Source: Streptomyces sp. (lineage in GTDB: Bacteria; Actinomycetota; Actinomycetes; Streptomycetales; Streptomycetaceae). From it: a DNA stretch of 64,000 nucleotides. Positions 1-64,000 of the stretch are shown piece by piece; position 1 is the stretch's first letter; each line of letters starts with the position of its first letter. The stretch lies in NCBI RefSeq assembly GCF_031181705.1, contig NZ_JAPSKN010000001.1, positions 62,001-126,000 of the forward strand. Reading direction: 5' to 3'. The notes below the pieces were generated by a model. It saw only the letters and a list, made by a program, of their open reading frames with translations. It was not told where the DNA came from and made no database searches. The translations under genes and the position numbers were made by a program.

Positions 1-681
1 GTCGCCACCCGGTACGGCATCCCGCGCGAACGCCAGGACGAGTTCGCCCTGCGCAGTCACCAGCGCGCCGCCGAGGCCCGCAAGAACGGCCACTTCGACG
101 ACGAACTGCTGCCCGTCGAGCGCCCCGACGGCGTGGTCGTCGACACCGACGAGTGCGTCCGCGAGGACACCTCGTACGAGAAGCTGTCCCGGCTGAAGCC
201 GGTCTTCCGGCAGGGTGGCACGGTCACCGCCGGCAACGCCTCCCCGATGAACGACGGCGCCGCCGGACTGCTGCTGGTCAGCGAGGAGGCGCTGAACGAC
301 CTGGGCCTGGAGTCCCTCGGCCGCTACGTCGCCGGCGCGTCCGCCGGCGTCCACCCCGACGTCATGGGCATCGGCCCGGTCCCCGCCACCCGCAAGGTCC
401 TGGCCCGGGCCGGCTGGGACATCGCCGACCTGCAGGAGGCCGAGTTCAACGAGGCGTTCGCCGCCCAGGCCCTGGCCTGCGTCGACCAGCTCGGCATCGA
501 CCCCGGCCTGGTCAACCCCAGCGGCGGCGCCATCGCCCTCGGCCACCCCCTGGGCTGCTCCGGCGCCCGCATCCTCACCACGCTGCTGCACCGCATGCGA
601 CGCACGGGGGCCGCCCGAGGGCTGGCCACGATGTGCGTCGGCGTCGGGCAGGGCAGCGCGGTGCTGGTCGAACGGCCCTGA
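1..681 (+). CDS. Acetyl-CoA acetyltransferase (thiolase), C-terminal part
   Basis: The reading frame is open from base 1, so the gene begins before the window; 226 residues remain of a usual 390-400. Thiolase joins or cleaves acyl-CoA units (two acetyl-CoA to acetoacetyl-CoA, or a beta-ketoacyl-CoA in degradation). The visible part has the family blocks GNASPMNDGAA, NEAFAAQ, NPSGGAIALGHPLGCSGAR (catalytic His) and, near the end, CVGVGQGS with the second catalytic Cys. The first catalytic Cys lies in the missing N-terminal part. The stop at 679-681 is followed by a 78-base gap before the next gene. Whether the role is degradative or biosynthetic cannot be told from this fragment. Confidence 0.93.
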   Translation, partial: VATRYGIPRERQDEFALRSHQRAAEARKNGHFDDELLPVERPDGVVVDTDECVREDTSYEKLSRLKPVFRQGGTVTAGNASPMNDGAAGLLLVSEEALNDLGLESLGRYVAGASAGVHPDVMGIGPVPATRKVLARAGWDIADLQEAEFNEAFAAQALACVDQLGIDPGLVNPSGGAIALGHPLGCSGARILTTLLHRMRRTGAARGLATMCVGVGQGSAVLVERP

Positions 682-759
682 GCCGCTCCGGACCGGCGGG
701 CCCATCAGGCGAGACGCCGCTTACCGCACCGGTTCGTTGCCCATAGCATCGGTGTTCGC

Positions 760-1533
760 ATGAACACCATGACGCTCTGGCACATCACCGGCTGGGAGTT
801 CGCCGCCCTGGCCTTCGCGGCCCTGCTCGTCGGCTTCTCCAAGACCGCCGTGAGCGGGGCCAACACCGTCAGCCTCGCCATCTTCGCCGCGGTGCTGCCG
901 GCCCGGGCCTCCACCGGCGTGCTGCTGCCGGTCCTGATCGCCGGGGACCTGCTCGCGGTCGCCACCTACCGGCGGCACGCGCACTGGCCCACGCTGTGGC
1001 GGCTGTTCCCCGCGGTCGCCGCCGGCGTCGTCGTCGGCACCGTGTTCCTGATGTGGGCGGACGACGCGATCGTACGGACCTCCATCGGCGTGATCCTGCT
1101 GCTGATGGCGGCCGTGACGGTGTACCGCAGGCGTACGGCGGACGCGGAGGAGGAGCCGGAGGCGGTCACCACCCGGCCGGGCCGCCTCAAGGCCCGCTCC
1201 TACGGTGTGCTGGGCGGCTTCACCACCATGGTCGCCAATGCGGGCGGGCCCGTGATGTCGATGTACCTGCTGTCGGCCGGCTTCCGCAAGCTCGGCTTCC
1301 TCGGCACCTCGGCGTTCTTCTTCCTGATCGTCAACGTCTCCAAGCTGCCCTTCAGCGCCGGCCTCGGCCTGATCGACGGCCGCTCCCTCCTGCTCGACCT
1401 GGCGCTCGTGGCGTTCGTCGTGCCCGGCGCGCTGCTCGGCAAGTGGGCCGTCGGCAAGATCGACCAACGGCTGTTCGAGCAGCTGGTCATCGCCGCGACC
1501 GTCGTCGGTGGACTGCAGCTCCTGCTGCGCTGA
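760..1533 (+). CDS. TauE/SafE (TSUP) family membrane permease
   Basis: A 257-residue polytopic membrane protein. The hydrophobic profile shows about seven to eight membrane segments, with the family's duplicated layout: an N-terminal half beginning LLVGFSKTAVSGAN and a C-terminal half beginning GVLGGFTTMVANAGGPVMSMYLL. A charged cytoplasmic loop (YRRRTADAEEEPE) separates them. The family exports or imports sulfite, organosulfonates and related anions; the substrate is not evident. The ATG at 760 has no clear ribosome site, and TAGCAT about 15 bases upstream could be a -10 box, so the message may be almost leaderless. An in-frame ATG at 769 is an alternative start. No neighbour points to sulfur metabolism. 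Confidence 0.85.
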   Translation: MNTMTLWHITGWEFAALAFAALLVGFSKTAVSGANTVSLAIFAAVLPARASTGVLLPVLIAGDLLAVATYRRHAHWPTLWRLFPAVAAGVVVGTVFLMWADDAIVRTSIGVILLLMAAVTVYRRRTADAEEEPEAVTTRPGRLKARSYGVLGGFTTMVANAGGPVMSMYLLSAGFRKLGFLGTSAFFFLIVNVSKLPFSAGLGLIDGRSLLLDLALVAFVVPGALLGKWAVGKIDQRLFEQLVIAATVVGGLQLLLR

Positions 1534-1541
1534 GCCCCGCG

Positions 1542-2345
1542 CTACCGCCTTCGCGCCCAGTCCCGCAGCAGCGCCGGCACGTCCGCGAACGAGTCGACCA
1601 CGTGGTCGGGCGTACCGTCGGCGGCGTCCAGCGCCTCCGGCTGGAACTTGCCGGTCCGCACGAGGACCCCGGTGATGCCGGCCCGCTGGGCCGCCAGGAC
1701 GTCGGACTCGACGTCGTCCCCGACCATCACGGCCTCGCCCGCGCCGACGCCGAGCCGGGAGAGGGCCGCCTCGAAGAACGCCCGGGCCGGTTTGCCCGTG
1801 ATCTCGGCCTCCACCCGCGCCGCCCGCTCCAGACCCGCCAGGAAGGCGCCCGAGTCCAGCCGCAGCCCCTCGGCCGTACGCCAGTACAGGTTGCGGTGCA
1901 TCGCCACCAGCCGCGCCCCGCGCTGCACCTGCCCGAAGGCCCGGTCGAGCGCCTCGTAGCCGAACTCGGGGCCGGCCCCGCCGAGCAGCACCACATCCGG
2001 CACGGCATCGCCGTCCGCGGGGTCGACGAGCGGCACCCCCTCCAGGTCCGCCGCGATGTCACCGCTGTTCAGCAGCGCGCACCGGGCACCGGGGGCGTGC
2101 GCGGCGAGATGGGCGGCGGTGGCCGCGGGCGCGGTCAGGACGTCCTCGGCGGACACCGGGAACCCCGTGTCCGCCAGCGTCCCGGCGATCGACGCCCGCG
2201 TCCGGGACGTCGTGTTCGTCACCAGCAGGACCGCGTATCCGGCCTCCCGGATCTCCCGCAACGCCTCGACGGCGCCGGGCAGCGGCCGCCACGAGACGGT
2301 CAGCACCCCGTCGATGTCCACCAGCACGGCACGCACGGACTCCAT
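1542..2345 (-). CDS. HAD-superfamily subclass IIA phosphatase
   Basis: A 267-residue haloacid-dehalogenase-type phosphohydrolase resembling NagD/LHPP. HAD motif I is at the N terminus (VLVDIDGVLT, nucleophile Asp and acid/base Asp), motif II is the Thr in LLVTNTTSRTR, and motifs III and IV are the Lys in ITGKPAR and the VMVGDDVESDVLAAQRAG block that binds magnesium. The cap lies between motifs II and III, as in class IIA. The substrate is probably a small sugar phosphate or nucleotide, but nothing here fixes it. The gene ends 9 bases from the convergent permease gene and faces away from cobK, sharing an 85-base divergent promoter region. Confidence 0.88.
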   Translation of the reverse strand: MESVRAVLVDIDGVLTVSWRPLPGAVEALREIREAGYAVLLVTNTTSRTRASIAGTLADTGFPVSAEDVLTAPAATAAHLAAHAPGARCALLNSGDIAADLEGVPLVDPADGDAVPDVVLLGGAGPEFGYEALDRAFGQVQRGARLVAMHRNLYWRTAEGLRLDSGAFLAGLERAARVEAEITGKPARAFFEAALSRLGVGAGEAVMVGDDVESDVLAAQRAGITGVLVRTGKFQPEALDAADGTPDHVVDSFADVPALLRDWARRR

Positions 2346-2430
2346 GCCAGGACCATAACCACCCAGGGCCGCGCCCGCGGGTCCGCACCCGCCCCGCCGT
2401 CCGCCGCACGGGACCTCGTACGCTCGACGC

Positions 2431-3180
2431 GTGTCCCCTCACGTCCTGATCCTCGGCGGCACGGCCGAGGCCCGTGCCCTTGCCGCCGCGTTGTCCGCCC
2501 GCCCCGGTGTCCGCGTCACCACGTCGCTCGCGGGGCGCGTGGCACGGCCGGGCGCGGTGGACGGCGAGGTGCGCTTCGGCGGCTTCGGCGGGGCCGAGGG
2601 GCTCGCCGGGTGGCTGCGGCGGGAAGGGGTGAGCGCGCTGGTCGACGCCACGCATCCCTTCGCGGAGTCGATCACGGCCAACGCGGTACGGGCCGCGGCT
2701 TCCACCGGGGTGCCGACGGTGGTGCTGCGCCGCCCGGGGTGGCGGCCCGGCCCGGGCGACCGCTGGCACCCGGTCCCCTCACTGGACGCGGCGGCAAACC
2801 TGCTGCCCGGTCTGGGCCGCCGGGTGTTCCTCACCACCGGGCGCCTCGGCCTCGCCTCGTTCGCGCACCTGACCCAACTGCGCTTCGTGGTGCGGTCGGT
2901 GGATCCCCCCGAGCCGCCGATGCCGCCCGACACGCGCGTACTGCTGGCCCGGGGCCCGTTCACGGTGCCCGGCGAGACGGCCCTGCTGCGGGAACACCGC
3001 GTCGACGTCCTGGTGACCAAGGACAGCGGGGGAGCGGCCACGGCGGCCAAGCTGACCGCGGCGCGGGGCCTCGGGCTGCCGGTGGTGGTGGTCGGCCGGC
3101 CACCCCTGCCGGACGGCGTGCCGGCGGTCCCCGACGTGGAGAGCGTGCTGGAGCGGCTGGGGTACGGCGGGGCGGTCTGA
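2431..3180 (+). CDS. cobK: Precorrin-6A reductase
   Basis: A 249-residue NAD(P)H-dependent reductase of corrin-ring synthesis that reduces precorrin-6A (or its cobalt form) to dihydro-precorrin-6. Recognised by the nucleotide-binding start LILGGTAEARALA, the DATHPFA block near residue 72, and the C-terminal LVTKDSGG block followed by PVVVVGRPP; the length matches CobK/CbiJ. GTG start. TACGCT ends about 7 bases before the GTG and no ribosome site is seen, so a leaderless message is possible. cobF lies 2.3 kb away on the other strand; the other cob genes must be elsewhere. No cobalamin riboswitch could be recognised upstream. Confidence 0.9.
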   Translation: MSPHVLILGGTAEARALAAALSARPGVRVTTSLAGRVARPGAVDGEVRFGGFGGAEGLAGWLRREGVSALVDATHPFAESITANAVRAAASTGVPTVVLRRPGWRPGPGDRWHPVPSLDAAANLLPGLGRRVFLTTGRLGLASFAHLTQLRFVVRSVDPPEPPMPPDTRVLLARGPFTVPGETALLREHRVDVLVTKDSGGAATAAKLTAARGLGLPVVVVGRPPLPDGVPAVPDVESVLERLGYGGAV

Positions 3181-3190
3181 GGACCGTGTG

Positions 3191-3274
3191 ACGGCAGTAC
3201 GGCAGCACAACTGTCCGGCAGTACGGCAGTACGGCTGTCCGGCAGTACGGCTGTCCGGCAGTTCGGCTGTCCGG
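3191..3274. repeat. Short tandem repeat, 16-bp unit
   Basis: The unit ACGGCTGTCCGGCAGT occurs at 3231-3246 and 3247-3262, followed by a partial copy at 3263-3274. Degenerate copies and extra GGCAGTACGG fragments precede them from 3191. It fills the gap between the convergent cobK and exporter genes, just past both stops. It is not part of a gene; slippage-made intergenic sequence is the simplest reading. Confidence 0.85.
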
Positions 3275-3290
3275 GGCGCGCTGGGGGGCG

Positions 3291-5366
3291 TCAGGCCGCG
3301 CTCGTCGCCGGGGACTTCGCCGGCCTGGCCGGCAGGCCTCGGCTCAGGTCCTCCACCAGCAGCCGTTTCGCGATCGCGTCGACCGCGATGCGCAGGTCGC
3401 TGTCCGAGGGGCGGCCGACGTCCCGTCCCAGCCGGTCCTCCAGCCACGCCGCCCAGGCCCTGCTGATCACCGCGGCCTCCCGGGCGCCCGCCTCCGTGTG
3501 GGAGAACAGCGCGCCGCTGCGGGTGAGGAACCCCTCCTCCACCATCCGCTCGAAGACCGGCAGCAGCACCTCCGGCGGCATCCGGCGCCGCGCGGCGATC
3601 AACCCGAGGCTGGCGTGCCCGACCATGCGCGTGAACAGCTCCACCTGCATCACGGCCCACGCCCCGGCCACGTCCAGCCGGGTGTCGGACTCCACGACGA
3701 TCCGGCGCGTGGTGTCCAGGTCCGTACCGCCGATGATCTTCCCGACGGCGGCCTCCAGCACCCGCCGGGAGTCCGCGCCGTGCGGCGAGGCGAACCCCTC
3801 GCCCAGATCGGTCGACCCGGTCCGCGCGGTGTCGCGCAGCCGGACCTGCTTGAGGAACAGGGCGACGACAAAGCCCAGGACGGCGACCGGCACGGTCCAC
3901 AGGAACACGGTCTGCAGCGTGTCCGCGTAGGCGTCGACGATCGGCGCCGCCGTGGCCGACGGCAGCTCGTGCACGCCCTCGGGGCTGGTCGCCGCCCGGC
4001 CGACGGTGGCCGGGTCCACCTCACCGGCCCGCGCGGCGCCCGCGAGGCCCTCGCGCAGGTTGGACGCCAGCGCGTTGGTGTAGATCGTGCCGAACACGGC
4101 CGTGCCGAACGAACTGCCCAGCGTACGGAAGAAGGTGACGCCGGAGGTGGCGGTCCCGAGGTCGGCGTAGTCGACGGTGTTCTGCACCGCGATCGTCAGC
4201 ACCTGCATGCTCAGCCCGATGCCGGTGCCCAGCACGAACATGTAGAGGGACTCAAGGCCCGCGCCCGTGCCCGGACCCATCAGGGACATCAGGTACAGGC
4301 CGAGGCCCATCACCAGCGAGCCGACGATCGGGAAGAGACGGTAGCGGCCGGTCCTGCCGACCACGGTGCCGCTGAACACCGACGCGATGAGCAGCCCCGC
4401 CACCATCGGCAGCGTCCGCACGCCGGACACCGTGGCCGAGTCGCCGTCGACGTACTGCAGGTAGGTCGGCAGGTACGTCAGCGCGCCGAGCATCGCGAAC
4501 CCGACGACGAAGCTCAGCACCGAGCAGACAGTGAACACCGGGTTGGCGAACAGCCGCAGGGGCAGCATCGGTTCGCGCGCCCGGGCCTCCACCCGGCAGA
4601 ACAGCGCGAGCGCGACGACACCGCCCACGAACAGCCCGATGATCACGCCCGAGCCCCAGGCGTACTCGTTGCCGCCCCAACTCGTCGCCAGGATCAGCGC
4701 GCCGGCGCCGACCGCGACCAGCGCGATGCCCAGGTAGTCGATGACGGGCCGGCTTGCCGCCTTGACCACCGGAATGGTCCGGGCCGCCGCCGCGACGACC
4801 GCGATCGCGATGGGCACGTTGACGTAGAACGCCCAGCGCCAGGTCAGATGGTCGGTGAACAGCCCGCCCAGCAGCGGCCCCACGACGGTGGCGACCCCGA
4901 ACACCGCGCCGATCGCGCCCTGGTACTTGCCGCGCTCCCGCAGCGGGATCACGTCCGCGATCAGCGCCATGGACGTGACCATGAGCCCGCCCGCGCCGAT
5001 GCCCTGCATCGCCCGCCAGGCGATCAGCAGCGACATGTTCGTGGCCAGACCGCACAGGAACGAGCCCGTGATGAACACGATCGCCGAGACCTGGAAGACC
5101 AGCTTGCGGCCGAACAGATCGCCGAACTTGCCGACCAGCACGGTCGCGACGGTCTCCGCGAGGAGGTACGAGGTGACCACCCACGACATGTGCTCCGCGC
5201 CGCCGAGGTCCGACACGATGGTCGGCAGGGCGGTGCCGACGATGGTCTGGTCGAGCGCCGCGAGCAGCATGCCCAGCGTGATCGTCACGAAGACGACGTT
5301 GCGGCGCCGGGTGTCCAGCACCGGGGGCTGGGAGGCGGGCGGTGCGGTTTCCTCCACGACGGTCAC
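3291..5366 (-). CDS. DHA2-family (14-TM) multidrug exporter with C-terminal winged-helix-like domain
   Basis: A 691-residue major-facilitator antiporter of the EmrB/QacA type, expected to expel drugs or small metabolites in exchange for protons. The N terminus has [17 protein letters not shown] (motif D1) and [10 protein letters not shown] (motif A). About 14 membrane segments follow to near residue 510. The last ~170 residues are soluble and predicted helical, with blocks such as [20 protein letters not shown] and [12 protein letters not shown] resembling a MarR-type winged helix. GTG at 5366 was chosen because GAAGGTG lies 6 bases before it; the open frame runs further upstream, but that part does not resemble the family. 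No dedicated regulator gene is adjacent. Confidence 0.88.
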
Positions 5367-5447
5367 GTCGTCACCTTCACACCTGTGGGCTACGTGCGCA
5401 TGCCAGAACGTCCGCACGGGTGCCCGGTGTCGTGCGCCCCGGTCGGG

Positions 5448-6218
5448 TCAGTCCCGGGGGTGGCGGCGCAGCAGATACGTGTCCATGATCCAGCCCTTGC
5501 GCTCCCGGGCCTCGGCGCGCAGCCGCTCGATGCGGGGAGCGGCCTCGGCGATCGGGCCGGAGACCAGGATCTCGTCCGGGGTGCCGATGTAGGCGCCCCA
5601 GTAGATCTCGACGTCCTCGTCCGCGTACCGGCGGAACGTCTGGTGCGCGTCGAGCATCACCACCACGTCGTCCACGTCCCGCGGGAAGCCCTCCGCGAGC
5701 CGCCGTCCCGTGGTGATCTGCACCGGGCGGGCGACGCGGTTGAGGCCCGTGCGGTGCCGCGCCACGAGCGCCGAGACACTGCTGATGCCGGGCACGACGT
5801 CGTAGGCGAACGCGACGGCGCCGCGCTCCAGCACCTCCTCCAGGATCGCCAGGGTGCTGTCGTACAGCGAGGGGTCGCCCCACACCAGGAACGCGCCGGT
5901 CTGGTCCTCGCCGAGTTCCCCGGCGATCAGCCGCTCGTAGATGTCGGCCCGGGCGCTGCGCCAGTCCCCGACGGCGGGGGAGTAGGCGGCACCGCCGGCG
6001 CGCCGGTCGCGCTCCGGGTCCCGCGCCTCGACGACCCGGTAGGTGCCGTGCGGAACGTGCGTGTCGAGCATGTCCCGCCGCAGTCCGGTGAGGTCCGCCT
6101 TCACCTCGCCCTTGTCGAGGATGAAGAACACGTCCGTGCTCCGCATCGCCCTGACCGCCTGGAGGGTGAGCTGGTCGGGGTCGCCCGCGCCGATACCGAT
6201 GACATGAATCTTTCGCAC
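5448..6218 (-). CDS. cobF: Precorrin-6A synthase (deacetylating)
   Basis: A 256-residue SAM-dependent methyltransferase of the aerobic cobalamin path. It methylates precorrin-5 at C-1 with loss of the acetyl group, giving precorrin-6A, the substrate of the nearby cobK product. The tetrapyrrole methylase fold shows in the start RKIHVIGIGAGDPDQLTLQA, then FLVWGDPSLYDST, VVPGISSVSALVARH and the C-terminal ERKGWIMDTYLLRRHP. GTG at 6218 gives the usual family length; the frame continues upstream only through unrelated sequence antisense to the next gene. cobF implies the oxygen-dependent route. About 80 bases separate it from the exporter start. Confidence 0.92.
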   Translation of the reverse strand: MRKIHVIGIGAGDPDQLTLQAVRAMRSTDVFFILDKGEVKADLTGLRRDMLDTHVPHGTYRVVEARDPERDRRAGGAAYSPAVGDWRSARADIYERLIAGELGEDQTGAFLVWGDPSLYDSTLAILEEVLERGAVAFAYDVVPGISSVSALVARHRTGLNRVARPVQITTGRRLAEGFPRDVDDVVVMLDAHQTFRRYADEDVEIYWGAYIGTPDEILVSGPIAEAAPRIERLRAEARERKGWIMDTYLLRRHPRD

Positions 6219-6417
6219 GCCCCGAGTCTGCCGCACGGGCCGGGGCGGCCCTCCACCGCGTCCCGGGTCGGTCAAGGTCCCGGGTGGTGCGCGGGCGAGC
6301 GGGTGGTCCCGCGCCGTGTCCCGAGAGGCCCCGGCCCCCGCCCCGCCCCGGTCGGCTCGGTCGTCCGCCCCTGCCGGTACCGGTCGGTTCAGCCGTCCGC
6401 CCCCGGTCCCGGCCGGT

Positions 6418-6951
6418 TCAACCGCCCGCGCCGCGCAGTCGGGGTGCCCGCGCTGCCGCGTCCACGGCCCGGCCCTCCCGCTCGACCTCCCCGGCCAGTT
6501 CCCGAGCCCAGGCGGCGACGGTCTCGACGTCGATGCCGTGCGGCCGGTCCCGCCCGGAGTCCGAGACCCACGCCACGGCCGCGCCCGCACCGCGCCGCAG
6601 CAGCCGGGCGCCCCCGGTGAGGTTGCCGCGGGCGGCGTGCGTCAGGCCCACCGCGAGCTGGGCCAGGCCGCGCCACAGCTCCCGTTCCTCCTCGGGACCC
6701 GCCTTCCACGCGTCCTCGAAGACCTCGTGCGCGTGGAACGGTTTCCCCTCGTCCAGCAGCCGCTGCGCCTCGGTCACGGTCTCCTCGGGCGCGCGGACCA
6801 CGCCCTCCGGCTGCCGGGGCACACCGTCCGCCCCGTACGGCAGGGGCCGGCCGAGACCGTCCCGCGGCCGGGCGTTGCGGGCCCGGCCCTCCGTGTCGCG
6901 GTCCCGCGCGCCGCCCGGCCGGTCCGAGTACGTCTCTCCTGTGCTGCCCAT
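6418..6951 (-). CDS. DUF309 domain protein
   Basis: A 177-residue soluble protein. The DUF309 signature is clear near residues 70-110: EGKPFHAHEVFEDAWK, then ELWRGLAQLAVGLTHAARGN. The family is all-helical and of unknown biochemical role. The Arg- and Asp-rich N-terminal 50 residues are low in complexity. The ATG at 6951 has no obvious ribosome site before it. It lies upstream of cobF on the same strand but 200 bases apart, so co-transcription is uncertain. The 200-base gap is rich in degenerate repeats around GGTCGGTTCAGCCGTCCG and shows nothing else. Confidence 0.82.
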   Translation of the reverse strand: MGSTGETYSDRPGGARDRDTEGRARNARPRDGLGRPLPYGADGVPRQPEGVVRAPEETVTEAQRLLDEGKPFHAHEVFEDAWKAGPEEERELWRGLAQLAVGLTHAARGNLTGGARLLRRGAGAAVAWVSDSGRDRPHGIDVETVAAWARELAGEVEREGRAVDAAARAPRLRGAGG

Positions 6952-7001
6952 ACGCCGATTGTCCCGCCCGGGCCGCTTTCGGCGCGGCCAGGGGTGTGGG
7001 G

Positions 7002-7034
7002 TAAAGTGCTGTTCGCGCGATCACGCGGCTCACC
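7002..7034 (+). promoter_or_regulatory. Probable promoter -10 and conserved leader of tRNA-Pro copy 1
   Basis: TAAAGT (7002-7007) could be the -10 box. It is followed by GCGCGATCACGCGG (7015-7028) and a conserved TCACC. The same 14-mer begins exactly 35 bases before the second tRNA-Pro (50818-50831), where TAGGGT occupies the -10 position. Conservation outside the mature tRNA points to a functional promoter or processing leader. No good -35 box is seen. Confidence 0.5.
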
Positions 7035-7049
7035 GCGGGTGGCGCGCAC

Positions 7050-7123
<74 letters not shown>

Positions 7124-7131
7124 CGGTGCGG

Positions 7132-7168
7132 AAGGTCCTCGCAGGCGGATGCCCGCGAGGGCCTTTTT
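7132..7168 (+). terminator. Rho-independent terminator after tRNA-Pro
   Basis: AGGTCCTCGC (7133-7142) pairs with GCGAGGGCCT (7155-7164) with one G-T pair. The loop has 12 bases and a run of five T follows at 7164-7168. It begins nine bases after the tRNA, the usual arrangement. Confidence 0.85.
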
Positions 7169-7249
7169 CTGGTCCAGCCGGCGGTGGTACACGCCGGGAG
7201 CCGGTTTCCCGAGGAACCACAGGGGCACGTGGGCGAGGCCGTCCCCCCC

Positions 7250-7440
7250 CGCGTCACCCCCTGCTCGCAGCCCCGCGCCGCCGACCCGGTGCGCAGCGTG
7301 ATGTCCAGGCTGAGCTGGATGCCCGCGCCGACCTCCCCGAGGGCCGCCACCTGCTCCAGCACCGTCACGCGACACCCGTTGCGCCCGAGGGCGAGCGGCG
7401 GCCGGCCCGCCGATCCCGGCCCCGGCCACGAGCGCGTGGC
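7250..7440 (-). pseudogene. Remnant of an FAD-dependent aromatic monooxygenase, N-terminal fragment
   Basis: Read on the minus strand, one frame gives ALVAGAGIGGPAA, the Rossmann start of a flavoprotein hydroxylase. After a frameshift near 7395 the next frame continues LALGRNGCRVTVLEQ and AALGEVGAGIQLS, the expected second part of the FAD site in salicylate/3-hydroxybenzoate-type monooxygenases. The match fades after about 60 residues, and the remaining 300 or more residues of the family are absent. Runs of eight C at about 7242-7250 and near 7475 lie around the remnant. It is a truncated, frameshifted relic beside the tRNA; a sequencing error could explain the shift but not the missing body. 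Confidence 0.65.
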
Positions 7441-7704
7441 GCGTGCGTCCCGGCCCGCTTCCATGAGTCCTCCCCCCCCCGTGAGGCGCGTCGGATCATC
7501 GCCGTCCGCTGTCCGCCCTCCACTGCCCCGCGGCCCGTCGCCACCAGGCGCGGGAAGCGGCTCCCACTGTCTCCCTTCTCATGGGGCGAGAGGCGGTCCC
7601 GGACAGGTCATGCTCGGTACCCCGCCCCCCGCCGGCCGCCCCGGGATGGTAGAAGCGGGCATGACCCTTTCGATCTTTCCGCCCCGCCGTCCGGCCGGTG
7701 CCCG
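7441..7704. other. Intergenic stretch without a recognisable gene
   Basis: Between the flavoprotein relic and the Nudix gene. It contains an eight-C run near 7475. GATGGTAGAAG and an ATG near 7661 open only a short frame that ends inside the Nudix start. Nothing here could be supported as a gene. Confidence 0.5.
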
Positions 7705-8382
7705 ATGACCGCCGGTATCGACACGCCCGACCGCAGGGGCCGCACCGGACTCGACCGCACCGGCCGGGACCTCACCGGCAACCCCCGTGTCAGAGTCCGC
7801 GACGTGAAACTCCTGTCCAGCCACTGGTACGTCGAACGGACCACGACCTTCGACTTCCGGCACGCCGACGGCACTTGGAGCACCCAGGAACGCGAGACGC
7901 ACGACCGGGGCAACGGGGCCACCATGCTCCTCTACGACGCCGCCCGCGAAACCGTCCTGCTCACCCGCCAGTTCCGCTTCCCCGCGTACGTCAACGGGCA
8001 CCCCGACGGCATGCTCGTGGAGACGCCGGGCGGTCTGCTCGACGAGGAGGACGAGCACCCGGAGGTGGCGGTCCGGCGCGAGGTCGTGGAGGAGACCGGC
8101 CACACCATCGGCGAGGTCCGGCACCTCTTCGACGTCTACATGAGCCCCGGCTCGGTCACCGAACGCGTCAGCTTCTACGCCGCCGCCTACGGCCCGTCGA
8201 CCCGCACCCACGAGGGCGGCGGCCTCGGCGAGGAGGGCGAGGACATCGAGATCCTCGAACTGCCCTTCCGCCGGGCCCTGGAGATGATCCGCACCGGTGA
8301 GATCGCCGACGCCAAGACGATCATGCTGCTGCAGTGGGCGGCACTGGAGGGGCCGTTCGCCCCGGGCGCCCCGCGTCCTTGA
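7705..8382 (+). CDS. Nudix hydrolase, GDP-mannose/ADP-ribose pyrophosphatase-like
   Basis: A 225-residue hydrolase expected to split a nucleoside diphosphate sugar into NMP and sugar phosphate. The N-terminal ~50 residues form the extra strand region typical of NudK/ADP-ribose pyrophosphatases (VKLLSSHWYVERTTTFDF). The Nudix box core REVVEETGHTIGEV is near residues 130-143, followed by FDVYMSPGSVTERVSFYAA. Downstream, EDIEILELPFRRALEMIRTGEI is characteristic of the NudK group. The ATG at 7705 gives the family start; the ribosome site is weak. The following aldo/keto reductase starts 73 bases later and may be co-transcribed. Confidence 0.88.
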   Translation: MTAGIDTPDRRGRTGLDRTGRDLTGNPRVRVRDVKLLSSHWYVERTTTFDFRHADGTWSTQERETHDRGNGATMLLYDAARETVLLTRQFRFPAYVNGHPDGMLVETPGGLLDEEDEHPEVAVRREVVEETGHTIGEVRHLFDVYMSPGSVTERVSFYAAAYGPSTRTHEGGGLGEEGEDIEILELPFRRALEMIRTGEIADAKTIMLLQWAALEGPFAPGAPRP

Positions 8383-8455
8383 CCTGGAGCGCACTTCAGC
8401 AGGAAGACTCCCGTGCCGTGCCCCGAGGCCCGGGGCGCGCACGGGAGGAGCAGCC

Positions 8456-9439
8456 ATGAAGTACCGCACGATCGGCACGGACCCACACACCCGCCGCGAG
8501 GTGAGCGTGCTCGCGCTCGGCGCCATGCTGTTCGGCTCCGTGACGGACGAGGCGACGTCCTTCGCCCTGCTCGACCGCTACGCCGAGGCCGGGGGCACCT
8601 TCATCGACACGTCCGACAACTACGCCTTCTGGGCCGACGGCGGCCAGGGTGGCCAGAGCGAGGAACTCCTCGGGCGCTGGCGGCGCAGCCGCGGCATCGG
8701 CGGCGAGATCGTCATCGCGACCAAACTCGGCGCCCGCCCCCTCGCCCCGGGCACCAGCTACACCGACAACGCCGAGGGCCTGTCGGCGAAGGCGATCCGC
8801 GAGTCGGCGGAGCGCAGCCGCGAGCGGCTCGGCACGGAGAGGCTCGACCTGCTCTACGCGCACATCGAGGACCACACCGTCCCGCTCCAGGAGACCGTCG
8901 AGGCCTTCGGCGCCCTCGTCGCCGAAGGCACGGTGGGACTGCTCGGCGTCAGCAACCACGCCACCTGGCGCGTCGAGCGGGCCCGGGCCCTGGCCGCAGC
9001 GGCCGGACTGCCCGGCTACGAGGTGCTCCAGTACGCGCACACCCACCTGCGCCCCCGCACCGACGTGCCCGACGGGCTCTTCCCGGACGGCAGCCTCGGC
9101 CACGCCGGCCCCGACCTCCTGAGCTACCTGCGGGCCGAACCCGGCCTGACCCTGGTCGCCTACTCGCCCCTGCTGAGGGGGGCCTACAGCCGCCCCGAGC
9201 GCCTGCCCGCGGACTTCGACCACCCCGGCACCCCGCCCCGCCTGGCGGCCCTGCGCGACGTGGCCCGCGAGACCGGCGCGACGGTCAACCAGGTCGTCCT
9301 CGCCCGGCAGATCGGCGGCGCCCTGCCGATCGTCCCGCTCGCCGGGGTCTCCACACCGGCCCAGCTGGAGGAGAACCTGGCCGCCGTGGACCTGGAACTG
9401 ACCGAGGAGCAGCGGGCCAGGCTCGACGCGGCGCACTGA
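8456..9439 (+). CDS. Aldo/keto reductase
   Basis: A 327-residue NADPH-dependent oxidoreductase of the (beta/alpha)8 family. The catalytic block FIDTSDNYAFW contains the expected Asp and Tyr, with the conserved Lys in VIATKLGARP. LGVSNHATWRVERA and YSPLLRGAYSRPERLP are typical of actinobacterial AKR sugar or aldehyde reductases. The ATG at 8456 follows GGGAGGAG, a strong ribosome site. The C terminus (ELTEEQRARLDA) is complete. The physiological substrate is unknown, and the neighbours (Nudix, DUF427) do not settle it. Confidence 0.92.
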   Translation: MKYRTIGTDPHTRREVSVLALGAMLFGSVTDEATSFALLDRYAEAGGTFIDTSDNYAFWADGGQGGQSEELLGRWRRSRGIGGEIVIATKLGARPLAPGTSYTDNAEGLSAKAIRESAERSRERLGTERLDLLYAHIEDHTVPLQETVEAFGALVAEGTVGLLGVSNHATWRVERARALAAAAGLPGYEVLQYAHTHLRPRTDVPDGLFPDGSLGHAGPDLLSYLRAEPGLTLVAYSPLLRGAYSRPERLPADFDHPGTPPRLAALRDVARETGATVNQVVLARQIGGALPIVPLAGVSTPAQLEENLAAVDLELTEEQRARLDAAH

Positions 9440-9554
9440 AAGCCGTGGGACGGTGGAGGGGAACGGACCTGCGGACCCCGACTGGTGCGGGCTCCGGTCC
9501 ACTCCGGGGCCACGGACCCTCGCGGACCTCCTGCGCGTGAAGGAGACACCGGCC

Positions 9555-10382
9555 ATGGCCACCCACCCCGCCCACCCCGCCGCCCGGTCCCTCAGGACCA
9601 CCCCCGAAGGCCTCACCTGGGAGCCCAGCGAGCGCTGGGTGCGCGGCCGCACGGGCGACGTCACCGTCGTCGACAGCCGCCACCCGGTGCTCGTGTGGGA
9701 GCCCGGCCTGCCCGTGCCCCAGTACGCCTTCCCGCGTGCGGACGTCCGCACCGACCTCCTGCGTCCCGCGGCCGACCCGCCCGCCGGCACCCACACCGGC
9801 TCCCGGGTCTTCTACGACCTGGCCGCCGACGGCGAGGTGCGCGCGAACGCGGCCTGGACCTTCCCCGCCGAGGACCTGGCCGGCCACATCGCCTTCGAGT
9901 GGTTCCGGCGCGCCGACACCGGCCTCGACCACTGGTACGAGGAGGAGGAAGAGATCTTCGTCCACCCCCGTGACCCGCACAAACGGGTGGACGCGCTGTC
10001 CAGCAGCCGCCATGTCCGAGTCGAGATCGAGGGCCGGCTCGTCGCGGACACCCACACCCCGGTCCTGCTCTTCGAGACGTCCCTGCCGACCCGGTACTAC
10101 CTCCCCCGCGAGGACGTCCGCCTCGACCTGTTCCAAGCCACCGACCACAGCACCGGCTGCCCCTACAAGGGCACCGCCTCGTACTGGTCCTGGCGCGGCG
10201 AGGGCGACGTGCCGCCCGACGTCCTCTGGAGCTACCCCGACCCGCTGCCCGCCGTGGCGGCGATCCGCGGACGCCTCGCCTTCTTCGACGAAGTCGTGGA
10301 CATCACGCTGGACGGGGAGCGCCTGGAGCGCCCGGAGACGCCGTTCAGCGGGATGCTGCGGAAGGGGACGCGCCACCGGTGA
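9555..10382 (+). CDS. DUF427 protein, two tandem domains
   Basis: A 275-residue soluble protein made of two DUF427 units of about 95 residues. One is near residues 30-120 (VVDSRHPVLVWEPGLPVPQYAFPRADV). The second is near 145-245 (HVRVEIEGRLVADTHTPVLLFE, then TRYYLPREDV and CPYKGTASYWSW). The family forms a small beta barrel of unknown function common in actinobacteria. The ATG is preceded by AAGGAGA. The 3' end overlaps the convergent TetR gene by 38 bases, so the two transcripts are partly antisense. Confidence 0.88.
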   Translation: MATHPAHPAARSLRTTPEGLTWEPSERWVRGRTGDVTVVDSRHPVLVWEPGLPVPQYAFPRADVRTDLLRPAADPPAGTHTGSRVFYDLAADGEVRANAAWTFPAEDLAGHIAFEWFRRADTGLDHWYEEEEEIFVHPRDPHKRVDALSSSRHVRVEIEGRLVADTHTPVLLFETSLPTRYYLPREDVRLDLFQATDHSTGCPYKGTASYWSWRGEGDVPPDVLWSYPDPLPAVAAIRGRLAFFDEVVDITLDGERLERPETPFSGMLRKGTRHR

Positions 10383-11076
10383 GGCCGTCGAACAGGGCGT
10401 CGAGACCGGCCGCGAGACCCTCGGGACCGCCCCGCTCGGCGAGCGAGGCCGCCGTCTCCCGCAGGGTCGGCAGATCCTTGGGCGACAGCCGGTGCAGACC
10501 GAGACGGAAGGCCGGATCGGTCTCGTCAGGATTGTCCACCGTGGGGCGCAGCTCCACGGACACGTAGCCCAGCAGCCAGGCGGTGAAGGCACGGAACACG
10601 GTGGAGGCGGTGGCCTCGTCGAACCCGGCCTGCCGCAGCAACGCGAGCACCCGCTCGTGATCCCGCAGCACGGCGGCGGGCCGCCGGGCCAGCGGGACGG
10701 CGAGCAGCCGGGTGGCGATCAACGGCACCGCCTGGGGGTGAGCCAGGCACACGTCGTAGGTCGTACGGGCGATGCGGTGCAGCCCGGCCCGCCAGTCGGA
10801 GTCCTCGCCGCCCTCGGCCTCCAGCCGCTCCTCCAGGCTCAGATACAGCGCCTCGACCAGCCCGTCGAGCAGGGCGTCCTTGTTCGGCGCGTACCGGTAG
10901 AGCGCCATCGCCTCGACACCGAGTTCGGCGCCGAGGCGGCGCATGCTGAGTGCCGAGAGACCCTCACGGTCGACCAGGGCAAGGGCGCTGGCCAGGACGC
11001 GCTCCCGGCTGAGCCGGCCGTAGCGGCCGCGGTCGCTGGCGCGGCGGGACTGGCTGGGCCCACGGCCGTTGGCCAT
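10345..11076 (-). CDS. TetR-family transcriptional regulator
   Basis: A 243-residue one-component repressor. The helix-turn-helix lies near residues 40-62 (GLSALSMRRLGAELGVEAMALYRYAPNKDALLDGL). The remaining ~150 residues resemble the TetR-class ligand domain, including HPQAVPLIATRLL and FRAFTAWLLGYVSVEL. The ATG at 11076 is preceded by GAGGAG; earlier in-frame codons look non-coding. It is divergent from the kinase-fold gene at the left end of the polysaccharide locus. The box GTACACATAC lies 44 bases upstream, and related boxes stand before the glycosyltransferase operon and galE. It is therefore my candidate for the regulator of that locus (inference). Confidence 0.92.
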   Translation of the reverse strand: MANGRGPSQSRRASDRGRYGRLSRERVLASALALVDREGLSALSMRRLGAELGVEAMALYRYAPNKDALLDGLVEALYLSLEERLEAEGGEDSDWRAGLHRIARTTYDVCLAHPQAVPLIATRLLAVPLARRPAAVLRDHERVLALLRQAGFDEATASTVFRAFTAWLLGYVSVELRPTVDNPDETDPAFRLGLHRLSPKDLPTLRETAASLAERGGPEGLAAGLDALFDGLTGGASPSAASR

Positions 11077-11117
11077 GCTGACTCCTCGGGGTGCAGAAGG
11101 ACGGAGCCGTCCTGACG

Positions 11118-11131
11118 ACGTACACATACAT
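11118..11131. promoter_or_regulatory. Putative operator, copy A (before the TetR gene)
   Basis: GTACACATAC at 11120-11129 fits the consensus GTAYAYRTAC shared with copies B (23257-23266) and C (29713-29722). The preceding bases TGACGAC align with TTACGGC of copy B, differing mostly by transitions. It sits in the 149-base divergent region between the TetR gene and the kinase-fold gene. The second box seen at B and C is not recognisable here. Confidence 0.45.
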
Positions 11132-11225
11132 GATCCGGGGCCGAGTCGCACCTCGTCCCAGCTGCGTCGATGATGAAAAGAGGTGGTTTGCGGCATTTGG
11201 CTGAGGTGTGTGAAGGGAGGGGCGG

Positions 11226-12305
11226 ATGGCGTTCACCGCGGAGCTGAGAGGGTTCCTGCCGCTGCGTCCCGCCGGTCTCCTGACGCGCCCGGCCGACGCA
11301 CTGGCGGCGCGCAGACTCGCTGACTCGCTGCCGCTCGGCGGTGCGCCGCACAGGCCCCGGCGCACCTTCTCCGACCTGCTGGTCTTCCGGCTCGACGGCA
11401 ACGGCACGGAACCCGCCGTGGTCAAGCATCCCCGTAGCCCACGGGCGGCCGCCTCGCTGGAGCACGAGTGCGAGGCCGTGCGGCGGCTGGCCCGGGACGA
11501 GCGGCTCGGCTCGTGGCGGCGGCTGCTGCCCGTCGTGAGGGAGCGCCGCCTGGAGGGGCCGCTGCCGGTGCTGGTGGAGTCCTGCCTGCCGGGCGTCGAG
11601 GCCGACGCCCTGTTGCGGCGCTCCCCCGCGCTGGCCCGCCGGGTGGCCGAGTCCGCCCTCGCGGCGATCCGCGAACTGCACCGTGCCACCGGCCGGACGC
11701 GGGAGGTGACACCCCTGCTGGACGACTGGGTCGAACCCCGGCTGGCCGTGCTCGCCGGGGAGGTCCGGTGGTGCCGCCGGGGTGAGGGCGCCAGGGCGCT
11801 GGCCGCCGTACGCGAGCGGGTGGAGGGCGGGCTGGCCGGGCACCGGCTGCTGGTGGCGTGGACGCACGCGGACTTCCACCCCGGCAACGTGCTGGTGTCG
11901 GAGGGCCGGCAGACGCTGTCCGGAGTGATCGACTGGGCGGGTGCCGTACCGGACGGCCCCTCACTGCTCGACTGCCACACCTTCGTGCTGACCATGCGGC
12001 ACCAGCTCGCCGGACGGGAGTTCGGCGCAGTCGTCGCCGATGTCGTGCGGCGCGCCTCCCTCAGGTCCGAGGACCGGCGGCTGCTCGCCGGTGCGCGGGC
12101 GCTGGAGGCCGGACCCCGGGCGGAAACGGCTGTGACGCTGCTGACCTGGCTGTGGCACGTCGCGGGGAACCTGGAGAAGTCGGCCCGGTACGCGCGCAGT
12201 CACCGCTGGGTGGCGGACAACGTGGTGTCCGTCCTGGGCGAGCTGCTGGCCGACGAGGGCACGGCGCCGGTTCGCGGCGCACCGTCCCGCGGGAGGACGG
12301 GGTGA
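11226..12305 (+). CDS. Aminoglycoside-phosphotransferase-fold kinase
   Basis: A 359-residue protein with the APH/choline-kinase fold. The catalytic loop HADFHPGNVL is near residues 214-223 (Asp216) and the magnesium-binding Asp is in VIDWAG near 236. The ATP-binding Lys is probably in PAVVKHPRSPRAAASLEHE. No aminoglycoside-resistance context is present. The gene is the first of a plus-strand pair inside a polysaccharide locus, so a sugar or lipid-carrier substrate is more likely than a drug (inference). GGGAGGGG lies before the ATG. It overlaps the next gene by four bases (GTGA), which implies coupled translation. Confidence 0.85.
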   Translation: MAFTAELRGFLPLRPAGLLTRPADALAARRLADSLPLGGAPHRPRRTFSDLLVFRLDGNGTEPAVVKHPRSPRAAASLEHECEAVRRLARDERLGSWRRLLPVVRERRLEGPLPVLVESCLPGVEADALLRRSPALARRVAESALAAIRELHRATGRTREVTPLLDDWVEPRLAVLAGEVRWCRRGEGARALAAVRERVEGGLAGHRLLVAWTHADFHPGNVLVSEGRQTLSGVIDWAGAVPDGPSLLDCHTFVLTMRHQLAGREFGAVVADVVRRASLRSEDRRLLAGARALEAGPRAETAVTLLTWLWHVAGNLEKSARYARSHRWVADNVVSVLGELLADEGTAPVRGAPSRGRTG

Positions 12306-13387
12306 ACACGCACGCCGCAGCGCCGATCGGCACCGCGGCCGGTCCCGCGCAGGTCACGACCCCCGCCCCGCGGGCCGTCTGGTGGGAGCTGGCCGACCGG
12401 GACGCGGACATCAGCGTCACCCAGACACCGACCTGGCTGGATTGCCTGTGCGAGACCGGGTCGTACCGGGACGCCAGCAGGCTCTACGCGTTCGCCGACG
12501 GCAGCCGGATCGTGCTGCCGCTCGCCGGCAGGGGGCGGCGTCCCCGCCGGCTGGACGCCGAGGAGTCCTGGCCGGCCGGCTGGGGAATCGGCGGACCGGT
12601 TACGTCCGGGGCCGTGGGTGCCGAGCAGGCGCGGGCGCTCTTCGCCGACCTGGAGCGCCGGCCCGCCCTGCGCGTCGCCGTCCGCTTCCGGCCCCAGGGC
12701 GCCGAGCTGTGGCAGCGGACCGCGCCGGGCGGTTTCCGCCTGGAACCCCATATGAACCAGGCGGTGGATCTCGACGGCGGCTTCGAAGCGGTCTGGCAGC
12801 ACCGCTTCCACACCCGGGTCCGCCGTGACGTCAGGCGCGCCGAGAAGGCACACCTCGACGTCGAGGCCGACCGCACCGGCCGGCTCGCGCCCGTCTTCGA
12901 GGAACTGTACGACCGGTCCATCGAGCGCTGGGCGGCACAGCAGCACGAACCGCGTGTGCTGGCCCGGTGGCGCAGGCGGCGCGAGTTCCCCAGGGAACGG
13001 CTGGCCGCTGTGGCCGCCCGGTTCGGTGAGGGCTGCACGATCTGGCTCGCACGGCACGCCGGGGAGCCCGTGGCGGCCATCGTCGTCCTGCGGCACGGCC
13101 CGCACGCCAAGTTCTGGCGGGCGGCGATGGACCGGGACCGGGCCCATCCGGTCCGGGCCGTCCCGCTGCTGTACCGGCTGGCCATCGAGGAGGCGTGCGC
13201 GCAGGGCTGCCGGGCCTTCGACCTGGGTGAGTCCGCGCCGGGCTCGTCACTGGAGCACTTCAAGGCGGGCTTCGGAGCGGTGGGCCGCCCGTCTCCGCGT
13301 TACCGGCGGGAGCGGCTGCCCGTCTCCGCGGTCGAGCTCGGGCTGCGGACGGCCGTCAAGCGCGTCATCCGGTTCCGGGACGCCTGA
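12302..13387 (+). CDS. FemAB-like GNAT acetyltransferase (BioF2-like domain)
   Basis: A 361-residue protein. The C-terminal half (about 170-330) has the GNAT/FemAB-like pattern, with RFHTRVRRDVRRAEKAHLDVE, then a strand of GEPVAAIVVLRHG and LYRLAIEEACAQGCRAFDLGESAPGSSLEHFKAGFGA. That last block is typical of acyl- or aminoacyl-transferases found with exopolysaccharide genes. The N-terminal half is a degenerate copy of the same fold. GTG start, overlapping the kinase-fold gene by four bases. Likely role: adding an acyl or aminoacyl group to a polysaccharide precursor (inference). It ends 11 bases before the convergent phosphoesterase gene. Confidence 0.78.
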   Translation: MNTHAAAPIGTAAGPAQVTTPAPRAVWWELADRDADISVTQTPTWLDCLCETGSYRDASRLYAFADGSRIVLPLAGRGRRPRRLDAEESWPAGWGIGGPVTSGAVGAEQARALFADLERRPALRVAVRFRPQGAELWQRTAPGGFRLEPHMNQAVDLDGGFEAVWQHRFHTRVRRDVRRAEKAHLDVEADRTGRLAPVFEELYDRSIERWAAQQHEPRVLARWRRRREFPRERLAAVAARFGEGCTIWLARHAGEPVAAIVVLRHGPHAKFWRAAMDRDRAHPVRAVPLLYRLAIEEACAQGCRAFDLGESAPGSSLEHFKAGFGAVGRPSPRYRRERLPVSAVELGLRTAVKRVIRFRDA

Positions 13388-13398
13388 CGGACGCCGGG

Positions 13399-14286
13399 TC
13401 AGTCGTCGCCCTTCCAGATGTCCAGGGGCTCCGCCTCGGCGCTGTGCCCGATCGGGTCGAGGTCGTACGCGTCCAGGATCGTGCGCAACAGGCCGTACAG
13501 GTTGTTCGGCTGGTCGTGTTCGCCCGGTCTCACCTGCTCGCCCACGACGACGGTCGGGATGTGGTTGTCCTCCTCCTCGCCGCCCTCGTCCTCGTCCCAG
13601 GTGACCACGAGGAGGCTGTTGTTGGTCATGGCCCAGCGGGCGTAGTCGCCGAGGTTCTCCCGCAGCCAGGTGTCGGCGCGTGCGACGCCACCGTCGTGCA
13701 TGTCGTTGTCGAGGTTCGGCACCACGAAGGAGACGTGCGGCAGGTCCGAGAAGTCCTCGGGGAAGTCCGTCCACGGGCGGTTGACGGAGTCCGGCAGGTT
13801 GGTGAAGTTCACCCACGGAGCGTGCCGGCGGACGTACGGGCCGCTGGTGCAGTCCTTGAAACCGACCCTCGGCAGGCTCTCCGCGTACCCGATGAACGTC
13901 AGGTCGGCCTGGATCAGCTGGGAAGCGAGGTTGCGGGACGAGAAGTCGTTCGGGCAGTCGTTGTCGACGCCCTGGGTCGACCCCGAGAACAGGGCCAGGT
14001 AGTTCGGCTGGCTCGGATAGGTGATGGCGAAGAACTGGGTGAGATTGGCGCCCTTGCGGGCCAGTTCGTTGATGTACGGGGCATCGGGCGAGCCGATGAT
14101 GTCGTCGTAGCCGCGGTTCTCCTCGATGACCACCACGATGTGGTCCGGCCTGGGGACACCGTCGCTCCGGCCCGGGGAACCGCAGGCGGCCACGGGCAGG
14201 AGCATCGCCAGCGCGGCGAACGCGGCGACGAGCGGTTTCCGCGCGCTGTGCCGCGTTCGGAACGGTGCCCTCACCCGTGGTGTCAC
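13399..14286 (-). CDS. Secreted phosphoesterase lipoprotein (acid phosphatase-like)
   Basis: A 295-residue protein of the phosphoesterase family that includes phospholipase C and acid phosphatases. The signal peptide is KPLVAAFAALAMLLPVAAC with a lipobox ending at Cys35, so the protein is probably anchored outside the membrane. The core begins HIVVVIEENRGYDDIIGS. It continues with YPSQPNYLALFSGSTQG and ends with VVTWDEDEGGEEEDNHIPTVVVG, the family metal-binding pattern. GTG at 14286 follows GGAGGAG; the longer open frame upstream is not needed. It is divergent from the membrane protein at 14465, with an AT-rich gap between. Its substrate may be a phosphorylated surface polymer (inference). 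Confidence 0.87.
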   Translation of the reverse strand: MTPRVRAPFRTRHSARKPLVAAFAALAMLLPVAACGSPGRSDGVPRPDHIVVVIEENRGYDDIIGSPDAPYINELARKGANLTQFFAITYPSQPNYLALFSGSTQGVDNDCPNDFSSRNLASQLIQADLTFIGYAESLPRVGFKDCTSGPYVRRHAPWVNFTNLPDSVNRPWTDFPEDFSDLPHVSFVVPNLDNDMHDGGVARADTWLRENLGDYARWAMTNNSLLVVTWDEDEGGEEEDNHIPTVVVGEQVRPGEHDQPNNLYGLLRTILDAYDLDPIGHSAEAEPLDIWKGDD

Positions 14287-14328
14287 TGTTCTCCTCCGCC
14301 GCGTGGTCCCGCTGCTGCCGGTCGAACA

Positions 14329-14365
14329 AAACGGCAGTAACGTAATATTTAGCATTTATGCCGCA
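14329..14365. promoter_or_regulatory. AT-rich divergent promoter region with flanking inverted repeat
   Basis: This is the most AT-rich patch nearby: TAACGTAATATTTAGC (14337-14352) and bases following it, bordered by CGGCA (14332-14336) and TGCCG (14359-14363). It lies between the phosphoesterase start and the membrane-protein start, where both promoters are expected. The exact -10 boxes cannot be assigned. Confidence 0.4.
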
Positions 14366-14464
14366 TGTTGTCCGGTTCGGAGTGCTGGTACGCCGGTGCG
14401 GGGGAGCGGCGCGGAGGGCGCTGCCGGGCCTGGTCGTCGCACCCGTTGTGCGGAGGGCATCTTC

Positions 14465-16297
14465 ATGGGCAAGCGTTCCCCGCTGATGACGGGTCAGTGG
14501 GCGCCGCGTGCCACCGGCGGGACGCGGCGCCCCGGTGGTGCGCCGCTCGCCGCACCGCCCGGCCGGCGGGGCGCCACCGCACCGCAGTGGGTGGCGCGGG
14601 CCGCCCTGCCCGTCGCGCTCGTCCTCTGGCTGCTGTCCCTGCGCCACGTGAACCTGGGCGCCATGACCGACCTGGGCCTCCTCCAGGTTCTGCCGGTGCT
14701 CTTCTGGGTCGCCCTCGGCCTGCTCGCGGTCGGTTTCTGCGTGGCCCTGTCCGACCGGCGGACCCGAAGCCGGTGGTTCGCCGCCTACGTCCTCGGACTG
14801 ATCGCGATCCTGCACGCCACACCGGCCCTGCTGTATCCGACCCTCCGCTACGGCTGGGCGTGGAAGCACGTCGCCGTCGTCGACGCCATGATCCGCAACG
14901 GCGGCAGTGTGCCCGGGGCGCCACAACTCGACGTCTACGACCAGTGGCCGGGCTTCTTCCAGCTGAACGCGCTGGTGGTACAGGCCACGGGTCTGGAGTC
15001 GTCCCTCGGCTACGCGGTGTGGGCCCCGCCCGTCAACAACGTCCTGCTGCTCGCGCCGCTCCTGCTGATCTACCGGGCCGTGACCGCCGATCGCAGACTC
15101 GTCTGGGGAGCGGCCTGGATCTTCTACTCCTGCTCGTGGGTGGGGCAGGACTACTTCGCGCCCCAGGCGTTCGCTTTCCTGCTCTTCGTCACGCTGATCG
15201 CGCTCGTCACGGGGCAGTTGAAGGCCGCGGCGGAGCAACCGCCGGGCCCGCGGGCCAGGGCATGGCCCGTCGGCCGGTACCTGCTCGTCGTGCTGGTCAT
15301 GGCGGTGATCGTCTGCTCGCACCCGCTGACCCCGCTGATGATGGTCAGCGCCCTGGTCGCGCTGTCGCTGCCGCGCCGCAACCGGCGCGTGCTGCTGCCC
15401 GTTCTGGGCGCCGGGGTCCTGCTCACCGTGGTCTGGGACGCCACGGTGGCACGGCCGTTCGTCTCCGCCCACCTGGGCGAGTTCGTGGGCGCGCTGCTGA
15501 AGCCGGACTCCAACGTGGTCTCCGGGCTGGCGGCGCTGGGCTCCGCCGCCCCTGGGCAGGTGGTGGTCTCCTGGGTCGACCGGGGCCTGTCAGCCGCGGT
15601 GTTCCTGCTGGCGGCCCTGGGATTCGTCGTGCGGCGCTGGACCCGCCGTACCGGCATGCCGCTGCTCGTCCTCGCCCCGATGCCGGTCCTGATCGCGAAC
15701 TCCTACGGCGGCGAGATGATCTTCCGCGCCTACCTGTTCGCGCTGCCCGCCGCCGCCTTCCTCATCGCCGCACTGTTGTTCGAGTCTCGCGGGCGTCCGC
15801 GGTTGCGTGTGCTCGTCGCCACCCCGCTGCTGCTGGCGATGCTCGGCGCCATGCTGTTCGGCTACTACGGCAAGGAGTCGGCGAACCGGTTCACCAGGGA
15901 CGAGGTGGCCGCCACCCACTTCGTCACGGCCACCACGCCCCCCGGATCCCTGATCGTCTCCCTCACCTCGGACGTGCCCGGCCTGGAGATGAACTACGAC
16001 AGACATCCGCGGGTCCAGCTCAACGAACAGGAAGTCGCGGTCAGGCAGCGGCTGGTGAACGACCCGATCGAAGGGCTGGAGCCGTTCATCGACGGTGCCA
16101 CCGTCCGCGAACCCGCCTACATCGTGCTCAGCCGCGCCCAGGCCGCCGAGTGCTACCTCAACGGCACCCTTCCCGCCGACACCATGCGACGGATGGACAC
16201 CGCGATGGCCGATACCGCGGGGTTCGTGCAGGTGTTCCGCAGCAAGGACGCCGTGGTCTACCGGTACCAGAACCCCGAGGCGAAGGAGGCGCCATGA
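14465..16297 (+). CDS. Polytopic membrane protein, GT-C-like, polysaccharide locus
   Basis: A 610-residue protein with about 12 membrane segments between residues 45 and 470, then a soluble domain of about 130 residues. An early outer loop (PTLRYGWAWKHVAVVDAMIRNGGS, then YDQWPGFF) is reminiscent of GT-C glycosyltransferases, whose catalytic acid lies in the first outer loop. No catalytic residue can be assigned with confidence. The C-terminal domain (TTPPGSLIVSLTSDVPGLE onward) should lie outside the cell. The ATG at 14465 has GGAGGGC upstream. The next gene overlaps by four bases (ATGA). It may be a polymerase or lipid-linked glycosyltransferase, but this is inferred from topology and context. 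Confidence 0.72.
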   Translation: MGKRSPLMTGQWAPRATGGTRRPGGAPLAAPPGRRGATAPQWVARAALPVALVLWLLSLRHVNLGAMTDLGLLQVLPVLFWVALGLLAVGFCVALSDRRTRSRWFAAYVLGLIAILHATPALLYPTLRYGWAWKHVAVVDAMIRNGGSVPGAPQLDVYDQWPGFFQLNALVVQATGLESSLGYAVWAPPVNNVLLLAPLLLIYRAVTADRRLVWGAAWIFYSCSWVGQDYFAPQAFAFLLFVTLIALVTGQLKAAAEQPPGPRARAWPVGRYLLVVLVMAVIVCSHPLTPLMMVSALVALSLPRRNRRVLLPVLGAGVLLTVVWDATVARPFVSAHLGEFVGALLKPDSNVVSGLAALGSAAPGQVVVSWVDRGLSAAVFLLAALGFVVRRWTRRTGMPLLVLAPMPVLIANSYGGEMIFRAYLFALPAAAFLIAALLFESRGRPRLRVLVATPLLLAMLGAMLFGYYGKESANRFTRDEVAATHFVTATTPPGSLIVSLTSDVPGLEMNYDRHPRVQLNEQEVAVRQRLVNDPIEGLEPFIDGATVREPAYIVLSRAQAAECYLNGTLPADTMRRMDTAMADTAGFVQVFRSKDAVVYRYQNPEAKEAP

Positions 16298-17064
16298 GCA
16301 CGTCTCCCACCGGTCTTCCGGCGCGCTGGAGATGGCCACTGCGCATCGCGCTCGCCCTGTCCGGCTGGCTCGCTCTCGCCGCGACCCTGGCGCTGCCGGA
16401 CGCGGGCGTTGCGCGCCTGCTGATCGTGTGCGTGTTCCTGCTGCTGTGCCCGGGGGCCGCCGCCACGCGGTGGGCCGGGCCCACGCCCTGGCACGACCGC
16501 GGCCGGACGTTCGTCGTGGAGACCGCGTTCCTGTCCGTGGCGCTCAGCCTGTGCCTGGCGGTCCTGGCGGCGGAGCCGTTCTACCTCAGCGGCTCCTTCA
16601 CCACCACGCGCGTGATCATGACGCTGGCGGCCATGACATCGGTCCTGGCCCTGCTGCCCGCACGGGGCCGCCGCCGGCCTCCGGCCCGGCGCGCCGGCCC
16701 CGACGACACACCTCCGCCGTCCCTCACCCGGCCCGGTCCCACGGCGGACACCGGGTACGGTCCGGGCGTCACGGTCCGGTCGCCGTCCCGTGAACGGCCC
16801 GGCGCCCCGTGGGACCCGGGCCGGCCGGACGGCCGCGTCGAGGGCGGCCCACGGCGGGCGCACGGAGCCGCGCCGCCGCGCGGGCGAGCGGGCGGCCGCC
16901 CCGGCGGCCCGCTGTTCTCCGGGTTCGAGTCCTCCACGGCCGGTCTGTACTTCACCGGCTTCACCACGGCCCCCGGCCTGGGGCCGCTGTTGCGGTCCGT
17001 CTCCGGCACCGCGTCCGCCGTCCGCCGCCTCACCGCCGCCGTCGCGGCCGGGAAACGGCGGTAG
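16294..17064 (+). CDS. Small membrane protein with a flavoprotein-like C-terminal tail
   Basis: 256 residues in three unlike parts. Residues 1-125 hold about four membrane segments. Residues 126-205 are rich in Pro, Gly and Arg and look unstructured. The last ~50 residues (FESSTAGLYFTGFTTAPGLG, then a GP..R.V.GT..A.R pattern) closely resemble the C-terminal end of FAD-dependent oxidoreductases, where this stretch completes the flavin site. No Rossmann GxGxxG domain is present, so the tail cannot bind FAD by itself. This suggests fusion through deletion, or a tail that survived from an older gene. It is translationally coupled to the gene before and ends 4 bases before the GH16 gene. Confidence 0.65.
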   Translation: MSTSPTGLPARWRWPLRIALALSGWLALAATLALPDAGVARLLIVCVFLLLCPGAAATRWAGPTPWHDRGRTFVVETAFLSVALSLCLAVLAAEPFYLSGSFTTTRVIMTLAAMTSVLALLPARGRRRPPARRAGPDDTPPPSLTRPGPTADTGYGPGVTVRSPSRERPGAPWDPGRPDGRVEGGPRRAHGAAPPRGRAGGRPGGPLFSGFESSTAGLYFTGFTTAPGLGPLLRSVSGTASAVRRLTAAVAAGKRR

Positions 17065-17068
17065 CCCC

Positions 17069-17893
17069 GTGCCGGCGCGACGGCTTCGTGCCGCCCTGGC
17101 CGCTCTGGCGACGACGCTGGTGCTGGCCGCCGGCTGCGGTGCCACCGAAACGGAGACACCGCCCAGGCCGAAACCCGTTCCGCAGGAGTGGGATCTGGCC
17201 TTCCGTGACGAGTTCGACGGCTCCGAACTCGACACGGAGCGCTGGACCACCTGTTACGACTGGAACGAGGACGGGTGCACCAACAGCGGCAACGACGAGA
17301 AGCAGTGGTACCTGCCCGGTCAGGTCTCCGTCGGCGACGGGCATCTGAGGCTGGACGCCGAGCGGCGCTCCACCCGCGGCAGCGACGGCGAGACCTACCC
17401 GTGGCGGTCCGGCATGATCTCGACCGGCCGGGACGACTGGTACGGCGAGCCCCGTCACGTGTTCACGTACGGATACTTCGAGGCGTCCGTCCGGATCCCC
17501 TCCCAGGAGGGGATGTTCCCCGCGTTCTGGATGATGCCGGCGTCCAGGTTCACACCGCCCGAGCTGGACATCATGGAGTTCTTCGAGCGCACCGACCAGG
17601 TCATGATGTACACGCACTGGCGCAGCCCGGAGGGCGACCAGCGGGAGCGGGGGACGTTCGGGCCCGTCCCGTTCCCCGAGAGGCACCACGTCTTCGGCAT
17701 GCTGTGGACCCCCGACGAGGTGAGCTGGTACGTCGACGGCGTGCGCAGGTTCCGCGTGACCGAGCCCGAGCGGATCCCGCACGTGCCCATGGAGGTCCTG
17801 ATCAACCTGGCCGTGGGAGTGCCCCGGTCGCCGCCCCCGTCCGTCGACTCCGCCGTGATGACGGTGGACTGGGTGCGCGTCTGGCAGCGGTAG
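17069..17893 (+). CDS. Glycoside hydrolase family 16 lipoprotein (beta-glucanase-like)
   Basis: A 274-residue secreted enzyme. The signal peptide ends in the lipobox LVLAAGC (Cys23). The GH16 catalytic signature ELDIMEFFE carries the nucleophile Glu165, Asp167 and acid/base Glu170. Other family blocks are FRDEFDGSELDTERW near the start, YGYFEASVRIPSQEGMFPAFWMMP, and a closing HVFGMLWTPDEVSWYVDG. Such enzymes cut beta-1,3 or beta-1,3-1,4 glucans and related polymers. In a polymer-synthesis operon it may trim, release or rearrange the product (inference). GTG start, 4 bases after the preceding stop, so part of the same operon. Confidence 0.92.
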   Translation: MPARRLRAALAALATTLVLAAGCGATETETPPRPKPVPQEWDLAFRDEFDGSELDTERWTTCYDWNEDGCTNSGNDEKQWYLPGQVSVGDGHLRLDAERRSTRGSDGETYPWRSGMISTGRDDWYGEPRHVFTYGYFEASVRIPSQEGMFPAFWMMPASRFTPPELDIMEFFERTDQVMMYTHWRSPEGDQRERGTFGPVPFPERHHVFGMLWTPDEVSWYVDGVRRFRVTEPERIPHVPMEVLINLAVGVPRSPPPSVDSAVMTVDWVRVWQR

Positions 17894-17920
17894 GGCCGGC
17901 CGGGGACGAGGACGGGCCGG

Positions 17921-18742
17921 TCATCGGGCGGGCGTCGGCGCCGGGTGGGGACGGTCGAGGCCGGCTCGCAGCCGCCGGTAGCCCCGCCAGGCCCGGGTAC
18001 GGGTCCGCTCCGGGAACGGCGCCACCGGTGCGCCCGTGCCCCGCACCCAGGCCAGGAACCGGTCCGGCGGAGTGTCGGCGCGCACCATCAGCCGGGCGAT
18101 GCGCAGCACTTCGTCCGCGACGGAGCTGAAGCCGTACCGGACGGCGGTCGCCGAGGTCCAGCCCGCTTCCTCCACCAGGCGACGCACCGCGCGGTCGTTG
18201 TAGCCGTGGGGGTAGGCGAAGGCGCCGACGCGATGCCCGAGGACGTCCTCCAGCAGGGCCTTGCAGTCCTCGATCTCCTCCCGGGCGGCCTGCCGGGGGA
18301 GGGCGTCCAGCTGCGGATGGGTCCGGGTGTGCCCGCCGATCTCGACGCACGGGTCCAGTTCCCGGACCTGTCGCCAGGTCAGCATGGGCGCGGGCGGGAG
18401 GAGACTGCCGCTCTCCGCCGCCCGGGACGCCCCGCCCAGCGTGCCCGTGGTGACGTAGAGGGTCGCGGGCAGGCCCCGGGCGGCGAGCAGCGGTGCCACG
18501 GTGGTGTGGAAGTCGGCGAACCCGTCGTCGAAGGTCAGCACGGCCGACCGGGCCGGCAGCGGCGGACCGCCGCGCAGCGCGGCGACCAGCCGCCGCAGCG
18601 GGACGACCTGCAGACCGTTGTCCGCCATGAGGTCGAGCTGTCCGGCGAAGACGCGCGGGCTCACCGTGAACGGGGCGATCCACGGGGGCGGGTCGACGGA
18701 CACCGAGTGGTACACGAAGACGGGGACGGGCTGGTACGTCAT
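17921..18742 (-). CDS. Polysaccharide deacetylase (CE4 / NodB-like)
   Basis: A 273-residue enzyme that removes N- or O-acetyl groups from sugar polymers. Motif 1 is LTFDDGFADFH (Asp72 catalytic, Asp73 metal ligand). Motif 2 is GGHTRTHPQLD (His138 and His142 metal ligands). AFAYPHGYNDRAV supplies motif 3. No signal peptide or membrane segment is seen, unlike many extracellular CE4 enzymes, so it may act on cytoplasmic lipid-linked intermediates (inference). The ATG overlaps the stop of the glycosyltransferase before it (ATGA). It is the last gene of a minus-strand operon that starts at 23199. Confidence 0.9.
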   Translation of the reverse strand: MTYQPVPVFVYHSVSVDPPPWIAPFTVSPRVFAGQLDLMADNGLQVVPLRRLVAALRGGPPLPARSAVLTFDDGFADFHTTVAPLLAARGLPATLYVTTGTLGGASRAAESGSLLPPAPMLTWRQVRELDPCVEIGGHTRTHPQLDALPRQAAREEIEDCKALLEDVLGHRVGAFAYPHGYNDRAVRRLVEEAGWTSATAVRYGFSSVADEVLRIARLMVRADTPPDRFLAWVRGTGAPVAPFPERTRTRAWRGYRRLRAGLDRPHPAPTPAR

Positions 18743-19728
18743 ACCGGGCTCTCCTTCCCCGGCGCGCGGCAGGGCGGTTCGGCGGTTCGGCGGGGCGGGC
18801 GGACGGCGGAGCGCCGGGCGCGCACCGAGCCCACGGCGTATCCCAGGAACGTGGCACCGACGCCGAGAGCCAGGGCGAGGGCGGTACGGGCCGGAGCGGG
18901 CCGGCCCGGGCGCAGGGCGTCCCGGAAGGCGCGCGGGATGGTCGTCGTGAGGTAGGCGCGCTCGCTGGACAGGGCGGCGGAGCCGTCGCCGTACCGGGCC
19001 ACCAGGGCCTTGGACAGGCCCTCGGCGTAACAGCGCGCCCGGAAGTACGACCATGTGGCGCGTGCGGCGGGGACCCGGTGCCGGACGGCGGCCGAGGGGT
19101 CGTGGAGCAGGACGGCGTCCGGGCGGCGGGAGGTGATGCGCAGGCACAGTTCGGTCTCCTCGCAGCCCAGGGGCCGGGTACCCACCCGTCCCAGGTCCGT
19201 CCGGAAGCCACCGGCCGTGCGGAGCACGTCCTTGCGGAACGACATGTTGGCCCCGATGAAGTTGCGCACCGGCGCCAGCTCTTCCGGCAGGCCGCGGTAC
19301 GAGCAGCCGACCACCCAGTCGAACTCCGGGGGGAACCAGGCGGGACGGTCGGTCTCCCACCACGGGAGGACGAGCCCGCCCACTCCGGCGACCCGCGGGT
19401 CGCGGTAGTCCCTCAGCAGGCGTTGCGTCCATGAGGGGTGGGCGGTCGCGTCGTCGTCGAGGAAGGCCACCACGTCCCCGACGGCCGCCTCGACGCCGGT
19501 GTTCCGGGCGCCGGACAGGCCCTTGCGCTGCCGGTTGGGCAGCACCCGGACGCCGTGCAGCATACGGCCGGCCAGCCGCTGGAGCTCGGGGCAGTGGTCG
19601 ACGACCAGCACGATGTCCTCCGGCGGACGGCGCTGGGACTGGACGGAGACGACAGCGGCCTGCAGCTCCTCCCAGCGATCGAGCGTGTAGGCGCACACGA
19701 CGACAGAGAGGCTCAAGGCGGTGTTCAC
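18739..19728 (-). CDS. Family 2 glycosyltransferase with C-terminal membrane anchor
   Basis: A 329-residue GT-A enzyme using a nucleotide-sugar donor. The start SLSVVVCAYTLDRWEELQ is the nucleotide-binding strand. GLSGARNTGVEAAVGDVVAFLDDD (DxD-type Asp91-93) binds the metal-nucleotide, and GCEETELCLRI fits the catalytic ED block. A hydrophobic stretch near residues 285-305 (ALALALGVGATFLGYAVG) would tether it to the membrane. GGGAG precedes the ATG. Translational coupling to the downstream deacetylase suggests that the sugar it adds is an N-acetyl hexosamine (inference). Confidence 0.9.
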   Translation of the reverse strand: MNTALSLSVVVCAYTLDRWEELQAAVVSVQSQRRPPEDIVLVVDHCPELQRLAGRMLHGVRVLPNRQRKGLSGARNTGVEAAVGDVVAFLDDDATAHPSWTQRLLRDYRDPRVAGVGGLVLPWWETDRPAWFPPEFDWVVGCSYRGLPEELAPVRNFIGANMSFRKDVLRTAGGFRTDLGRVGTRPLGCEETELCLRITSRRPDAVLLHDPSAAVRHRVPAARATWSYFRARCYAEGLSKALVARYGDGSAALSSERAYLTTTIPRAFRDALRPGRPAPARTALALALGVGATFLGYAVGSVRARRSAVRPPRRTAEPPCRAPGKESPV

Positions 19729-19744
19729 GACGTTCTCCCGGAGA

Positions 19745-21094
19745 TCATGGCGTGCTCCCGGAGGCGGGCACCAGCCAGCGGGACCGCCAGATCAGCAGGG
19801 GGGCGGCGATCAGGCACTCCGCAGCCAGCCAGGCGACTCCGGCGCCCGACACCCCGAGGACCGGCAGCAGCAGCTGGACCAGTCCGAGAACCAGCACGCA
19901 CAGGGCGATCTGGAGTCCGACCACCGGGCGCATGCGGCGCCCGGCCCGCAGTACGTCGACGGCCACGCTGAACACCAGGTTGGGCAGTGCGGCGAGGGCC
20001 AGCAGCCGCAGCGGGGTGGTGCCGTGCTCGGCGTAGCCGGGCCCGAACAGCTCCAGGATCCACGGGGCCCCCGCGACGATCACGGCGACACCGGCGGCCA
20101 GCATCATCCCGGAGTGGCGCAGCACCCGCGCCCCGTGCTCCGCGAGCCGTTCGGGGCGGCGCACCACCTCGACGACCAGCGAGCTGCCCATGTTGCGCAC
20201 GACGAGGAACAGCACGTAGCCGATGATCCAGGCGAGCGAGAAGTAGGCGCTCTGCTTCGCCCCGAGGGCGTTCAGCACCATCAGGGGCACGAGCGTGTAG
20301 GCGGCCATGCGGAACAGGCTGCCGGCGTAGTCGGCCGCCGCGTAGCTCAGCAGCCGCGGCGGGCGCACGGCGTCGGGGTGCTCCCGCTCGTGGCGCGGCA
20401 CCGCCCACCGCAGCAGAAGGCAGTTGGCGACGAGGAGGGAGACGAGCAGAGCTCCCGCCCAGGACAGCAGGATCCCGGTCCGCAGGGCCAGGAAGGCGCC
20501 GCCGGCCAAAAGCAGGATCTTGACGAACGCGAAGACCATGTTCTCGGCCACGACCCAGCCGGGGCGGCGCATCGCCGTCAGCGCCCCGTCCTGCAGGACG
20601 AAGATGGTGTACGCGGCGGTCGCCGCCACGAACCAGACGGCGACCAGGGGATCCCGCAGGAAGGCCAGTTCGGGTGAGAGCGCGGGGACGAGGAGGACGA
20701 AGACGAGGCAGACCAGGGCGCTCCACGAGGCGGTCACCGCGTAGCAGGTGAGCAGCAGCTTCCGGGTCTGCCGTCCGGAGCACGGCAGAAACCGGATCAG
20801 GAAGTCGTTGAGGTTGAGCTGGCCGATGTTGGCCAGGAGCAGGGACGCGGACAGCGCGGAGTAGCTCACGCCCACGACCTCGTCGTCGTACCAGTGGGCG
20901 GCGAACAGCCAGAAGACCGCGCCGACTCCCGCGTTGACCAGGGAACCGACCGCCAGCAGGTGGCCGTTGCGCACCAGGGGCTCGCTGGGCAGGACGCGGG
21001 CGATCCCGGCGCGCACCACCGTGGTCAGCGACCGTCCCCGATCCGGCGTAGCCGTGTCCTCGGGCCGGTCGGCCGTCTCCTGGGCCGTGTGCAC
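19745..21094 (-). CDS. Polysaccharide flippase-like membrane protein (MOP / Wzx-like)
   Basis: A 449-residue integral membrane protein with about 12-14 segments. The layout matches MOP-superfamily exporters that flip lipid-linked oligosaccharides: an Arg-rich cytoplasmic N terminus, paired segments (LLAVGSLVNAGVGAVFWLFAA), an amphipathic RFLPCSGRQTRKLLL loop, and late segments with GPGYAEHGTTPLRLLALAALPN. The last part is typical of Wzx. Identity rests on topology and context; no catalytic motif exists. It lies between two glycosyltransferases on the same strand, with gaps of 9 and 16 bases. Confidence 0.82.
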   Translation of the reverse strand: MHTAQETADRPEDTATPDRGRSLTTVVRAGIARVLPSEPLVRNGHLLAVGSLVNAGVGAVFWLFAAHWYDDEVVGVSYSALSASLLLANIGQLNLNDFLIRFLPCSGRQTRKLLLTCYAVTASWSALVCLVFVLLVPALSPELAFLRDPLVAVWFVAATAAYTIFVLQDGALTAMRRPGWVVAENMVFAFVKILLLAGGAFLALRTGILLSWAGALLVSLLVANCLLLRWAVPRHEREHPDAVRPPRLLSYAAADYAGSLFRMAAYTLVPLMVLNALGAKQSAYFSLAWIIGYVLFLVVRNMGSSLVVEVVRRPERLAEHGARVLRHSGMMLAAGVAVIVAGAPWILELFGPGYAEHGTTPLRLLALAALPNLVFSVAVDVLRAGRRMRPVVGLQIALCVLVLGLVQLLLPVLGVSGAGVAWLAAECLIAAPLLIWRSRWLVPASGSTP

Positions 21095-21103
21095 GCTCTC
21101 TCC

Positions 21104-22378
21104 TCAGGGCCGGCTGCTGCGGTTGCGGCGGCGACTGCGCAGATAGCCGACCGGCCCGTACAGCAGCCCGCACAGTTCCAGGCGGGACAGCTCTCGGGAC
21201 CGCGCGGTGTTCGTCGCCGCCTCCGCCTTGCCGCGCGCCTGGACCAGGGCGTACCGGATGCCCCGGGGCAGCCTGCGCAACAGGGCCGGAAGCATCCGGG
21301 GTTCGTTGACCAGGGCGCCGGTGAGGTACGCGCCGAGCCCGGCTCCGTAGCCGAACGCCTGTGCGCGCAGGGCGTCCTGCGTGCGGCGGTGGCGATGCCA
21401 GACGAGGGCCTGCGGCCGGTAGGCAAGTGCCTGCCCGGTGGCCAGGACCCGGAAGAAGGCGAGCAGGTCGTCCCCGCCGCGCGCGGGGGTCCCGGTGCCC
21501 GTGGCCGGGTCGAAGCCGCCCAGCGCCCGCAGGGTGGCGATCCGGAAGGCCATGTTGGTGCCCGAACCGAAGCGCCCCGTCGTGAAGGGGAACAACGGGT
21601 CCCGCGGCGGGTGGTGCAGGGACCACACGCGCGGCGTGTACCCCTTGGCGAAGCCGCCGTGTCGCTCCAGGGCGGCCTGGGCGGGCGTCTCCAGTTCGGC
21701 CGGGACGATGAGCCCGGTCACGCACCCGACGCGGGGGTCCTGGGCGAAGCCCTCCGCGAGCGCTGCGAGCCAGCCCGGGTCGACCAGGGTGTCGTCGTCG
21801 GTGAAGGCGGCGATCTCGCCGCGGGCGGCGGCCAGGCCCCGGTTGTGCGCGCGGGCCAGGCCCGCCACCGGTTCCCGTACGTAGCGCACCCGTCCCCCGT
21901 AGGTGCCGCGGACCAGTCGCTCGGCCGCGTCGTCGCCCGGGGCGTTGTCCACGACGATCACTTCGAAGTTCCGGTACTCCACCCGCAGCAGGGACTCCAG
22001 GCACGCGCGGAGCATCCCGGGCCGGTCGTGTGTCGCGACGATCACGCTGATGGACGGCGAGGCCGGCGCGGACGCCCGGGCGGGAGAGGGGTCACGCGAC
22101 AGCGAAAACCGCCGCCGGGCGGTGTCGGCCACCGACCGCCACAGGTCCTCGGGGGACCCGCCGGCCGCGCCGACCAGGCCCAGGGGGCGGCCGTGCAGTC
22201 GCACCAGGGCCAGCACCGGCGCCGTGGGGCGGATCGGTCCGGGCCCTGCGGGGGGACGGAACTCGTACGGCCGCGCGAGATCCACGTCGACGACCCCGAC
22301 GGGGGTGTGTGCCCTCTCCGGCAGGACCGGATCCGCCGCCGCGCGAGGTCCGGCCGGAGCTCTGCGGGCGACACTCAT
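21104..22378 (-). CDS. Family 2 glycosyltransferase with N-terminal extension
   Basis: A 424-residue GT-A enzyme. Residues 1-105 form an unassigned extension containing VGVVDVDLARPYEFRP. The transferase starts at ISVIVATHDRPGMLRACLESLL, has GLARAHNRGLAAARGEIAAF ending in DDD near residue 190, an acceptor block FGSGTNMAFRIATLRALGGFD, and GGDDLLAFFR as catalytic block. The C terminus ends in basic residues without a clear membrane segment. Its ATG overlaps the stop of the upstream glycosyltransferase (ATGA). The donor sugar cannot be predicted. Confidence 0.88.
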   Translation of the reverse strand: MSVARRAPAGPRAAADPVLPERAHTPVGVVDVDLARPYEFRPPAGPGPIRPTAPVLALVRLHGRPLGLVGAAGGSPEDLWRSVADTARRRFSLSRDPSPARASAPASPSISVIVATHDRPGMLRACLESLLRVEYRNFEVIVVDNAPGDDAAERLVRGTYGGRVRYVREPVAGLARAHNRGLAAARGEIAAFTDDDTLVDPGWLAALAEGFAQDPRVGCVTGLIVPAELETPAQAALERHGGFAKGYTPRVWSLHHPPRDPLFPFTTGRFGSGTNMAFRIATLRALGGFDPATGTGTPARGGDDLLAFFRVLATGQALAYRPQALVWHRHRRTQDALRAQAFGYGAGLGAYLTGALVNEPRMLPALLRRLPRGIRYALVQARGKAEAATNTARSRELSRLELCGLLYGPVGYLRSRRRNRSSRP

Positions 22379-23199
22379 GCCGGGCGCCGTCCGGCCGGCG
22401 CGGCGGTCCGGGCCCCGGGCCGTTCGGACAGGAGCGTCCGCAGCACCCGGCGGCCGTCGGATATCGCGTGCAGATGGGAATGGCCGCTGCGCCGCGGCAG
22501 TTCCAGACTCGGAACCTCGGCGATGCGCAGGCCCGAGCGCAGGGCGTGGGCGATCATCTCGGTCTCGATCTCGAAGCCGGACGAGTGCAGGTCGAGATCG
22601 TCGAGGAAGTCACGGCGAAAGGCGCAGAACCCGTAGCACAGGTCCGTCAGTGTGGCGTCGTAGAGGTGGTTGACGGCGGCCAGGAGCACCAGGTTGCCGA
22701 GCCGGCGAACGGGGGTGATGTCGAGCGAGCCGCCGCCGGCGATGAACCTGGAGCCCTTGACGAAGTCGAAGCCGTTGTCGAGGAAGTGCAGGTAGTGCGG
22801 AATCTCCCCGGGCAGCATGCTGCCGTCCGCGTCCATCATGACGATGTGGTCGCCGGTCGCGGAGAGGAAGCCGGTGCGCAGGGCGTTCCCCTTGCCGGGG
22901 CCGCTCTGCTCGACGTGGCGGACCGTCGGCAGGCACCGGATCGCCATGTGCACCGTGCAGTCGACGGAGTCCCCGTCGACCAGGATGACCTCGTCGACGC
23001 AGTCCGGGATCTGCTCGAAGACCCAGGGGATGTTGCGTGCCTCGTTGCGGGCGGGAACGACCAGACTCACCGTGGCCCGGGGCGGGGGGCGGTCCCCGGC
23101 CCGGCGCAGGGGGTGGGTGGCCCGGTCCGGGGAGGCGCCGTGGTCGTCGGACTGCGTGGCGGGGGAGGGGCGCTCGGGCGGGTAGTGCTTGATCTTCAT
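22375..23199 (-). CDS. Family 2 glycosyltransferase, polyprenyl-phosphate glycosyltransferase-like
   Basis: A 274-residue enzyme resembling dolichol-phosphate mannose synthase and related proteins that load a sugar on a polyprenyl carrier. Key blocks are VSLVVPARNEARNIPWVFEQ, VDEVILVDGDSVD, GPGKGNALRTGF, and HIVMMDADGSMLP with the metal-binding DAD. ALRSGLRIAEVPSLELPRRSGHSHL near the end is typical of the group. It has no C-terminal membrane domain. The ATG at 23199 has GGAGG 11 bases upstream; the open frame continues upstream through the promoter region and is not used. First gene of the minus-strand operon to 17921, with putative operator B 45-66 bases upstream. Confidence 0.88.
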   Translation of the reverse strand: MKIKHYPPERPSPATQSDDHGASPDRATHPLRRAGDRPPPRATVSLVVPARNEARNIPWVFEQIPDCVDEVILVDGDSVDCTVHMAIRCLPTVRHVEQSGPGKGNALRTGFLSATGDHIVMMDADGSMLPGEIPHYLHFLDNGFDFVKGSRFIAGGGSLDITPVRRLGNLVLLAAVNHLYDATLTDLCYGFCAFRRDFLDDLDLHSSGFEIETEMIAHALRSGLRIAEVPSLELPRRSGHSHLHAISDGRRVLRTLLSERPGARTAAPAGRRPA

Positions 23200-23243
23200 G
23201 ATGCCGGTGTCCTCCGGTGGAGCGTCTCCGGAGAGAAGGCGCC

Positions 23244-23266
23244 ATACGTTTACGGCGTATACGTAC
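23244..23266. promoter_or_regulatory. Putative operator, copy B (glycosyltransferase operon / GH15)
   Basis: Two boxes three bases apart: ATACGTTTAC (23244-23253) and GTATACGTAC (23257-23266). Around the central G, positions 23245-23265 form a near-perfect palindrome, with one mismatched pair of ten. It lies in an AT-rich island of the 190-base divergent region between the GT operon and the GH15 gene. Copies A and C match closely, differing mostly by transitions. A TetR-type dimer site is my reading. Confidence 0.55.
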
Positions 23267-23389
23267 ATATTGCCCTTTTTGCTCCCCAGGTCAAGGGCTC
23301 TGTGCTGTCCGCGTCCGGGCCCCTGTCCCGGACGCTGCGACCGGCGTAGCGTGGGAACGGCAAAGTGCACGGTGGCGTAGCCCGCGATC

Positions 23390-25204
23390 ATGAACGCACC
23401 CATCGAGGATTACGCCCTCATCAGCGATCTGGAGACGGCCGCCATGGTCGGCCGGGACGGGTCGGTCGACTGGCTCTGTCTGCCCCGCTTCGACTCCCCG
23501 GCCTGCCTCGCGGCCCTGCTGGGCTCGCCGGACAACGGCCGCTGGCGTCTCGCTCCGGTTGCGGGCGGCACCTGCGCGCACCGCTCCTACCGGGCCGACA
23601 CGCTGGTCATGGACTCCCTGTGGCGGACGCCCACCGGGATCGTGCGCGTCACCGACTTCATGCCGCCACGGGCCGACGTGCCCTGCATCGTCCGTCTGGT
23701 CGAGGGCGTGTCGGGCACCGTGGACCTGCGCAGCGAACTGCGACTCCGCTTCCACCAGGGCCGGATCGTGCCCTGGGTCCGGGACGTCGGCCACTGCACC
23801 GTCGCGGTCGCCGGCCCCGACGCCGTCTGGCTCGGCGGTGACGGCCCGGTACGGGACCGGGGCGACGAGGACGCCACCGTCTGGGAGTTCACCGTCACGG
23901 CCGGGCGCCGGCTGGCTCTCACCCTGGGGTGGACCCCCTCCCACCGGCCCGCGCCACCCCCACCCCTGTCCGTCCCGGCGGAGACCGCCCTGAAGGAGAC
24001 CGTCGACTTCTGGCGCCGCTGGGCCGGAAGGTGCCGCTACCGGGGGCCGTGGCGGGAGGCCGTGGTGCGGTCCCTCATCACGCTCAAAGCCCTCACCTAC
24101 GCCCCCACGGGCGCCATCGTCGCCGCCCCCACCACCTCCCTGCCCGGCACCATCGGCGGCGAGCACAACTGGGACTACCGGTTCTGCTGGCTGCGCGACT
24201 CCACCCAGACCCTGTCGTGCCTGCTGCGCAGCGGCTACCGGGACGAGGCCACCGCCTGGCTGGACTGGCTGGTGCGTACCGTCGCCGGCGACCCCGCCGG
24301 CCTGCAGTCCGTCTACGGCGTGAAGGGCCAGCGGCTGCTGCCCGAGACCGAGGCGCCCTGGCTTACGGGTTACGACGGCTCGCGCCCCGTGCGGTTCGGC
24401 ACCTCGGCCGTGGGCTTCTTCCAGCTGGACGTGTACGGCGAGGTCATGGACACGCTGTGGCTGTCGCTGCGCGCGGGGATCCCGATGCCCGCCCATGTCT
24501 GGGAACTGGTCGACTCGCTCATGGGATTCCTGCTGCGGCACTGGCGGGAGCCGGACCAGGGGCTGTGGCAGACGAGCGGCCCGCGCCGCCAGTTCGTCCA
24601 TTCCAAGGTCATGGTGTGGGTGGCCGCCGACCGGGCCGTGCGCATGGGCGAGCTGCTCGGACGCAACGGCTCCTCGGGGCAGTGGCGGGCGCTGCGCGAC
24701 GAGGTGCACCGGCAGATCTGCCGGGAGGGCTGGGACACGGCCCAGCGGTCCTTCGTGCAGTCCTACGGTGCCTCCGGCCTCGACTCCTCGGCGCTGCTCA
24801 TACCCCGGGTCGGCTTCCTGCCCGGCCGGGACGAGCGGGTGCGCGGCACGGTACGGGCCCTGGCCCGGCTCGGGCACGGCGGATTCCTCCGGCGGTTCGA
24901 CGAGGACGGCTCCGGGCCGGGCCGGCCGGCCGGCTCCGACGGCGCGTTCGTCTCCTGCTCCCTGTGGTACGCCGACGCCCTCGCCGCCACGGGGCGCAGG
25001 CAGCAGGCCCGGGAGGTCTTCGACCGGGTGCTCGCCGTGCGCAACGACGTCGGCCTGCTGTCCGAGCAGTGGGACCCGGACGCCGGCCGCCAACTGGGCA
25101 ACGCACCCAAGGCGTTCAGCCATGTCGCCCTGGTGGAGACGGCGTTCGGCCTGTCACCGGCGTCCGCGTGGAGCCGATGCGGTCCGGGAGCCGCCCGGGA
25201 GTGA
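23390..25204 (+). CDS. Glycoside hydrolase family 15 (glucoamylase/trehalase-like)
   Basis: A 604-residue cytoplasmic enzyme; no signal peptide. The N-terminal domain opens IEDYALISDLETAAMVGRDGSVDWLCLPRFDSPA, standard for actinobacterial GH15 enzymes. The (alpha/alpha)6 catalytic domain has HNWDYRFCWLRDSTQTL, which holds the general acid/base region. Later come SVYGVKGQRLLPE, VMVWVAADRAVRMGELLGR, and a closing FLSCSLWYAD-like block (FVSCSLWYADALAATGRR). These enzymes release glucose from alpha-glucans or trehalose. The ATG at 23390 lacks a good ribosome site. It shares a divergent region carrying operator B with the glycosyltransferase operon. Confidence 0.88.
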   Translation: MNAPIEDYALISDLETAAMVGRDGSVDWLCLPRFDSPACLAALLGSPDNGRWRLAPVAGGTCAHRSYRADTLVMDSLWRTPTGIVRVTDFMPPRADVPCIVRLVEGVSGTVDLRSELRLRFHQGRIVPWVRDVGHCTVAVAGPDAVWLGGDGPVRDRGDEDATVWEFTVTAGRRLALTLGWTPSHRPAPPPPLSVPAETALKETVDFWRRWAGRCRYRGPWREAVVRSLITLKALTYAPTGAIVAAPTTSLPGTIGGEHNWDYRFCWLRDSTQTLSCLLRSGYRDEATAWLDWLVRTVAGDPAGLQSVYGVKGQRLLPETEAPWLTGYDGSRPVRFGTSAVGFFQLDVYGEVMDTLWLSLRAGIPMPAHVWELVDSLMGFLLRHWREPDQGLWQTSGPRRQFVHSKVMVWVAADRAVRMGELLGRNGSSGQWRALRDEVHRQICREGWDTAQRSFVQSYGASGLDSSALLIPRVGFLPGRDERVRGTVRALARLGHGGFLRRFDEDGSGPGRPAGSDGAFVSCSLWYADALAATGRRQQAREVFDRVLAVRNDVGLLSEQWDPDAGRQLGNAPKAFSHVALVETAFGLSPASAWSRCGPGAARE

Positions 25205-25293
25205 AGCCGGCGGCCCTTGCGCACACGGCCGGACGGTGGGCGGTACACGGCGAGCTGTTCGCTCAGCGGCGCACCGCCGGGCGGTACCCGGTG

Positions 25294-28200
25294 TCAGCCC
25301 GCCGGCCTTCGGCCTTCGTTCCGCCGCCGCAGCGCGGCCTCGCCCTGCTCCAGCGTCATCGGCCGGGCGAACAGGAAGCCCTGCCCGTAGCGGCACCCGA
25401 GGCCCGCCAGCAGTTCCCGCTGCGGCTCCTCCTCGATGCCCTCCGCGATCACCTGGAGGTCCAGCGTGCCCGCGAGACGGACGATGCCCTCGACCAGGGC
25501 CACCTGCTGGGGGTCCTGCGGTATGCCGTCGATGAACGACTTGTCGATCTTCAGGACGTCGATGGGGAAGTCGCGGAGATAGCGCAGCGAGGAGAAACCG
25601 GTGCCGAAGTCGTCCACCGCGATGCGCACCTGACGATCCGTCAGGGCCCGGATCTGCGCGTCGATCTGCTCGGTCCGCCGCATGAGCACCGACTCGGTGA
25701 GTTCCACCTGCAGGGTGCCCGCGGCCAGGCCGGTCGTGTCCAGGGCGGTGCACACCTCGTCCACGAAGCTGGTGTCCCGCCACTGCCGCGCGGACACGTT
25801 GACGCTGAGGTACGGCGGCTCGAACCCCGGCGTGCGGTGCTGGAGCCGGGCGAGGTCGGCCGTCGCCCTGCGCAGCACCCAGGCGCCCAGCGCGAAGATG
25901 TGGCCGGTCTCCTCGGCGAGCGGGATGAACTGCCCCGGCGGGACCGGATCGGGGCCGAGTTCCGGCCAGCGGACCAGGGCCTCGAAGCCCACGACCGCAC
26001 CGGACGCGATGTCCACCACCGGCTGGTAGCGCACGCCGAACTGCTCCTCGCTGACGGCCCGGTCGAGCCGCACCTGCAACTCGTGGCGCTCCACGGCCCG
26101 CATCCGCTGCTGGGGCCGGAACCGGCGCCAGGTGCGCTTGCCGGACGACTTGGCCGCGTAGAGGGCCAGATCGGCCAGTGCCAGCAGGCCACCGGCGTCC
26201 GCGCTGTCCTGCGCCGTGGCCACGCCCACGCTGGCCGAGACGCTCACCGTCTCCGCGTCCAGACGGAAGGGCCGGCTCAGCGTGCGGACCACGTGGTCGG
26301 CCAGCACCTCCGCGTCGAGGGGCTGTTGCGCCCCCTCCATCAGCACGGCGAACTCGTCGCCGCCGAGGCGCGCCGCGGTGTCGGTGCGGCGCAGCGATCC
26401 CGACAGCCGCTCGGCGACGGCGCACAGCAGTCGGTCGCCGGCCGAGTGTCCGAGCGTGTCGTTGACGATCTTGAAGTCGTCCAGGTCGATGAAGAGCAGG
26501 CAGGTCGTCGTCGACTCCCTCAGGCCCCGGCGCAGCGCCCGTTCGGTCCGCTCCAGCAGCAGGGCGCGGTTGGGCAGGCCGGTCAGAGGGTCGTGGAAGG
26601 CCCTGCGGGTGAGTTCACGCTCCAGCTGCCGCTGCTCCGTGACGTCCCGCAGGGTGACGACCAGCCCGCCCACGGTGGGTTCCCGGCGCAGGTCGCGGCA
26701 GCGCACCTCCACTTCGATGCCGCCCGTCTCGCGCAGGACCCGCCAACTGTCGTGCGCCTCCTGCGGGCCGTGGTGCAGCACGGTGTGCAGGGTTTGCACG
26801 ACCCGCTCGCGCTCCCGGGGATCCACCAGGTCCGGCAGGCGAAGGCCGGTGAGTTCGGCGCTGCCGAACACGCTCGGCGCGGACGGGCTGGCGTAGCGGA
26901 CGGTGGTGTCGTCGTCGACGATGAGGATGATGTCCGAGGCGTTGTGCACGAGCGTGCGGAAGTACGCCTCGCTCTCCTTGCGGATGACCTCCCGCCGCAG
27001 CGCGATGCGTTCCGTCGCGAGCCCCGCGTGCGAGGCGAGCAGCTCCAGGGAGCCGCGCATCTCATCGAGCTGCCGTTTTGAGCCCGCCGCCAGCAGTGCG
27101 CCCGGGAGCTCGCTGCCGGCCGGGTGCTCGGGCGGGACCATGGGGCAGAGCAGGGCGGCCGGCAGCTCACCGAGCCGGGCGGCGATTGCGGGCCCGAGCG
27201 CGTCGACGGGAACCATGACGGTGCGGCCCCGGGCCGCCTCGGCGGACCCGCGGCGCGTGGCGCCGGGCCGTTCGGCCCAGGTGGGACAGCGCGCCAGACG
27301 CGCGTACAGCTCCCGGGCCTCCCCGGACGTCAGCAGCAGGGTCATGTGCCGGCCCGGCGGCCTGAACAGGGCGGTGACCGCCTCGTCGCAGACCCGTTCG
27401 ATCTCCGCCGGCCAGACCGTGCCGACCAGGGACGCGGCTGCGGTGCGCAGGGCCAGCTCCCGCGTCATGGCCCGGCGGTGCGCGACGACCATCAACGTCA
27501 GCCGGAGGATCACCAGCAGGAACAGCACACCGGAGAACGCCGCCAGCACGGTCGCGTCGTAGGCCAGGCCCAGGCTCTCCTCGTGGACGAGGATCGCGGG
27601 CGGGACGAGGGTGCCGGTGGCGAGCAGCAGCAGCCGGTGCCGGGGCGGCAGCAGGGCCGGCGGCGGGGGCTCCCGGACGGCCGGCCGTGCCATGGAGGGG
27701 TGCAGCGCGGCGAGTCCCCAGGCCGTGTAGAACACGATCCGGCCGGAGTCCGGCAGGGTGCCCGGCTGCCAGGCGCCGTTGAGCTGCAGGACACTGTGGG
27801 CGACGTCCAAGCCGAGCAGGGCGAGCGCGCCCAGGGCGAGCAGCTGGAGGGAGCGGTCCGTCCCGGCTGCGCGGTCACGGAAGAGGAGCGGGACCAGCAG
27901 CGTCAGCATCAGGACGTCCCCGATCGGACAGGCGATGCTGATCGCGCGCTGCTGCCAGCTCAGCCCCTCCGTCCGGGCCAGCGGCTGCATCAGGTACACC
28001 CACACGGGCAGGGCCAGCCCGGCGGTGATGACCACGGTGTCGAGCAGGCCCGCCAGGTCACGGGCTCTCAGGCGGTAGTGCGCCAGCCCGGCCAGCCCCA
28101 TGGCGAACAGGGGGTAGGCCAGCCAACGGCAGACGTCCGCCGGGGCGGGGAACGCGTTGGGCGCGGGGAAGCGGATCTCCTGGGCGGAGAAGGTGTCGCC

Positions 28201-28560
28201 CGCGGCGAGGGCCAGCAGCCCGGCCGCGAGCAGCAGCCAGGGCCGGTGGTGCGCGGGCCGGTGGACGCACACGCCGGCGACGACGGCGGCCGCTCCCGTC
28301 AGCCCCATGACGGCCCACAGCGGTGTGCGCGGCACCACAACGGCCGTGGCGAGAGCGGCGAGCACGCCGACCGCCACGAGGTGGCCCCCCATCAGCCGGC
28401 GGGCCGGCCACCCGGCCGTCCCGCCGTCAGGGGGCGACGGCACGGCGGGCGTCGCGCCGGGTCCGGCCACCGGGCGCCGGAACCGGGAGAACCGGCGGGA
28501 GGCCGGGCCCGGGCGCCGGGCGGGGCTCGCCGCACGGGTGCCGCCGGAGGGGGGCCGCAC
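25294..28560 (-). CDS. Membrane-bound GGDEF-EAL cyclic-di-GMP enzyme
   Basis: 1088 residues from GTG 28560, five bases after the galE stop and 8 bases after GAAGGGG; ATG 28392 (1032 residues) is an alternative. Order: about eight to ten membrane segments (60-360), a GAF-like region (375-515), PAS (535-645), GGDEF (652-810) and EAL (840-1080). LGGDEFAVLM sits at 733-737, with an inhibitory-site RRTD five residues before it. EAL is at 860-862 with the partner blocks NVSARQ, ELTESVLM, DDFGTGFSSL, KIDKSFI and AEGIEEE intact. Both the cyclase and the phosphodiesterase could therefore be active. Coupling to galE suggests that cyclic-di-GMP controls the polysaccharide locus (inference). Confidence 0.9.
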   Translation of the reverse strand: MRPPSGGTRAASPARRPGPASRRFSRFRRPVAGPGATPAVPSPPDGGTAGWPARRLMGGHLVAVGVLAALATAVVVPRTPLWAVMGLTGAAAVVAGVCVHRPAHHRPWLLLAAGLLALAAGDTFSAQEIRFPAPNAFPAPADVCRWLAYPLFAMGLAGLAHYRLRARDLAGLLDTVVITAGLALPVWVYLMQPLARTEGLSWQQRAISIACPIGDVLMLTLLVPLLFRDRAAGTDRSLQLLALGALALLGLDVAHSVLQLNGAWQPGTLPDSGRIVFYTAWGLAALHPSMARPAVREPPPPALLPPRHRLLLLATGTLVPPAILVHEESLGLAYDATVLAAFSGVLFLLVILRLTLMVVAHRRAMTRELALRTAAASLVGTVWPAEIERVCDEAVTALFRPPGRHMTLLLTSGEARELYARLARCPTWAERPGATRRGSAEAARGRTVMVPVDALGPAIAARLGELPAALLCPMVPPEHPAGSELPGALLAAGSKRQLDEMRGSLELLASHAGLATERIALRREVIRKESEAYFRTLVHNASDIILIVDDDTTVRYASPSAPSVFGSAELTGLRLPDLVDPRERERVVQTLHTVLHHGPQEAHDSWRVLRETGGIEVEVRCRDLRREPTVGGLVVTLRDVTEQRQLERELTRRAFHDPLTGLPNRALLLERTERALRRGLRESTTTCLLFIDLDDFKIVNDTLGHSAGDRLLCAVAERLSGSLRRTDTAARLGGDEFAVLMEGAQQPLDAEVLADHVVRTLSRPFRLDAETVSVSASVGVATAQDSADAGGLLALADLALYAAKSSGKRTWRRFRPQQRMRAVERHELQVRLDRAVSEEQFGVRYQPVVDIASGAVVGFEALVRWPELGPDPVPPGQFIPLAEETGHIFALGAWVLRRATADLARLQHRTPGFEPPYLSVNVSARQWRDTSFVDEVCTALDTTGLAAGTLQVELTESVLMRRTEQIDAQIRALTDRQVRIAVDDFGTGFSSLRYLRDFPIDVLKIDKSFIDGIPQDPQQVALVEGIVRLAGTLDLQVIAEGIEEEPQRELLAGLGCRYGQGFLFARPMTLEQGEAALRRRNEGRRPAG

Positions 28561-28565
28561 GGGGC

Positions 28566-29666
28566 CTACCCCTTCGTCTCCGGCCGCGGCGCGCTGTCCT
28601 CGTACCCGTGCGGGTTGAGCCGCTGGAACCGCCAGGAGTCCCGGCACACGTCGGCCAGGTCCCGGGTGGGATGCCATCCCCAGGCACGCCCCACCGCCGA
28701 GGCGTCGGCGATGAGCTCGGCGACGTCCCCGGGGCGGCGGGGCGCGACGTCGTACGGGATGGGCCTGCCACAGGCCCGGGAGAACGCGTCGACGACGTCC
28801 AGGACCGAACTGCCGGCACCCGCCCCCAGGTTGTAGACCTGCATGCCCGGCTCGTCGGCCAGGTGGTCCAGTGCGACCCGGTGCGCCTCGACGGCGTCCA
28901 TGACGTGCAGGTAGTCCCGGACCCCGGTGCCGTCGTGGGTGGGGTAGTCGGCACCGTAGACCGACAGCTTGTCGCGTCGGCCGACGGCCACCTGTGCGAG
29001 GCAGGGCAGCAGGTTCTCCGGGGCGTGGCGCGGGACCTCGCCGAGGAGTCCGCTCGGGTGGGCCCCGGCCGGGACGGGGTAGCGCAGGCACAGCACCGTG
29101 TACTCGGGATGGCGGCGGCACACGTCCGCGCACACCTCCTCGCAGATCCACTTCGAGAAGGCGTAGGGCGTGCCGGGCCGGACCGGTGTGGTCTCGTCGT
29201 GCGGGCCGCTCCCGGCGTCGCCGTAGACCGAGCAGGAGGAGGCGTAGACCAGCCGGTGCACCCCGTGCTCGTGCATGATCCGCAGCAGCGCGGTGGTGCC
29301 GCCGACGTTGGTGTCGTAGTACGTGGCGGGCATCCGTGTCGACAAGCCCCCCGCCTTGTGCGAGGCAAAGTGCACGACGGCGTCCACGGAGTGTCGGTCG
29401 AAGACGGCCGAGAGGGCGTGCCGATCACGGATGTCCAGTTCGTAGACGGCGCCGACGAAGCGGCCGGCGATCCGTTCCACCCGGTCGAAGACGTGCGGCG
29501 TGCTGTTGGAGTAGTCGTCGACCACGATCACCTCGTAGCCATGGTCCAGCAGCTCGACGCAGGTGTGACTGCCCATGAAACCGGCGCCGCCGGTGACGAG
29601 GACGGTCGAGGGCGCCCATGCGGCACCCGCTCCTCGGGCGGTCGGCGACGGGTTCCTGCGGGCCAT
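28566..29666 (-). CDS. galE: UDP-glucose 4-epimerase
   Basis: A 366-residue short-chain-type epimerase that interconverts UDP-glucose and UDP-galactose, supplying donor sugars for the adjacent glycosyltransferases. NAD binding is at VLVTGGAGFMGSHTCVELL. The catalytic blocks are VYASSCSVYGD and the YxxxK motif in PYAFSKWICEEV. GAHPSGLLGEVPRHAPENLLPCLAQVAVG and YPTHDGTGVRDYLHVMD are diagnostic of GalE. The N terminus has about 19 extra residues before the fold. Putative operator C lies 34-56 bases upstream. The GGDEF-EAL gene follows after five bases, so both should be made from one message. Confidence 0.93.
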   Translation of the reverse strand: MARRNPSPTARGAGAAWAPSTVLVTGGAGFMGSHTCVELLDHGYEVIVVDDYSNSTPHVFDRVERIAGRFVGAVYELDIRDRHALSAVFDRHSVDAVVHFASHKAGGLSTRMPATYYDTNVGGTTALLRIMHEHGVHRLVYASSCSVYGDAGSGPHDETTPVRPGTPYAFSKWICEEVCADVCRRHPEYTVLCLRYPVPAGAHPSGLLGEVPRHAPENLLPCLAQVAVGRRDKLSVYGADYPTHDGTGVRDYLHVMDAVEAHRVALDHLADEPGMQVYNLGAGAGSSVLDVVDAFSRACGRPIPYDVAPRRPGDVAELIADASAVGRAWGWHPTRDLADVCRDSWRFQRLNPHGYEDSAPRPETKG

Positions 29667-29690
29667 GCCAGACTCCCGCTTCGGATGGGT

Positions 29691-29736
29691 CCGGGTACCG
29701 TATGTTTACGGTGTATATGTACGACCTTGTACCCGG
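29691..29736. promoter_or_regulatory. Putative operator, copy C (before galE), with flanking inverted repeat
   Basis: Boxes GTATGTTTAC (29700-29709) and GTATATGTAC (29713-29722) have the same three-base spacing as copy B. They are enclosed by CCGGGTAC (29691-29698) and GTACCCGG (29729-29736), a perfect inverted repeat absent at B. The element lies between the GntR gene end and the galE start, both on the minus strand, so it can give galE its own control apart from the inositol operon upstream. Confidence 0.55.
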
Positions 29737-29749
29737 GTCCGGGGCGGGG

Positions 29750-30535
29750 TCAAGGCCTCACCAGCAACTGGAAGTCGAACGTGTACCGCGACGCCGGATA
29801 GATGTGGCTGCCGTACTCCACCGCCCGCCCGCTGTCGTCGAACGCCGTCCGCTCCATCGTGAGCAGTGCCGCCCCCGCGGTCTCCTCCAGGCGGGCCGCC
29901 TCCTCGCGGGTGGCCGCGCGGGCGCCGACCGTCTGGCGGGCGCTGTGCAGGGTGATGCCCGCCGAGCGCAGCATCCGGTACAGGCCCGTCGACTCCAGAC
30001 GGGCGGTGTCGAGGCGGAGCTGGGACGGCGGGAGGTAGTTGCGGAGCAGGGCCACGGGGCGGCCGCGGGCGCGGCGCAGGCGTTCCAGGGCCGCGACCTC
30101 GCTGCCCTCGGGCACGCCGAGCGCCGCCGCCACGTCGCAGGGGGCCGGGACGACCTCGTTGCGCACGACCTGTGTGGTCGGTCCCTGCCCGGCCGCCTCC
30201 AGGTCGTCGTAGAGGCTGCTCAGCTCCAGGGGGCGTCTGACCCGGCTGTGCACCACCTGGGTGCCCACCCCGCGCCGCCGCACCAGCAGTCCCTTGTCGA
30301 CCAGGCACTGGATGGCCTGGCGGACGGTGGGGCGGGACAGGCCGAGGCGCGCGGAGAGGCCGACCTCGTTGCCCAGCAGGTCGCCCGGGGCGAGGGCGCC
30401 GTGCTCGATCGCGGCCTGGAGCTGCTGCGCGAGCTGGTGGTACAGCGGCACGGGAGTGGTCCGGTCCAGGGCGAAGTCCAGTCCGGCCGGCGCGGGGGCG
30501 GTCGCCGTCCGGGTCCGGTCACCGGTCTTCGCCAT
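29750..30535 (-). CDS. GntR-family (HutC-type) regulator, probable inositol-catabolism repressor
   Basis: 261 residues. The winged helix spans about 25-95 (PLYHQLAQQLQAAIEHGALAPGDLL, then LSRPTVRQAIQCLVDKGLLVRRRGVGT). A UTRA ligand domain follows to the end (LYRMLRSAGITLHSARQTVGA, then YPASRYTFDFQLLVRP). GntR regulators of this type sense sugar derivatives. It is the last gene of the iolC-to-mmsA strand, 21 bases after mmsA, and so probably autoregulated with that operon. A likely target is the inverted-repeat region at 36850-36919. The effector is not known from sequence; an inositol intermediate is the natural guess. Confidence 0.88.
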   Translation of the reverse strand: MAKTGDRTRTATAPAPAGLDFALDRTTPVPLYHQLAQQLQAAIEHGALAPGDLLGNEVGLSARLGLSRPTVRQAIQCLVDKGLLVRRRGVGTQVVHSRVRRPLELSSLYDDLEAAGQGPTTQVVRNEVVPAPCDVAAALGVPEGSEVAALERLRRARGRPVALLRNYLPPSQLRLDTARLESTGLYRMLRSAGITLHSARQTVGARAATREEAARLEETAGAALLTMERTAFDDSGRAVEYGSHIYPASRYTFDFQLLVRP

Positions 30536-30556
30536 GGATGCATCCCCCTCGGGGCG

Positions 30557-32050
<1,494 letters not shown>

Positions 32051-32094
32051 GGTGCGCATGGGCCTTTCGGGGAGCCAGGGAGCAACGAAGGGGG

Positions 32095-33966
32095 TCACAG
32101 GTGGCGGCGGCGGCCGGCCACCTGGCGGTCGTAGCGCTCGCGGGCCTCGACGGCGGCCTCGCGGGCGGCGGTCTCGGCCACCGGCACGTCCCACCAGGCC
32201 TCGGCCGGGGGAGCGGTCGGCGCCGGGTCGGTCTCGACGTACACGCACGTCGGCCGGCCGGAGGCGCGGGCCGTCGCCAGGGCCTCGCGCAGCTCGCGCA
32301 CCGTCTTGGCGCGCAGCACGTCCATGCCGAGGCTCGCGGCGTTCGCGGCCAGGTCGACGGGGAGCGGGGCGCCGGTGAAGGTGCCGTCGGCGGCCCGGAA
32401 GCGGTAGGCGGTGCCGAAGCGCTCGCCGCCCGTCTCCTGAGACAGGCCGCCGATGGAGGCGTAGCCGTGGTTCTGGATGAGGACGATGTTGAGCGGCAGG
32501 CCCTCCTGGACGGCCGTGACGATCTCCGTCGGCATCATCAGGTAGGTGCCGTCGCCGACCAGCGCCCACACCGGCGTGCCCGGCGCCGCCTGCTGGACGC
32601 CGATGGCGGCCGGGATCTCGTAGCCCATGCAGGAGTAGCCGTACTCCAGGTGGTACTGGCGCGGGCTGCGCGCGCGCCACAGCTTGTGCAGGTCGCCGGG
32701 GAGCGAACCGGCCGCGTTGATCACCACGTCGTCGTCGCCGACGACGGCGTCCAGCGCGCCGAGCACCTGCGTCTGGGTCGGGACGGCGCTGTCGCCGCCG
32801 GCGCGGTAGGCGGCCTCGACGACCTCGTCCCAGCGGTCCTTGCCGGCGCGGTACTCGGCCACGTACTCCTGGCCCACCCGGTGACCGGCGAGTGCCTCAA
32901 GGAGCCGTTCGAGACCCGTCCTCGCGTCGCAGACCAGCGTGCGCGCCGCCAGCTTGTGGGCGTCGAAGCCGGTGATGTTGAGGTTCAGGAACCGCACGTC
33001 CGGGTTCTGGAAGAGCGTGCCGGAGGCGGTGGTGAAGTCGGTGTAGCGGGTGCCGACGCCGATCACGAGGTCGGCCGTGCGGGCGAGGTCGTCGCTGACG
33101 GCCGTGCCGGTGTGGCCGATGCCGCCGAGGTCGGCGGGGTGGTCGTGGCGCAGCGACCCCTTGCCCGCCTGGGTCGAGGCGACGGGGATGCCGGTGGCGT
33201 CCGCGAACGCCTGCAGCGCCTCCTCGGCCTCGCTGTGGTGGACGCCGCCGCCCGCCACGATCAGCGGCCGCGCGGCCGACCGGATCGCCTCCACGGCCGC
33301 CGACAGCTCCACCGGGTCGGGCGCGGGACGCCGTACGGGCCACACGCGCTCGGTGAAGAACTCCTCCGGCCAGTCGTACGCCTCCGCCTGCACGTCCTGG
33401 GGGAGGGCGAGGGTGACGGCGCCGGTCTCGGCCGGGTCGGCCAGCACGCGCATCGCCTGGAGCGCCGAGGGGATCAGCGCCTCGGGGCGGGTGATGCGGT
33501 CGAAGTAGCGCGAGACCGGGCGCAGCGTGTCGTTGACCGAGACGTCCGCCTCGACCGGGTGCTCCAGCTGCTGCAGCAGCGGGTCGGCGGAGTGCGAGGC
33601 GAAGTAGTCGCCGGGCAGGAGCAGCACCGGCAGGCGGTTGATCGTGGCCAGGGCGGCACCGGTGACCAGGTTGGTGGCGCCCGGGCCGATGGAGGTCGTC
33701 ACGGCCTGCGCGGACAGGCGGTTGAGCTGCCGGGCGTAGCCGACCGCCGCGTGCACCATCGACTGCTCGTTGCGGCCCTGGTGGAACGGCATCACCTCGG
33801 CGTACTCGACCAGCGCCTGGCCGACCCCGGCGACGTTGCCGTGGCCGAAGATGCCCCAGGTGCCCGCGATCAGCCGGCGGCGCACGCCGTCGCGCTCGGT
33901 GTACTGGGCGGACAGGAACCGCACCAGGGCCTGGGCGGTGGTCAGTCGGCGGGTGCGGGCGCTCAT
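32095..33966 (-). CDS. iolD: 3D-(3,5/4)-trihydroxycyclohexane-1,2-dione hydrolase
   Basis: A 623-residue thiamine-diphosphate enzyme that opens the inositol-derived ring to 5-deoxy-glucuronate. The N-terminal pyrimidine domain has FGHGNVAGVGQAL and SIGPGATNLVTGAALATINRLPVLLLPGD. The C-terminal domain carries ALVGDGTYLMMPTEIVTAVQ followed by NIVLIQNHGYASIGG, the TPP-magnesium motif. The block GETFGTAYRFR-like GERFGTAYRFR fits IolD. The ATG overlaps the iolB stop by four bases (ATGA). The steps before and after it are covered by the IolE-like gene and by iolB in the same locus. Confidence 0.94.
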   Translation of the reverse strand: MSARTRRLTTAQALVRFLSAQYTERDGVRRRLIAGTWGIFGHGNVAGVGQALVEYAEVMPFHQGRNEQSMVHAAVGYARQLNRLSAQAVTTSIGPGATNLVTGAALATINRLPVLLLPGDYFASHSADPLLQQLEHPVEADVSVNDTLRPVSRYFDRITRPEALIPSALQAMRVLADPAETGAVTLALPQDVQAEAYDWPEEFFTERVWPVRRPAPDPVELSAAVEAIRSAARPLIVAGGGVHHSEAEEALQAFADATGIPVASTQAGKGSLRHDHPADLGGIGHTGTAVSDDLARTADLVIGVGTRYTDFTTASGTLFQNPDVRFLNLNITGFDAHKLAARTLVCDARTGLERLLEALAGHRVGQEYVAEYRAGKDRWDEVVEAAYRAGGDSAVPTQTQVLGALDAVVGDDDVVINAAGSLPGDLHKLWRARSPRQYHLEYGYSCMGYEIPAAIGVQQAAPGTPVWALVGDGTYLMMPTEIVTAVQEGLPLNIVLIQNHGYASIGGLSQETGGERFGTAYRFRAADGTFTGAPLPVDLAANAASLGMDVLRAKTVRELREALATARASGRPTCVYVETDPAPTAPPAEAWWDVPVAETAAREAAVEARERYDRQVAGRRRHL

Positions 33967-34856
33967 GCGGAGGTCTCCGGGGCGGTGTAGAGGGGGAGGC
34001 GGGGGTCGACCGGCTGGTGGGGCCAGGTGTCGCGGACCCAGGCGTGGTCGGGGTGGTCGCAGATCAGCCAGGCGCGCTCGGCCTCCGGGCCGGCCATGAC
34101 GTTGAGGTAGTACATGTGGTGGCCGGGGGTGGCCATCGAGGGGCCGTGCCAGCCGTCCGGGATGAGGACGACGTCCCCGTCGCGGACCTCGGCCAGCACG
34201 TCGGTGTCGCGGCCGGGGCCGGAGGGGGTCACGCGCTGGTAGCCGAGGCCGGGGACGCCGTCGTGCCCGGCGAACTCGAAGTAGTAGATCTCCTCCAGCA
34301 CGGACTCCTCGCCCGGCCGGTGCTCGTCGTGCTTGTGCGGCGGGAACGACGACCAGTTGCCACCGGGGGTGATCACCTCGACCGCGATGAGCTTGTCGCA
34401 CTCGAAGACCCCGGCCGCGCCGAAGTTGTTGACCTGCCGCGAGCAGTTCCCGGTGCCGCGCAGCTCGACGGGGACCTCGGAGGCCGGGCCGTAGCGGGCG
34501 GGCAGACGGCGGGTGCAGCGCGCGCCGGTCAGCGCGAACCGGCCGCCGCCCGCCGAGGTCACGGTCGTGCGGGCGTCGCGCGGCACGTAGGCGAAGTCGC
34601 TCACCGCACTGAACACGTCGGGGCGGCCGTGCAGGTCGAAGGTGTCCTGGCCGAGGTGGTCGGCGGACACGACCGTGCAGGCACCGCTCAGCGGGACGAC
34701 GATCCACTCGCTGTCACCGGTGTCGAAGGTGTGGGAGCCGCCCGGCGGCAGCTCCAGCACGCGCAGGGCGGAATGGCCCCAGCCTGCCTTCTCGGGCGTG
34801 ACGTCGACGGTGTAGGGGCCGCCGAGCGCCTTGCCGGCGGGAAGGTGGTACGTCAT
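33963..34856 (-). CDS. iolB: 5-Deoxy-glucuronate isomerase
   Basis: A 297-residue double cupin. It converts 5-deoxy-glucuronate to 2-deoxy-5-keto-gluconate. The second cupin carries the metal site in NWSSFPPHKHDEH and later EEIYYFEF. Earlier blocks GTGNCSRQVNNFG and FECDKLIAVEVITPGGNW are diagnostic of IolB. The closing DHAWVRDTWPHQPVDPRLPLY is complete. It starts 14 bases after the aldolase stop and overlaps iolD by four bases, within the operon. Confidence 0.94.
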   Translation of the reverse strand: MTYHLPAGKALGGPYTVDVTPEKAGWGHSALRVLELPPGGSHTFDTGDSEWIVVPLSGACTVVSADHLGQDTFDLHGRPDVFSAVSDFAYVPRDARTTVTSAGGGRFALTGARCTRRLPARYGPASEVPVELRGTGNCSRQVNNFGAAGVFECDKLIAVEVITPGGNWSSFPPHKHDEHRPGEESVLEEIYYFEFAGHDGVPGLGYQRVTPSGPGRDTDVLAEVRDGDVVLIPDGWHGPSMATPGHHMYYLNVMAGPEAERAWLICDHPDHAWVRDTWPHQPVDPRLPLYTAPETSA

Positions 34857-34870
34857 GGCATCCTCCGGGA

Positions 34871-35749
34871 TCACAGCAGGCCGACGGCCGTGTCCACCGC
34901 TTGCTCCACACTGCCCTCGGCCGGGTAGAGCAGCGACCTCCCGACGACCATGCCCTGGACGGTGGGCAGGCGCAGGGCCTTGCGCCAGCGTTCGTAGGCG
35001 CCCTCCTGGTCGTCGCCGACCTCGCCGCCGAGCAGCACGACGGGCAGTGTGGAGGTCTCCAGGACCTCGGCCATGTCGTCCGGGTCGTCGGTGACGGGGA
35101 GCTTCAGCCAGGTGTAGGCGGACGTGCCGCCCAGGCCCGAGGCGATGGCGATCGACTTGGTGACGGCCTCGGCGGACAGGTCGTTGCGGACCCTGCCGTC
35201 GACGCGCCGGGAGAGGAACGGCTCGACGAACAGCGGCAGGCGCAGGGCCGCCATGGCGTCGATGGCCCGCGCGGCGGACTCCAGCGTGGTCAGCGAGCCC
35301 GGGTCGTCGTAGTCGATGCGGACCAGCAGCTTGCCCGCGTCGAAGCGGAGCCGGGCGATGTCCTCGGCGCGGTGGCCGGTGAAGCGGTCGTCCATCTCGA
35401 AGGCGGCCCCGGCGAGGCCGCCGCGGTTCATCGAGCCCATGACGACCTTGTTCTCCAGCACGCCGAGCAGGAGCAGGTCCTCCAGGATGTCGGCGGTGGC
35501 GAGCACCCCGTCGACGCCGGGCCGCGACAGCGCGGTGCACAGGCGCTGGAGCAGGTCCGCGCGGTTGGCCATGGCAAGGCGCCGGTCGCCCACGCCCAGG
35601 GCGCCGCGCGCCGGGTGGTCGGCGGCCACGATCATCAGCCGGCCGCTGTCGCCGATCAGCGGGCGGCGCGCCCGGCGGGCGGCCGCCTCGGCGACGGCCT
35701 CGGGGTGCCGGGCTCGCACCGGGGCGAGGTCGGGGATGCCGATGTTCAA
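34871..35749 (-). CDS. Class I aldolase-like (beta/alpha)8 protein, inositol operon
   Basis: 292 residues. The fold and position suggest the aldolase that cleaves 2-deoxy-5-keto-gluconate 6-phosphate to malonate semialdehyde and dihydroxyacetone phosphate (the IolJ step), done here by a protein unlike the class II Bacillus enzyme. Visible blocks: LMIVAADHPARGALGV, LLLLGVLENKVVMGSMNRGG, LLVRIDYDDPGSL, LKLPVTDDPDDM with a Lys that could form the Schiff base, and LPVVLLGGEVGDDQE. The start codon appears to be TTG at 35749, 12 bases after the iolC stop; no in-frame ATG or GTG fits better. The function is inferred from operon logic. Confidence 0.75.
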   Translation of the reverse strand: MNIGIPDLAPVRARHPEAVAEAAARRARRPLIGDSGRLMIVAADHPARGALGVGDRRLAMANRADLLQRLCTALSRPGVDGVLATADILEDLLLLGVLENKVVMGSMNRGGLAGAAFEMDDRFTGHRAEDIARLRFDAGKLLVRIDYDDPGSLTTLESAARAIDAMAALRLPLFVEPFLSRRVDGRVRNDLSAEAVTKSIAIASGLGGTSAYTWLKLPVTDDPDDMAEVLETSTLPVVLLGGEVGDDQEGAYERWRKALRLPTVQGMVVGRSLLYPAEGSVEQAVDTAVGLL

Positions 35750-35761
35750 GGAAGACTCCGT

Positions 35762-36739
35762 TCAGTGGCTCGGGCTCGGCGCGGGCACCCCGGCGAGGAG
35801 GTCTTCGACCTCGGACTCGGTGGGCATCGCGGAGGAGCAGGCGAGGCGGGAGGCGACGAGGGCACCGGCGGCGTTGGCGTGGCGCATGGTCCGCTCCAGG
35901 TCCCAGCCGGCGAGCAGGCCGTGGCAGAGGGAGCCGCCGAAGGCGTCGCCCGCCCCCAGTCCGTTCACGACCTCGACCGGCACCGGCGGCACCTCGGCCC
36001 GGGCGCCGTCCCGGTGGACGGCCAGCACGCCCTTGGGGCCCTGTTTGACGACGGCCAGCTCCACGCCCGCCTCCAGCAGGGCGTCCGCGCAGGCCTGCGG
36101 TTCGCGCACGCCGGTGGCGATCTCGCACTCGTCGAGGTTGCCGACGGCGACCGTGGCGTGGCGCAGGGCCTCGCGGTAGTAGGGGCGGGCCTGTTCCGGA
36201 TCGCGCCAGAACATGGGGCGCCAGTCAAGGTCGAAGACGGTGGTGCCGGCCTTGTCACGGGCCTCGAGGGCGGCGAGCGTGGCGGAGCGGCTGGGCTCCT
36301 CGCTCAGGCCCGTGCCGGTGATCCAGAAGACGCGGGCCCCGCGGATGGCGGAGAAGTCCAGCTCGTCGGTGTGGATCTCCAGGTCCGGGGCCTTGGGGCG
36401 GCGGTAGAAGTACAGCGGGAAGTCGTCCGGCGGGAAGATCTCGCAGAAGGTGACCGGCGTCGGATACGCGGCGACCGGGGTGACCCAGCGGTCGTCGACG
36501 CCGAAGCCCTTCAGCTCCTGGTGCAGGTACGTGCCGAAGGGGTCGTCGCCGGTGCGTGTGATCACCGCCGTACGGCGTCCGAGCCGGGCTGCGGCGACCG
36601 CCACGTTGGCCGCGGAACCTCCCAGGAATTTGCCGAAGGTCTCCACGTCGGCCAGCGGGACGCCGGTCTGCAGGGGATACAGGTCGACTCCGACGCGGCC
36701 CATCGTGATCACATCGAAATACTGTGCCGGCCCGGCCAT
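35762..36739 (-). CDS. iolC: 5-Dehydro-2-deoxygluconokinase
   Basis: A 325-residue PfkB-family sugar kinase that phosphorylates 2-deoxy-5-keto-gluconate. It begins YFDVITMGRVGVDLYPLQ, typical of IolC. PfkB signature 1 is GKFLGGSAANVAVAAARLG and signature 2 is VNGLGAGDAFGGSLCHGLL with the catalytic Asp. DDFPLYFYRRPKAPDLEI also fits. The ATG at 36739 follows AGGAGG; upstream in-frame codons are ignored. It is the first gene of the minus-strand inositol operon and shares a divergent control region with the transporter genes. Confidence 0.94.
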   Translation of the reverse strand: MAGPAQYFDVITMGRVGVDLYPLQTGVPLADVETFGKFLGGSAANVAVAAARLGRRTAVITRTGDDPFGTYLHQELKGFGVDDRWVTPVAAYPTPVTFCEIFPPDDFPLYFYRRPKAPDLEIHTDELDFSAIRGARVFWITGTGLSEEPSRSATLAALEARDKAGTTVFDLDWRPMFWRDPEQARPYYREALRHATVAVGNLDECEIATGVREPQACADALLEAGVELAVVKQGPKGVLAVHRDGARAEVPPVPVEVVNGLGAGDAFGGSLCHGLLAGWDLERTMRHANAAGALVASRLACSSAMPTESEVEDLLAGVPAPSPSH

Positions 36740-37061
36740 GCGCGACCTCCTGGGGAAGCTGGGGATGCGGGTCCCGGGACGCCCTGACACGGTGGGGGCG
36801 TGGCGGAACGGGACCTGACGCCTCCCAAGGTGTAGGTCCCGGAGGGCGGCGCTGTCAATACTTTGTACTTACATTCTGACCTGCTTGTGAAATGATGTCT
36901 TAACAAAGTATTGACAGCGGGCGCGGCAGGGACTTGTATCCCGTGCCATCGCAACAGTCGGTTTGCGGCATCATGATCCGGACTCCGTAAGGCTCCGGGA
37001 CCACGGATCCCTTCGTGATCCCTTCCTTTCCCCGCAGTAGCACAGTGAGGTGCCAGGAAAG
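36740..37061. promoter_or_regulatory. Divergent promoter/operator region between iolC and the ABC transporter
   Basis: A 322-base region with no gene. CGCTGTCAATACTTTGT (36850-36866) is repeated inverted and perfect at 36903-36919, 36 bases apart. Each arm contains TTGACA pointing outward. On the plus strand TTGACA (36911-36916) is 17 bases from TTGTAT (36934-36939), a good promoter for the transporter. On the minus strand TTGACA is 17-18 bases from CTACAC, facing iolC. Inside the arms are TTGTACTTACA (36863-36873) and TGTCTTAACA (36896-36905). The latter fits the consensus KGWCHTRACA that I recall for Corynebacterium IolR. A repressor bound here would block both promoters. Confidence 0.7.
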
Positions 37062-38081
37062 ATGGACCGCTCTTCTCACCCCCGCTCCCGCAGGTTCGCG
37101 CCCGTCGTCGCCGTCGCCGCGGCAGCGGCCCTGACCCTCGCCGGCTGCTCCAGCAGTTCGGGGGGCAAGAAGTCCGAGGAAGGCGGCGCGAACGCCTCGG
37201 CCGGCAAGGCCACCACGCCGCGCATGACCGTCGCCCTGGTCACCCACCAGGCGCCCGGCGACACCTTCTGGGACACCGTCCGCAAGGGCGCCGAGGCCGC
37301 GGCCGCCAAGGACAACATCAAGCTCGTCTACTCCGCCGACCCCAACGCGGGCAACCAGGCCAACCTGGTCCAGAACGCCATCGACCAGAAGGTCGACGGC
37401 ATCGCGGTCACCCTCGCCAAGCCGGACGCGCTCAGGGGCGTCGTCGGCAAGGCGGAGAAAGCCGGCATACCCGTGGTCGGACTCAACTCCGGCCTGAGCG
37501 ACTGGAAGAACCTCAACCTGCTGGAGTTCTTCGGCCAGGACGAGTCCGTCGCGGGCGAGGCCTTCGGCAAGAAGCTGAACGAGGTCGGCGCCAAGAAGGT
37601 CCTCTGCGTCATGCAGGAGCAGGGCAACGTCGGCCTGACGCAGCGCTGCGACGGCGTGGCCAAGACCTTCGAGGGCACGGTCGACCCGCAGAACGTCAAC
37701 GGCACCGACATGCCGTCCGTGAAGTCGACGATCACCGCCAAGCTCAAGCAGGACCCGTCGATCGACTACGTCGTCACCCTCGGCGCCCCCTTCGCGCTGA
37801 CCGCGGTGCAGTCGGTCTCCGACGCCGGCAGCAAGGCGAAGATCGCCACCTTCGACCTCAACAAGGACCTGATCAAGTCGATCAAGGCCGGCGACATCCA
37901 GTTCGCCGTCGACCAGCAGCCCTACCTGCAGGGCTACCTGGCCGTCGACGGCCTGTGGCTCTACAAGAACAACGGCAACTACAGCGGCGGCGGCGAGCAG
38001 CCCGTGCTGACCGGCCCGGCCTTCGTCGACAAGTCCAACGTCGACCGGATCGGGGAGTTCGCCGCGAAGGGCACCCGGTGA
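37062..38081 (+). CDS. Sugar ABC transporter substrate-binding lipoprotein
   Basis: 339 residues. The signal peptide ends LTLAGC (Cys29), giving a membrane-anchored binding protein. The mature part is a type I periplasmic-binding fold of the ribose/inositol group: [22 protein letters not shown], then [20 protein letters not shown], and [18 protein letters not shown] near the end. The ATG at 37062 follows AGGAAAG; a GTG 12 bases earlier is possible. It is first in a plus-strand operon with permease and ATPase and faces iolC, so inositol or a related polyol is the probable ligand. Confidence 0.92.
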
Positions 38082-39157
38082 TGAGCATGACCCAGCAGGC
38101 CACGCCGGCGGTGGACACACCGCCGGCCCCCGGCCCCAAGCAGTCCGACGGCCGGACCCGCCAGCGCCCGCTGGCGCTGCGGCTGCTCGCCCGGCCCGAG
38201 GTCGGCGTCTTCCTCGGCGCCGTCGCCGTGCTCGTGTTCTTCCTGTTCGCCGCGCCGCCGGTGCGCGACGGAAGCTCGATGGCGAACATCCTCTACCAGT
38301 CGTCGACCATCGGGATCATGGCGCTGCCCGTGGCCCTGCTGATGATCGGCGGCGAGTTCGACCTGTCCGCCGGTGTCGCCGTGGTCACCTCGGCGCTGAC
38401 CGCGTCGATGCTCAGCTACCAGCTGACCATGAACGTCTGGGTCGGGGTCATCGTCGCCCTGCTGGTGTCCCTCGCGATCGGCGCCTTCAACGGCTGGCTG
38501 CTGGTCAAGACCGGCCTGCCGAGCTTCCTGGTCACCCTGGGCACCTTCCTGATCCTCCAGGGCGTGAACCTGGCGATCACCAAGCTCGTCACGGGCAACG
38601 TCGCCACCGACGACATCAGCGACATGGACGGCTTCGCCCAGGCGCAGAAGCTGTTCGCCTCGACGTTCGAGGTCGGCGGCGTCAACGTCAAGATCACCGT
38701 GGTGTGGTGGCTGGTCTTCGCGGCCCTGGCCACCTGGGTGCTGCTGCGCACCAGGTACGGCAACTGGATCTTCGCCGTCGGCGGCAACAAGGACTCCGCC
38801 CGGGCCGTCGGCGTGCCCGTCACCTTCACCAAGATCTCCCTGTTCATGCTGGTCGGCTTCGGCGCCTGGTTCGTCGGCATGCACCAGCTGTTCTCCTTCA
38901 ACACCGTGCAGTCCGGCGAGGGCGTGGGCCAGGAGCTCATCTACATCGCCGCGGCCGTCATCGGCGGCTGCCTGCTCACCGGTGGCTACGGCTCCGCGAT
39001 CGGCCCGGTCTTCGGCGCCTTCATGTTCGGCATGGTGCAGCAGGGCATCGTCTACGCCGGCTGGAACCCCGACTGGTTCAAGGCCTTCCTCGGCGTGATG
39101 CTCCTCGGCGCCGTCCTCATCAATCTGTGGGTCCAGCGCACGGCGACCCGGAGGTGA
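38081..39157 (+). CDS. Sugar ABC transporter permease
   Basis: 358 residues, about ten membrane segments, of the RbsC/BPD_transp_2 group. Blocks: [22 protein letters not shown], which is the group signature, [28 protein letters not shown], and [17 protein letters not shown] in the cytoplasmic coupling loop. The ATG shares a base with the stop of the binding-protein gene; GTG 38078 and ATG 38087 are alternatives. A single permease gene implies a homodimer in the membrane. Confidence 0.92.
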
Positions 39158-39162
39158 CCGCG

Positions 39163-40074
39163 ATGACCAGCAACGAAACCGGCACCCACGGTGCCGTCCT
39201 GAAGGACACCCCGCCCGAGGGGGACCGCCCCCTGGTCGAACTGCGCGGCGCGGGCAAGTCCTACGGCAACATCCGCGCCCTGCACGGCGTCGACCTGGAG
39301 GTGTACCCCGGCAAGGTCACCTGCGTCCTCGGCGACAACGGCGCCGGCAAGTCCACCCTCATCAAGATCGTCTCGGGGCTGCACCAGCACACCGAGGGCG
39401 AGTTCCTCGTCGACGGCGAGCCGGTGCGCTTCTCCACCCCGCGCGAGGCCCTCGACAAGGGCATCGCCACGGTCTACCAGGACCTCGCGGTCGTCCCGCT
39501 GATGCCGGTGTGGCGCAACTTCTTCCTCGGCTCCGAGATGACCAAGGGCCCCTGGCCCGTGCGCCGGCTCGACATCGAGAGGATGAAGAAGACCGCGGAC
39601 GAGGAACTGCGCAACATGGGCATCGTCCTGGACGACCTGGAGCAGCCCATCGGCACGCTCTCCGGCGGCCAGCGCCAGTGCGTCGCCATCGCCCGCGCCG
39701 TCTACTTCGGCGCCCGCGTCCTCATCCTGGACGAGCCGACCGCCGCCCTCGGCGTCAAGCAGTCCGGTGTGGTGCTGAAGTACATCGCCGCCGCCCGCGA
39801 GAAGGGCCTCGGCGTCATCTTCATCACCCACAACCCCCACCACGCCTACATGGTCGGCGACCACTTCAGCGTCCTGCGCCTGGGCACGATGGAGCTGTCC
39901 GCCTCCCGCAGCGAGGTCAGCCTCGAAGAGCTGACCAACCACATGGCCGGCGGCGCCGAACTGGCCTCCCTCAAGCACGAGTTGGCGCAGGTCCGCGGCG
40001 TCGACGTCGAAGGGCTCCCCGAGGAGGGGGACCTCTCCGCTCCCGTAGTCACGTCCTCGGAAGGAAAGTCCTGA
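39163..40074 (+). CDS. Sugar ABC transporter ATP-binding protein
   Basis: 303 residues with one nucleotide-binding domain, unlike the double-domain RbsA/XylG proteins; single-domain ATPases also occur in this transporter group. Walker A is [14 protein letters not shown], the signature is [15 protein letters not shown], Walker B is [13 protein letters not shown], and the switch His is in [11 protein letters not shown]. About 50 extra residues follow the ATPase core. The ribosome site is GGAGGTGA. It would energise uptake by the preceding permease and binding protein. Confidence 0.93.
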
Positions 40075-40075
40075 C

Positions 40076-40978
40076 ATGGCGCTCGCGCTCGACCGCATCC
40101 GGGTCGGCTCCGCTCCCGACTCCTGGGGCGTCTGGTTCCCCGACGACCCTCAGCAGGTGCCCTGGGAACGCTTCCTCGACGAGGTCGCCGAGGCCGGTTA
40201 CTCCTGGATAGAACTCGGCCCCTACGGCTACCTGCCCACCGACCCGGCCCGGCTCACCGAGGAGGTCGCCAGGCGGAATCTGAAGGTCTCCGCCGGCACG
40301 ATCTTCTGCGGACTGCACCGCGGCCCCTCCGAGTGGGACTCCACCTGGGAGCAGGTCAGCCGGGTCGCCGCCCTGACCCAGGCCATGGACGCCAAGCACC
40401 TGGTCGTCATCCCGTCCTTCTGGCGGGACGACAAGACCGCCGAGATCCTGGAGCCCCCGGAGCTCACCGTCGAGCAGTGGCGCAACCTCACCACCGGCAT
40501 GGAGCGCCTCGGCCGCGAGGTGAAGGACCGCTACGGCCTGGACATCGTCGTCCACCCGCACGCCGACACCCACATCGACACCGAGGAGCACGTCGAGCGG
40601 TTCCTCGACTCGACCGACTCCGACCACGTCAACCTCTGCCTGGACACCGGGCACTACGCCTACTGCGGCGGCGACAGCGTCAAGCTCATCGAGACCTACG
40701 GCGAGCGCATCGGCTACCTGCACCTCAAGCAGGTCGACCCGGAGATCCTCGCCGACGTCGTCAAGAACGAGATCCCGTTCGGACCGGCCGTCGCACGCGG
40801 TGTGATGTGCGAACCGCCCGCCGGCGTCCCCGAGCTGGGCCCGGTCCTCGCGGCCGCCCAGAAGCTCGGCGTGGACCTCTTCGCCATCGTCGAGCAGGAC
40901 ATGTACCCCTGCGAGCCGGACAAGCCGCTGCCGATCGCGGTGCGCACCCGCAAGTTCCTGAGGTCCTGCGGCGCCTGA
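40076..40978 (+). CDS. IolE/IolI-like TIM-barrel enzyme (inosose dehydratase or isomerase)
   Basis: A 300-residue xylose-isomerase-like barrel. The start RVGSAPDSWGVWFPDDPQQVPWERFLDEVAEAGY and ELGPYGYLPTDP fit actinobacterial proteins linked to inositol use. Metal-binding residues probably include the Glu in SWIELGPYGY, HPHADTHI, CLDTGHYAYCGGD and the Glu in FAIVEQDMY. The likely step is dehydration of 2-keto-myo-inositol, feeding IolD, because no other candidate dehydratase is in the locus; isomerisation of inososes is the alternative. The ATG comes one base after the ATPase stop. Confidence 0.78.
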   Translation: MALALDRIRVGSAPDSWGVWFPDDPQQVPWERFLDEVAEAGYSWIELGPYGYLPTDPARLTEEVARRNLKVSAGTIFCGLHRGPSEWDSTWEQVSRVAALTQAMDAKHLVVIPSFWRDDKTAEILEPPELTVEQWRNLTTGMERLGREVKDRYGLDIVVHPHADTHIDTEEHVERFLDSTDSDHVNLCLDTGHYAYCGGDSVKLIETYGERIGYLHLKQVDPEILADVVKNEIPFGPAVARGVMCEPPAGVPELGPVLAAAQKLGVDLFAIVEQDMYPCEPDKPLPIAVRTRKFLRSCGA

Positions 40979-40996
40979 CGACCCGAAAGGACGGCC

Positions 40997-42016
40997 ATGA
41001 CCGAGCGCGCCACCGTAGGAGTCGCAGTCGTCGGTACGGGCAGGATGGGCGCCGACCATGTGCGCCGCATCCACGAAGTCACCAGCGGGGCCCGGGTGGT
41101 GGCCGTCGCCGACGTCGACGCGGAGCGCGCGAAGGCCGTCGCCGCCCGCGTCGACGGCTGCACCGCCCACACCGACCCGGCCGCGGCGCTGGCGGCGGAC
41201 GGCGTCGACGCCGTCCTGATCGCCTCCCCGGGCCCGGCCCACGAAGCCACCCTGCTCGCCGCCTTCGAGCGCGATCTGCCCGTGCTGTGCGAGAAGCCGC
41301 TCACCCCCGACGCGGCCTCCGCCCTGCGCGTCGTCGAAGCCGAACAGCGCCTCGGCCACCGCCGCGTCCAGGTCGGCTTCATGCGCCGCTACGACCCCGA
41401 GTACGCCAAGCTGAAGGCCCTGCTGGCGACCGGACAGCTGGGCCGTCCGCTGATGCTGCACAACCGGCACCGCAACGTCGCCAGCCCGCCCTTCTTCACC
41501 AGCTCCATGCTCGTCACCGACTCCGTCGCCCACGAGGCCGACGCGACGCGCTGGCTGCTGGGCCACGAGATCACCGCCGTCACGGTGCTGCGCCCCACCC
41601 CCTCCGCCAGCGCCCCGGACGGCTTGCAGGACCCGCAGTTCGTCGTCTTCGAGACCGACGGCGGCGCCCTCAGCGACGTCGAGATCTTCGTCAACTGCGG
41701 CTTCGGCTACCAGGTCCAGGCCGAGCTGGTCTGCGAACGCGGCACCGCCCGCATCGGCGACGGGCACGCCCTGGTCACCCACATGGCCGGCCGCTGGGGC
41801 GGCACCATCGCCCAGGACTGGACGGAACGCTTCGAGACGGCCTACGACCGCGAGGTCCAGGCCTGGATCGACGCCACCCGCCGCGGCGTGGTCACCGGCC
41901 CGAGCGCCTGGGACGGCTACGCCGCGACGGCGGTGTGCGAGGCGGGGGCGCGGGCGCTGCGGGACGGCGGCCGGGTGGAGGTCGACCTGGTGGCAAGGCC
42001 CGAACTGTACGCGTGA
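40997..42016 (+). CDS. Gfo/Idh/MocA-family dehydrogenase, probable inositol 2-dehydrogenase
   Basis: A 339-residue NAD-dependent oxidoreductase. The Rossmann start is [22 protein letters not shown]. The Lys of the EKP motif is in [15 protein letters not shown]. The substrate block [23 protein letters not shown] carries the catalytic Asp/His pattern, and [18 protein letters not shown] is typical of myo-inositol dehydrogenases. AAAGG precedes the ATG. It is the last gene of the transporter operon, 18 bases after the IolE-like gene. With iolG-type genes at 42064, 43077 and 47501 this locus has four related dehydrogenases, which suggests several inositol isomers or glycosides as substrates. Confidence 0.88.
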
Positions 42017-42022
42017 GAAAGG

Positions 42023-42044
42023 GCCCCGGGGCCGTCCCCGGGGC
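42023..42044. terminator. Bidirectional hairpin terminator between convergent operons
   Basis: GCCCCGGGG (42023-42031) pairs perfectly with CCCCGGGGC (42036-42044) across a four-base loop. It stands 6 bases after the stop of the plus-strand dehydrogenase and 19 bases from the end of the minus-strand operon. No T run is present, which is common for Streptomyces terminators. Confidence 0.75.
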
Positions 42045-42063
42045 TCCTTCGGGCTGCGGCGCG

Positions 42064-43080
42064 TCAGATCCGGGTGCGCGGCCGGGGATCGAACCCGGCC
42101 TTTCGGTAGCAGGCGTCGACGAGCCGCATCGTCGCCACCGCGTCGTCGGCGTCCAGCGGCAGGGACGCCCCGTTGCGCACCCGGGCGGCGAACGCCTGAA
42201 GCTGGTACGCGTACGAGGAGCGGGTGCCGAGGTGCTCGGTGCGCTCGCCCCGCGCCGTGCGGACCACGACGCGGTCGTCCAGCTGGGGCAGGACGAAGTT
42301 CGGGGCCGTCGCCTCGCCCCGGGAGCCGACGATCCGGATGCTCATGTCGAGCCCGCCGTACGCCATGTGGCAGCGGGCCGCACCGGTCGCCCCGCCGGGG
42401 AACTCCAGGTCGGCGTCCAGCCACTCGTCGACACCGGGGGCACCCGCGCGTTCCCCGGCCCGGGACGCCGTCAGCCTGGGCGCGCCGCCCGCCCAGGGGG
42501 CCAGCATGCGCAGGGCGTGCAGGCTGTAGCAGCCGAGGTCCATCAGGGCGCCGCCGGCCAGCGGCAGCGACCAGCGCGGGTCGCCCTCCGGCGGCGCGGC
42601 GATCGCGACCATCGCCTCGACGCGGCGCAGTTCGCCGAGTTCGCCCGCGGCCAGCAGCTCGTGCAGCCGGCGGGTGACCGGGTGGAAGAGGTAGTGGAAG
42701 GCCTCCATGAAGACCGTCCCGGCCCGCTCGGCGGCGGCTCGCACCTCCGCCGCCTCCTCGGCGTTGCTCGCCGAGGGCTTCTCCGACAGCACGTGCTTGC
42801 CCGCCGCGAGGGCGGCGAGGTTCCACGGGCCGTGCAGACCGTTGGCGAGCGGGTTGTAGACGACGTCGATCTCCGGATCGGCCACCAGCTCGGCGTACGA
42901 GGACGCCACCCGTTCCACGCCGTGCCGGGCGGCGAACTCCTCGGCCCGGGAGCGGTCGCGGGCGGCCACCGCGACGAGGCGGTGGCCGGTCGCCCGGGCC
43001 GGGTCGATCAGGGAGCGTTCGGTGATGCGCGCGGCTCCCAGCACACCGATGCGCAGGGGATCCGGGCCCGGGCCGCTCAT
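42064..43080 (-). CDS. Gfo/Idh/MocA-family oxidoreductase
   Basis: 338 residues. The NAD fold is LRIGVLGAARITERSLIDPARATG, the Lys motif HVLSEKPSASNAEEAAE, and the substrate block MEAFHYLFHPVTRRLHELL, followed by GGALMDLGCYSLHALRMLAPW. This pattern is closer to glucose-fructose or deoxysugar oxidoreductases and dimeric dihydrodiol dehydrogenases than to IolG. The substrate is not evident. The ATG at 43080 overlaps the iolG stop (ATGA). It is the last gene of the minus-strand operon that starts with the PhyH gene at 46065. Confidence 0.86.
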   Translation of the reverse strand: MSGPGPDPLRIGVLGAARITERSLIDPARATGHRLVAVAARDRSRAEEFAARHGVERVASSYAELVADPEIDVVYNPLANGLHGPWNLAALAAGKHVLSEKPSASNAEEAAEVRAAAERAGTVFMEAFHYLFHPVTRRLHELLAAGELGELRRVEAMVAIAAPPEGDPRWSLPLAGGALMDLGCYSLHALRMLAPWAGGAPRLTASRAGERAGAPGVDEWLDADLEFPGGATGAARCHMAYGGLDMSIRIVGSRGEATAPNFVLPQLDDRVVVRTARGERTEHLGTRSSYAYQLQAFAARVRNGASLPLDADDAVATMRLVDACYRKAGFDPRPRTRI

Positions 43081-44081
43081 GCCTGGCGCACCTCCGCGAT
43101 CGTCACGGGGCGGCGCTCGTGCAGCGACAGGGTGCACGCGTCGGCGATCCAGCCCGCCTCCAGGGCGTCCTCGATGGTGCAGGGGGAGGGGCGGGTGCCG
43201 GCCACGACCTCGGTGAACGCGGTCAGTTCGGCGCGGTAGGCCGCGGTGAAGCGGTCCATGAAGAAGTCGTGCGGGGTGCCCGCGGGGAAGGTCACGCCCG
43301 GCTCGACCGAGCGCAGCGGCAGTTTGTCCTCCAGGCCGACGGCGATGGAGTCCTCGAAGCCGTGGATCTCCATGCGCACGTCGTAACCCCTGCCGTTGTG
43401 ACGGGAGTTGGAGACCACCGCGAGCGTGCCGTCGTCGAGGGTGAGGATCGCGCCGGTGGTGTCGGCGTCGCCCGCCTCCTTGATGTACCCGGCGCCGCGG
43501 TTGCCGCCCACGGCGTACACCTCGCTCACCTCGCGCCCGGTCACCCAGCGGATGATGTCGAAGTCGTGCACCGAGCAGTCGCGGAAGATGCCGCCGGAGG
43601 CGGCGATGTACGCGGCCGGCGGCGGCGCCGGGTCCAGCGTGGTCGAGCGGACCGTGTGCAGGGTGCCCAGCTCACCGCTGCGCACGGCGGCACGGGCGTT
43701 GACGAAACCGGCGTCGAAGCGGCGGTTGTACCCGATCTGGATCGGCACGTCCGTGCCCTGGACGGCCTTGAGCACCTCGACGCCCTCGGCCATGGTCCGG
43801 GCGACGGGCTTCTCGCAGAAGACCGGGACCCCGGCCTCGACCCCGGCCAGGATCAGCGCGGGGTGGGCGTCCGTGGCGGCCGCGACGACGATCCCGTCGA
43901 CCCCGGCGGCCAGCAGCGCCTCCGGCGAGTCGACGACATCGGCCCCGAACCGCTCGGCGGCGGCCTTGGCGGCGTCGGCGAACGGGTCGGTCACGACGAG
44001 GGAGTCGACCGCGTCGAGGCCGGAGAGGGTCTCGGCGTGGAAGGCGCCGATGCGGCCGAGGCCGAGGATTCCGATACGCAT
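43077..44081 (-). CDS. iolG: Inositol 2-dehydrogenase
   Basis: 334 residues. It oxidises myo-inositol to 2-keto-myo-inositol with NAD. The Rossmann fold starts MRIGILGLGRIGAFHAETL. The catalytic Lys is in CEKPVART (Lys91). IQIGYNRRFDAGFVNARAAV, then GGIFRDCSVHDFDIIRWV (Asp168, His172, Asp173) are standard in IolG. AGGAG precedes the ATG. It sits between an SDR and a second Gfo/Idh gene in a four-gene operon with a PhyH dioxygenase. Confidence 0.9.
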   Translation of the reverse strand: MRIGILGLGRIGAFHAETLSGLDAVDSLVVTDPFADAAKAAAERFGADVVDSPEALLAAGVDGIVVAAATDAHPALILAGVEAGVPVFCEKPVARTMAEGVEVLKAVQGTDVPIQIGYNRRFDAGFVNARAAVRSGELGTLHTVRSTTLDPAPPPAAYIAASGGIFRDCSVHDFDIIRWVTGREVSEVYAVGGNRGAGYIKEAGDADTTGAILTLDDGTLAVVSNSRHNGRGYDVRMEIHGFEDSIAVGLEDKLPLRSVEPGVTFPAGTPHDFFMDRFTAAYRAELTAFTEVVAGTRPSPCTIEDALEAGWIADACTLSLHERRPVTIAEVRQA

Positions 44082-44122
44082 GGGTGTTGCTCCTGGAGAG
44101 GGTGGGTGTCGTGCGGGGGTGT

Positions 44123-44899
44123 TCAGTCGAGTCCGCCGAGGACGTTCTGGTCCCAGTCGATGACCGACCCGGTGACCACGCCGGACCGGTCGGACAGCAG
44201 GAAGACCACGAAGTCGGCGATCTCGTCGGGCTGTCCCAGCTTGCCCATGGGCAGCTTCGCGGCGGCCTCCTCGCGCCAGTCGTCCCCGGCGCCGTGGAAC
44301 GTCTTCTGCGTGGCGTCCTCGCCCTCGGTCGCCGTCCAGCCGATGTTGAGGCCGTTGATCCGCACCCGGTCCCAGCGGTGCGCGTGCGCCGCGTTGCGGG
44401 TCAGGCCGATCAGGCCGGCCTTGGCCGCGACGTACGGCGCGAGGAAGGGCTGCCCGCCGTGCGCCGACGACGTGATGATGTTGACGACCGTGCCGGGCGC
44501 CCGGCGCGCCACCATGTCCGCGACCGCCGCCTGCATCGCGAAGAACGGCGCCTTCAGGTTGATCGCGATGTGCTGGTCGAACAGTTCCGGCGTGGTGTCG
44601 AGCAGCGTCCCCCGGGACGTCAGCCCCGCGGAGTTGACCAGGCAGTCGACCCGGCCGTACGCGTCGACCACCTGGGCCACGGCCGCCTTCGCCTGCCCGG
44701 CGTCGGCGAGGTCGGCGCGGACGAACATCGCCTTGGCCCCGGCGGCCGTCAGCTCCGCCACCAGCGCCTCGCCCGGCTCCACACGCCGCCCGGTGACGGC
44801 CACGACCGCCCCCTCGCGGGCCGCGGCCCGCGCGATCGCGGCACCCACCCCCTGGCTGCCGCCGTTGACCAGAACGACCTTGTCGTCGAGAAGTCCCAT
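44123..44899 (-). CDS. Short-chain dehydrogenase/reductase
   Basis: A 258-residue classical SDR. The cofactor site is VVLVNGGSQGVGAAIARAAA. The active site has Ser144 in NIITSSAHGG and Tyr156-x-x-x-Lys160 in PYVAAKAGL. NSAGLTSRGTLLDTTPELFDQHIAINLKAPFF is well conserved. An insertion after NIGWTATEGED distinguishes it from FabG. In this operon it probably oxidises a sugar or polyol hydroxyl group. GAGGAA precedes the ATG, 8 bases after the stop of the dioxygenase gene. Confidence 0.9.
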   Translation of the reverse strand: MGLLDDKVVLVNGGSQGVGAAIARAAAREGAVVAVTGRRVEPGEALVAELTAAGAKAMFVRADLADAGQAKAAVAQVVDAYGRVDCLVNSAGLTSRGTLLDTTPELFDQHIAINLKAPFFAMQAAVADMVARRAPGTVVNIITSSAHGGQPFLAPYVAAKAGLIGLTRNAAHAHRWDRVRINGLNIGWTATEGEDATQKTFHGAGDDWREEAAAKLPMGKLGQPDEIADFVVFLLSDRSGVVTGSVIDWDQNVLGGLD

Positions 44900-44907
44900 G
44901 GCGTTCC

Positions 44908-46065
44908 TCAGCTCTCTCGTCGTTCGGCGGCGGCCCGCAGCTCCGCCCGGAACGCCTGCGGCGTCCACCCCTCGCGCAGCGCCCGCCGCATCAGGTCCGC
45001 CTGGGAGAGCGGGGCCAGTCCGTCGAGCGGCGGGTCGCTGTCGAGGTTGGTCGGGAAGGGGTAGCCCTCGGCGCTCGCCGCGACCACGTTGTCGAGCCAC
45101 GCCTGGTCGGCGCCCTCGGCCTTGCGCCTGAGCAGTACGGGATACACGGCGTTCGCCACGGCCTGCCGGTCCACCGTCTCCATCGCGCGGCCGAACGCCG
45201 ACGACACCTGCAGCAGGTTGGCCATGCGGCGGATGTCCGCCGAGCGGTTGGTGCCGGCCGCGTGGAACAGCGCGGGGTTGAAGAACACCGCGTCGCCCTT
45301 GGCCAGCGGCAGCTGCACGTACCGTGCCTCGAAGTACGACCGGAACTCCGGCAGCCGCCAGGCGAGGTAGCCCGGCGCGTACTTCTGCGAGTGCGGCAGG
45401 TACATCGTCGGCCCGGACTCCACGGGCATGTCGCAGTGGGCGACCGCGCCCTGGAGGGTCAGCACCGGGGAGAGGCGGTGCACATGCGCGGGGTAGGCGG
45501 CGGCGCCGTCGTTCGACAGGAAGCCGAGGTGGTAGTCGCGGTGCACCGTCTGCGCGGCGCCGCCCGGGTTGACCACGTTGAGCTGGGAGGTGACCTGGTA
45601 GCCGGGGCCCAGCCAGGCCGTGGAGACCAGGGCGAGGATGTCGTTGGCGTAGTAGTCGGCGAACACCTCCGCGTCGTACAGGGCCGCCTTCTCCAGCGCG
45701 TTCCACACCCGGTCGTTGGCGCCCGGCTTGGCGAAGTGATCGCCGGCCGTGGCGCCCGAGGCACGCTGTTCGGCGATGAGCCCCTCGAACACCGCGGTGG
45801 CCCGGTCCACGACCTGCGGGTCGGGGAAGGCACCGCGGAAGACGACGATGCCGGGACCGTCGGCGAGGGCCCGCACCAGTTCGGCCTGGACCACGCGGTC
45901 GCCTTCGAGGAGGCCGCAGTCGTAGACCGGCACGTTCCGCTCGACGGCCACGGCGTGCGGGTAGTCGGCGGGATCGGTCGCCTGCTCGACCAGCGCGCGG
46001 AACGCGTCGAGGTCGCAGTCCTGCTCGGACAGCCAGGCACGGTGGTGTACGGAAGTGAAGGACAT
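44908..46065 (-). CDS. Phytanoyl-CoA-dioxygenase-like Fe(II)/2-oxoglutarate oxygenase
   Basis: 385 residues. The double-stranded beta-helix ligands are visible: HxD at His175-Asp177 (TVHRDYHLGF) and the distal His268 in FFNPALFHAAGTN, with Arg274 six residues later to bind 2-oxoglutarate. GPGIVVFRGAFPD near residue 70 marks the domain start. Such enzymes hydroxylate or demethylate small substrates. It heads an operon with SDR, iolG and Gfo/Idh genes and is divergent from a LacI regulator, so a substituted inositol (for example a methyl ether) is one possible substrate; that is only inference. GAAGGGA lies before the ATG. Confidence 0.87.
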   Translation of the reverse strand: MSFTSVHHRAWLSEQDCDLDAFRALVEQATDPADYPHAVAVERNVPVYDCGLLEGDRVVQAELVRALADGPGIVVFRGAFPDPQVVDRATAVFEGLIAEQRASGATAGDHFAKPGANDRVWNALEKAALYDAEVFADYYANDILALVSTAWLGPGYQVTSQLNVVNPGGAAQTVHRDYHLGFLSNDGAAAYPAHVHRLSPVLTLQGAVAHCDMPVESGPTMYLPHSQKYAPGYLAWRLPEFRSYFEARYVQLPLAKGDAVFFNPALFHAAGTNRSADIRRMANLLQVSSAFGRAMETVDRQAVANAVYPVLLRRKAEGADQAWLDNVVAASAEGYPFPTNLDSDPPLDGLAPLSQADLMRRALREGWTPQAFRAELRAAAERRES

Positions 46066-46105
46066 CGTCGTCCCTTCAGGGGTCACGGAGCGACGCAGCC
46101 CTGTC

Positions 46106-46122
46106 ATTCTTGTCAGTACAAA
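46106..46122. promoter_or_regulatory. TTTGTNNNNACA box between the dioxygenase operon and the LacI gene
   Basis: On the minus strand TTGTACTGACA occupies 46121-46111, almost the same as TTGTACTTACA at 36863-36873 before iolC. Minus-strand TTGTTC and AAGAAT, 17 bases apart, flank it as a possible promoter for the dioxygenase operon. Two AAACCCCTC-type direct repeats follow on the plus strand near 46120 and 46154. A shared regulator of both operons is plausible. Confidence 0.4.
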
Positions 46123-46174
46123 CCCCTCGAACAACCAGCAGCGAGCCATCAAAAACCCCTCAAGGAGCCGAGGC

Positions 46175-47206
46175 GTGGGACACCCCTTCCCGATCCGCGA
46201 GATCGCACGTCAGGCGGGTCTGAGCGAGGCGACCGTGGACCGGGTCCTGAACGGCAGGGGAGGCGTGCGCGAGAACACCGCGCGCGAGGTCCACCAGGCC
46301 ATCGCGGACCTGGACCGGCAGCGCACCCAGGTCCGCCTCGTCGGCCGGACGTTCATGGTCGACCTCGTGATGCAGGCGCCCGAACGCTTCACCACCGCCA
46401 TCCGGGCCGCCCTGGAGGCCGAGCTGCCGGCGCTGCACCCGGCGGTGCTGCGCTCCCGCTTCCACTTCCGCCAGACCGGCCCGGTCGGAGAGCTGGTGCG
46501 GACCCTGGACCGGATCGCCCGGCGTGGCTCGCAGGGAGTGATCCTCAAGGCGCCGGACGTCCCCGAGGTCACCGCCGCGGTCGGCCGGCTCGCCGCCGCC
46601 GGGATACCGGTCGTGACCCTGGTGACCGACCTGCCGTCCAGCGCCCGCCTCGCCTACGTGGGCATCGACGACCGGGCGGCCGGGGCGACGGCCGCGTACC
46701 TCATGGGGCAGTGGCTGGGGGAGCGGCCGGGCAACATCCTCACCAGCCTCAGCAGCGGCTTCTTCCGCAACGAGGAGGAGCGCGAGATGGGCTTCCGCAG
46801 CGCCATGCGCGCCCGGCACCCCGAGCGCACGCTGGTCGAGATCGCCGAGGGACAGGGCCTGGACGCCACCCAGTACGACCTGGTCCGGGCCGCCCTGGAA
46901 CGCGACCCGGACATCCGCGCCGTCTACTCGATCGGCGGCGGCAACATCGCCACGCTGCGGGCCTTCGACGACCTCGGCCGCGAGTGCGCCGTGTTCGTCG
47001 CGCACGACCTGGACCACGACAACACCCGGCTGCTGCGCGAGCACCGGCTGTCGGCCGTCCTCCACCACGACCTGCGCCAGGACGTGCGCGAGGCCTGCCA
47101 CACCGTCATGCGCGCGCACGGCGCCCTGCCCCCGGCCGGCCCGACGCTTCCGTCGGCGATCCAGGTGGTGACGCCGTACAACATGCCACCGCAGACGGCC
47201 GTGTGA
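46175..47206 (+). CDS. LacI-family regulator
   Basis: 343 residues. The N-terminal helix-turn-helix is FPIREIARQAGLSEATVDRVLNGRGGVRENTAREV. The rest is a sugar-binding periplasmic-like domain (GVILKAPDVPEVTAAVGRLAAAGIPVVTLVTDLPSS, then AVYSIGGGNIATLRAFDDLG). It resembles LacI proteins with a ribose-type sensor, as used for polyol catabolism. GTG at 46175 follows AAGGAG; the open frame extends about 120 bases upstream into the promoter region. It is divergent from the dioxygenase operon, its most likely target. Confidence 0.9.
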   Translation: MGHPFPIREIARQAGLSEATVDRVLNGRGGVRENTAREVHQAIADLDRQRTQVRLVGRTFMVDLVMQAPERFTTAIRAALEAELPALHPAVLRSRFHFRQTGPVGELVRTLDRIARRGSQGVILKAPDVPEVTAAVGRLAAAGIPVVTLVTDLPSSARLAYVGIDDRAAGATAAYLMGQWLGERPGNILTSLSSGFFRNEEEREMGFRSAMRARHPERTLVEIAEGQGLDATQYDLVRAALERDPDIRAVYSIGGGNIATLRAFDDLGRECAVFVAHDLDHDNTRLLREHRLSAVLHHDLRQDVREACHTVMRAHGALPPAGPTLPSAIQVVTPYNMPPQTAV

Positions 47207-47227
47207 TCCGGGGACGGGACCGGGCGC

Positions 47228-47256
47228 GGGGCCGGGGCAGGGCCCGCCCCGGCCCC
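47228..47256 (+). terminator. Hairpin terminator after the LacI gene
   Basis: GGGGCCGGGGC (47228-47238) pairs perfectly with GCCCCGGCCCC (47246-47256) across a seven-base loop, 21 bases after the stop. No T run. The remaining bases to 47500 are GC-rich, without a recognisable gene. Confidence 0.65.
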
Positions 47257-47500
47257 GGCCGTCGGGCCCATGTGGACCTCGCCCCGCCGCCTGCCGCGCG
47301 GCCCTGCGCGAGCCGCTCCCTGCCGGGTGGGCGAGGGCGGTCGCCGCTCTCGGCGCCTCCCACCTGGCGGTGCCGCCGTCCTGGCCAGGCGCCCCCGGCC
47401 GCGCCACGGCCGCCCCCGGGATCATGGGGAGGTGGCTCGTCCCGCTCCAGGCGAAGGTCTGCTGGGCCGGCGGCTCCGGACCCGGGCCTGGCGGCGGGGA

Positions 47501-48664
47501 TCACGCCGGCCCGTCCACCCGCTCCCAGGCACCGCTGTGCGCCGACCGCGCCATGGCGTCCAGCGCGGCCGCGCTGTGCACGGCGTCGGCGAGCGTCGCC
47601 CCGTGGGGGGTGCCCTCGGCGACCGACCGCAGGAAGCGGTACGCCTCGATGACCTTCAGGTCGTCGTACCCCATGGCGTTCGCCGCGCCCGGCTGGAACG
47701 CGCCGAACTCACCGTGGCCCGGGCCCACGTAGACCGTGCTGACCGACTGGTCCTGGTACGTCGTGCCGCGGCTGATCCCCAGCTCGTTCATGCGCCGGAA
47801 GTCCCAGAAGACCGCTCCCTCGGTGCCGTGCACCTCGAAGCCGTAGTTGTTCTGCTCGCCGACCGAGACCCGGCAGGCCTCCAGCACGCCGCGCGCACCG
47901 GAGGCGAAGCGGAGCAGACAGCCGACGTAGTCCTCGTTCTCGACCGGGCCGAGCTCACCGCCCGCGGCCCGGCTGTGGCCCGCCGTCGCGCCGGCCGGGC
48001 GGGCCCGCTCCGGGAGGAAGATCGCCGTGTCGGCCGTGAGGGACGTGATGTCGCCGAGCAGGAACCGGGCCAGGTCCGCCCCGTGCGAGGCCAGGTCGCC
48101 CAGCACCCCGCTGCCCCCGCGCTCCCGTTCGTAGCGCCAGGTCAGCGCGCCCTCGGGGTGGGCCGCGTAGTCGCTGAACAGCCGCACGCGCACATGCGTG
48201 ACCGTGCCGAGCTCCCCGGAGGCGATCAGCTCCCGGGCCGCCTCGACGGCCGGCGCGTTGCGGTAGTTGAAGCCGACCGTGCCCTGCACACCCGCCTCGG
48301 CCACCGCGTCGGCCACCGCGCGGGCGTCCCCGGCGGTCAGGCCGACCGGCTTCTCGATCCAGATGTGCTTGCCCGCCCGGGCCATGGCGACGCCGATCTC
48401 GCGGTGCAGGAAGTTCGGCGCGGTGATGCTGACCGCCCGCACCCGCGGGTCGGCGGCCACCTCGCGCCAGTCGCGGGTGGTGGAGGCGAACCCGAACTGC
48501 GCGGCGGCCTCCTCCGCCCGGCCCGGCACCTCCTCGGCGACCGTCACCAGCTCCGGGACGAGGGGCAGTTGCGGATAGTGGTGCCGCACACGCGCGTACG
48601 CCTGGGTGTGCACCCGCCCCATCCAGCCGAATCCGACGACGGCGACGCCGAGCGTGTCCACCAT
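47501..48664 (-). CDS. Gfo/Idh/MocA-family oxidoreductase
   Basis: 387 residues. NAD fold LGVAVVGFGWMGRVHTQAYARV, Lys motif HIWIEKPVGLTAGDARAVADAV, and GTVGFNYRNAPAVEAARELI. The substrate block GGSGVLGDLASHGADLARFLLGDI supplies the catalytic Asp and His. NNYGFEVHGTEGAVFWDFRRMNEL is usual for enzymes acting on inositol-like or glycoside substrates. It stands alone on its strand. A LacI-type operator-like sequence is centred about 20 bases upstream of the ATG, so the adjacent LacI protein probably represses it. AGAGGGG is the ribosome site. Confidence 0.9.
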   Translation of the reverse strand: MVDTLGVAVVGFGWMGRVHTQAYARVRHHYPQLPLVPELVTVAEEVPGRAEEAAAQFGFASTTRDWREVAADPRVRAVSITAPNFLHREIGVAMARAGKHIWIEKPVGLTAGDARAVADAVAEAGVQGTVGFNYRNAPAVEAARELIASGELGTVTHVRVRLFSDYAAHPEGALTWRYERERGGSGVLGDLASHGADLARFLLGDITSLTADTAIFLPERARPAGATAGHSRAAGGELGPVENEDYVGCLLRFASGARGVLEACRVSVGEQNNYGFEVHGTEGAVFWDFRRMNELGISRGTTYQDQSVSTVYVGPGHGEFGAFQPGAANAMGYDDLKVIEAYRFLRSVAEGTPHGATLADAVHSAAALDAMARSAHSGAWERVDGPA

Positions 48665-48677
48665 GAGAGCCCCTCTT

Positions 48678-48689
48678 TGGACCGTTCCA
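48678..48689. promoter_or_regulatory. LacI-type operator 1
   Basis: TGGACCGTTCCA, a near-palindrome with the central CG that LacI/GalR proteins recognise. It lies 14 bases before the Gfo/Idh start on the minus strand. It is the exact reverse complement of operator 2 at 48760-48771. Confidence 0.7.
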
Positions 48690-48759
48690 GAACCTGTCCG
48701 GGCCACCCTCGGTGCGCGTTCCCGGCGCTGTCAACCCTTTGACAAGCACACGGGGGTCA

Positions 48760-48771
48760 TGGAACGGTCCA
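48760..48771. promoter_or_regulatory. LacI-type operator 2
   Basis: TGGAACGGTCCA, four bases before the ATG of the LacI gene. Binding here would block the regulator's own ribosome site or promoter. The two operators are 82 bases apart (about eight helical turns), allowing loop formation. Between them, TGTCAA (48729-48734) and TTGACA (48739-48744) could be divergent -35 boxes. Confidence 0.7.
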
Positions 48772-48775
48772 CGGC

Positions 48776-49792
48776 ATGAGACCACCGACCATCCGAGACG
48801 TCGCCGAACGGGCAGGCGTCTCCAAGTCGCTGGTCTCCCTCGTGCTGCGCGGCTCCGAGCAGGTGCGCCCCGAGAAGCGGGACGCCGTCCTGCGGGCCGC
48901 CCGGGAGCTGGGCTACCGGCCCAACGCCGCCGCGCGCTCCCTCAGCGAACGGCGCACCCGCACCGTCGGCGTCCTCCTCAACGACCTGCGCAACCCCTGG
49001 TTCGTGGACCTCCTCGACGGCCTGAACTCCCTCCTGCGCGCACACGGCCTGCACATGCTGCTGGCCGACGCCCGCCTGAACCGCCGCACCGGGCAGGATG
49101 CGGCCGACCCGCTGCTCGACCTGCGCGTCGACGGCCTGGTCGTGGTCGGCACCCTGCCCGACCCGGCGGCCCTCGGCACGGTCGCCGAGCGGATGCCGGT
49201 CGTGCTGGCCGGTGCCCGCGAGCCGGTGCCGCCCGGCGTGGACCAGGTCGCCGGTGACGACGAGCGGGGCGCCCGGCTGGTCACCGAGCACCTCATCGGC
49301 CTCGGCCACCGCCGCATCGCGCACCTCGCGGGCTTCGGCGCTGTGGGCGAACTGCGCCGTCGCAGCTTCGAGGCGACGATGCGGGCGCACGGCCTGGCGG
49401 ACCGGGCCGTCGTCGAGGCCGGCGACATGACCGAGGAGGGCGGCTACCGCGCGACCGTCCGCCTGCTCAGCCGCCCCGACCGGCCCACCGCCGTCTTCGC
49501 CGTCAACGACATCACCTGCGTGGGCGCCCTCTCCGCCGCCGAGGAACTCGGACTGCGCGTACCGCGCGACCTCTCCCTCGTCGGCTACGACGACACGAGC
49601 CTGTCCCGGCTGCGTCACCTGTGGCTCACCACGGTCGACAACGCCGGGTACGACGTCGGCCGCCGGGCGGCCCGCTTCCTCCTCGACCGGCTGGAACGGC
49701 CCGGGGGAGAGGGGCGGCTCCAGCTGGCCGCGCCGACGCTCCAGGTCCGCGGGACGACCGGGCCGCCGGCCGGCACGGCGCCCGGCGGCTGA
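48776..49792 (+). CDS. LacI/GalR-family regulator
   Basis: 338 residues. The helix-turn-helix and hinge are TIRDVAERAGVSKSLVSLVLRGSEQVRPEKRDAVLRAARELGYRPNAAARSL, a full LacI signature. The sensor domain follows, from TVGVLLNDLRNPWFVDLLDGL to PRDLSLVGYDDTSLSRLRHLWLTTVDN. It should be autoregulated and should repress the divergent Gfo/Idh gene through the two operators in the 111-base gap. The effector is probably an oxidised or phosphorylated polyol (inference). Confidence 0.94.
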   Translation: MRPPTIRDVAERAGVSKSLVSLVLRGSEQVRPEKRDAVLRAARELGYRPNAAARSLSERRTRTVGVLLNDLRNPWFVDLLDGLNSLLRAHGLHMLLADARLNRRTGQDAADPLLDLRVDGLVVVGTLPDPAALGTVAERMPVVLAGAREPVPPGVDQVAGDDERGARLVTEHLIGLGHRRIAHLAGFGAVGELRRRSFEATMRAHGLADRAVVEAGDMTEEGGYRATVRLLSRPDRPTAVFAVNDITCVGALSAAEELGLRVPRDLSLVGYDDTSLSRLRHLWLTTVDNAGYDVGRRAARFLLDRLERPGGEGRLQLAAPTLQVRGTTGPPAGTAPGG

Positions 49793-49800
49793 GGGCGCGA

Positions 49801-49974
49801 GCGGCCCGACCGCCGTGGCGCTGCACGCCGGCCCCGGCTCACGGCGAGCAGGACGCGGGCGCGGCCCGACCGCCGTGCGGGGCATGCCGGACCCGGGCCG
49901 CGGCGAGCGGGACGCAGGCGCCGCCGGACCGGGGTGCGGCGGTCGTGCCCGGACCGGGGTGCGGCGGTCGTGCC
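49801..49974. repeat. Tandem repeats: a ~60-bp imperfect pair and a 25-bp perfect pair
   Basis: 49801-49860 and 49861-49919 are imperfect copies, both opening GCGGCCCGACCGCCGTG and closing with a GGCGAGC-rich end. 49925-49949 and 49950-49974 are perfect 25-base copies beginning CGGACCGGGGTGCGG. They directly follow the LacI gene stop at 49792. Confidence 0.85.
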
Positions 49975-49987
49975 GCACGGCACGACC
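49966..49987. terminator. Hairpin after the LacI gene, overlapping the second 25-bp repeat
   Basis: GGTCGTGCC (49966-49974) pairs perfectly with GGCACGACC (49979-49987) across a GCAC loop. It could terminate transcription of the LacI gene, 174 bases after its stop. No T run follows. Confidence 0.5.
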
Positions 49988-50487
49988 GGGGGACAGTGCG
50001 ACCCCGTACCGCGGTGGTGAAGCGTCCGGCGGCCCACCCCGTATGACGATCTACGCGACCGTCTCGATCACGCCCGGCGCCCGGCAGCCGCGCCACCGCC
50101 GTCGGCTCGACCTCCGGCACGGGCCGCTTCGGCGCCGTCTCCGGCCGTGGCACGGCGGGCGGTTGCCCGCCGCGGACCGGGGCGAAGGGCGCCTCACCGT
50201 CTTCGCGCCGGCGAGCGTGAGTTCCCTGGGCTCCGTCGGCCTGGCCACGGTCCGCGGCGCGCGGCGGACGGCCGAGGACAGCGCGGAGCGGACACTGATC
50301 GGCGCGCAAGGGATGGCGTGCGCCGCCACACAGGGCGCGCACGGACATCGGCCGGCGCGTCAGCGCGCGGCCGGTGTCCCGTCCCCCCGTACGCCCTGGT
50401 CGGACGCGCCTGTGGAGCCCGCTTATGGTGTGCGGCATATGCCCGGCAGCGGATGCCCGGGCGTCCGAGTGCGAAGGGGGCCACGGG

Positions 50488-50808
50488 GTGGACGAGGCTG
50501 GGGACCGGCGTGTCCGGCGGGCCGACGCGGCCGGGGGTGCCGTCACGGCGCTCCTCGCGGTGGCGGCCTGCGCCGGACACGCCACCAAGGCGGAACTGCC
50601 CTGGTGGGCCGTCCTCGCGGTCGCCGTGTCGACGGCGGGGCTGGCCGGTTGGACCGGCGCGCGGATGGGCGGCCGCCGCGGCCCCCGCGACGAACCCCTG
50701 CCCTCCGCCGAGCACGTGCCGGCCCACCCCGGGCCCGGCGCCGCCCGCCCGGAGCACCTCACCGCCCCGGGGCCCGCGCGGCTGAACCCCCCTTCCCGTA
50801 TGCGGTAG
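50488..50808 (+). CDS. Small membrane protein, unknown
   Basis: About 106 residues with two hydrophobic segments (VTALLAVAACAGHATKAE and WWAVLAVAVSTAGLAGWTGARMGG), separated by a short loop, and a Pro-rich C terminus. GTG at 50488 is chosen because GAAGGGGG stands before it; in-frame starts at 50425 (ATG) and 50374 would add 21-38 residues. I do not recognise the family. It ends 44 bases before the second tRNA-Pro. Coding-like base use supports a real but poorly conserved gene. Confidence 0.5.
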   Translation: MDEAGDRRVRRADAAGGAVTALLAVAACAGHATKAELPWWAVLAVAVSTAGLAGWTGARMGGRRGPRDEPLPSAEHVPAHPGPGAARPEHLTAPGPARLNPPSRMR

Positions 50809-50837
50809 GGTTGACCTGCGCGATCACGCGGTTCACC
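50806..50837 (+). promoter_or_regulatory. Probable promoter -10 and conserved leader of tRNA-Pro copy 2
   Basis: TAGGGT (50806-50811) as -10, then the leader GCGCGATCACGCGG (50818-50831) and TCACC, equal in sequence and in distance (35 bases) to the leader of copy 1. TGAACC 17 bases before the -10 is a weak -35 candidate. Confidence 0.5.
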
Positions 50838-50852
50838 CCGCGCGAGACGCAT

Positions 50853-50926
<74 letters not shown>

Positions 50927-50945
50927 CTTGCTGAGACAGCGGGTC

Positions 50946-50981
50946 GCAAGGCCGTACCGGGTGTTGCCGGTACGGCCTTGC
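50946..50981 (+). terminator. Terminator after tRNA-Pro copy 2
   Basis: GCAAGGCCGTACCGG (50946-50960) pairs perfectly with CCGGTACGGCCTTGC (50967-50981) across a six-base loop, 20 bases after the tRNA. It also lies just outside the end of the convergent small gene at 50984, so it may serve both directions. Confidence 0.85.
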
Positions 50982-50983
50982 GC

Positions 50984-51217
50984 TCATGGCCGGTCAGACG
51001 CTTCCGGCCATGAGTCGTCGACCCCCAGCGCCACCAGCCGCCGATCCGGCTCCGGCCCGGCCGCGGCCCCTCGTGCCACGAGCCCGGGCGGCTCGTGCGC
51101 GGTCCGTTCCGCGATGCGTTCCACGTAGGCGCGCACGGACAGGCCCTCGGCCGCGGCCACCGCCGCCAGGCGGTCGTACGCGGACGCCGAGATGGTCAGG
51201 TCCCTCGTCTCAGGCAC
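50984..51217 (-). CDS. Small antitoxin-like (ribbon-helix-helix-type) protein
   Basis: 77 residues from GTG 51217. The N-terminal half, DLTISASAYDRLAAVAAAEGLSVRAYVERIAERT, has the strand-helix-helix pattern of small ribbon-helix-helix DNA-binding proteins, as seen in antitoxins and plasmid control proteins. No toxin gene is adjacent. Its start overlaps the end of the DsbA-like gene by eight bases (GTGCCTGA), so translation is coupled to it. The C-terminal half is poorly conserved in appearance. Assignment is from pattern only. Confidence 0.6.
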   Translation of the reverse strand: MPETRDLTISASAYDRLAAVAAAEGLSVRAYVERIAERTAHEPPGLVARGAAAGPEPDRRLVALGVDDSWPEASDRP

Positions 51218-51917
51218 CGGTGGGCTGCCTCCCCTCCGCCAGCAGGTCGAGCAACTCCCCGGCCCACGATGGGTCGTAGCGGTCCAGGCGCGGCACGCCA
51301 CCCTCGTTCGGGTCCTTCGTCCACGCGACGTGCGCACCCGGGTTGTGGGCCGCGTACCCTCCCGGCGCGAACAGGTGAGGGCTGCCCTGGACATCCGGTC
51401 CCTGGGCGACGCGGAACTGCTCGTGGACCTCGGCGCGGCCGGCGCCGCGCTCCAGGGCGCGGGCCAGCGCCTGCTCGTCCACGTGCTCGCACCGCGCGGC
51501 GACGTCGAGGATCTCCGAGGGGATGCTGACGCACCGGCTCTCGACGTAGAACGCGTGCCGCAGGCCGGCGTCCAGTTCGTCGCTGCCGCGCAGGCCGCCG
51601 ACGGACGGGTCCTTCGCGGCCTGGACCGCCTCCATCGCCGGCAGCATCGTCGACGGGTAGTCGTACTCCCGCCCCGACCACAGGCGCCAGCCGAGGTCGG
51701 GACGGTGCGCGGAGATCACCACGATCTCGGGCTCCACGATGAACTTGGGCGTCGGCTGGTGGTTGAACAGCTCCAGGGGGAACGCCCGGTGGTCGATCAG
51801 GAGGTCCTGCCCGCGGTCCCGGGCCGTGGTGCGCAGTGTGTGCAGGGCGAGGGAGGCCCAGGGACACCCCAGATCCGACCAGACGGTGACGGGTCGTGGC
51901 TCCGGGGCAGCGCTCAT
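51210..51917 (-). CDS. DsbA-family (FrnE-like) thioredoxin-fold protein
   Basis: A 235-residue cytoplasmic protein. The active-site region reads VTVWSDLGCPWASLALHTLR, with a single Cys18 in CPWA rather than the CPxC of disulfide oxidoreductases, so it cannot form an internal redox disulfide there. Further blocks (RAFPLELFNHQPTP, then LRHAFYVESRCVSIPSEILDVAAR and GSPHLFAPGG) fit the FrnE/2-hydroxychromene-carboxylate isomerase group, which often works with a low-molecular-weight thiol such as mycothiol. AAGGAGG precedes the ATG. Confidence 0.87.
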   Translation of the reverse strand: MSAAPEPRPVTVWSDLGCPWASLALHTLRTTARDRGQDLLIDHRAFPLELFNHQPTPKFIVEPEIVVISAHRPDLGWRLWSGREYDYPSTMLPAMEAVQAAKDPSVGGLRGSDELDAGLRHAFYVESRCVSIPSEILDVAARCEHVDEQALARALERGAGRAEVHEQFRVAQGPDVQGSPHLFAPGGYAAHNPGAHVAWTKDPNEGGVPRLDRYDPSWAGELLDLLAEGRQPTGA

Positions 51918-52273
51918 GGTGTCCTCCTTGGTAGCGGGACCACACCGGGGTCCCCGTCGTGTGTGCCGCGGCACGGAATTCCATGGTGACGCGCCTGCGG
52001 CGCCCGGCGCCCGATGCCGGTGTCACTCTGTCAACTCCCCCCGGAAGGGGCCCCGGACACGGTCACCGCGGACCGGACGGTGGTCTGGACACATCCTGAA
52101 CGGACTGTTCCGGATGGGGCCGCCGGGGCGGAGGGACGCGATGGTGGCCCGGCCACCGCCGCCCGTCACAAGTCCTGTGCTCCGTGTACCTGGGACCCGT
52201 GCCCCACCTGCCCGCACAGTGGACGGGCAGCCCTTCGGATCGTCTTCGTCTACTCCCGATGGAGGGTCCGTTC
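51918..52273. promoter_or_regulatory. Divergent intergenic region with a 10-bp-arm palindrome
   Basis: A 356-base gap between the DsbA-like gene and the transposase-like gene. CATCCTGAAC (52092-52101) and GTTCCGGATG (52107-52116) form inverted arms with one mismatch around the five bases GGACT. The spacing suits a dimeric operator. No terminal inverted repeat or target-site duplication belonging to the transposase-like gene was found here. Confidence 0.45.
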
Positions 52274-53488
52274 ATGAGTGTGGTCGTGCTGAGCCCTGAC
52301 CAAGCACAGAGTCCGACCATGCACGAGCCGTCGTACGCCTCTCCGTGCGCCGTGTCACTGCCGGAGATGTGTTCACTGCTGTTCGCCTCCCTGCCCCGCA
52401 GCGACCAACGTCGCAAGGGCATGGAGTACATACGTGGTTTGCTGGAGGTGAGGGGACGCAAGTCGATACGCAACATCGCCGCGCTTGTCGGAGGGCAGGC
52501 GACGGAACAGAGCCTGCACCACTTCATCAGCGATTCGAGTTGGGAGTGGGGCCCGGTGCGCCGGGCACTGGCCCGGTACGTGGTGAGTGTGGCCCCGCCA
52601 CAGGCGTGGGTGGTGCGCCCCATGGTGATCCCCAAGGCCGGGCGGCACTCCGTCGGAGTGGAGCGCCGCTTCTTCCCGGAACACGGCCAGATGCTCAACG
52701 CCCAGCAGGCCGTGGGCGTATGGGCGGTCTGCGAGGAGACGAGCGTGCCGGTCAACTGGCGCCTGCAGCTCTCCCCGTCCTGGTTCGCCGAGGACCGTCG
52801 GCGCCGTGCCTCCATCCCGGACGACGCGTCGGCCGAGACCCTCGGCGAATGCGCACTCCAGGCCTTCCTGGAGGCGGCCGCGTGGCGGCTGCCTCCCCGC
52901 CCCGTGGTGATGGACGCCCGCGGCGCTGACGTCGCCTCGACCGTGTCGCGGCTCCTGGACCGGGGCATGCCGATGATGCTCAGGGTGGACGACGCCCTGC
53001 GGCTGTCGGTCACGGACCCCGCGCTCAAGGGCTTCGACGCCGTCCCCCGGCCGGTACGCCAGATCATGGGCGCGAGCCGGGGCCTGCAGCGGCCGGTGGT
53101 GTGGCCTGACGACAGCATGGGGACGGTCAGGCGCTCCGGGCTCGTCACCGCCGTACGGGTGGCGCTGCCCGGGCCGTCGCGCCGGCGGACCGGAACGGGG
53201 CCGTGTGACCTGCTCCTGCTCGGGGTGGGGAACAACGACCGGAGCCGGCCGCGGGAGGTGTGGCTGACGGACCTGACGTCGGTTCCGCCCGCGTTCCCGA
53301 TGCGGCTGCGAGGGATGGTCCGCCGGGTCGACCAGGACTTCGCCCGGGGCGCCGACCAGGTCGGGATCCGCGACTTCGCCGGACGCTCCTACCGCGGCTG
53401 GCACCGGCACGTCACCCTCGCGTCGGCCGCGCACGCCCTGGCGGCCCTGGGCGACACCGACGACGGCGCTCTCGACTATGCGTCCTGA
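52274..53488 (+). CDS. IS701-type transposase-derived protein, probably catalytically dead
   Basis: 404 residues. The N-terminal part (SLPRSDQRRKGMEYIRGLLEVRGRKSIRNIAAL, then EQSLHHFISDSSWEWGPVRRAL) and the end (FAGRSYRGWHRHVTLASAAHAL) are clearly IS701-family. However, the first catalytic Asp block, normally WVVDDTGFPK, reads AWVVRPMVIPK (Arg115-Pro116). The Glu usually found in the FEGRS block is Ala369. Asp214 in VVMDARGAD remains. No flanking inverted repeats are seen. The open frame is full-length, so this looks like a domesticated DNA-binding protein rather than decay. It ends with a 13-base convergent overlap with the PucR gene. Confidence 0.8.
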   Translation: MSVVVLSPDQAQSPTMHEPSYASPCAVSLPEMCSLLFASLPRSDQRRKGMEYIRGLLEVRGRKSIRNIAALVGGQATEQSLHHFISDSSWEWGPVRRALARYVVSVAPPQAWVVRPMVIPKAGRHSVGVERRFFPEHGQMLNAQQAVGVWAVCEETSVPVNWRLQLSPSWFAEDRRRRASIPDDASAETLGECALQAFLEAAAWRLPPRPVVMDARGADVASTVSRLLDRGMPMMLRVDDALRLSVTDPALKGFDAVPRPVRQIMGASRGLQRPVVWPDDSMGTVRRSGLVTAVRVALPGPSRRRTGTGPCDLLLLGVGNNDRSRPREVWLTDLTSVPPAFPMRLRGMVRRVDQDFARGADQVGIRDFAGRSYRGWHRHVTLASAAHALAALGDTDDGALDYAS

Positions 53489-55434
53489 TCCCCGGCCGCG
53501 TCCCCGGCCGGCTCCCCGCGCTCCCGCAGCACCCGCCGTATCCGGGACATCCTCAGCGCCAGCTGGATCTCCAGGGCACGTTCGGGCCGCTGCCAGTCGG
53601 AACCGATCAGGTCACCGATGCGCTCCAGCCGGCGGGCCACGGTGTTGGGGTGCACGTGGAGCTTCTCGGCCGCGTACGTGGGGCTCCCCCCGGTGTCGAA
53701 GTAGGCGTCCAGCGTGCGGACCAGCTCCGTCAGGCGCTGCTCGTCGTAGTCGAGCACCGCTCCTATGGTGCTCTGAATGAACCTTTCGGCGTCCACCTGT
53801 TCCGACAGCAGCAGACCCACGAACCCCATCTCGTGGGTCGAGGCCGAGGTGCCGGTGGCGCCGAGGGCGGTCATCGCGTCCAGGCAGCGTGCCGCTTCCC
53901 GGTACCCGTGGAGGACCGCACCGGGGTCCGACACGGGTCCGGAGCCGCTGACCGTGGGCGGACCGCCGGGCAGGGACGACAGCTCGTCGTGCACCGTCCG
54001 GGCGGCGGCGCCCGGGTCGGTGCCCGGCAGCAGCAGCACGATGTCGCCCTCGTGCGTCGTCTGGAGCCCGTTCATGCGGAGCGCGCACGACGACGCCCGG
54101 GTCACCGCATGCGCCTGCGGGTCCCCCTCGGCGCGGGCGACGACGACCACGTGCGGCTGATCCAGGCCGATGCCGAGCCGGCGGGCGCGCCGCTCCAGCA
54201 CGTCCCGGGGCCGGGGCACACTGATCAGCAGGTCCCCGAGCAGTTCGTCGCGGAACTGCCCCTCCACGACCGTGCCACCGCCCTCCTGCAAGGACAGCAG
54301 CACGGCGGCGGCCCGGGCCGCGTGCCGCAGCAGTTCCGTGGCGTCGGCGGAGAGCGCGGGACCGGCCTGCACGTACAGGGCGCCCAGGTGGTGACTGCCG
54401 GCCAGGACCGGCACGGACCAGATGCCGTCGTCCAGGAGGGCGGGTGAGGGATCCAGCAGGGTCCCGGTGTCCTCCGCGGCGCGTGCGAGCTCCTCGCGAG
54501 TGCGCCCGCACAGGGCCCCGGAGGCGGCGATCGCCGTGCCGTGCGGACCGCACAGCAGCACCGGCGCACCCAGTCTGCGGCGGCACTCCTCGACCAGCAG
54601 CTGCGGATCACAGCCACCGAGCACCAGGTCCAGCAGCGCCCCCTGCGCCGCGGCCAGCGCGCGCGCCTCGTCCCGCGCGGCCTCCGCGCGCAGCACCCGC
54701 TCGCGCAGGGCCGACATCTCCGCGACCGTCTCGTCCAGGTACACGGCCCGGTCCAGCGCCACACCGCCGATCTCGGCGAGCATGTTCACCAGCGCTATCT
54801 CGTCGGCGGAGAAATGGCGCACACTGCGGTCCGCCACGTGCAGGGCCCCGGCGGTGGCCGCGCGGCTCAACGGCACGGCGAGAACGGCGTGCAGCCCCTC
54901 GGCGCTGATCCACTGATCGAGCTCGTCGGCGTGCCGGAAACTGTCGTCCGTCAGGTAGTCGGAGGTCCACAGCGGCGCGCGATGCGCCAGTACGGCGGCC
55001 GCGAGTCCCGCTCCCTTCGGTAATCGCAGCCGGGCGTTGAGCATCGTGACGTGGCCGTCGAGCGAGTGCAGCCGCCCCCCGTCGTCCTCGGCGGCGGGCA
55101 GGGTGACCCAGGAGACGTCGGCGCCGAGCAGCAGCCGCGCCCGGCGGGTGATGATCTTGAGGGTGTCCTCGACGGTGTGCGGACTGGCCAGATCGGCCGC
55201 GGTGTCGACGAGCGTGGCGAGGGCGGCGCTCCACTGCTGACGGCGCTCCAGCCGTGCCTGGATGCCCAGGGCCAGCCGTCTGGTCTGTTCCACCATGCGC
55301 AGGTCCGCGCCGGTCACGCCCTGTCTGCGGGCCTCCTCGACCACCGCTTCGAAGCGGTTCGCCGGCCCCTCACCCGCCAGGAGGTCCAGCAGCGCCAGCA
55401 CGGCCGCCACCGATGCGTCCTTCTTCTGCGACAC
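53476..55434 (-). CDS. PucR-family transcriptional regulator with GAF domain
   Basis: 652 residues from GTG 55434, which follows GGAGGG. A helical region (1-75) precedes a GAF domain near 80-230 (LLLGADVSWVTLPAAEDD, then GLHAVLAVPLSRAATAGALHVADRS). A coiled linker with ERVLRAEAARDEARALAAAQGALLDLVLGG follows, then a GGDEF-like degenerate PucR core, and a C-terminal helix-turn-helix (YAAEKLHVHPNTVARRLERIGDLIG near 595-620). Such proteins activate catabolic genes in response to small molecules. Likely targets are its neighbours, perhaps the MFS exporter on the same strand upstream. The start is certain only to family level. Confidence 0.88.
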   Translation of the reverse strand: MSQKKDASVAAVLALLDLLAGEGPANRFEAVVEEARRQGVTGADLRMVEQTRRLALGIQARLERRQQWSAALATLVDTAADLASPHTVEDTLKIITRRARLLLGADVSWVTLPAAEDDGGRLHSLDGHVTMLNARLRLPKGAGLAAAVLAHRAPLWTSDYLTDDSFRHADELDQWISAEGLHAVLAVPLSRAATAGALHVADRSVRHFSADEIALVNMLAEIGGVALDRAVYLDETVAEMSALRERVLRAEAARDEARALAAAQGALLDLVLGGCDPQLLVEECRRRLGAPVLLCGPHGTAIAASGALCGRTREELARAAEDTGTLLDPSPALLDDGIWSVPVLAGSHHLGALYVQAGPALSADATELLRHAARAAAVLLSLQEGGGTVVEGQFRDELLGDLLISVPRPRDVLERRARRLGIGLDQPHVVVVARAEGDPQAHAVTRASSCALRMNGLQTTHEGDIVLLLPGTDPGAAARTVHDELSSLPGGPPTVSGSGPVSDPGAVLHGYREAARCLDAMTALGATGTSASTHEMGFVGLLLSEQVDAERFIQSTIGAVLDYDEQRLTELVRTLDAYFDTGGSPTYAAEKLHVHPNTVARRLERIGDLIGSDWQRPERALEIQLALRMSRIRRVLRERGEPAGDAAGDQDA

Positions 55435-55770
55435 GAGGCCCTCCGGTGTCTCGTTCCCCAACCGCCGGCAGTGACGGTGCACGACGGCCGAGTCGCACGG
55501 ACCGCGGCCTACCGGCGCAACGGGAGGACTCCCGCGTGCATTCCGCGAGCCGTGCCCGCGAACCGGGAGCCGCAGCCTCTCCCCCCACATGGTCACCTGG
55601 TGGCCTGCGGCCCGGACCGGTGCCGGCCGACAACCGGGCAGACGCACTGTCCTTTCGCGAACCCCTGTGGCGATTATGCCAGTTGACGCATGTGGAGGTG
55701 CTCTGGGAAACGCGGTGTGCGCCGTCACACTCACGGGGTGTGACGGCGCACCCGGACCGGACGCCGGCGG
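55435..55770. other. Gap upstream of the PucR gene
   Basis: 336 bases with no supported gene. They hold the MFS terminator (55717-55751) and, on the minus strand, TGGCATAATCGCCA (about 55681-55668), a CATAAT -10-like box inside a TGGC/GCCA inverted repeat, the likely promoter/operator of the PucR gene. The rest shows nothing. Confidence 0.5.
55717..55751 (-). terminator. Terminator of the MFS gene
   Basis: GTGCGCCGTCACAC (55717-55730) pairs perfectly with GTGTGACGGCGCAC (55738-55751) across a seven-base loop, beginning 19 bases after the MFS stop on the minus strand. Confidence 0.85.
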
Positions 55771-57021
55771 TCAGAGCGCCAGGAGCGAGACGATGGCGGG
55801 CCCGAACGCCGCACCCAGCAGATAGGACAGGTTGAACATGCCGATGGCCGGGGGGCGTTGGTCGTCGGGGACGGCCGAGGTGGCGTGCACCGCGAACGCT
55901 CCCTGGCCCGAGGCCGCCGCGATCGACGTCAGGGCCTGAGCGGCCAGCAGGACCGCGGCGGACGTGCCGACGAAGGCCAGCACCGCTCCGAGCGCGGCGA
56001 GGGTGACCAGCGCGCTGATCACGGTCCGGCGTCCCGTCCGCGCCGACACCGCCACGACGAACCAGGACAGGGCGCCGCCCAGCAGCAGCGGCCACACCAT
56101 GGCGACGCCGATCTCACTGGTGGACCACGATGTGTGGTCCTCCAGCCGCTCCGGAATCGCGTACATCATGCCGAAGTTGACCACCGCCAGGCACAGCGCG
56201 AGGCCCGCGGAGACCAGGAAGCCCGGGTTGCGGACCAGGACCGCGGGCACGAAGCCCCGCGGCCGCGCGCGCACGTGGGCCGCCAGCAGTCCCGCGGCGA
56301 GGACGGAGCACACACCGGCCACCAGTGGCTGGTGGGGCACGAACACCAACGCGGTGACCAGCGCGGTCAGCAGCACCGCGCCCAGCGGGTCGAACGGCTC
56401 CCGGGTGACCGGGGCGCCGTTCGCGCACCGGGCCACGGCGAAGGGCACGGCCACCGTGCTGAGCACCGGCAGCGCGAGGGTGGCCTGCCAGGACAGCACG
56501 TCGTTGACGAGGGAACCGGCCAGCGGGGCCGTCGAACCCACCACGGCGAGCGAGGCGGTGACCAGCCCCATGGCGCGCGGCGAGCCGGCGAGGCTCATGG
56601 CCGTCGCCGTGAGACCGGCCGTGCCCAGACCCATCAGGGCGGTGCCCAGGACGAGGACCGGCAGCACGGGTATCCCGGCGACCAGGCCCGCCCCCAGCAG
56701 GACGAGCACACCGCAGACGGTGAGCGCGGCGCGCGCGCCCCGGCGGTCCAGCAGCCCGGCCAGCAGGGGCGTCCCGACCGCTATGCCCCAGCCGAACGCG
56801 GTCACGGTCCAGGTGGCGGCGCCGGTCGAGACGCCGAGGTCCCTCGCGGCGTCGTCCAGGACCAGGGCCGGGCCCGCGATGCCGAAGGACAGCGGGCCCG
56901 CCATGAGGGCAAGCCAGAGGGCCGCGGCTCCGTGGAACGGGCCGCGGGCTTCGGTTTCGTGAGGTTTCCTGCCCGGCGCGGCGGGACCCGGGGCGCCGGA
57001 CTCGGCGAGTGAGTTGCTCAT
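55771..57021 (-). CDS. MFS transporter
   Basis: 416 residues, about 12 membrane segments. Motif A-like GLLDRRGARAALTVCG occurs in the first cytoplasmic loop, and the fifth segment has GSTAPLAGSLVNDVLSWQATLALPV, similar to the antiporter motif of drug-exporting MFS proteins. ARTGRRTVISALVTLAALGA repeats motif A in the second half. The substrate is unknown. AGGGAG stands before the ATG. The old-yellow-enzyme gene lies 174 bases upstream on the same strand, so they may share a message or a purpose such as electrophile defence (inference). Confidence 0.88.
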   Translation of the reverse strand: MSNSLAESGAPGPAAPGRKPHETEARGPFHGAAALWLALMAGPLSFGIAGPALVLDDAARDLGVSTGAATWTVTAFGWGIAVGTPLLAGLLDRRGARAALTVCGVLVLLGAGLVAGIPVLPVLVLGTALMGLGTAGLTATAMSLAGSPRAMGLVTASLAVVGSTAPLAGSLVNDVLSWQATLALPVLSTVAVPFAVARCANGAPVTREPFDPLGAVLLTALVTALVFVPHQPLVAGVCSVLAAGLLAAHVRARPRGFVPAVLVRNPGFLVSAGLALCLAVVNFGMMYAIPERLEDHTSWSTSEIGVAMVWPLLLGGALSWFVVAVSARTGRRTVISALVTLAALGAVLAFVGTSAAVLLAAQALTSIAAASGQGAFAVHATSAVPDDQRPPAIGMFNLSYLLGAAFGPAIVSLLAL

Positions 57022-57195
57022 CTGCTGCTCCCTGAGCGGTCGTTCGTCGCTGGACCACCCTGGCCCGGTCCGGCGTGCAGCCCTTCGGGGGAGAAGGCGC
57101 CGGCCGGGCCAGGGAGCCGGGGAACGGGCGGGACGGAAGCGGGGCGGGCCGGGCCGGGCGCCGACCGCGTGCCCCGCTGCCGCCTGCCCGGTCGG

Positions 57196-58269
57196 TCAGG
57201 CGTCCAGCGTCGGGTAGTCGGTGTAACCCCGGTGGTCGCCTCCGTAGAAGGTCTCCGGGTCGGGGGTGTTGAACGGGCCGCCGGCCTTGATCCGCTCGGG
57301 CAGGTCGGGGTTGGCGAGCCACAGCGAGCCGATGCTCACCGCGTCGCACAGGCCCTCCTCCAGCACCGCCCGGGCGGCCTCGGGCGTCACCGCCTCCTCC
57401 TCGCCCGTGGCGTGCGGGTTGAGGATCAGCACTCCGGGCCATTCCTGCCGGATCAGCTTCGTGACGTCACGGCTGCCGAACTCCATCAGGTGGACGTAGG
57501 CCAGGTTGAGCGGTGCCAGGGCCCGGATCAGGGCCCGGTACAGCGTGGCGGGGTCGCTCTCCGCGATGCCGTTGCTCGTGTTGGCGGGGGAGAGGCGGAT
57601 GCCGACCCGCTCGGGGCCGATGGCGTCGGAGACCGCCTGGGCGACCTCGACGGCGAAGCGGATGCGGTTGTCGACGCTGCCGCCGTAGGCGTCGGTGCGC
57701 AGGTTGGTGTTGTCGGCGAGGAACTGGTGGATCAGGTAGCCGTTGGCGCCGTGCAGCTCCACACCGTCGAACCCGGCGTCCATCGCGTACTTGGCGGCGG
57801 AGATGTGGTCCTCGACGGCCCGGGCGATGTCCTCCAGGTCCATGGCCTTGGGCGTGGGGTGGTCCAGCATGCCCTCCGGCGTGTACATCTGCCCGCCCGA
57901 GGCCACCGCCGACGGGGCCAGCGGCAGCGCGCCGTCCGGGTAGAGGCTCGGGTGCCCGATCCGGCCGGAGTGCATGACCTGCACGAAGATCCGGCCCTGC
58001 CTGCCGTGCACCGCGTCGGTCACCCGGCGCCACGCCTCCGCCTGCTCGGGCGTGTGCACACCCGGGGTGTCGATGTATCCCTGCCCGATCACGCAGGGCT
58101 GCGTGCCCTCGGTGATGATGAGACCCGCTCCGGCGCGCTGGGCGTAGTACTCGGCCGCCAGCGGGGTCTGCACGCCGTCCTTGGCCCGGCTGCGCGTCAT
58201 CGGCGCCATGACGAGCCGGTTGGGCAGCGTCAGCTTTCCCAGGGGCAGCGGTTCGAAAAGGTGGCTCAC
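57196..58269 (-). CDS. Old-yellow-enzyme-type alkene reductase
   Basis: A 357-residue FMN-dependent reductase that saturates activated C=C bonds using NADPH. The start HLFEPLPLGKLTLPNRLVMAPMTRSRA and later blocks QVMHSGRIGHPSLYPDG, GFDGVELHGANGYLIHQFL (substrate-binding His and Asn pair), YGGSVDNRIRFAVEV and GSLWLANPDLPERI (FMN phosphate) are all standard. GTG 58269 preceded by GGAGG fits the family; ATG at 58281 and 58302 are in frame. It is divergent from the LAL regulator. Confidence 0.93.
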   Translation of the reverse strand: MSHLFEPLPLGKLTLPNRLVMAPMTRSRAKDGVQTPLAAEYYAQRAGAGLIITEGTQPCVIGQGYIDTPGVHTPEQAEAWRRVTDAVHGRQGRIFVQVMHSGRIGHPSLYPDGALPLAPSAVASGGQMYTPEGMLDHPTPKAMDLEDIARAVEDHISAAKYAMDAGFDGVELHGANGYLIHQFLADNTNLRTDAYGGSVDNRIRFAVEVAQAVSDAIGPERVGIRLSPANTSNGIAESDPATLYRALIRALAPLNLAYVHLMEFGSRDVTKLIRQEWPGVLILNPHATGEEEAVTPEAARAVLEEGLCDAVSIGSLWLANPDLPERIKAGGPFNTPDPETFYGGDHRGYTDYPTLDA

Positions 58270-58329
58270 GATCTCCTCCATCGGGGAACCGGCTTGTTCC
58301 ACACCGTAGGAAGGGGGGCGGCCCGGCCG

Positions 58330-58350
58330 AATCAGTAAGATTTCTGAAAC
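58330..58350. promoter_or_regulatory. AT-rich divergent promoter patch with small inverted repeat
   Basis: TCAG (58332-58335) and CTGA (58344-58347) flank TAAGATTT, the only AT-rich spot in the 113-base gap between the reductase and LAL genes. TAAGAT (58336-58341) would be a fair -10 box towards the LAL gene. Operator identity is a guess. Confidence 0.3.
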
Positions 58351-58382
58351 CGGATACGTACTTCGGCACGGCCTGCCTACCG

Positions 58383-61049
58383 ATGGGCCGCGTCACGGGG
58401 AGTGGGGGCACCGACGTGCTGTACGGCAGGTCCACCGAGCTGGCGGCGCTTGAGGATCTGGCCGCGGGAGCCCGCGAGGGACGCAGCGGTGCCCTGGTGC
58501 TGCGGGGTGAGGCGGGCATCGGCAAGACCGCCCTGCTCGACCGGGCGGCGAAGTCGGCCTCGGCGGCCGGCATGCGCGTCCTGCGGGTCACCGGGGTCGA
58601 GCCGGAGGCGGACCTCGCCTTCGGCGGGCTGGTGCAGTTGCTGTGGCCCGTGCAGGACCGGCTGGACGCCCTGCCCGAGCCGCAGGCACAGGCGCTGCGG
58701 GCGGTGCTCGGCATGGGCAGCACCCGGACCCAGGACCGGTTCCTGACCGGGCTGGCCGTGCTCACGCTCCTGGCGGACCTGGCCGAACAGGGACCGTTGC
58801 TCTGCCTGGTGGACGACGCGCAGTGGCTGGATCAAGCCACCTCCGACGCGTTGCTGTTCGCCGCCCGCCGGCTCGCCGCCGAGCAGGTGGCCATGGTGTT
58901 CGCGACCCGGGACGAGGGCTTCGCCGCGCCCGGGCTCGCCGAACTGCGGCCCTCCCGGCTGGACACCGGCGACGCGGTGAGCCTCCTCGCCGACCTGGGG
59001 CTGACCCCCGCCCTGCGGGACCAGGTCATCGCCGAGTCCGCGGGGAACCCGCTGGCGCTCATCGAGTTCGGGGCCGCCCGCCGCGACGACCCGGGCCGGT
59101 TCACGCCCGTGACGGTCGCCGACCGGGTGCTGTCGTCGTACCGCACCCAGATCGCCGGACTCCCCGAGAAGACGCGGCTGGCGCTGTTGTTCGCCGCGGC
59201 CGAGGGGCGGGGCGACCTGCCGCTGCAGATGAAGGCGGCCCGGTCGCTGGGCGTGGGCCTGGAGGATCTGGAGGACGCGGAGCGGGCGGGGCTGATCCAG
59301 GTGACCGAGAGCACCGTGGTGTTCCGCCACCCGCTGATCGGGACCGCCGCCTACCAGGGGGCCGTGCTGGCCCGGCGGATCGCCGTCCACCAGGCGCTGG
59401 CCGAGGCGGCGGAGGACCCCGACTGCCGGGCCCGGCACCTGCCGCTGGCCACCACGTCACCCGACGACGGAGTCGCGGCCGAACTGGTCGCCGCCGCCGA
59501 GCGGGCCGCCGACCGCAGCGCCTACGCCGCCGCCTCGCTCCTGCACCAGCAGGCCGCCCGCCTCACTCCCGACCGCCGCGCCCAGGTCCACCGGCTCACG
59601 GACGCCGCGACCTGCGCACTCAACGCCGGGCACGCCGGCCAGGCCCGGGACCTGGCCGAGCAGGCCGAGCAGTCGGCCGCCGCACCGGAGGACCTGGCCC
59701 GGCTCGCCCCCGTGCGGGCCGCCGTGATGTTCGAGTCGGGTCACCAGCGGGAGGCCGCCCGCCTGCTGCTGCGGCGGACGCACGCGGCCGGCGCCGGCCT
59801 GGCCCCGGTCATGCTCCGCACGGGCGCCACGTACGGCTGGTTCGCCGGTGACGCGGACTCGGTGCGGGAGGCCGCCGAGCGGCTGGCGTCCCTGGGGGAG
59901 GCCGACCCGATGGTGGAGGGCATGGCGCACCTCGTCGACGACGACTACGCCCGCGGACTGCCCCTGCTGCAGCGCGCCGTCGCCGCCGGCCGGGACGGCT
60001 CGGACGCGGCGCGCACCCACGCCCTGCACAGCGCGGTCCTGCTCGGGGACGACGCCGCGGCCATGGAACTGGCCGCGGCGGAGGTGGCCCGCTGCCGCGC
60101 GCAGGGCCTCATCGGCGCCCTGCCGCAGGCCCTGCACCTGCTGGCGGAACGCCAGGTGCTGGCCGGGGCGCACCGGGACGCCGAGGCGGCGGTGGCCGAG
60201 GCCGTGGAGATCGCCCGCGACACCGGCCTGCGCGAGCGCGTCGCCTGGCTGAACGGCGTTCCGGCGCGGATCGCGGCCATCGAGGGCGACGAACAGCGCT
60301 GCCGCGACCTCACGCGGGACGTGCCCGACGCCGGCCGGGTGGCCGGCGAGAGCGCCCTGAGCCTGCTCGAACTGGCGCGCGGCGACTACGAGGCGGCGCT
60401 CGGCCGGCTGGAGAGCGCCGTCGGCCCGGGGCCGCAGCGCCACACGGCGATGGCCATGGCCACCGTCGCCGACCAGGTGGAGGCCGCGGTACGGCTCGGG
60501 CGGCACGAGCGGGCGGTGCGGCCGATGCGCGCCTTCGAGGCCTGGGCGCGGGCCGGAGACCAGCCGTGGGCGCGGGCGGTGGCGCACCGCTGCCGGGCCC
60601 TGGTCGAGGGGCGCGAGGAGGACTACCGGCAGGCGGTCCGGCTGCACGAACAGGGCCGGCGGCCCTTCGAGCGGGCCCGCACCGAGCTGCTGTACGGGGA
60701 GTGGCTGCGCAGGGCCCGGCGGCGCAGCGAGGCCCGCGCGTCGCTCCGGTCGGCCCTGGAGCACTTCGAACGGCTGCGTGCCGCGCCCTGGGCGGAGCGG
60801 GCCCGGGCGGAACTGCGGGCGGCGGGCGACGCGACGACGGGCGCGAAGGCGACCGCGGAGAACGTCCTCGACCGGCTGACCCCGCAGGAACTGCAGGTGG
60901 TCCGGCTGGCGGCCGACGGCAACAGCAGCCGGGAGATCGCCGCGCAGCTGTTCCTCAGCCGCAGGACCGTCGAGCACCACCTGTACAAGGCCTATCCCAA
61001 GCTGGGCGTCGGCTCGCGGCGGGAGCTGGCCCGGCTGAACCTGGCCTGA
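58383..61049 (+). CDS. LuxR-family regulator of the LAL type
   Basis: 888 residues. The N-terminal ATPase has Walker A GEAGIGKTAL near residue 43 and Walker B LLCLVDDAQWLD near 140. A long TPR-like helical middle (about 330-800) follows. The C-terminal helix-turn-helix is LTPQELQVVRLAADGNSSREIAAQLFLSRRTVEHHLYKAYPKLGVGSRREL. LAL proteins often activate natural-product or sugar-use genes in actinobacteria. ATG 58383 lacks a ribosome site; GTG 58416, just before LYGRSTELAALE, is an alternative. The adjacent plus-strand genes (MDR, SRPBCC, ligase) are the natural targets. Confidence 0.92.
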   Translation: MGRVTGSGGTDVLYGRSTELAALEDLAAGAREGRSGALVLRGEAGIGKTALLDRAAKSASAAGMRVLRVTGVEPEADLAFGGLVQLLWPVQDRLDALPEPQAQALRAVLGMGSTRTQDRFLTGLAVLTLLADLAEQGPLLCLVDDAQWLDQATSDALLFAARRLAAEQVAMVFATRDEGFAAPGLAELRPSRLDTGDAVSLLADLGLTPALRDQVIAESAGNPLALIEFGAARRDDPGRFTPVTVADRVLSSYRTQIAGLPEKTRLALLFAAAEGRGDLPLQMKAARSLGVGLEDLEDAERAGLIQVTESTVVFRHPLIGTAAYQGAVLARRIAVHQALAEAAEDPDCRARHLPLATTSPDDGVAAELVAAAERAADRSAYAAASLLHQQAARLTPDRRAQVHRLTDAATCALNAGHAGQARDLAEQAEQSAAAPEDLARLAPVRAAVMFESGHQREAARLLLRRTHAAGAGLAPVMLRTGATYGWFAGDADSVREAAERLASLGEADPMVEGMAHLVDDDYARGLPLLQRAVAAGRDGSDAARTHALHSAVLLGDDAAAMELAAAEVARCRAQGLIGALPQALHLLAERQVLAGAHRDAEAAVAEAVEIARDTGLRERVAWLNGVPARIAAIEGDEQRCRDLTRDVPDAGRVAGESALSLLELARGDYEAALGRLESAVGPGPQRHTAMAMATVADQVEAAVRLGRHERAVRPMRAFEAWARAGDQPWARAVAHRCRALVEGREEDYRQAVRLHEQGRRPFERARTELLYGEWLRRARRRSEARASLRSALEHFERLRAAPWAERARAELRAAGDATTGAKATAENVLDRLTPQELQVVRLAADGNSSREIAAQLFLSRRTVEHHLYKAYPKLGVGSRRELARLNLA

Positions 61050-61055
61050 GCGGGG

Positions 61056-61090
61056 CGGATCTGACAGACCCGGTCCCGATCTGACAGATC
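61056..61090. promoter_or_regulatory. Two direct GATCTGACAGA repeats, 20 bases apart
   Basis: GGATCTGACAGACC (61057-61070) and CGATCTGACAGATC (61077-61090). The second contains a palindrome, GATCTGACAGATC. The 20-base period puts both on the same helix face. A third, weaker copy, CGGACCTGACAAAT (62177-62190), stands 52 bases before the SRPBCC gene. They may be binding sites for the LAL regulator encoded just upstream. Confidence 0.45.
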
Positions 61091-61151
61091 CGCGACGGTG
61101 TCCGGGCCGCTCGCGGACGGGGGCGGGGCCCCTTTGCCAGAATCCGTGACC

Positions 61152-62138
61152 ATGATGCGTGCTGCCTACATTGAACAGCTCGGATCTCCGGACGTCATCC
61201 GTTACGGTGATCAGCCCACGCCGGAACCCGGGCCGACCGACGTCCTGGTGGACGTCACGGCCGTCTCCGTCAACCACGTCGACACCTTCGTGCGCTCGGG
61301 CGCCTGGCGCACCCCGCTCACCTTCCCCTTCGTCATAGGCCGGGACCTCACCGGTACCGTCGCCGCGGTCGGCGCCGGCGTCCACCGGTTCCGCCCCGGC
61401 GACCGGGTGTGGTGCAACAGCCTCGGCCACGACGGCCGCCAAGGGGCCGCCGCCGAGCGGGTGGTGGTGCCCGTCGACCGGCTCTACCACCTGCCGGAGG
61501 GCGCCGACCCGTACGAGACCGTGGCGCTGGCCCATCCGGCCGCGACCGCCTACCTCGGCCTGTTCACCCACGGGCGGCTGCGCCCCGGCGAGACCGTCGT
61601 CGTGGTCGGCGCGGGCGGGAACGTGGGAAGCGCCATGGTGGTGATGGCCGCCGCCGCGGGCGCCCGGGTCGTCGCCGTCGCCTCCGCGCGGGACGCCGGG
61701 TACTGCCGCGGTCTCGGCGCCGACCACGTCGTCGACTACCGGGACCCCGACGTGCCCGGGCGCATCCGGGCCGCCGCCCCCGGGGGCGCCGACCTCTACC
61801 TCGACGCCTCCGGCACCAACGACCTGGAGACCGCGGTGGACCTGCTCGCCGGGCGGGGACGGATCGTGCTGCTCGCCGGACTGCGCACCAGGCCCGTGCT
61901 GCCGGTGGGGCCGCTGTACCTGCGGGACCGTTCGATCCACGGGTTCGCCATCTCGCACGCCACCGCCGGGGAGCTCGCCGAGGCCGCCGGCGCCATCAAC
62001 CGGCTGGTCGCCGACGGCCGTCTCGGGCCCCGGGCGATCGAGCGGCTGCACCTGAGCGACGCCGCCGAGGCGCACCGCCGGCTGGAGGAGGGCAAGGTGC
62101 ACGGAAAACTCGTGCTGAGCGTGGGCGCCGAGGGCTGA
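61152..62138 (+). CDS. Quinone-oxidoreductase-like (MDR, zinc-free) dehydrogenase
   Basis: A 328-residue NADPH-dependent medium-chain reductase. The catalytic domain starts RAAYIEQLGSPDVIRYGDQPTPEPGPTDVLV. The nucleotide fold is [34 protein letters not shown]. Zinc-ligand Cys and His residues of alcohol dehydrogenases are missing, as in the quinone oxidoreductase branch. Such enzymes reduce enones or quinones and occur in polyketide clusters. ATG at 61152 is preferred; ATG 61155 and GTG 61146 are possible. CAGAAT 10 bases upstream could be a -10 box. Confidence 0.88.
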   Translation: MMRAAYIEQLGSPDVIRYGDQPTPEPGPTDVLVDVTAVSVNHVDTFVRSGAWRTPLTFPFVIGRDLTGTVAAVGAGVHRFRPGDRVWCNSLGHDGRQGAAAERVVVPVDRLYHLPEGADPYETVALAHPAATAYLGLFTHGRLRPGETVVVVGAGGNVGSAMVVMAAAAGARVVAVASARDAGYCRGLGADHVVDYRDPDVPGRIRAAAPGGADLYLDASGTNDLETAVDLLAGRGRIVLLAGLRTRPVLPVGPLYLRDRSIHGFAISHATAGELAEAAGAINRLVADGRLGPRAIERLHLSDAAEAHRRLEEGKVHGKLVLSVGAEG

Positions 62139-62241
62139 GGAACCCCCGCGCGCGGCGCCGGTGAAATGCGGGAATTCGGACCTGACAAATGAGAAAGCCG
62201 CCCTTTGACCGGCGCCCGACGGCCTCGACAGAATTCTGCAC

Positions 62242-62784
62242 ATGACTCAGTCAATCATCGACACCTCGCCGCTCTTCGAGCTCAAGGCCGACATTCACAT
62301 TTCCGCGACCCCGCTGGAGGTCTACTCCGTCGTCAGTGATCTGCCGCGCAGTTCCGAGTGGAGCCCCGAATGCCGGGGCGGCACGTGGGTCTCCGGTGAA
62401 CCCTCCACCGTCGGCGCCGTCTTCCGGGGCGAGAACCTCCGCAGCGAGGACGTCGTCGCCTGGGCGCCCCTGGTGCGCGGCGTCTGGCACACCGAGTGCC
62501 GCATCACCGCGGCCGACCCCGGACGCACCTTCCAGTGGATGATGCTCACCCACGCCCGCGAGGACCAGGAGAGCATCTGGGGCTTCGACATGGCGCCCGC
62601 CGACGAGGGCTGCGTGCTCACCCACCACTTCCGCATGGGCCGCGCCACGGCCGGCATCCACAAGATCGTCGCCGACCTGGACGAGAACGACCGCAAGCGT
62701 TTCGTCGCCGACTGGACCGCCAAGCTCGAACAGGACCTCGACGCCACGCTGAAGCGCATCAAGGATGTCATCGAAAAGCGGTGA
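62242..62784 (+). CDS. SRPBCC (START/polyketide-cyclase-like) protein
   Basis: 180 residues with the helix-grip pattern: ADIHISATPLEVYSVVSDLPRSSEWSPE at the start, VGAVFRGENLRSE in the middle, and a long C-terminal helix (FVADWTAKLEQDLDATLKRIKDVIEK). These proteins bind hydrophobic ligands and include aromatase/cyclases. There are no absolutely conserved catalytic residues to check. It lies 103 bases after the MDR gene and 91 bases before the ligase gene. The gap before it carries the weak third copy of the CTGACA repeat. Confidence 0.85.
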   Translation: MTQSIIDTSPLFELKADIHISATPLEVYSVVSDLPRSSEWSPECRGGTWVSGEPSTVGAVFRGENLRSEDVVAWAPLVRGVWHTECRITAADPGRTFQWMMLTHAREDQESIWGFDMAPADEGCVLTHHFRMGRATAGIHKIVADLDENDRKRFVADWTAKLEQDLDATLKRIKDVIEKR

Positions 62785-62875
62785 CATTTCCCCGGCGATC
62801 CGTACGGGAGCCTGAAATTCGAAACGGCCTGCCGCACGGCTGAGGAACAGTCGCGGCGGATGAGAGGGTGGGCAG

Positions 62876-64000
62876 ATGTTTCTCCAGCGCATCGGAAACA
62901 AGGGAATTCGGCTGGGTACGCTTTTCGACCGGGCCGCGGCTCGGCACCCGGCGAATCCCGTGATCCTCGACCATGATCTCGACGTCGCTCCGGAGCGCGG
63001 GCGCCGCATGACGCTGACGGAGGTCGCCGACCTCGTCGACGACCTGGCCTCGCGGCTGTGGGCGGCGGGCGTCCGGCCCGGGGAACGCGTGGTCGTCCAC
63101 AAGACCAACGGGTTCGACATCACGCTCCTGGCCTGCTCCACGGCCAGGATCGGCGCCGTGCCGGTCCTGCTGTCCCCGAAGCTCGACGGCGCGACCGTGT
63201 GCGAGCTGGTGCGCCGCGTGGACCGGCCGTACCTGGTGACCGACCAGGACAAGCTGGACCACCACCTGCCCGCCGAGATCTTCGGCCTGACCCGGCAGGT
63301 GCTCCTCGCCTCCGGCAGCCACGACGAGGCCGTCACCCTCGCGTCGCTGGCCGGCTCCACCCGGGTCGCGCCGGTGACCATGCCCCCGGACCACCCGACG
63401 CTGGTCACCCACACTTCCGGCACCACCGGGACGCCGAAGCTGGCGGTGCACACCGGGCGCACCTTCGAGGCGCGCTACCGCCCCCAGGGCACGGTGGCGT
63501 CCCTGGTGGGCCGCAGCGAGCCGGTGGCCATCCACGTGTCGTTCGTGCACTCGCGGATGTTCACCGCCATGCCCATCACGATCCTCCAGGGACACCCGAT
63601 GATCATCCTCCGGGACGACGACCCGGAGGTCGTGGCCGAGGTGTTCGGGCAGGCCCCGCCGGGCCTGATCGAGGCGCACCCGAACACGTTCCTGCGCTGG
63701 GAGGTGCTGGTCGACGACCCGCGCCGGCCGCTGGCGAACGTGAAGTACTTCAGCAGCACCTTCGACGCCATCCACCCGCGCACCGTGCACCTGATGCTCA
63801 CCGCGTCCCGCCGCGAGAAGCCGCAGTTCGTCCAGATGTACGGCCAGAGCGAGGTCGGCCCGATCGCCGGGCGCACCTACTCGAAGAAGCGTGGCGCGGA
63901 CGCCGACGGCCGCTGCGTGGGCTCCCCGTTCCCCGGCATGACGGGCGTGCGGGTCGTCAGCCGGGACGGCAAGCGTCCCACCAAGTCCAACCCCGGTTAC
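62876..64000 (+). CDS. AMP-dependent ligase (acyl-CoA synthetase-like), N-terminal part
   Basis: Open from ATG 62876 to the window end: 375 residues of a family usually 500-600 long; the C terminus lies outside. The P-loop LVTHTSGTTGTPKLAV is near residues 179-192. The later YGQSEVGPIAG (about 322-332) is the adenylate-binding TE-type block. GQAPPGLIEAHPNTFLRWE separates them. Such enzymes activate a carboxylic acid as AMP ester and load it on CoA or a carrier protein. With MDR and SRPBCC genes and a LAL regulator, this looks like the start of a secondary-metabolite cluster (inference). Confidence 0.9.
   Translation, partial: MFLQRIGNKGIRLGTLFDRAAARHPANPVILDHDLDVAPERGRRMTLTEVADLVDDLASRLWAAGVRPGERVVVHKTNGFDITLLACSTARIGAVPVLLSPKLDGATVCELVRRVDRPYLVTDQDKLDHHLPAEIFGLTRQVLLASGSHDEAVTLASLAGSTRVAPVTMPPDHPTLVTHTSGTTGTPKLAVHTGRTFEARYRPQGTVASLVGRSEPVAIHVSFVHSRMFTAMPITILQGHPMIILRDDDPEVVAEVFGQAPPGLIEAHPNTFLRWEVLVDDPRRPLANVKYFSSTFDAIHPRTVHLMLTASRREKPQFVQMYGQSEVGPIAGRTYSKKRGADADGRCVGSPFPGMTGVRVVSRDGKRPTKSNPGY

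Follow-up and report, generated by a model that had tools for sequence, protein, structure and literature searches.

A domesticated IS701-type transposase in a biosynthetic-type gene block of Streptomyces, a candidate cluster-situated regulator

The locus and its conserved block

The window analysed here, a stretch of 64,000 nucleotides of Streptomyces DNA, carries at 52274..53488 on the forward strand an IS701-derived gene, in the following called 701, whose product of 404 aa has been assigned by profile matches, alignment and a structural model. The protein scores 302.8 bits against the IS701 transposase profile NF033540 (cut-off 150) and is also matched by DDE_5 (PF13546) in a Pfam search. 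The open frame of 404 aa and the NF033540 match over residues 30-392 agree with an earlier note on this DNA, which had described the protein as full-length. By eye, a ribosome-binding site precedes the start at 52274, and the small indels found between orthologues upstream of this start suggest that the DNA there is non-coding. TTA codons, which are usual in Streptomyces regulators, occur in 31/146 family genes vs 7/146 neighbouring genes and 2/181 controls of 300-500 aa, and the window 701 gene has none. Of 199 Streptomyces genomes, 164 contain a 701 match, a count that takes in distant true transposases; one genome (G108) has the same family gene near both chromosome ends with equal scores, presumably owing to terminal repeats. 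A sequence search of solved structures with the 701 protein gave no match up to an E-value of 1, and the phage records searched gave none either.

The 701 gene belongs to a block of nine genes, the left edge of which is formed by a divergently oriented DsbA-like protein (51210..51917, reverse strand, PF01323; FrnE-like by eye). To the right of 701 follow, on the reverse strand, a regulator with GAF, GGDEF-like and PucR-HTH domains (53476..55482; PF13556, PF17853, PF13185), which is convergent with 701 and is called PucR below, an MFS transporter (55771..56904, PF07690) and an FMN oxidoreductase of the old yellow enzyme type (57196..58281, PF00724). These are succeeded on the forward strand by a large LuxR-type regulator with an ATPase domain (58497..61049; PF00196, PF13191), a zinc-type dehydrogenase (61248..62138; PF00107, PF08240), a polyketide cyclase-like (SRPBCC) protein (62242..62784, PF10604) and an AMP-binding ligase (62960..64000) that continues beyond the window end and has been assigned to PF00501 from the whole gene in locus L134. 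Orthologues of 701 with 76-91% identity have been found in seven other Streptomyces, and all nine genes are present in this order in 5/5 orthologous loci with full flanks, while two short orthologous contigs show a partial and consistent order. The left flanks of the orthologous loci differ from that of the window; those of L053 and L055 are alike. The convergent overlap of 701 with PucR, to which the earlier note had drawn attention, amounts to 13 bp (53476-53488) and has an identical length in 7/7 orthologous loci.

Median pairwise omega values are 0.31 for 701, 0.35 for PucR, 0.25 for the LuxR-type regulator, 0.24 for the MFS transporter, 0.22 for the flavin oxidoreductase and 0.19 for the DsbA-like protein, as obtained with a rough method in which medians were taken because the value of 2.2 for PucR between the window and L057 stems from a broken alignment. 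Conservation of the block and these values together indicate that the 701 gene is under selection and part of a biosynthetic-looking block, so that conservation at this position and selection, both of which the earlier note had proposed to look for, are indeed observed. The gene is located in a biosynthetic-type cluster beside regulators.

Farther along the contig, nitrate reductase-like and carboxylesterase-like genes have been recognized by eye, and asparagine synthase and N-acetyltransferase genes by eye and Pfam. The window also holds two identical tRNA-Pro(GGG) genes (7050-7124 and 50853-50927; 75/75 bases, 43.8 kb apart), the second of which adjoins the conserved block on its left; a tRNA-Pro lies ~1.3 kb left of the block in L054, that is, in 1/5 orthologous loci scanned. 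Between ~29750 and 48664 the window contains what appears by eye to be a region for sugar/inositol-type catabolism, including an ABC transporter and several Gfo/Idh-type dehydrogenases.

Catalytic residues and predicted fold

The states of the catalytic residues have been read from an alignment of 182 distinct relatives, including multi-copy D-D-E elements. The window protein does not carry the D-D-E triad: the first Asp is replaced by R115, with P116 as its neighbour, the second Asp is D214, the Glu position is occupied by D353, and the Lys position (residue 360) holds Ala. The protein belongs to a large clade of actinomycete sequences. Among the 105 core members of this clade, defined by a clade-profile score of at least 500 bits, the first Asp has been lost in 105/105 (R 85, Q 15, H 5) and the Lys that belongs to the Glu helix is likewise absent from 105/105, the second Asp is retained in 101/105, and the Glu position holds D in 53, E in 35 and other residues in 17 sequences. 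Relatives scoring below 190 bits, which are mostly multi-copy elements, have the first Asp in 10/10 and Glu together with Lys in 9/10 cases, the tenth being gapped there. For the intermediates, the first Asp is seen in 0/14 (400-500 bits), 1/27 (300-400 bits; this single sequence is a second paralogue in L095), 7/16 (240-300 bits) and 3/10 (190-240 bits). The loss has therefore been spread along the tree rather than having occurred in one step.

The claim of the earlier note that the first Asp-Asp pair has become Arg-Pro is borne out by R115-P116 in the alignment with multi-copy D-D-E relatives. The Glu of FEGRS, which it took to be catalytic, has to be given up, as the catalytic Glu aligns in the preceding helix, which contains D353 in the window protein and reads WRIEHDYRELK in the sister multi-copy group. 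Its statement that the protein is devoid of catalytic residues holds where the first Asp and the Lys are concerned but fails for D214. The alignment that it had suggested as a check shows that every core sequence has lost the first Asp and that D-D-E is intact in the multi-copy relatives that were examined.

The model of 701 (pLDDT 90.4) has a Tn5/IS4-type DDE (RNase H) fold with a catalytic core and a helical N-terminus. Foldseek relates it to Tn5 transposase with an E-value of 6.7e-12, and the predicted fold is common to Tn5 transposase and the Tn5 inhibitor protein (PDB 1mus and 1b7e, Z 23.8 and 16.7), the superposition on 1mus aligning 331 residues (model residues 25-403) with an rmsd of 4.5.

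Signs of mobility

The own genome, a draft assembly of 5.8 Mb that is 81% complete, contains one further 701 homologue with 32% identity and no identical second copy. The D-D-E elements that were examined are present as near-identical copies whose ends can be defined, the nearest multi-copy relative having CTAGTAGGACTCCGTTAGGT at both ends of ~1437 bp. Sister-type IS ends (consensus of G091 and G049, at most 3 mismatches) have 0 matches in the window, as has CTAGTA, and the inverted repeats near the 701 gene are scattered, imperfect, GC-rich pairs (among the matches listed, 25 of 42). The missing terminal repeats reported in the earlier note are confirmed by the absence of sister-type ends and by the conserved neighbours on both sides; several identical copies with terminal repeats, which it named as a possible refutation, are not seen in the draft genome, where the 32% homologue is the only other relative.

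The observation that the D214 position has remained Asp in most core sequences and that the third position is Asp or Glu in 88/105 could be taken to mean that 701 is still a mobile or recombining enzyme, relying on other residues or acting in trans. Such activity is nevertheless highly improbable, given that the first Asp (in most cases now Arg) and the Lys position have been lost without exception in the core, that neither sister-type ends in the window nor an identical copy in the draft genome have been detected, and that the position of the gene is conserved. That the window 701 is a domesticated IS701-type transposase, as had been proposed in the earlier note, is strongly supported by the clade-wide loss of the first Asp, purifying selection, the conserved block, and the lack of ends and of an identical copy.

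Genomic company of the family

The surroundings of the family have been compared in 40 loci from few-contig genomes, hand-picked among the matches listed, by taking 18-kb regions around the family genes as cases and 40 regions of the same replicon, shifted by 150 kb and mostly towards the chromosome centre, as controls. Family names of the neighbours have been assigned by eye, PucR domains being confirmed by Pfam for the window gene. GAF-PucR is found in 12/40 family loci vs 0/40 controls, always as the next gene and convergent. SARP-type genes occur in 13/40 vs 0/40, ScbR-type and ScbA-type genes in 8 vs 0 each, ADIC-synthase-type genes in 7/40 vs 0/40, isochorismatase-type genes in 7 vs 0 and a short-chain dehydrogenase family in 15 vs 2; CoxLMS-type families are also enriched (8 and 7 vs 0), mostly from one orthologous group. 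As biosynthetic clusters become rarer towards the chromosome centre and the controls have mostly been shifted inward, part of this enrichment may reflect location. Within six genes of 701 (n = 40), PucR has been counted 12 times, SARP 12, ScbR 6, ScbA 5, ADIC 7, isochorismatase 5 and DAHPS 4, and since orthologous loci inflate such raw context counts, the loci have also been collapsed at 60% identity into 29 clusters, of which 8 have PucR, 9 SARP and 6 ScbR. Any of the three is present in 16/29 clusters, and 13/29 are without PucR, SARP or ScbR.

Several arrangements recur. ScbR-type, 701 and SARP genes follow one another repeatedly, and tandem 701 pairs directly precede DAHPS-isochorismatase-ADIC genes in five loci (L071, L091, L092, L095, L122). 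On named plasmid records, 701 adjoins SARP, ScbR and ScbA according to the annotation of the first, is itself unannotated and lies next to the gene for a helix-turn-helix protein in a polyketide cluster in the second, and overlaps fabI in a biosynthetic gene string in the third. One orthologous group (L155-L159 and L161, 6/40 loci) places 701 in a string which by eye is of CoxLMS / TMEM175 / XdhC / GuaB-like type; these loci are without any biosynthetic marker used and constitute a second home of the family.

Relatives on plasmids have been annotated as plain transposases, as would suit a passenger, i.e., a decaying IS remnant trapped in a cluster by chance. This explanation is very improbable in view of the constant partner and orientation across many different clusters, the omega of 701 close to that of its neighbours, the occurrence of an internal stop in just one family member (G038) among the matches listed, and the 0 family copies in the 40 control regions 150 kb away. 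Among the 7 orthologous loci, no 701 pseudogenes have been seen.

Operator-like palindromes upstream of 701

Two operator-like palindromes precede the 701 gene, GGTGGTCTGGACACA at 52079..52093 (matrix score 17.3) and, 64 bp from it, GGTGGCCCGGCCACC at 52143..52157 (matrix score 19.3), both found as pattern matches. The upstream palindrome mentioned in the earlier note is thus real, being the second of these two GTG-N7-CAC sites in tandem. Taken alone, the pattern is no rarity, with 10 matches vs 6.3 expected in the whole window; the palindrome exceeds chance by its position and its association with PucR. Pattern enrichment in 97 non-redundant family upstreams vs 1000 others in the same loci has ranked GGTG-N7-CACA (28 vs 33) and GGTG-N6-CCAC (35/97 vs 62/1000) at the top, the symmetrical form of the operator matrix being GGTG-N7-CACC. 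A simple pattern composed only after inspection of the matrix, [GT]GTG-N7-CAC[CA], lies upstream of 25/25 non-redundant PucR-paired genes vs 2/41 without PucR, and in shuffled upstreams it is met in a mean of 1.0 of 25. A five-fold hold-out matrix gives scores above 10 for 23/25 PucR-paired upstreams vs 2/41 without PucR (Fisher p 2e-13); in neither arm of the test are 29/97 upstreams whose context is too short to be classed (14 of 29 score above 10) and 2/97 in which PucR is near but not next (both score above 10).

Sites scoring above 12 occur in the 400 bp that precede the aligned domain in 57/58 PucR-paired loci, a set that includes orthologues and members used for training the matrix, and 43 of them have two or more. 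Successive sites are regularly phased, with 31 of 64 spacings measuring 32 bp and 17 measuring 64-65 bp, which is near whole helical turns. Outside the 701 promoter, 72 sites above 12 have been found in 1.17 Mb (58 loci), a higher density than in the controls (17 in 720 kb), and in 20/58 loci a further intergenic site is located 3.1-3.5 kb downstream, at the expected place of the PucR promoter; among lower-ranked PucR loci, an intergenic site is present in 2/16. In L243 and L245, where PucR and 701 are kilobases apart, the sites precede the 701 gene, while L244 has a site before PucR and none before its 701 gene. L242, the one PucR of the clade examined that has no 701 gene in its stretch, is without a site above 12.

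Two origins of the operator have been considered and rejected. The ends of multi-copy elements are unlike GTG-N7-CAC, which speaks against a relic of IS ends, and a site belonging to 701 itself is disfavoured by its presence in 2/41 family genes without PucR, although L242 tempers this rejection. From the sequence patterns, the PucR protein would be the likeliest binder, and PucR and 701 may bind jointly at these sites. The association with PucR does not by itself identify the binder, and 701 genes without PucR are mostly without the site. Promoters of the latter kind carry 11-bp direct repeats, CCAA-N7-CCAA in 6/24 vs 2/1000 and CAAG-N6-CCAA in 6/24 vs 3/1000, which may resemble SARP sites.

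Partnership with PucR

The window PucR has been searched in 199 genomes, and the positions of 103 family matches and 64 PucR matches have been compared among the matches listed, weaker ones being excluded, so that weak family genes next to PucR genes of low rank could escape. Of the best 43 listed PucR matches from other genomes, 37 lie convergent with a family gene at a distance of at most 316 bp; of the remaining six, one lies at 1.5 kb, three lie within 6 kb and two are without a family gene. The next 21 among the matches listed (ranks 44-64) include 2 that adjoin a family gene. The drop from 37/43 to 2/21 indicates that a distinct PucR clade accompanies the 701 gene. In L089, three weak PucR-like calls stand in a row downstream of 701 and possibly represent one broken PucR gene.

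Interpretation and relation to known systems

We regard it as rather probable, on the basis of sequence and genomic context, that 701 is a cluster-situated DNA-binding regulator derived from a dead DDE transposase, with its promoter under a local master regulator. This regulatory reading fits because of the company of PucR, SARP, ScbR and ScbA and the operator-bearing promoter, even though adjacency to regulators is no proof of a regulatory role. The 701 protein would bind DNA via its retained N-terminal helical domain and the inactive Tn5-like core and, once bound, would regulate transcription of the cluster's biosynthetic genes or co-regulate them as an architectural protein. Its own expression would be under the control of the local master regulator, in this case the GAF-PucR protein, and clusters appear to have swapped this master regulator (PucR, SARP or ScbR type) and retained the 701 protein. 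A more far-reaching proposal, which we hold to be doubtful, is that dead IS701 transposases constitute a new family of natural-product regulators which still pair two DNA sites and which, together with PucR, might loop the phased tandem operators in a transpososome-like manner, the master regulator being exchanged.

The domesticated protein might instead be no transcription regulator at all and serve as an architectural or protective DNA-binding protein, be it of nucleoid type, in bridging, or in protection against a DNA-active product. A fold like that of Tn5 whose active site is no longer intact would suit this role, and so would the conservation profile, in which the first strands (mean column entropy 1.03 bits), the N-terminal helices (1.12) and the C-terminal helices (1.25) vary least and the insertion (1.96) varies most, as would be expected if DNA contacts have been kept and cutting has been lost. 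We judge this alternative to be unlikely, as the recurrent flanking by ScbR-type and SARP genes or pairing with PucR, along with the operator-bearing promoter, looks regulatory, and as the CoxLMS-type members are without an obvious DNA-active product.

Compared with known systems, 701 resembles IS701 family transposases (NF033540, DDE_5 PF13546) in its near whole-length sequence, N-terminal block and second Asp, and is distinguished from them by the lost first Asp and Lys, by fixed partner genes and by the fact that no terminal repeats have been found. The Tn5 inhibitor, a transposase product that occurs naturally, does not transpose and has a regulatory function, acts on its own transposon. 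It remains tied to this element, whereas at the 701 locus no transposon is left. Another bacterial protein, TldR, originates from TnpB, is RNA-guided and belongs to an unrelated protein family, while 701 is a DDE transposase. As described in PMC13418256, TldR is a transposon protein turned transcription factor in bacteria, which is what is proposed here for 701. With the cluster-situated regulators of Streptomyces (SARP, ScbR, PucR-HTH) 701 shares the position in clusters, an operator-bearing promoter and, in part of its family, TTA codons, but these regulators have classic DNA-binding domains and 701 has a dead transposase fold. In a literature search that covered few subscription journals, no account of an IS701-like protein in the role of a cluster regulator has been found, and the word "transposase" is absent from the main text of PMC4425429, PMC12814520 and PMC10817512.

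If the regulatory reading is true, genes labelled "transposase", which are easily dismissed as cluster debris, would belong to the regulatory circuit of these clusters, and 701 genes would become possible levers to wake silent natural-product clusters. The family would then also provide a bacterial example of a DDE transposase turned regulator, for which an operator pattern and a partner gene have already been defined.
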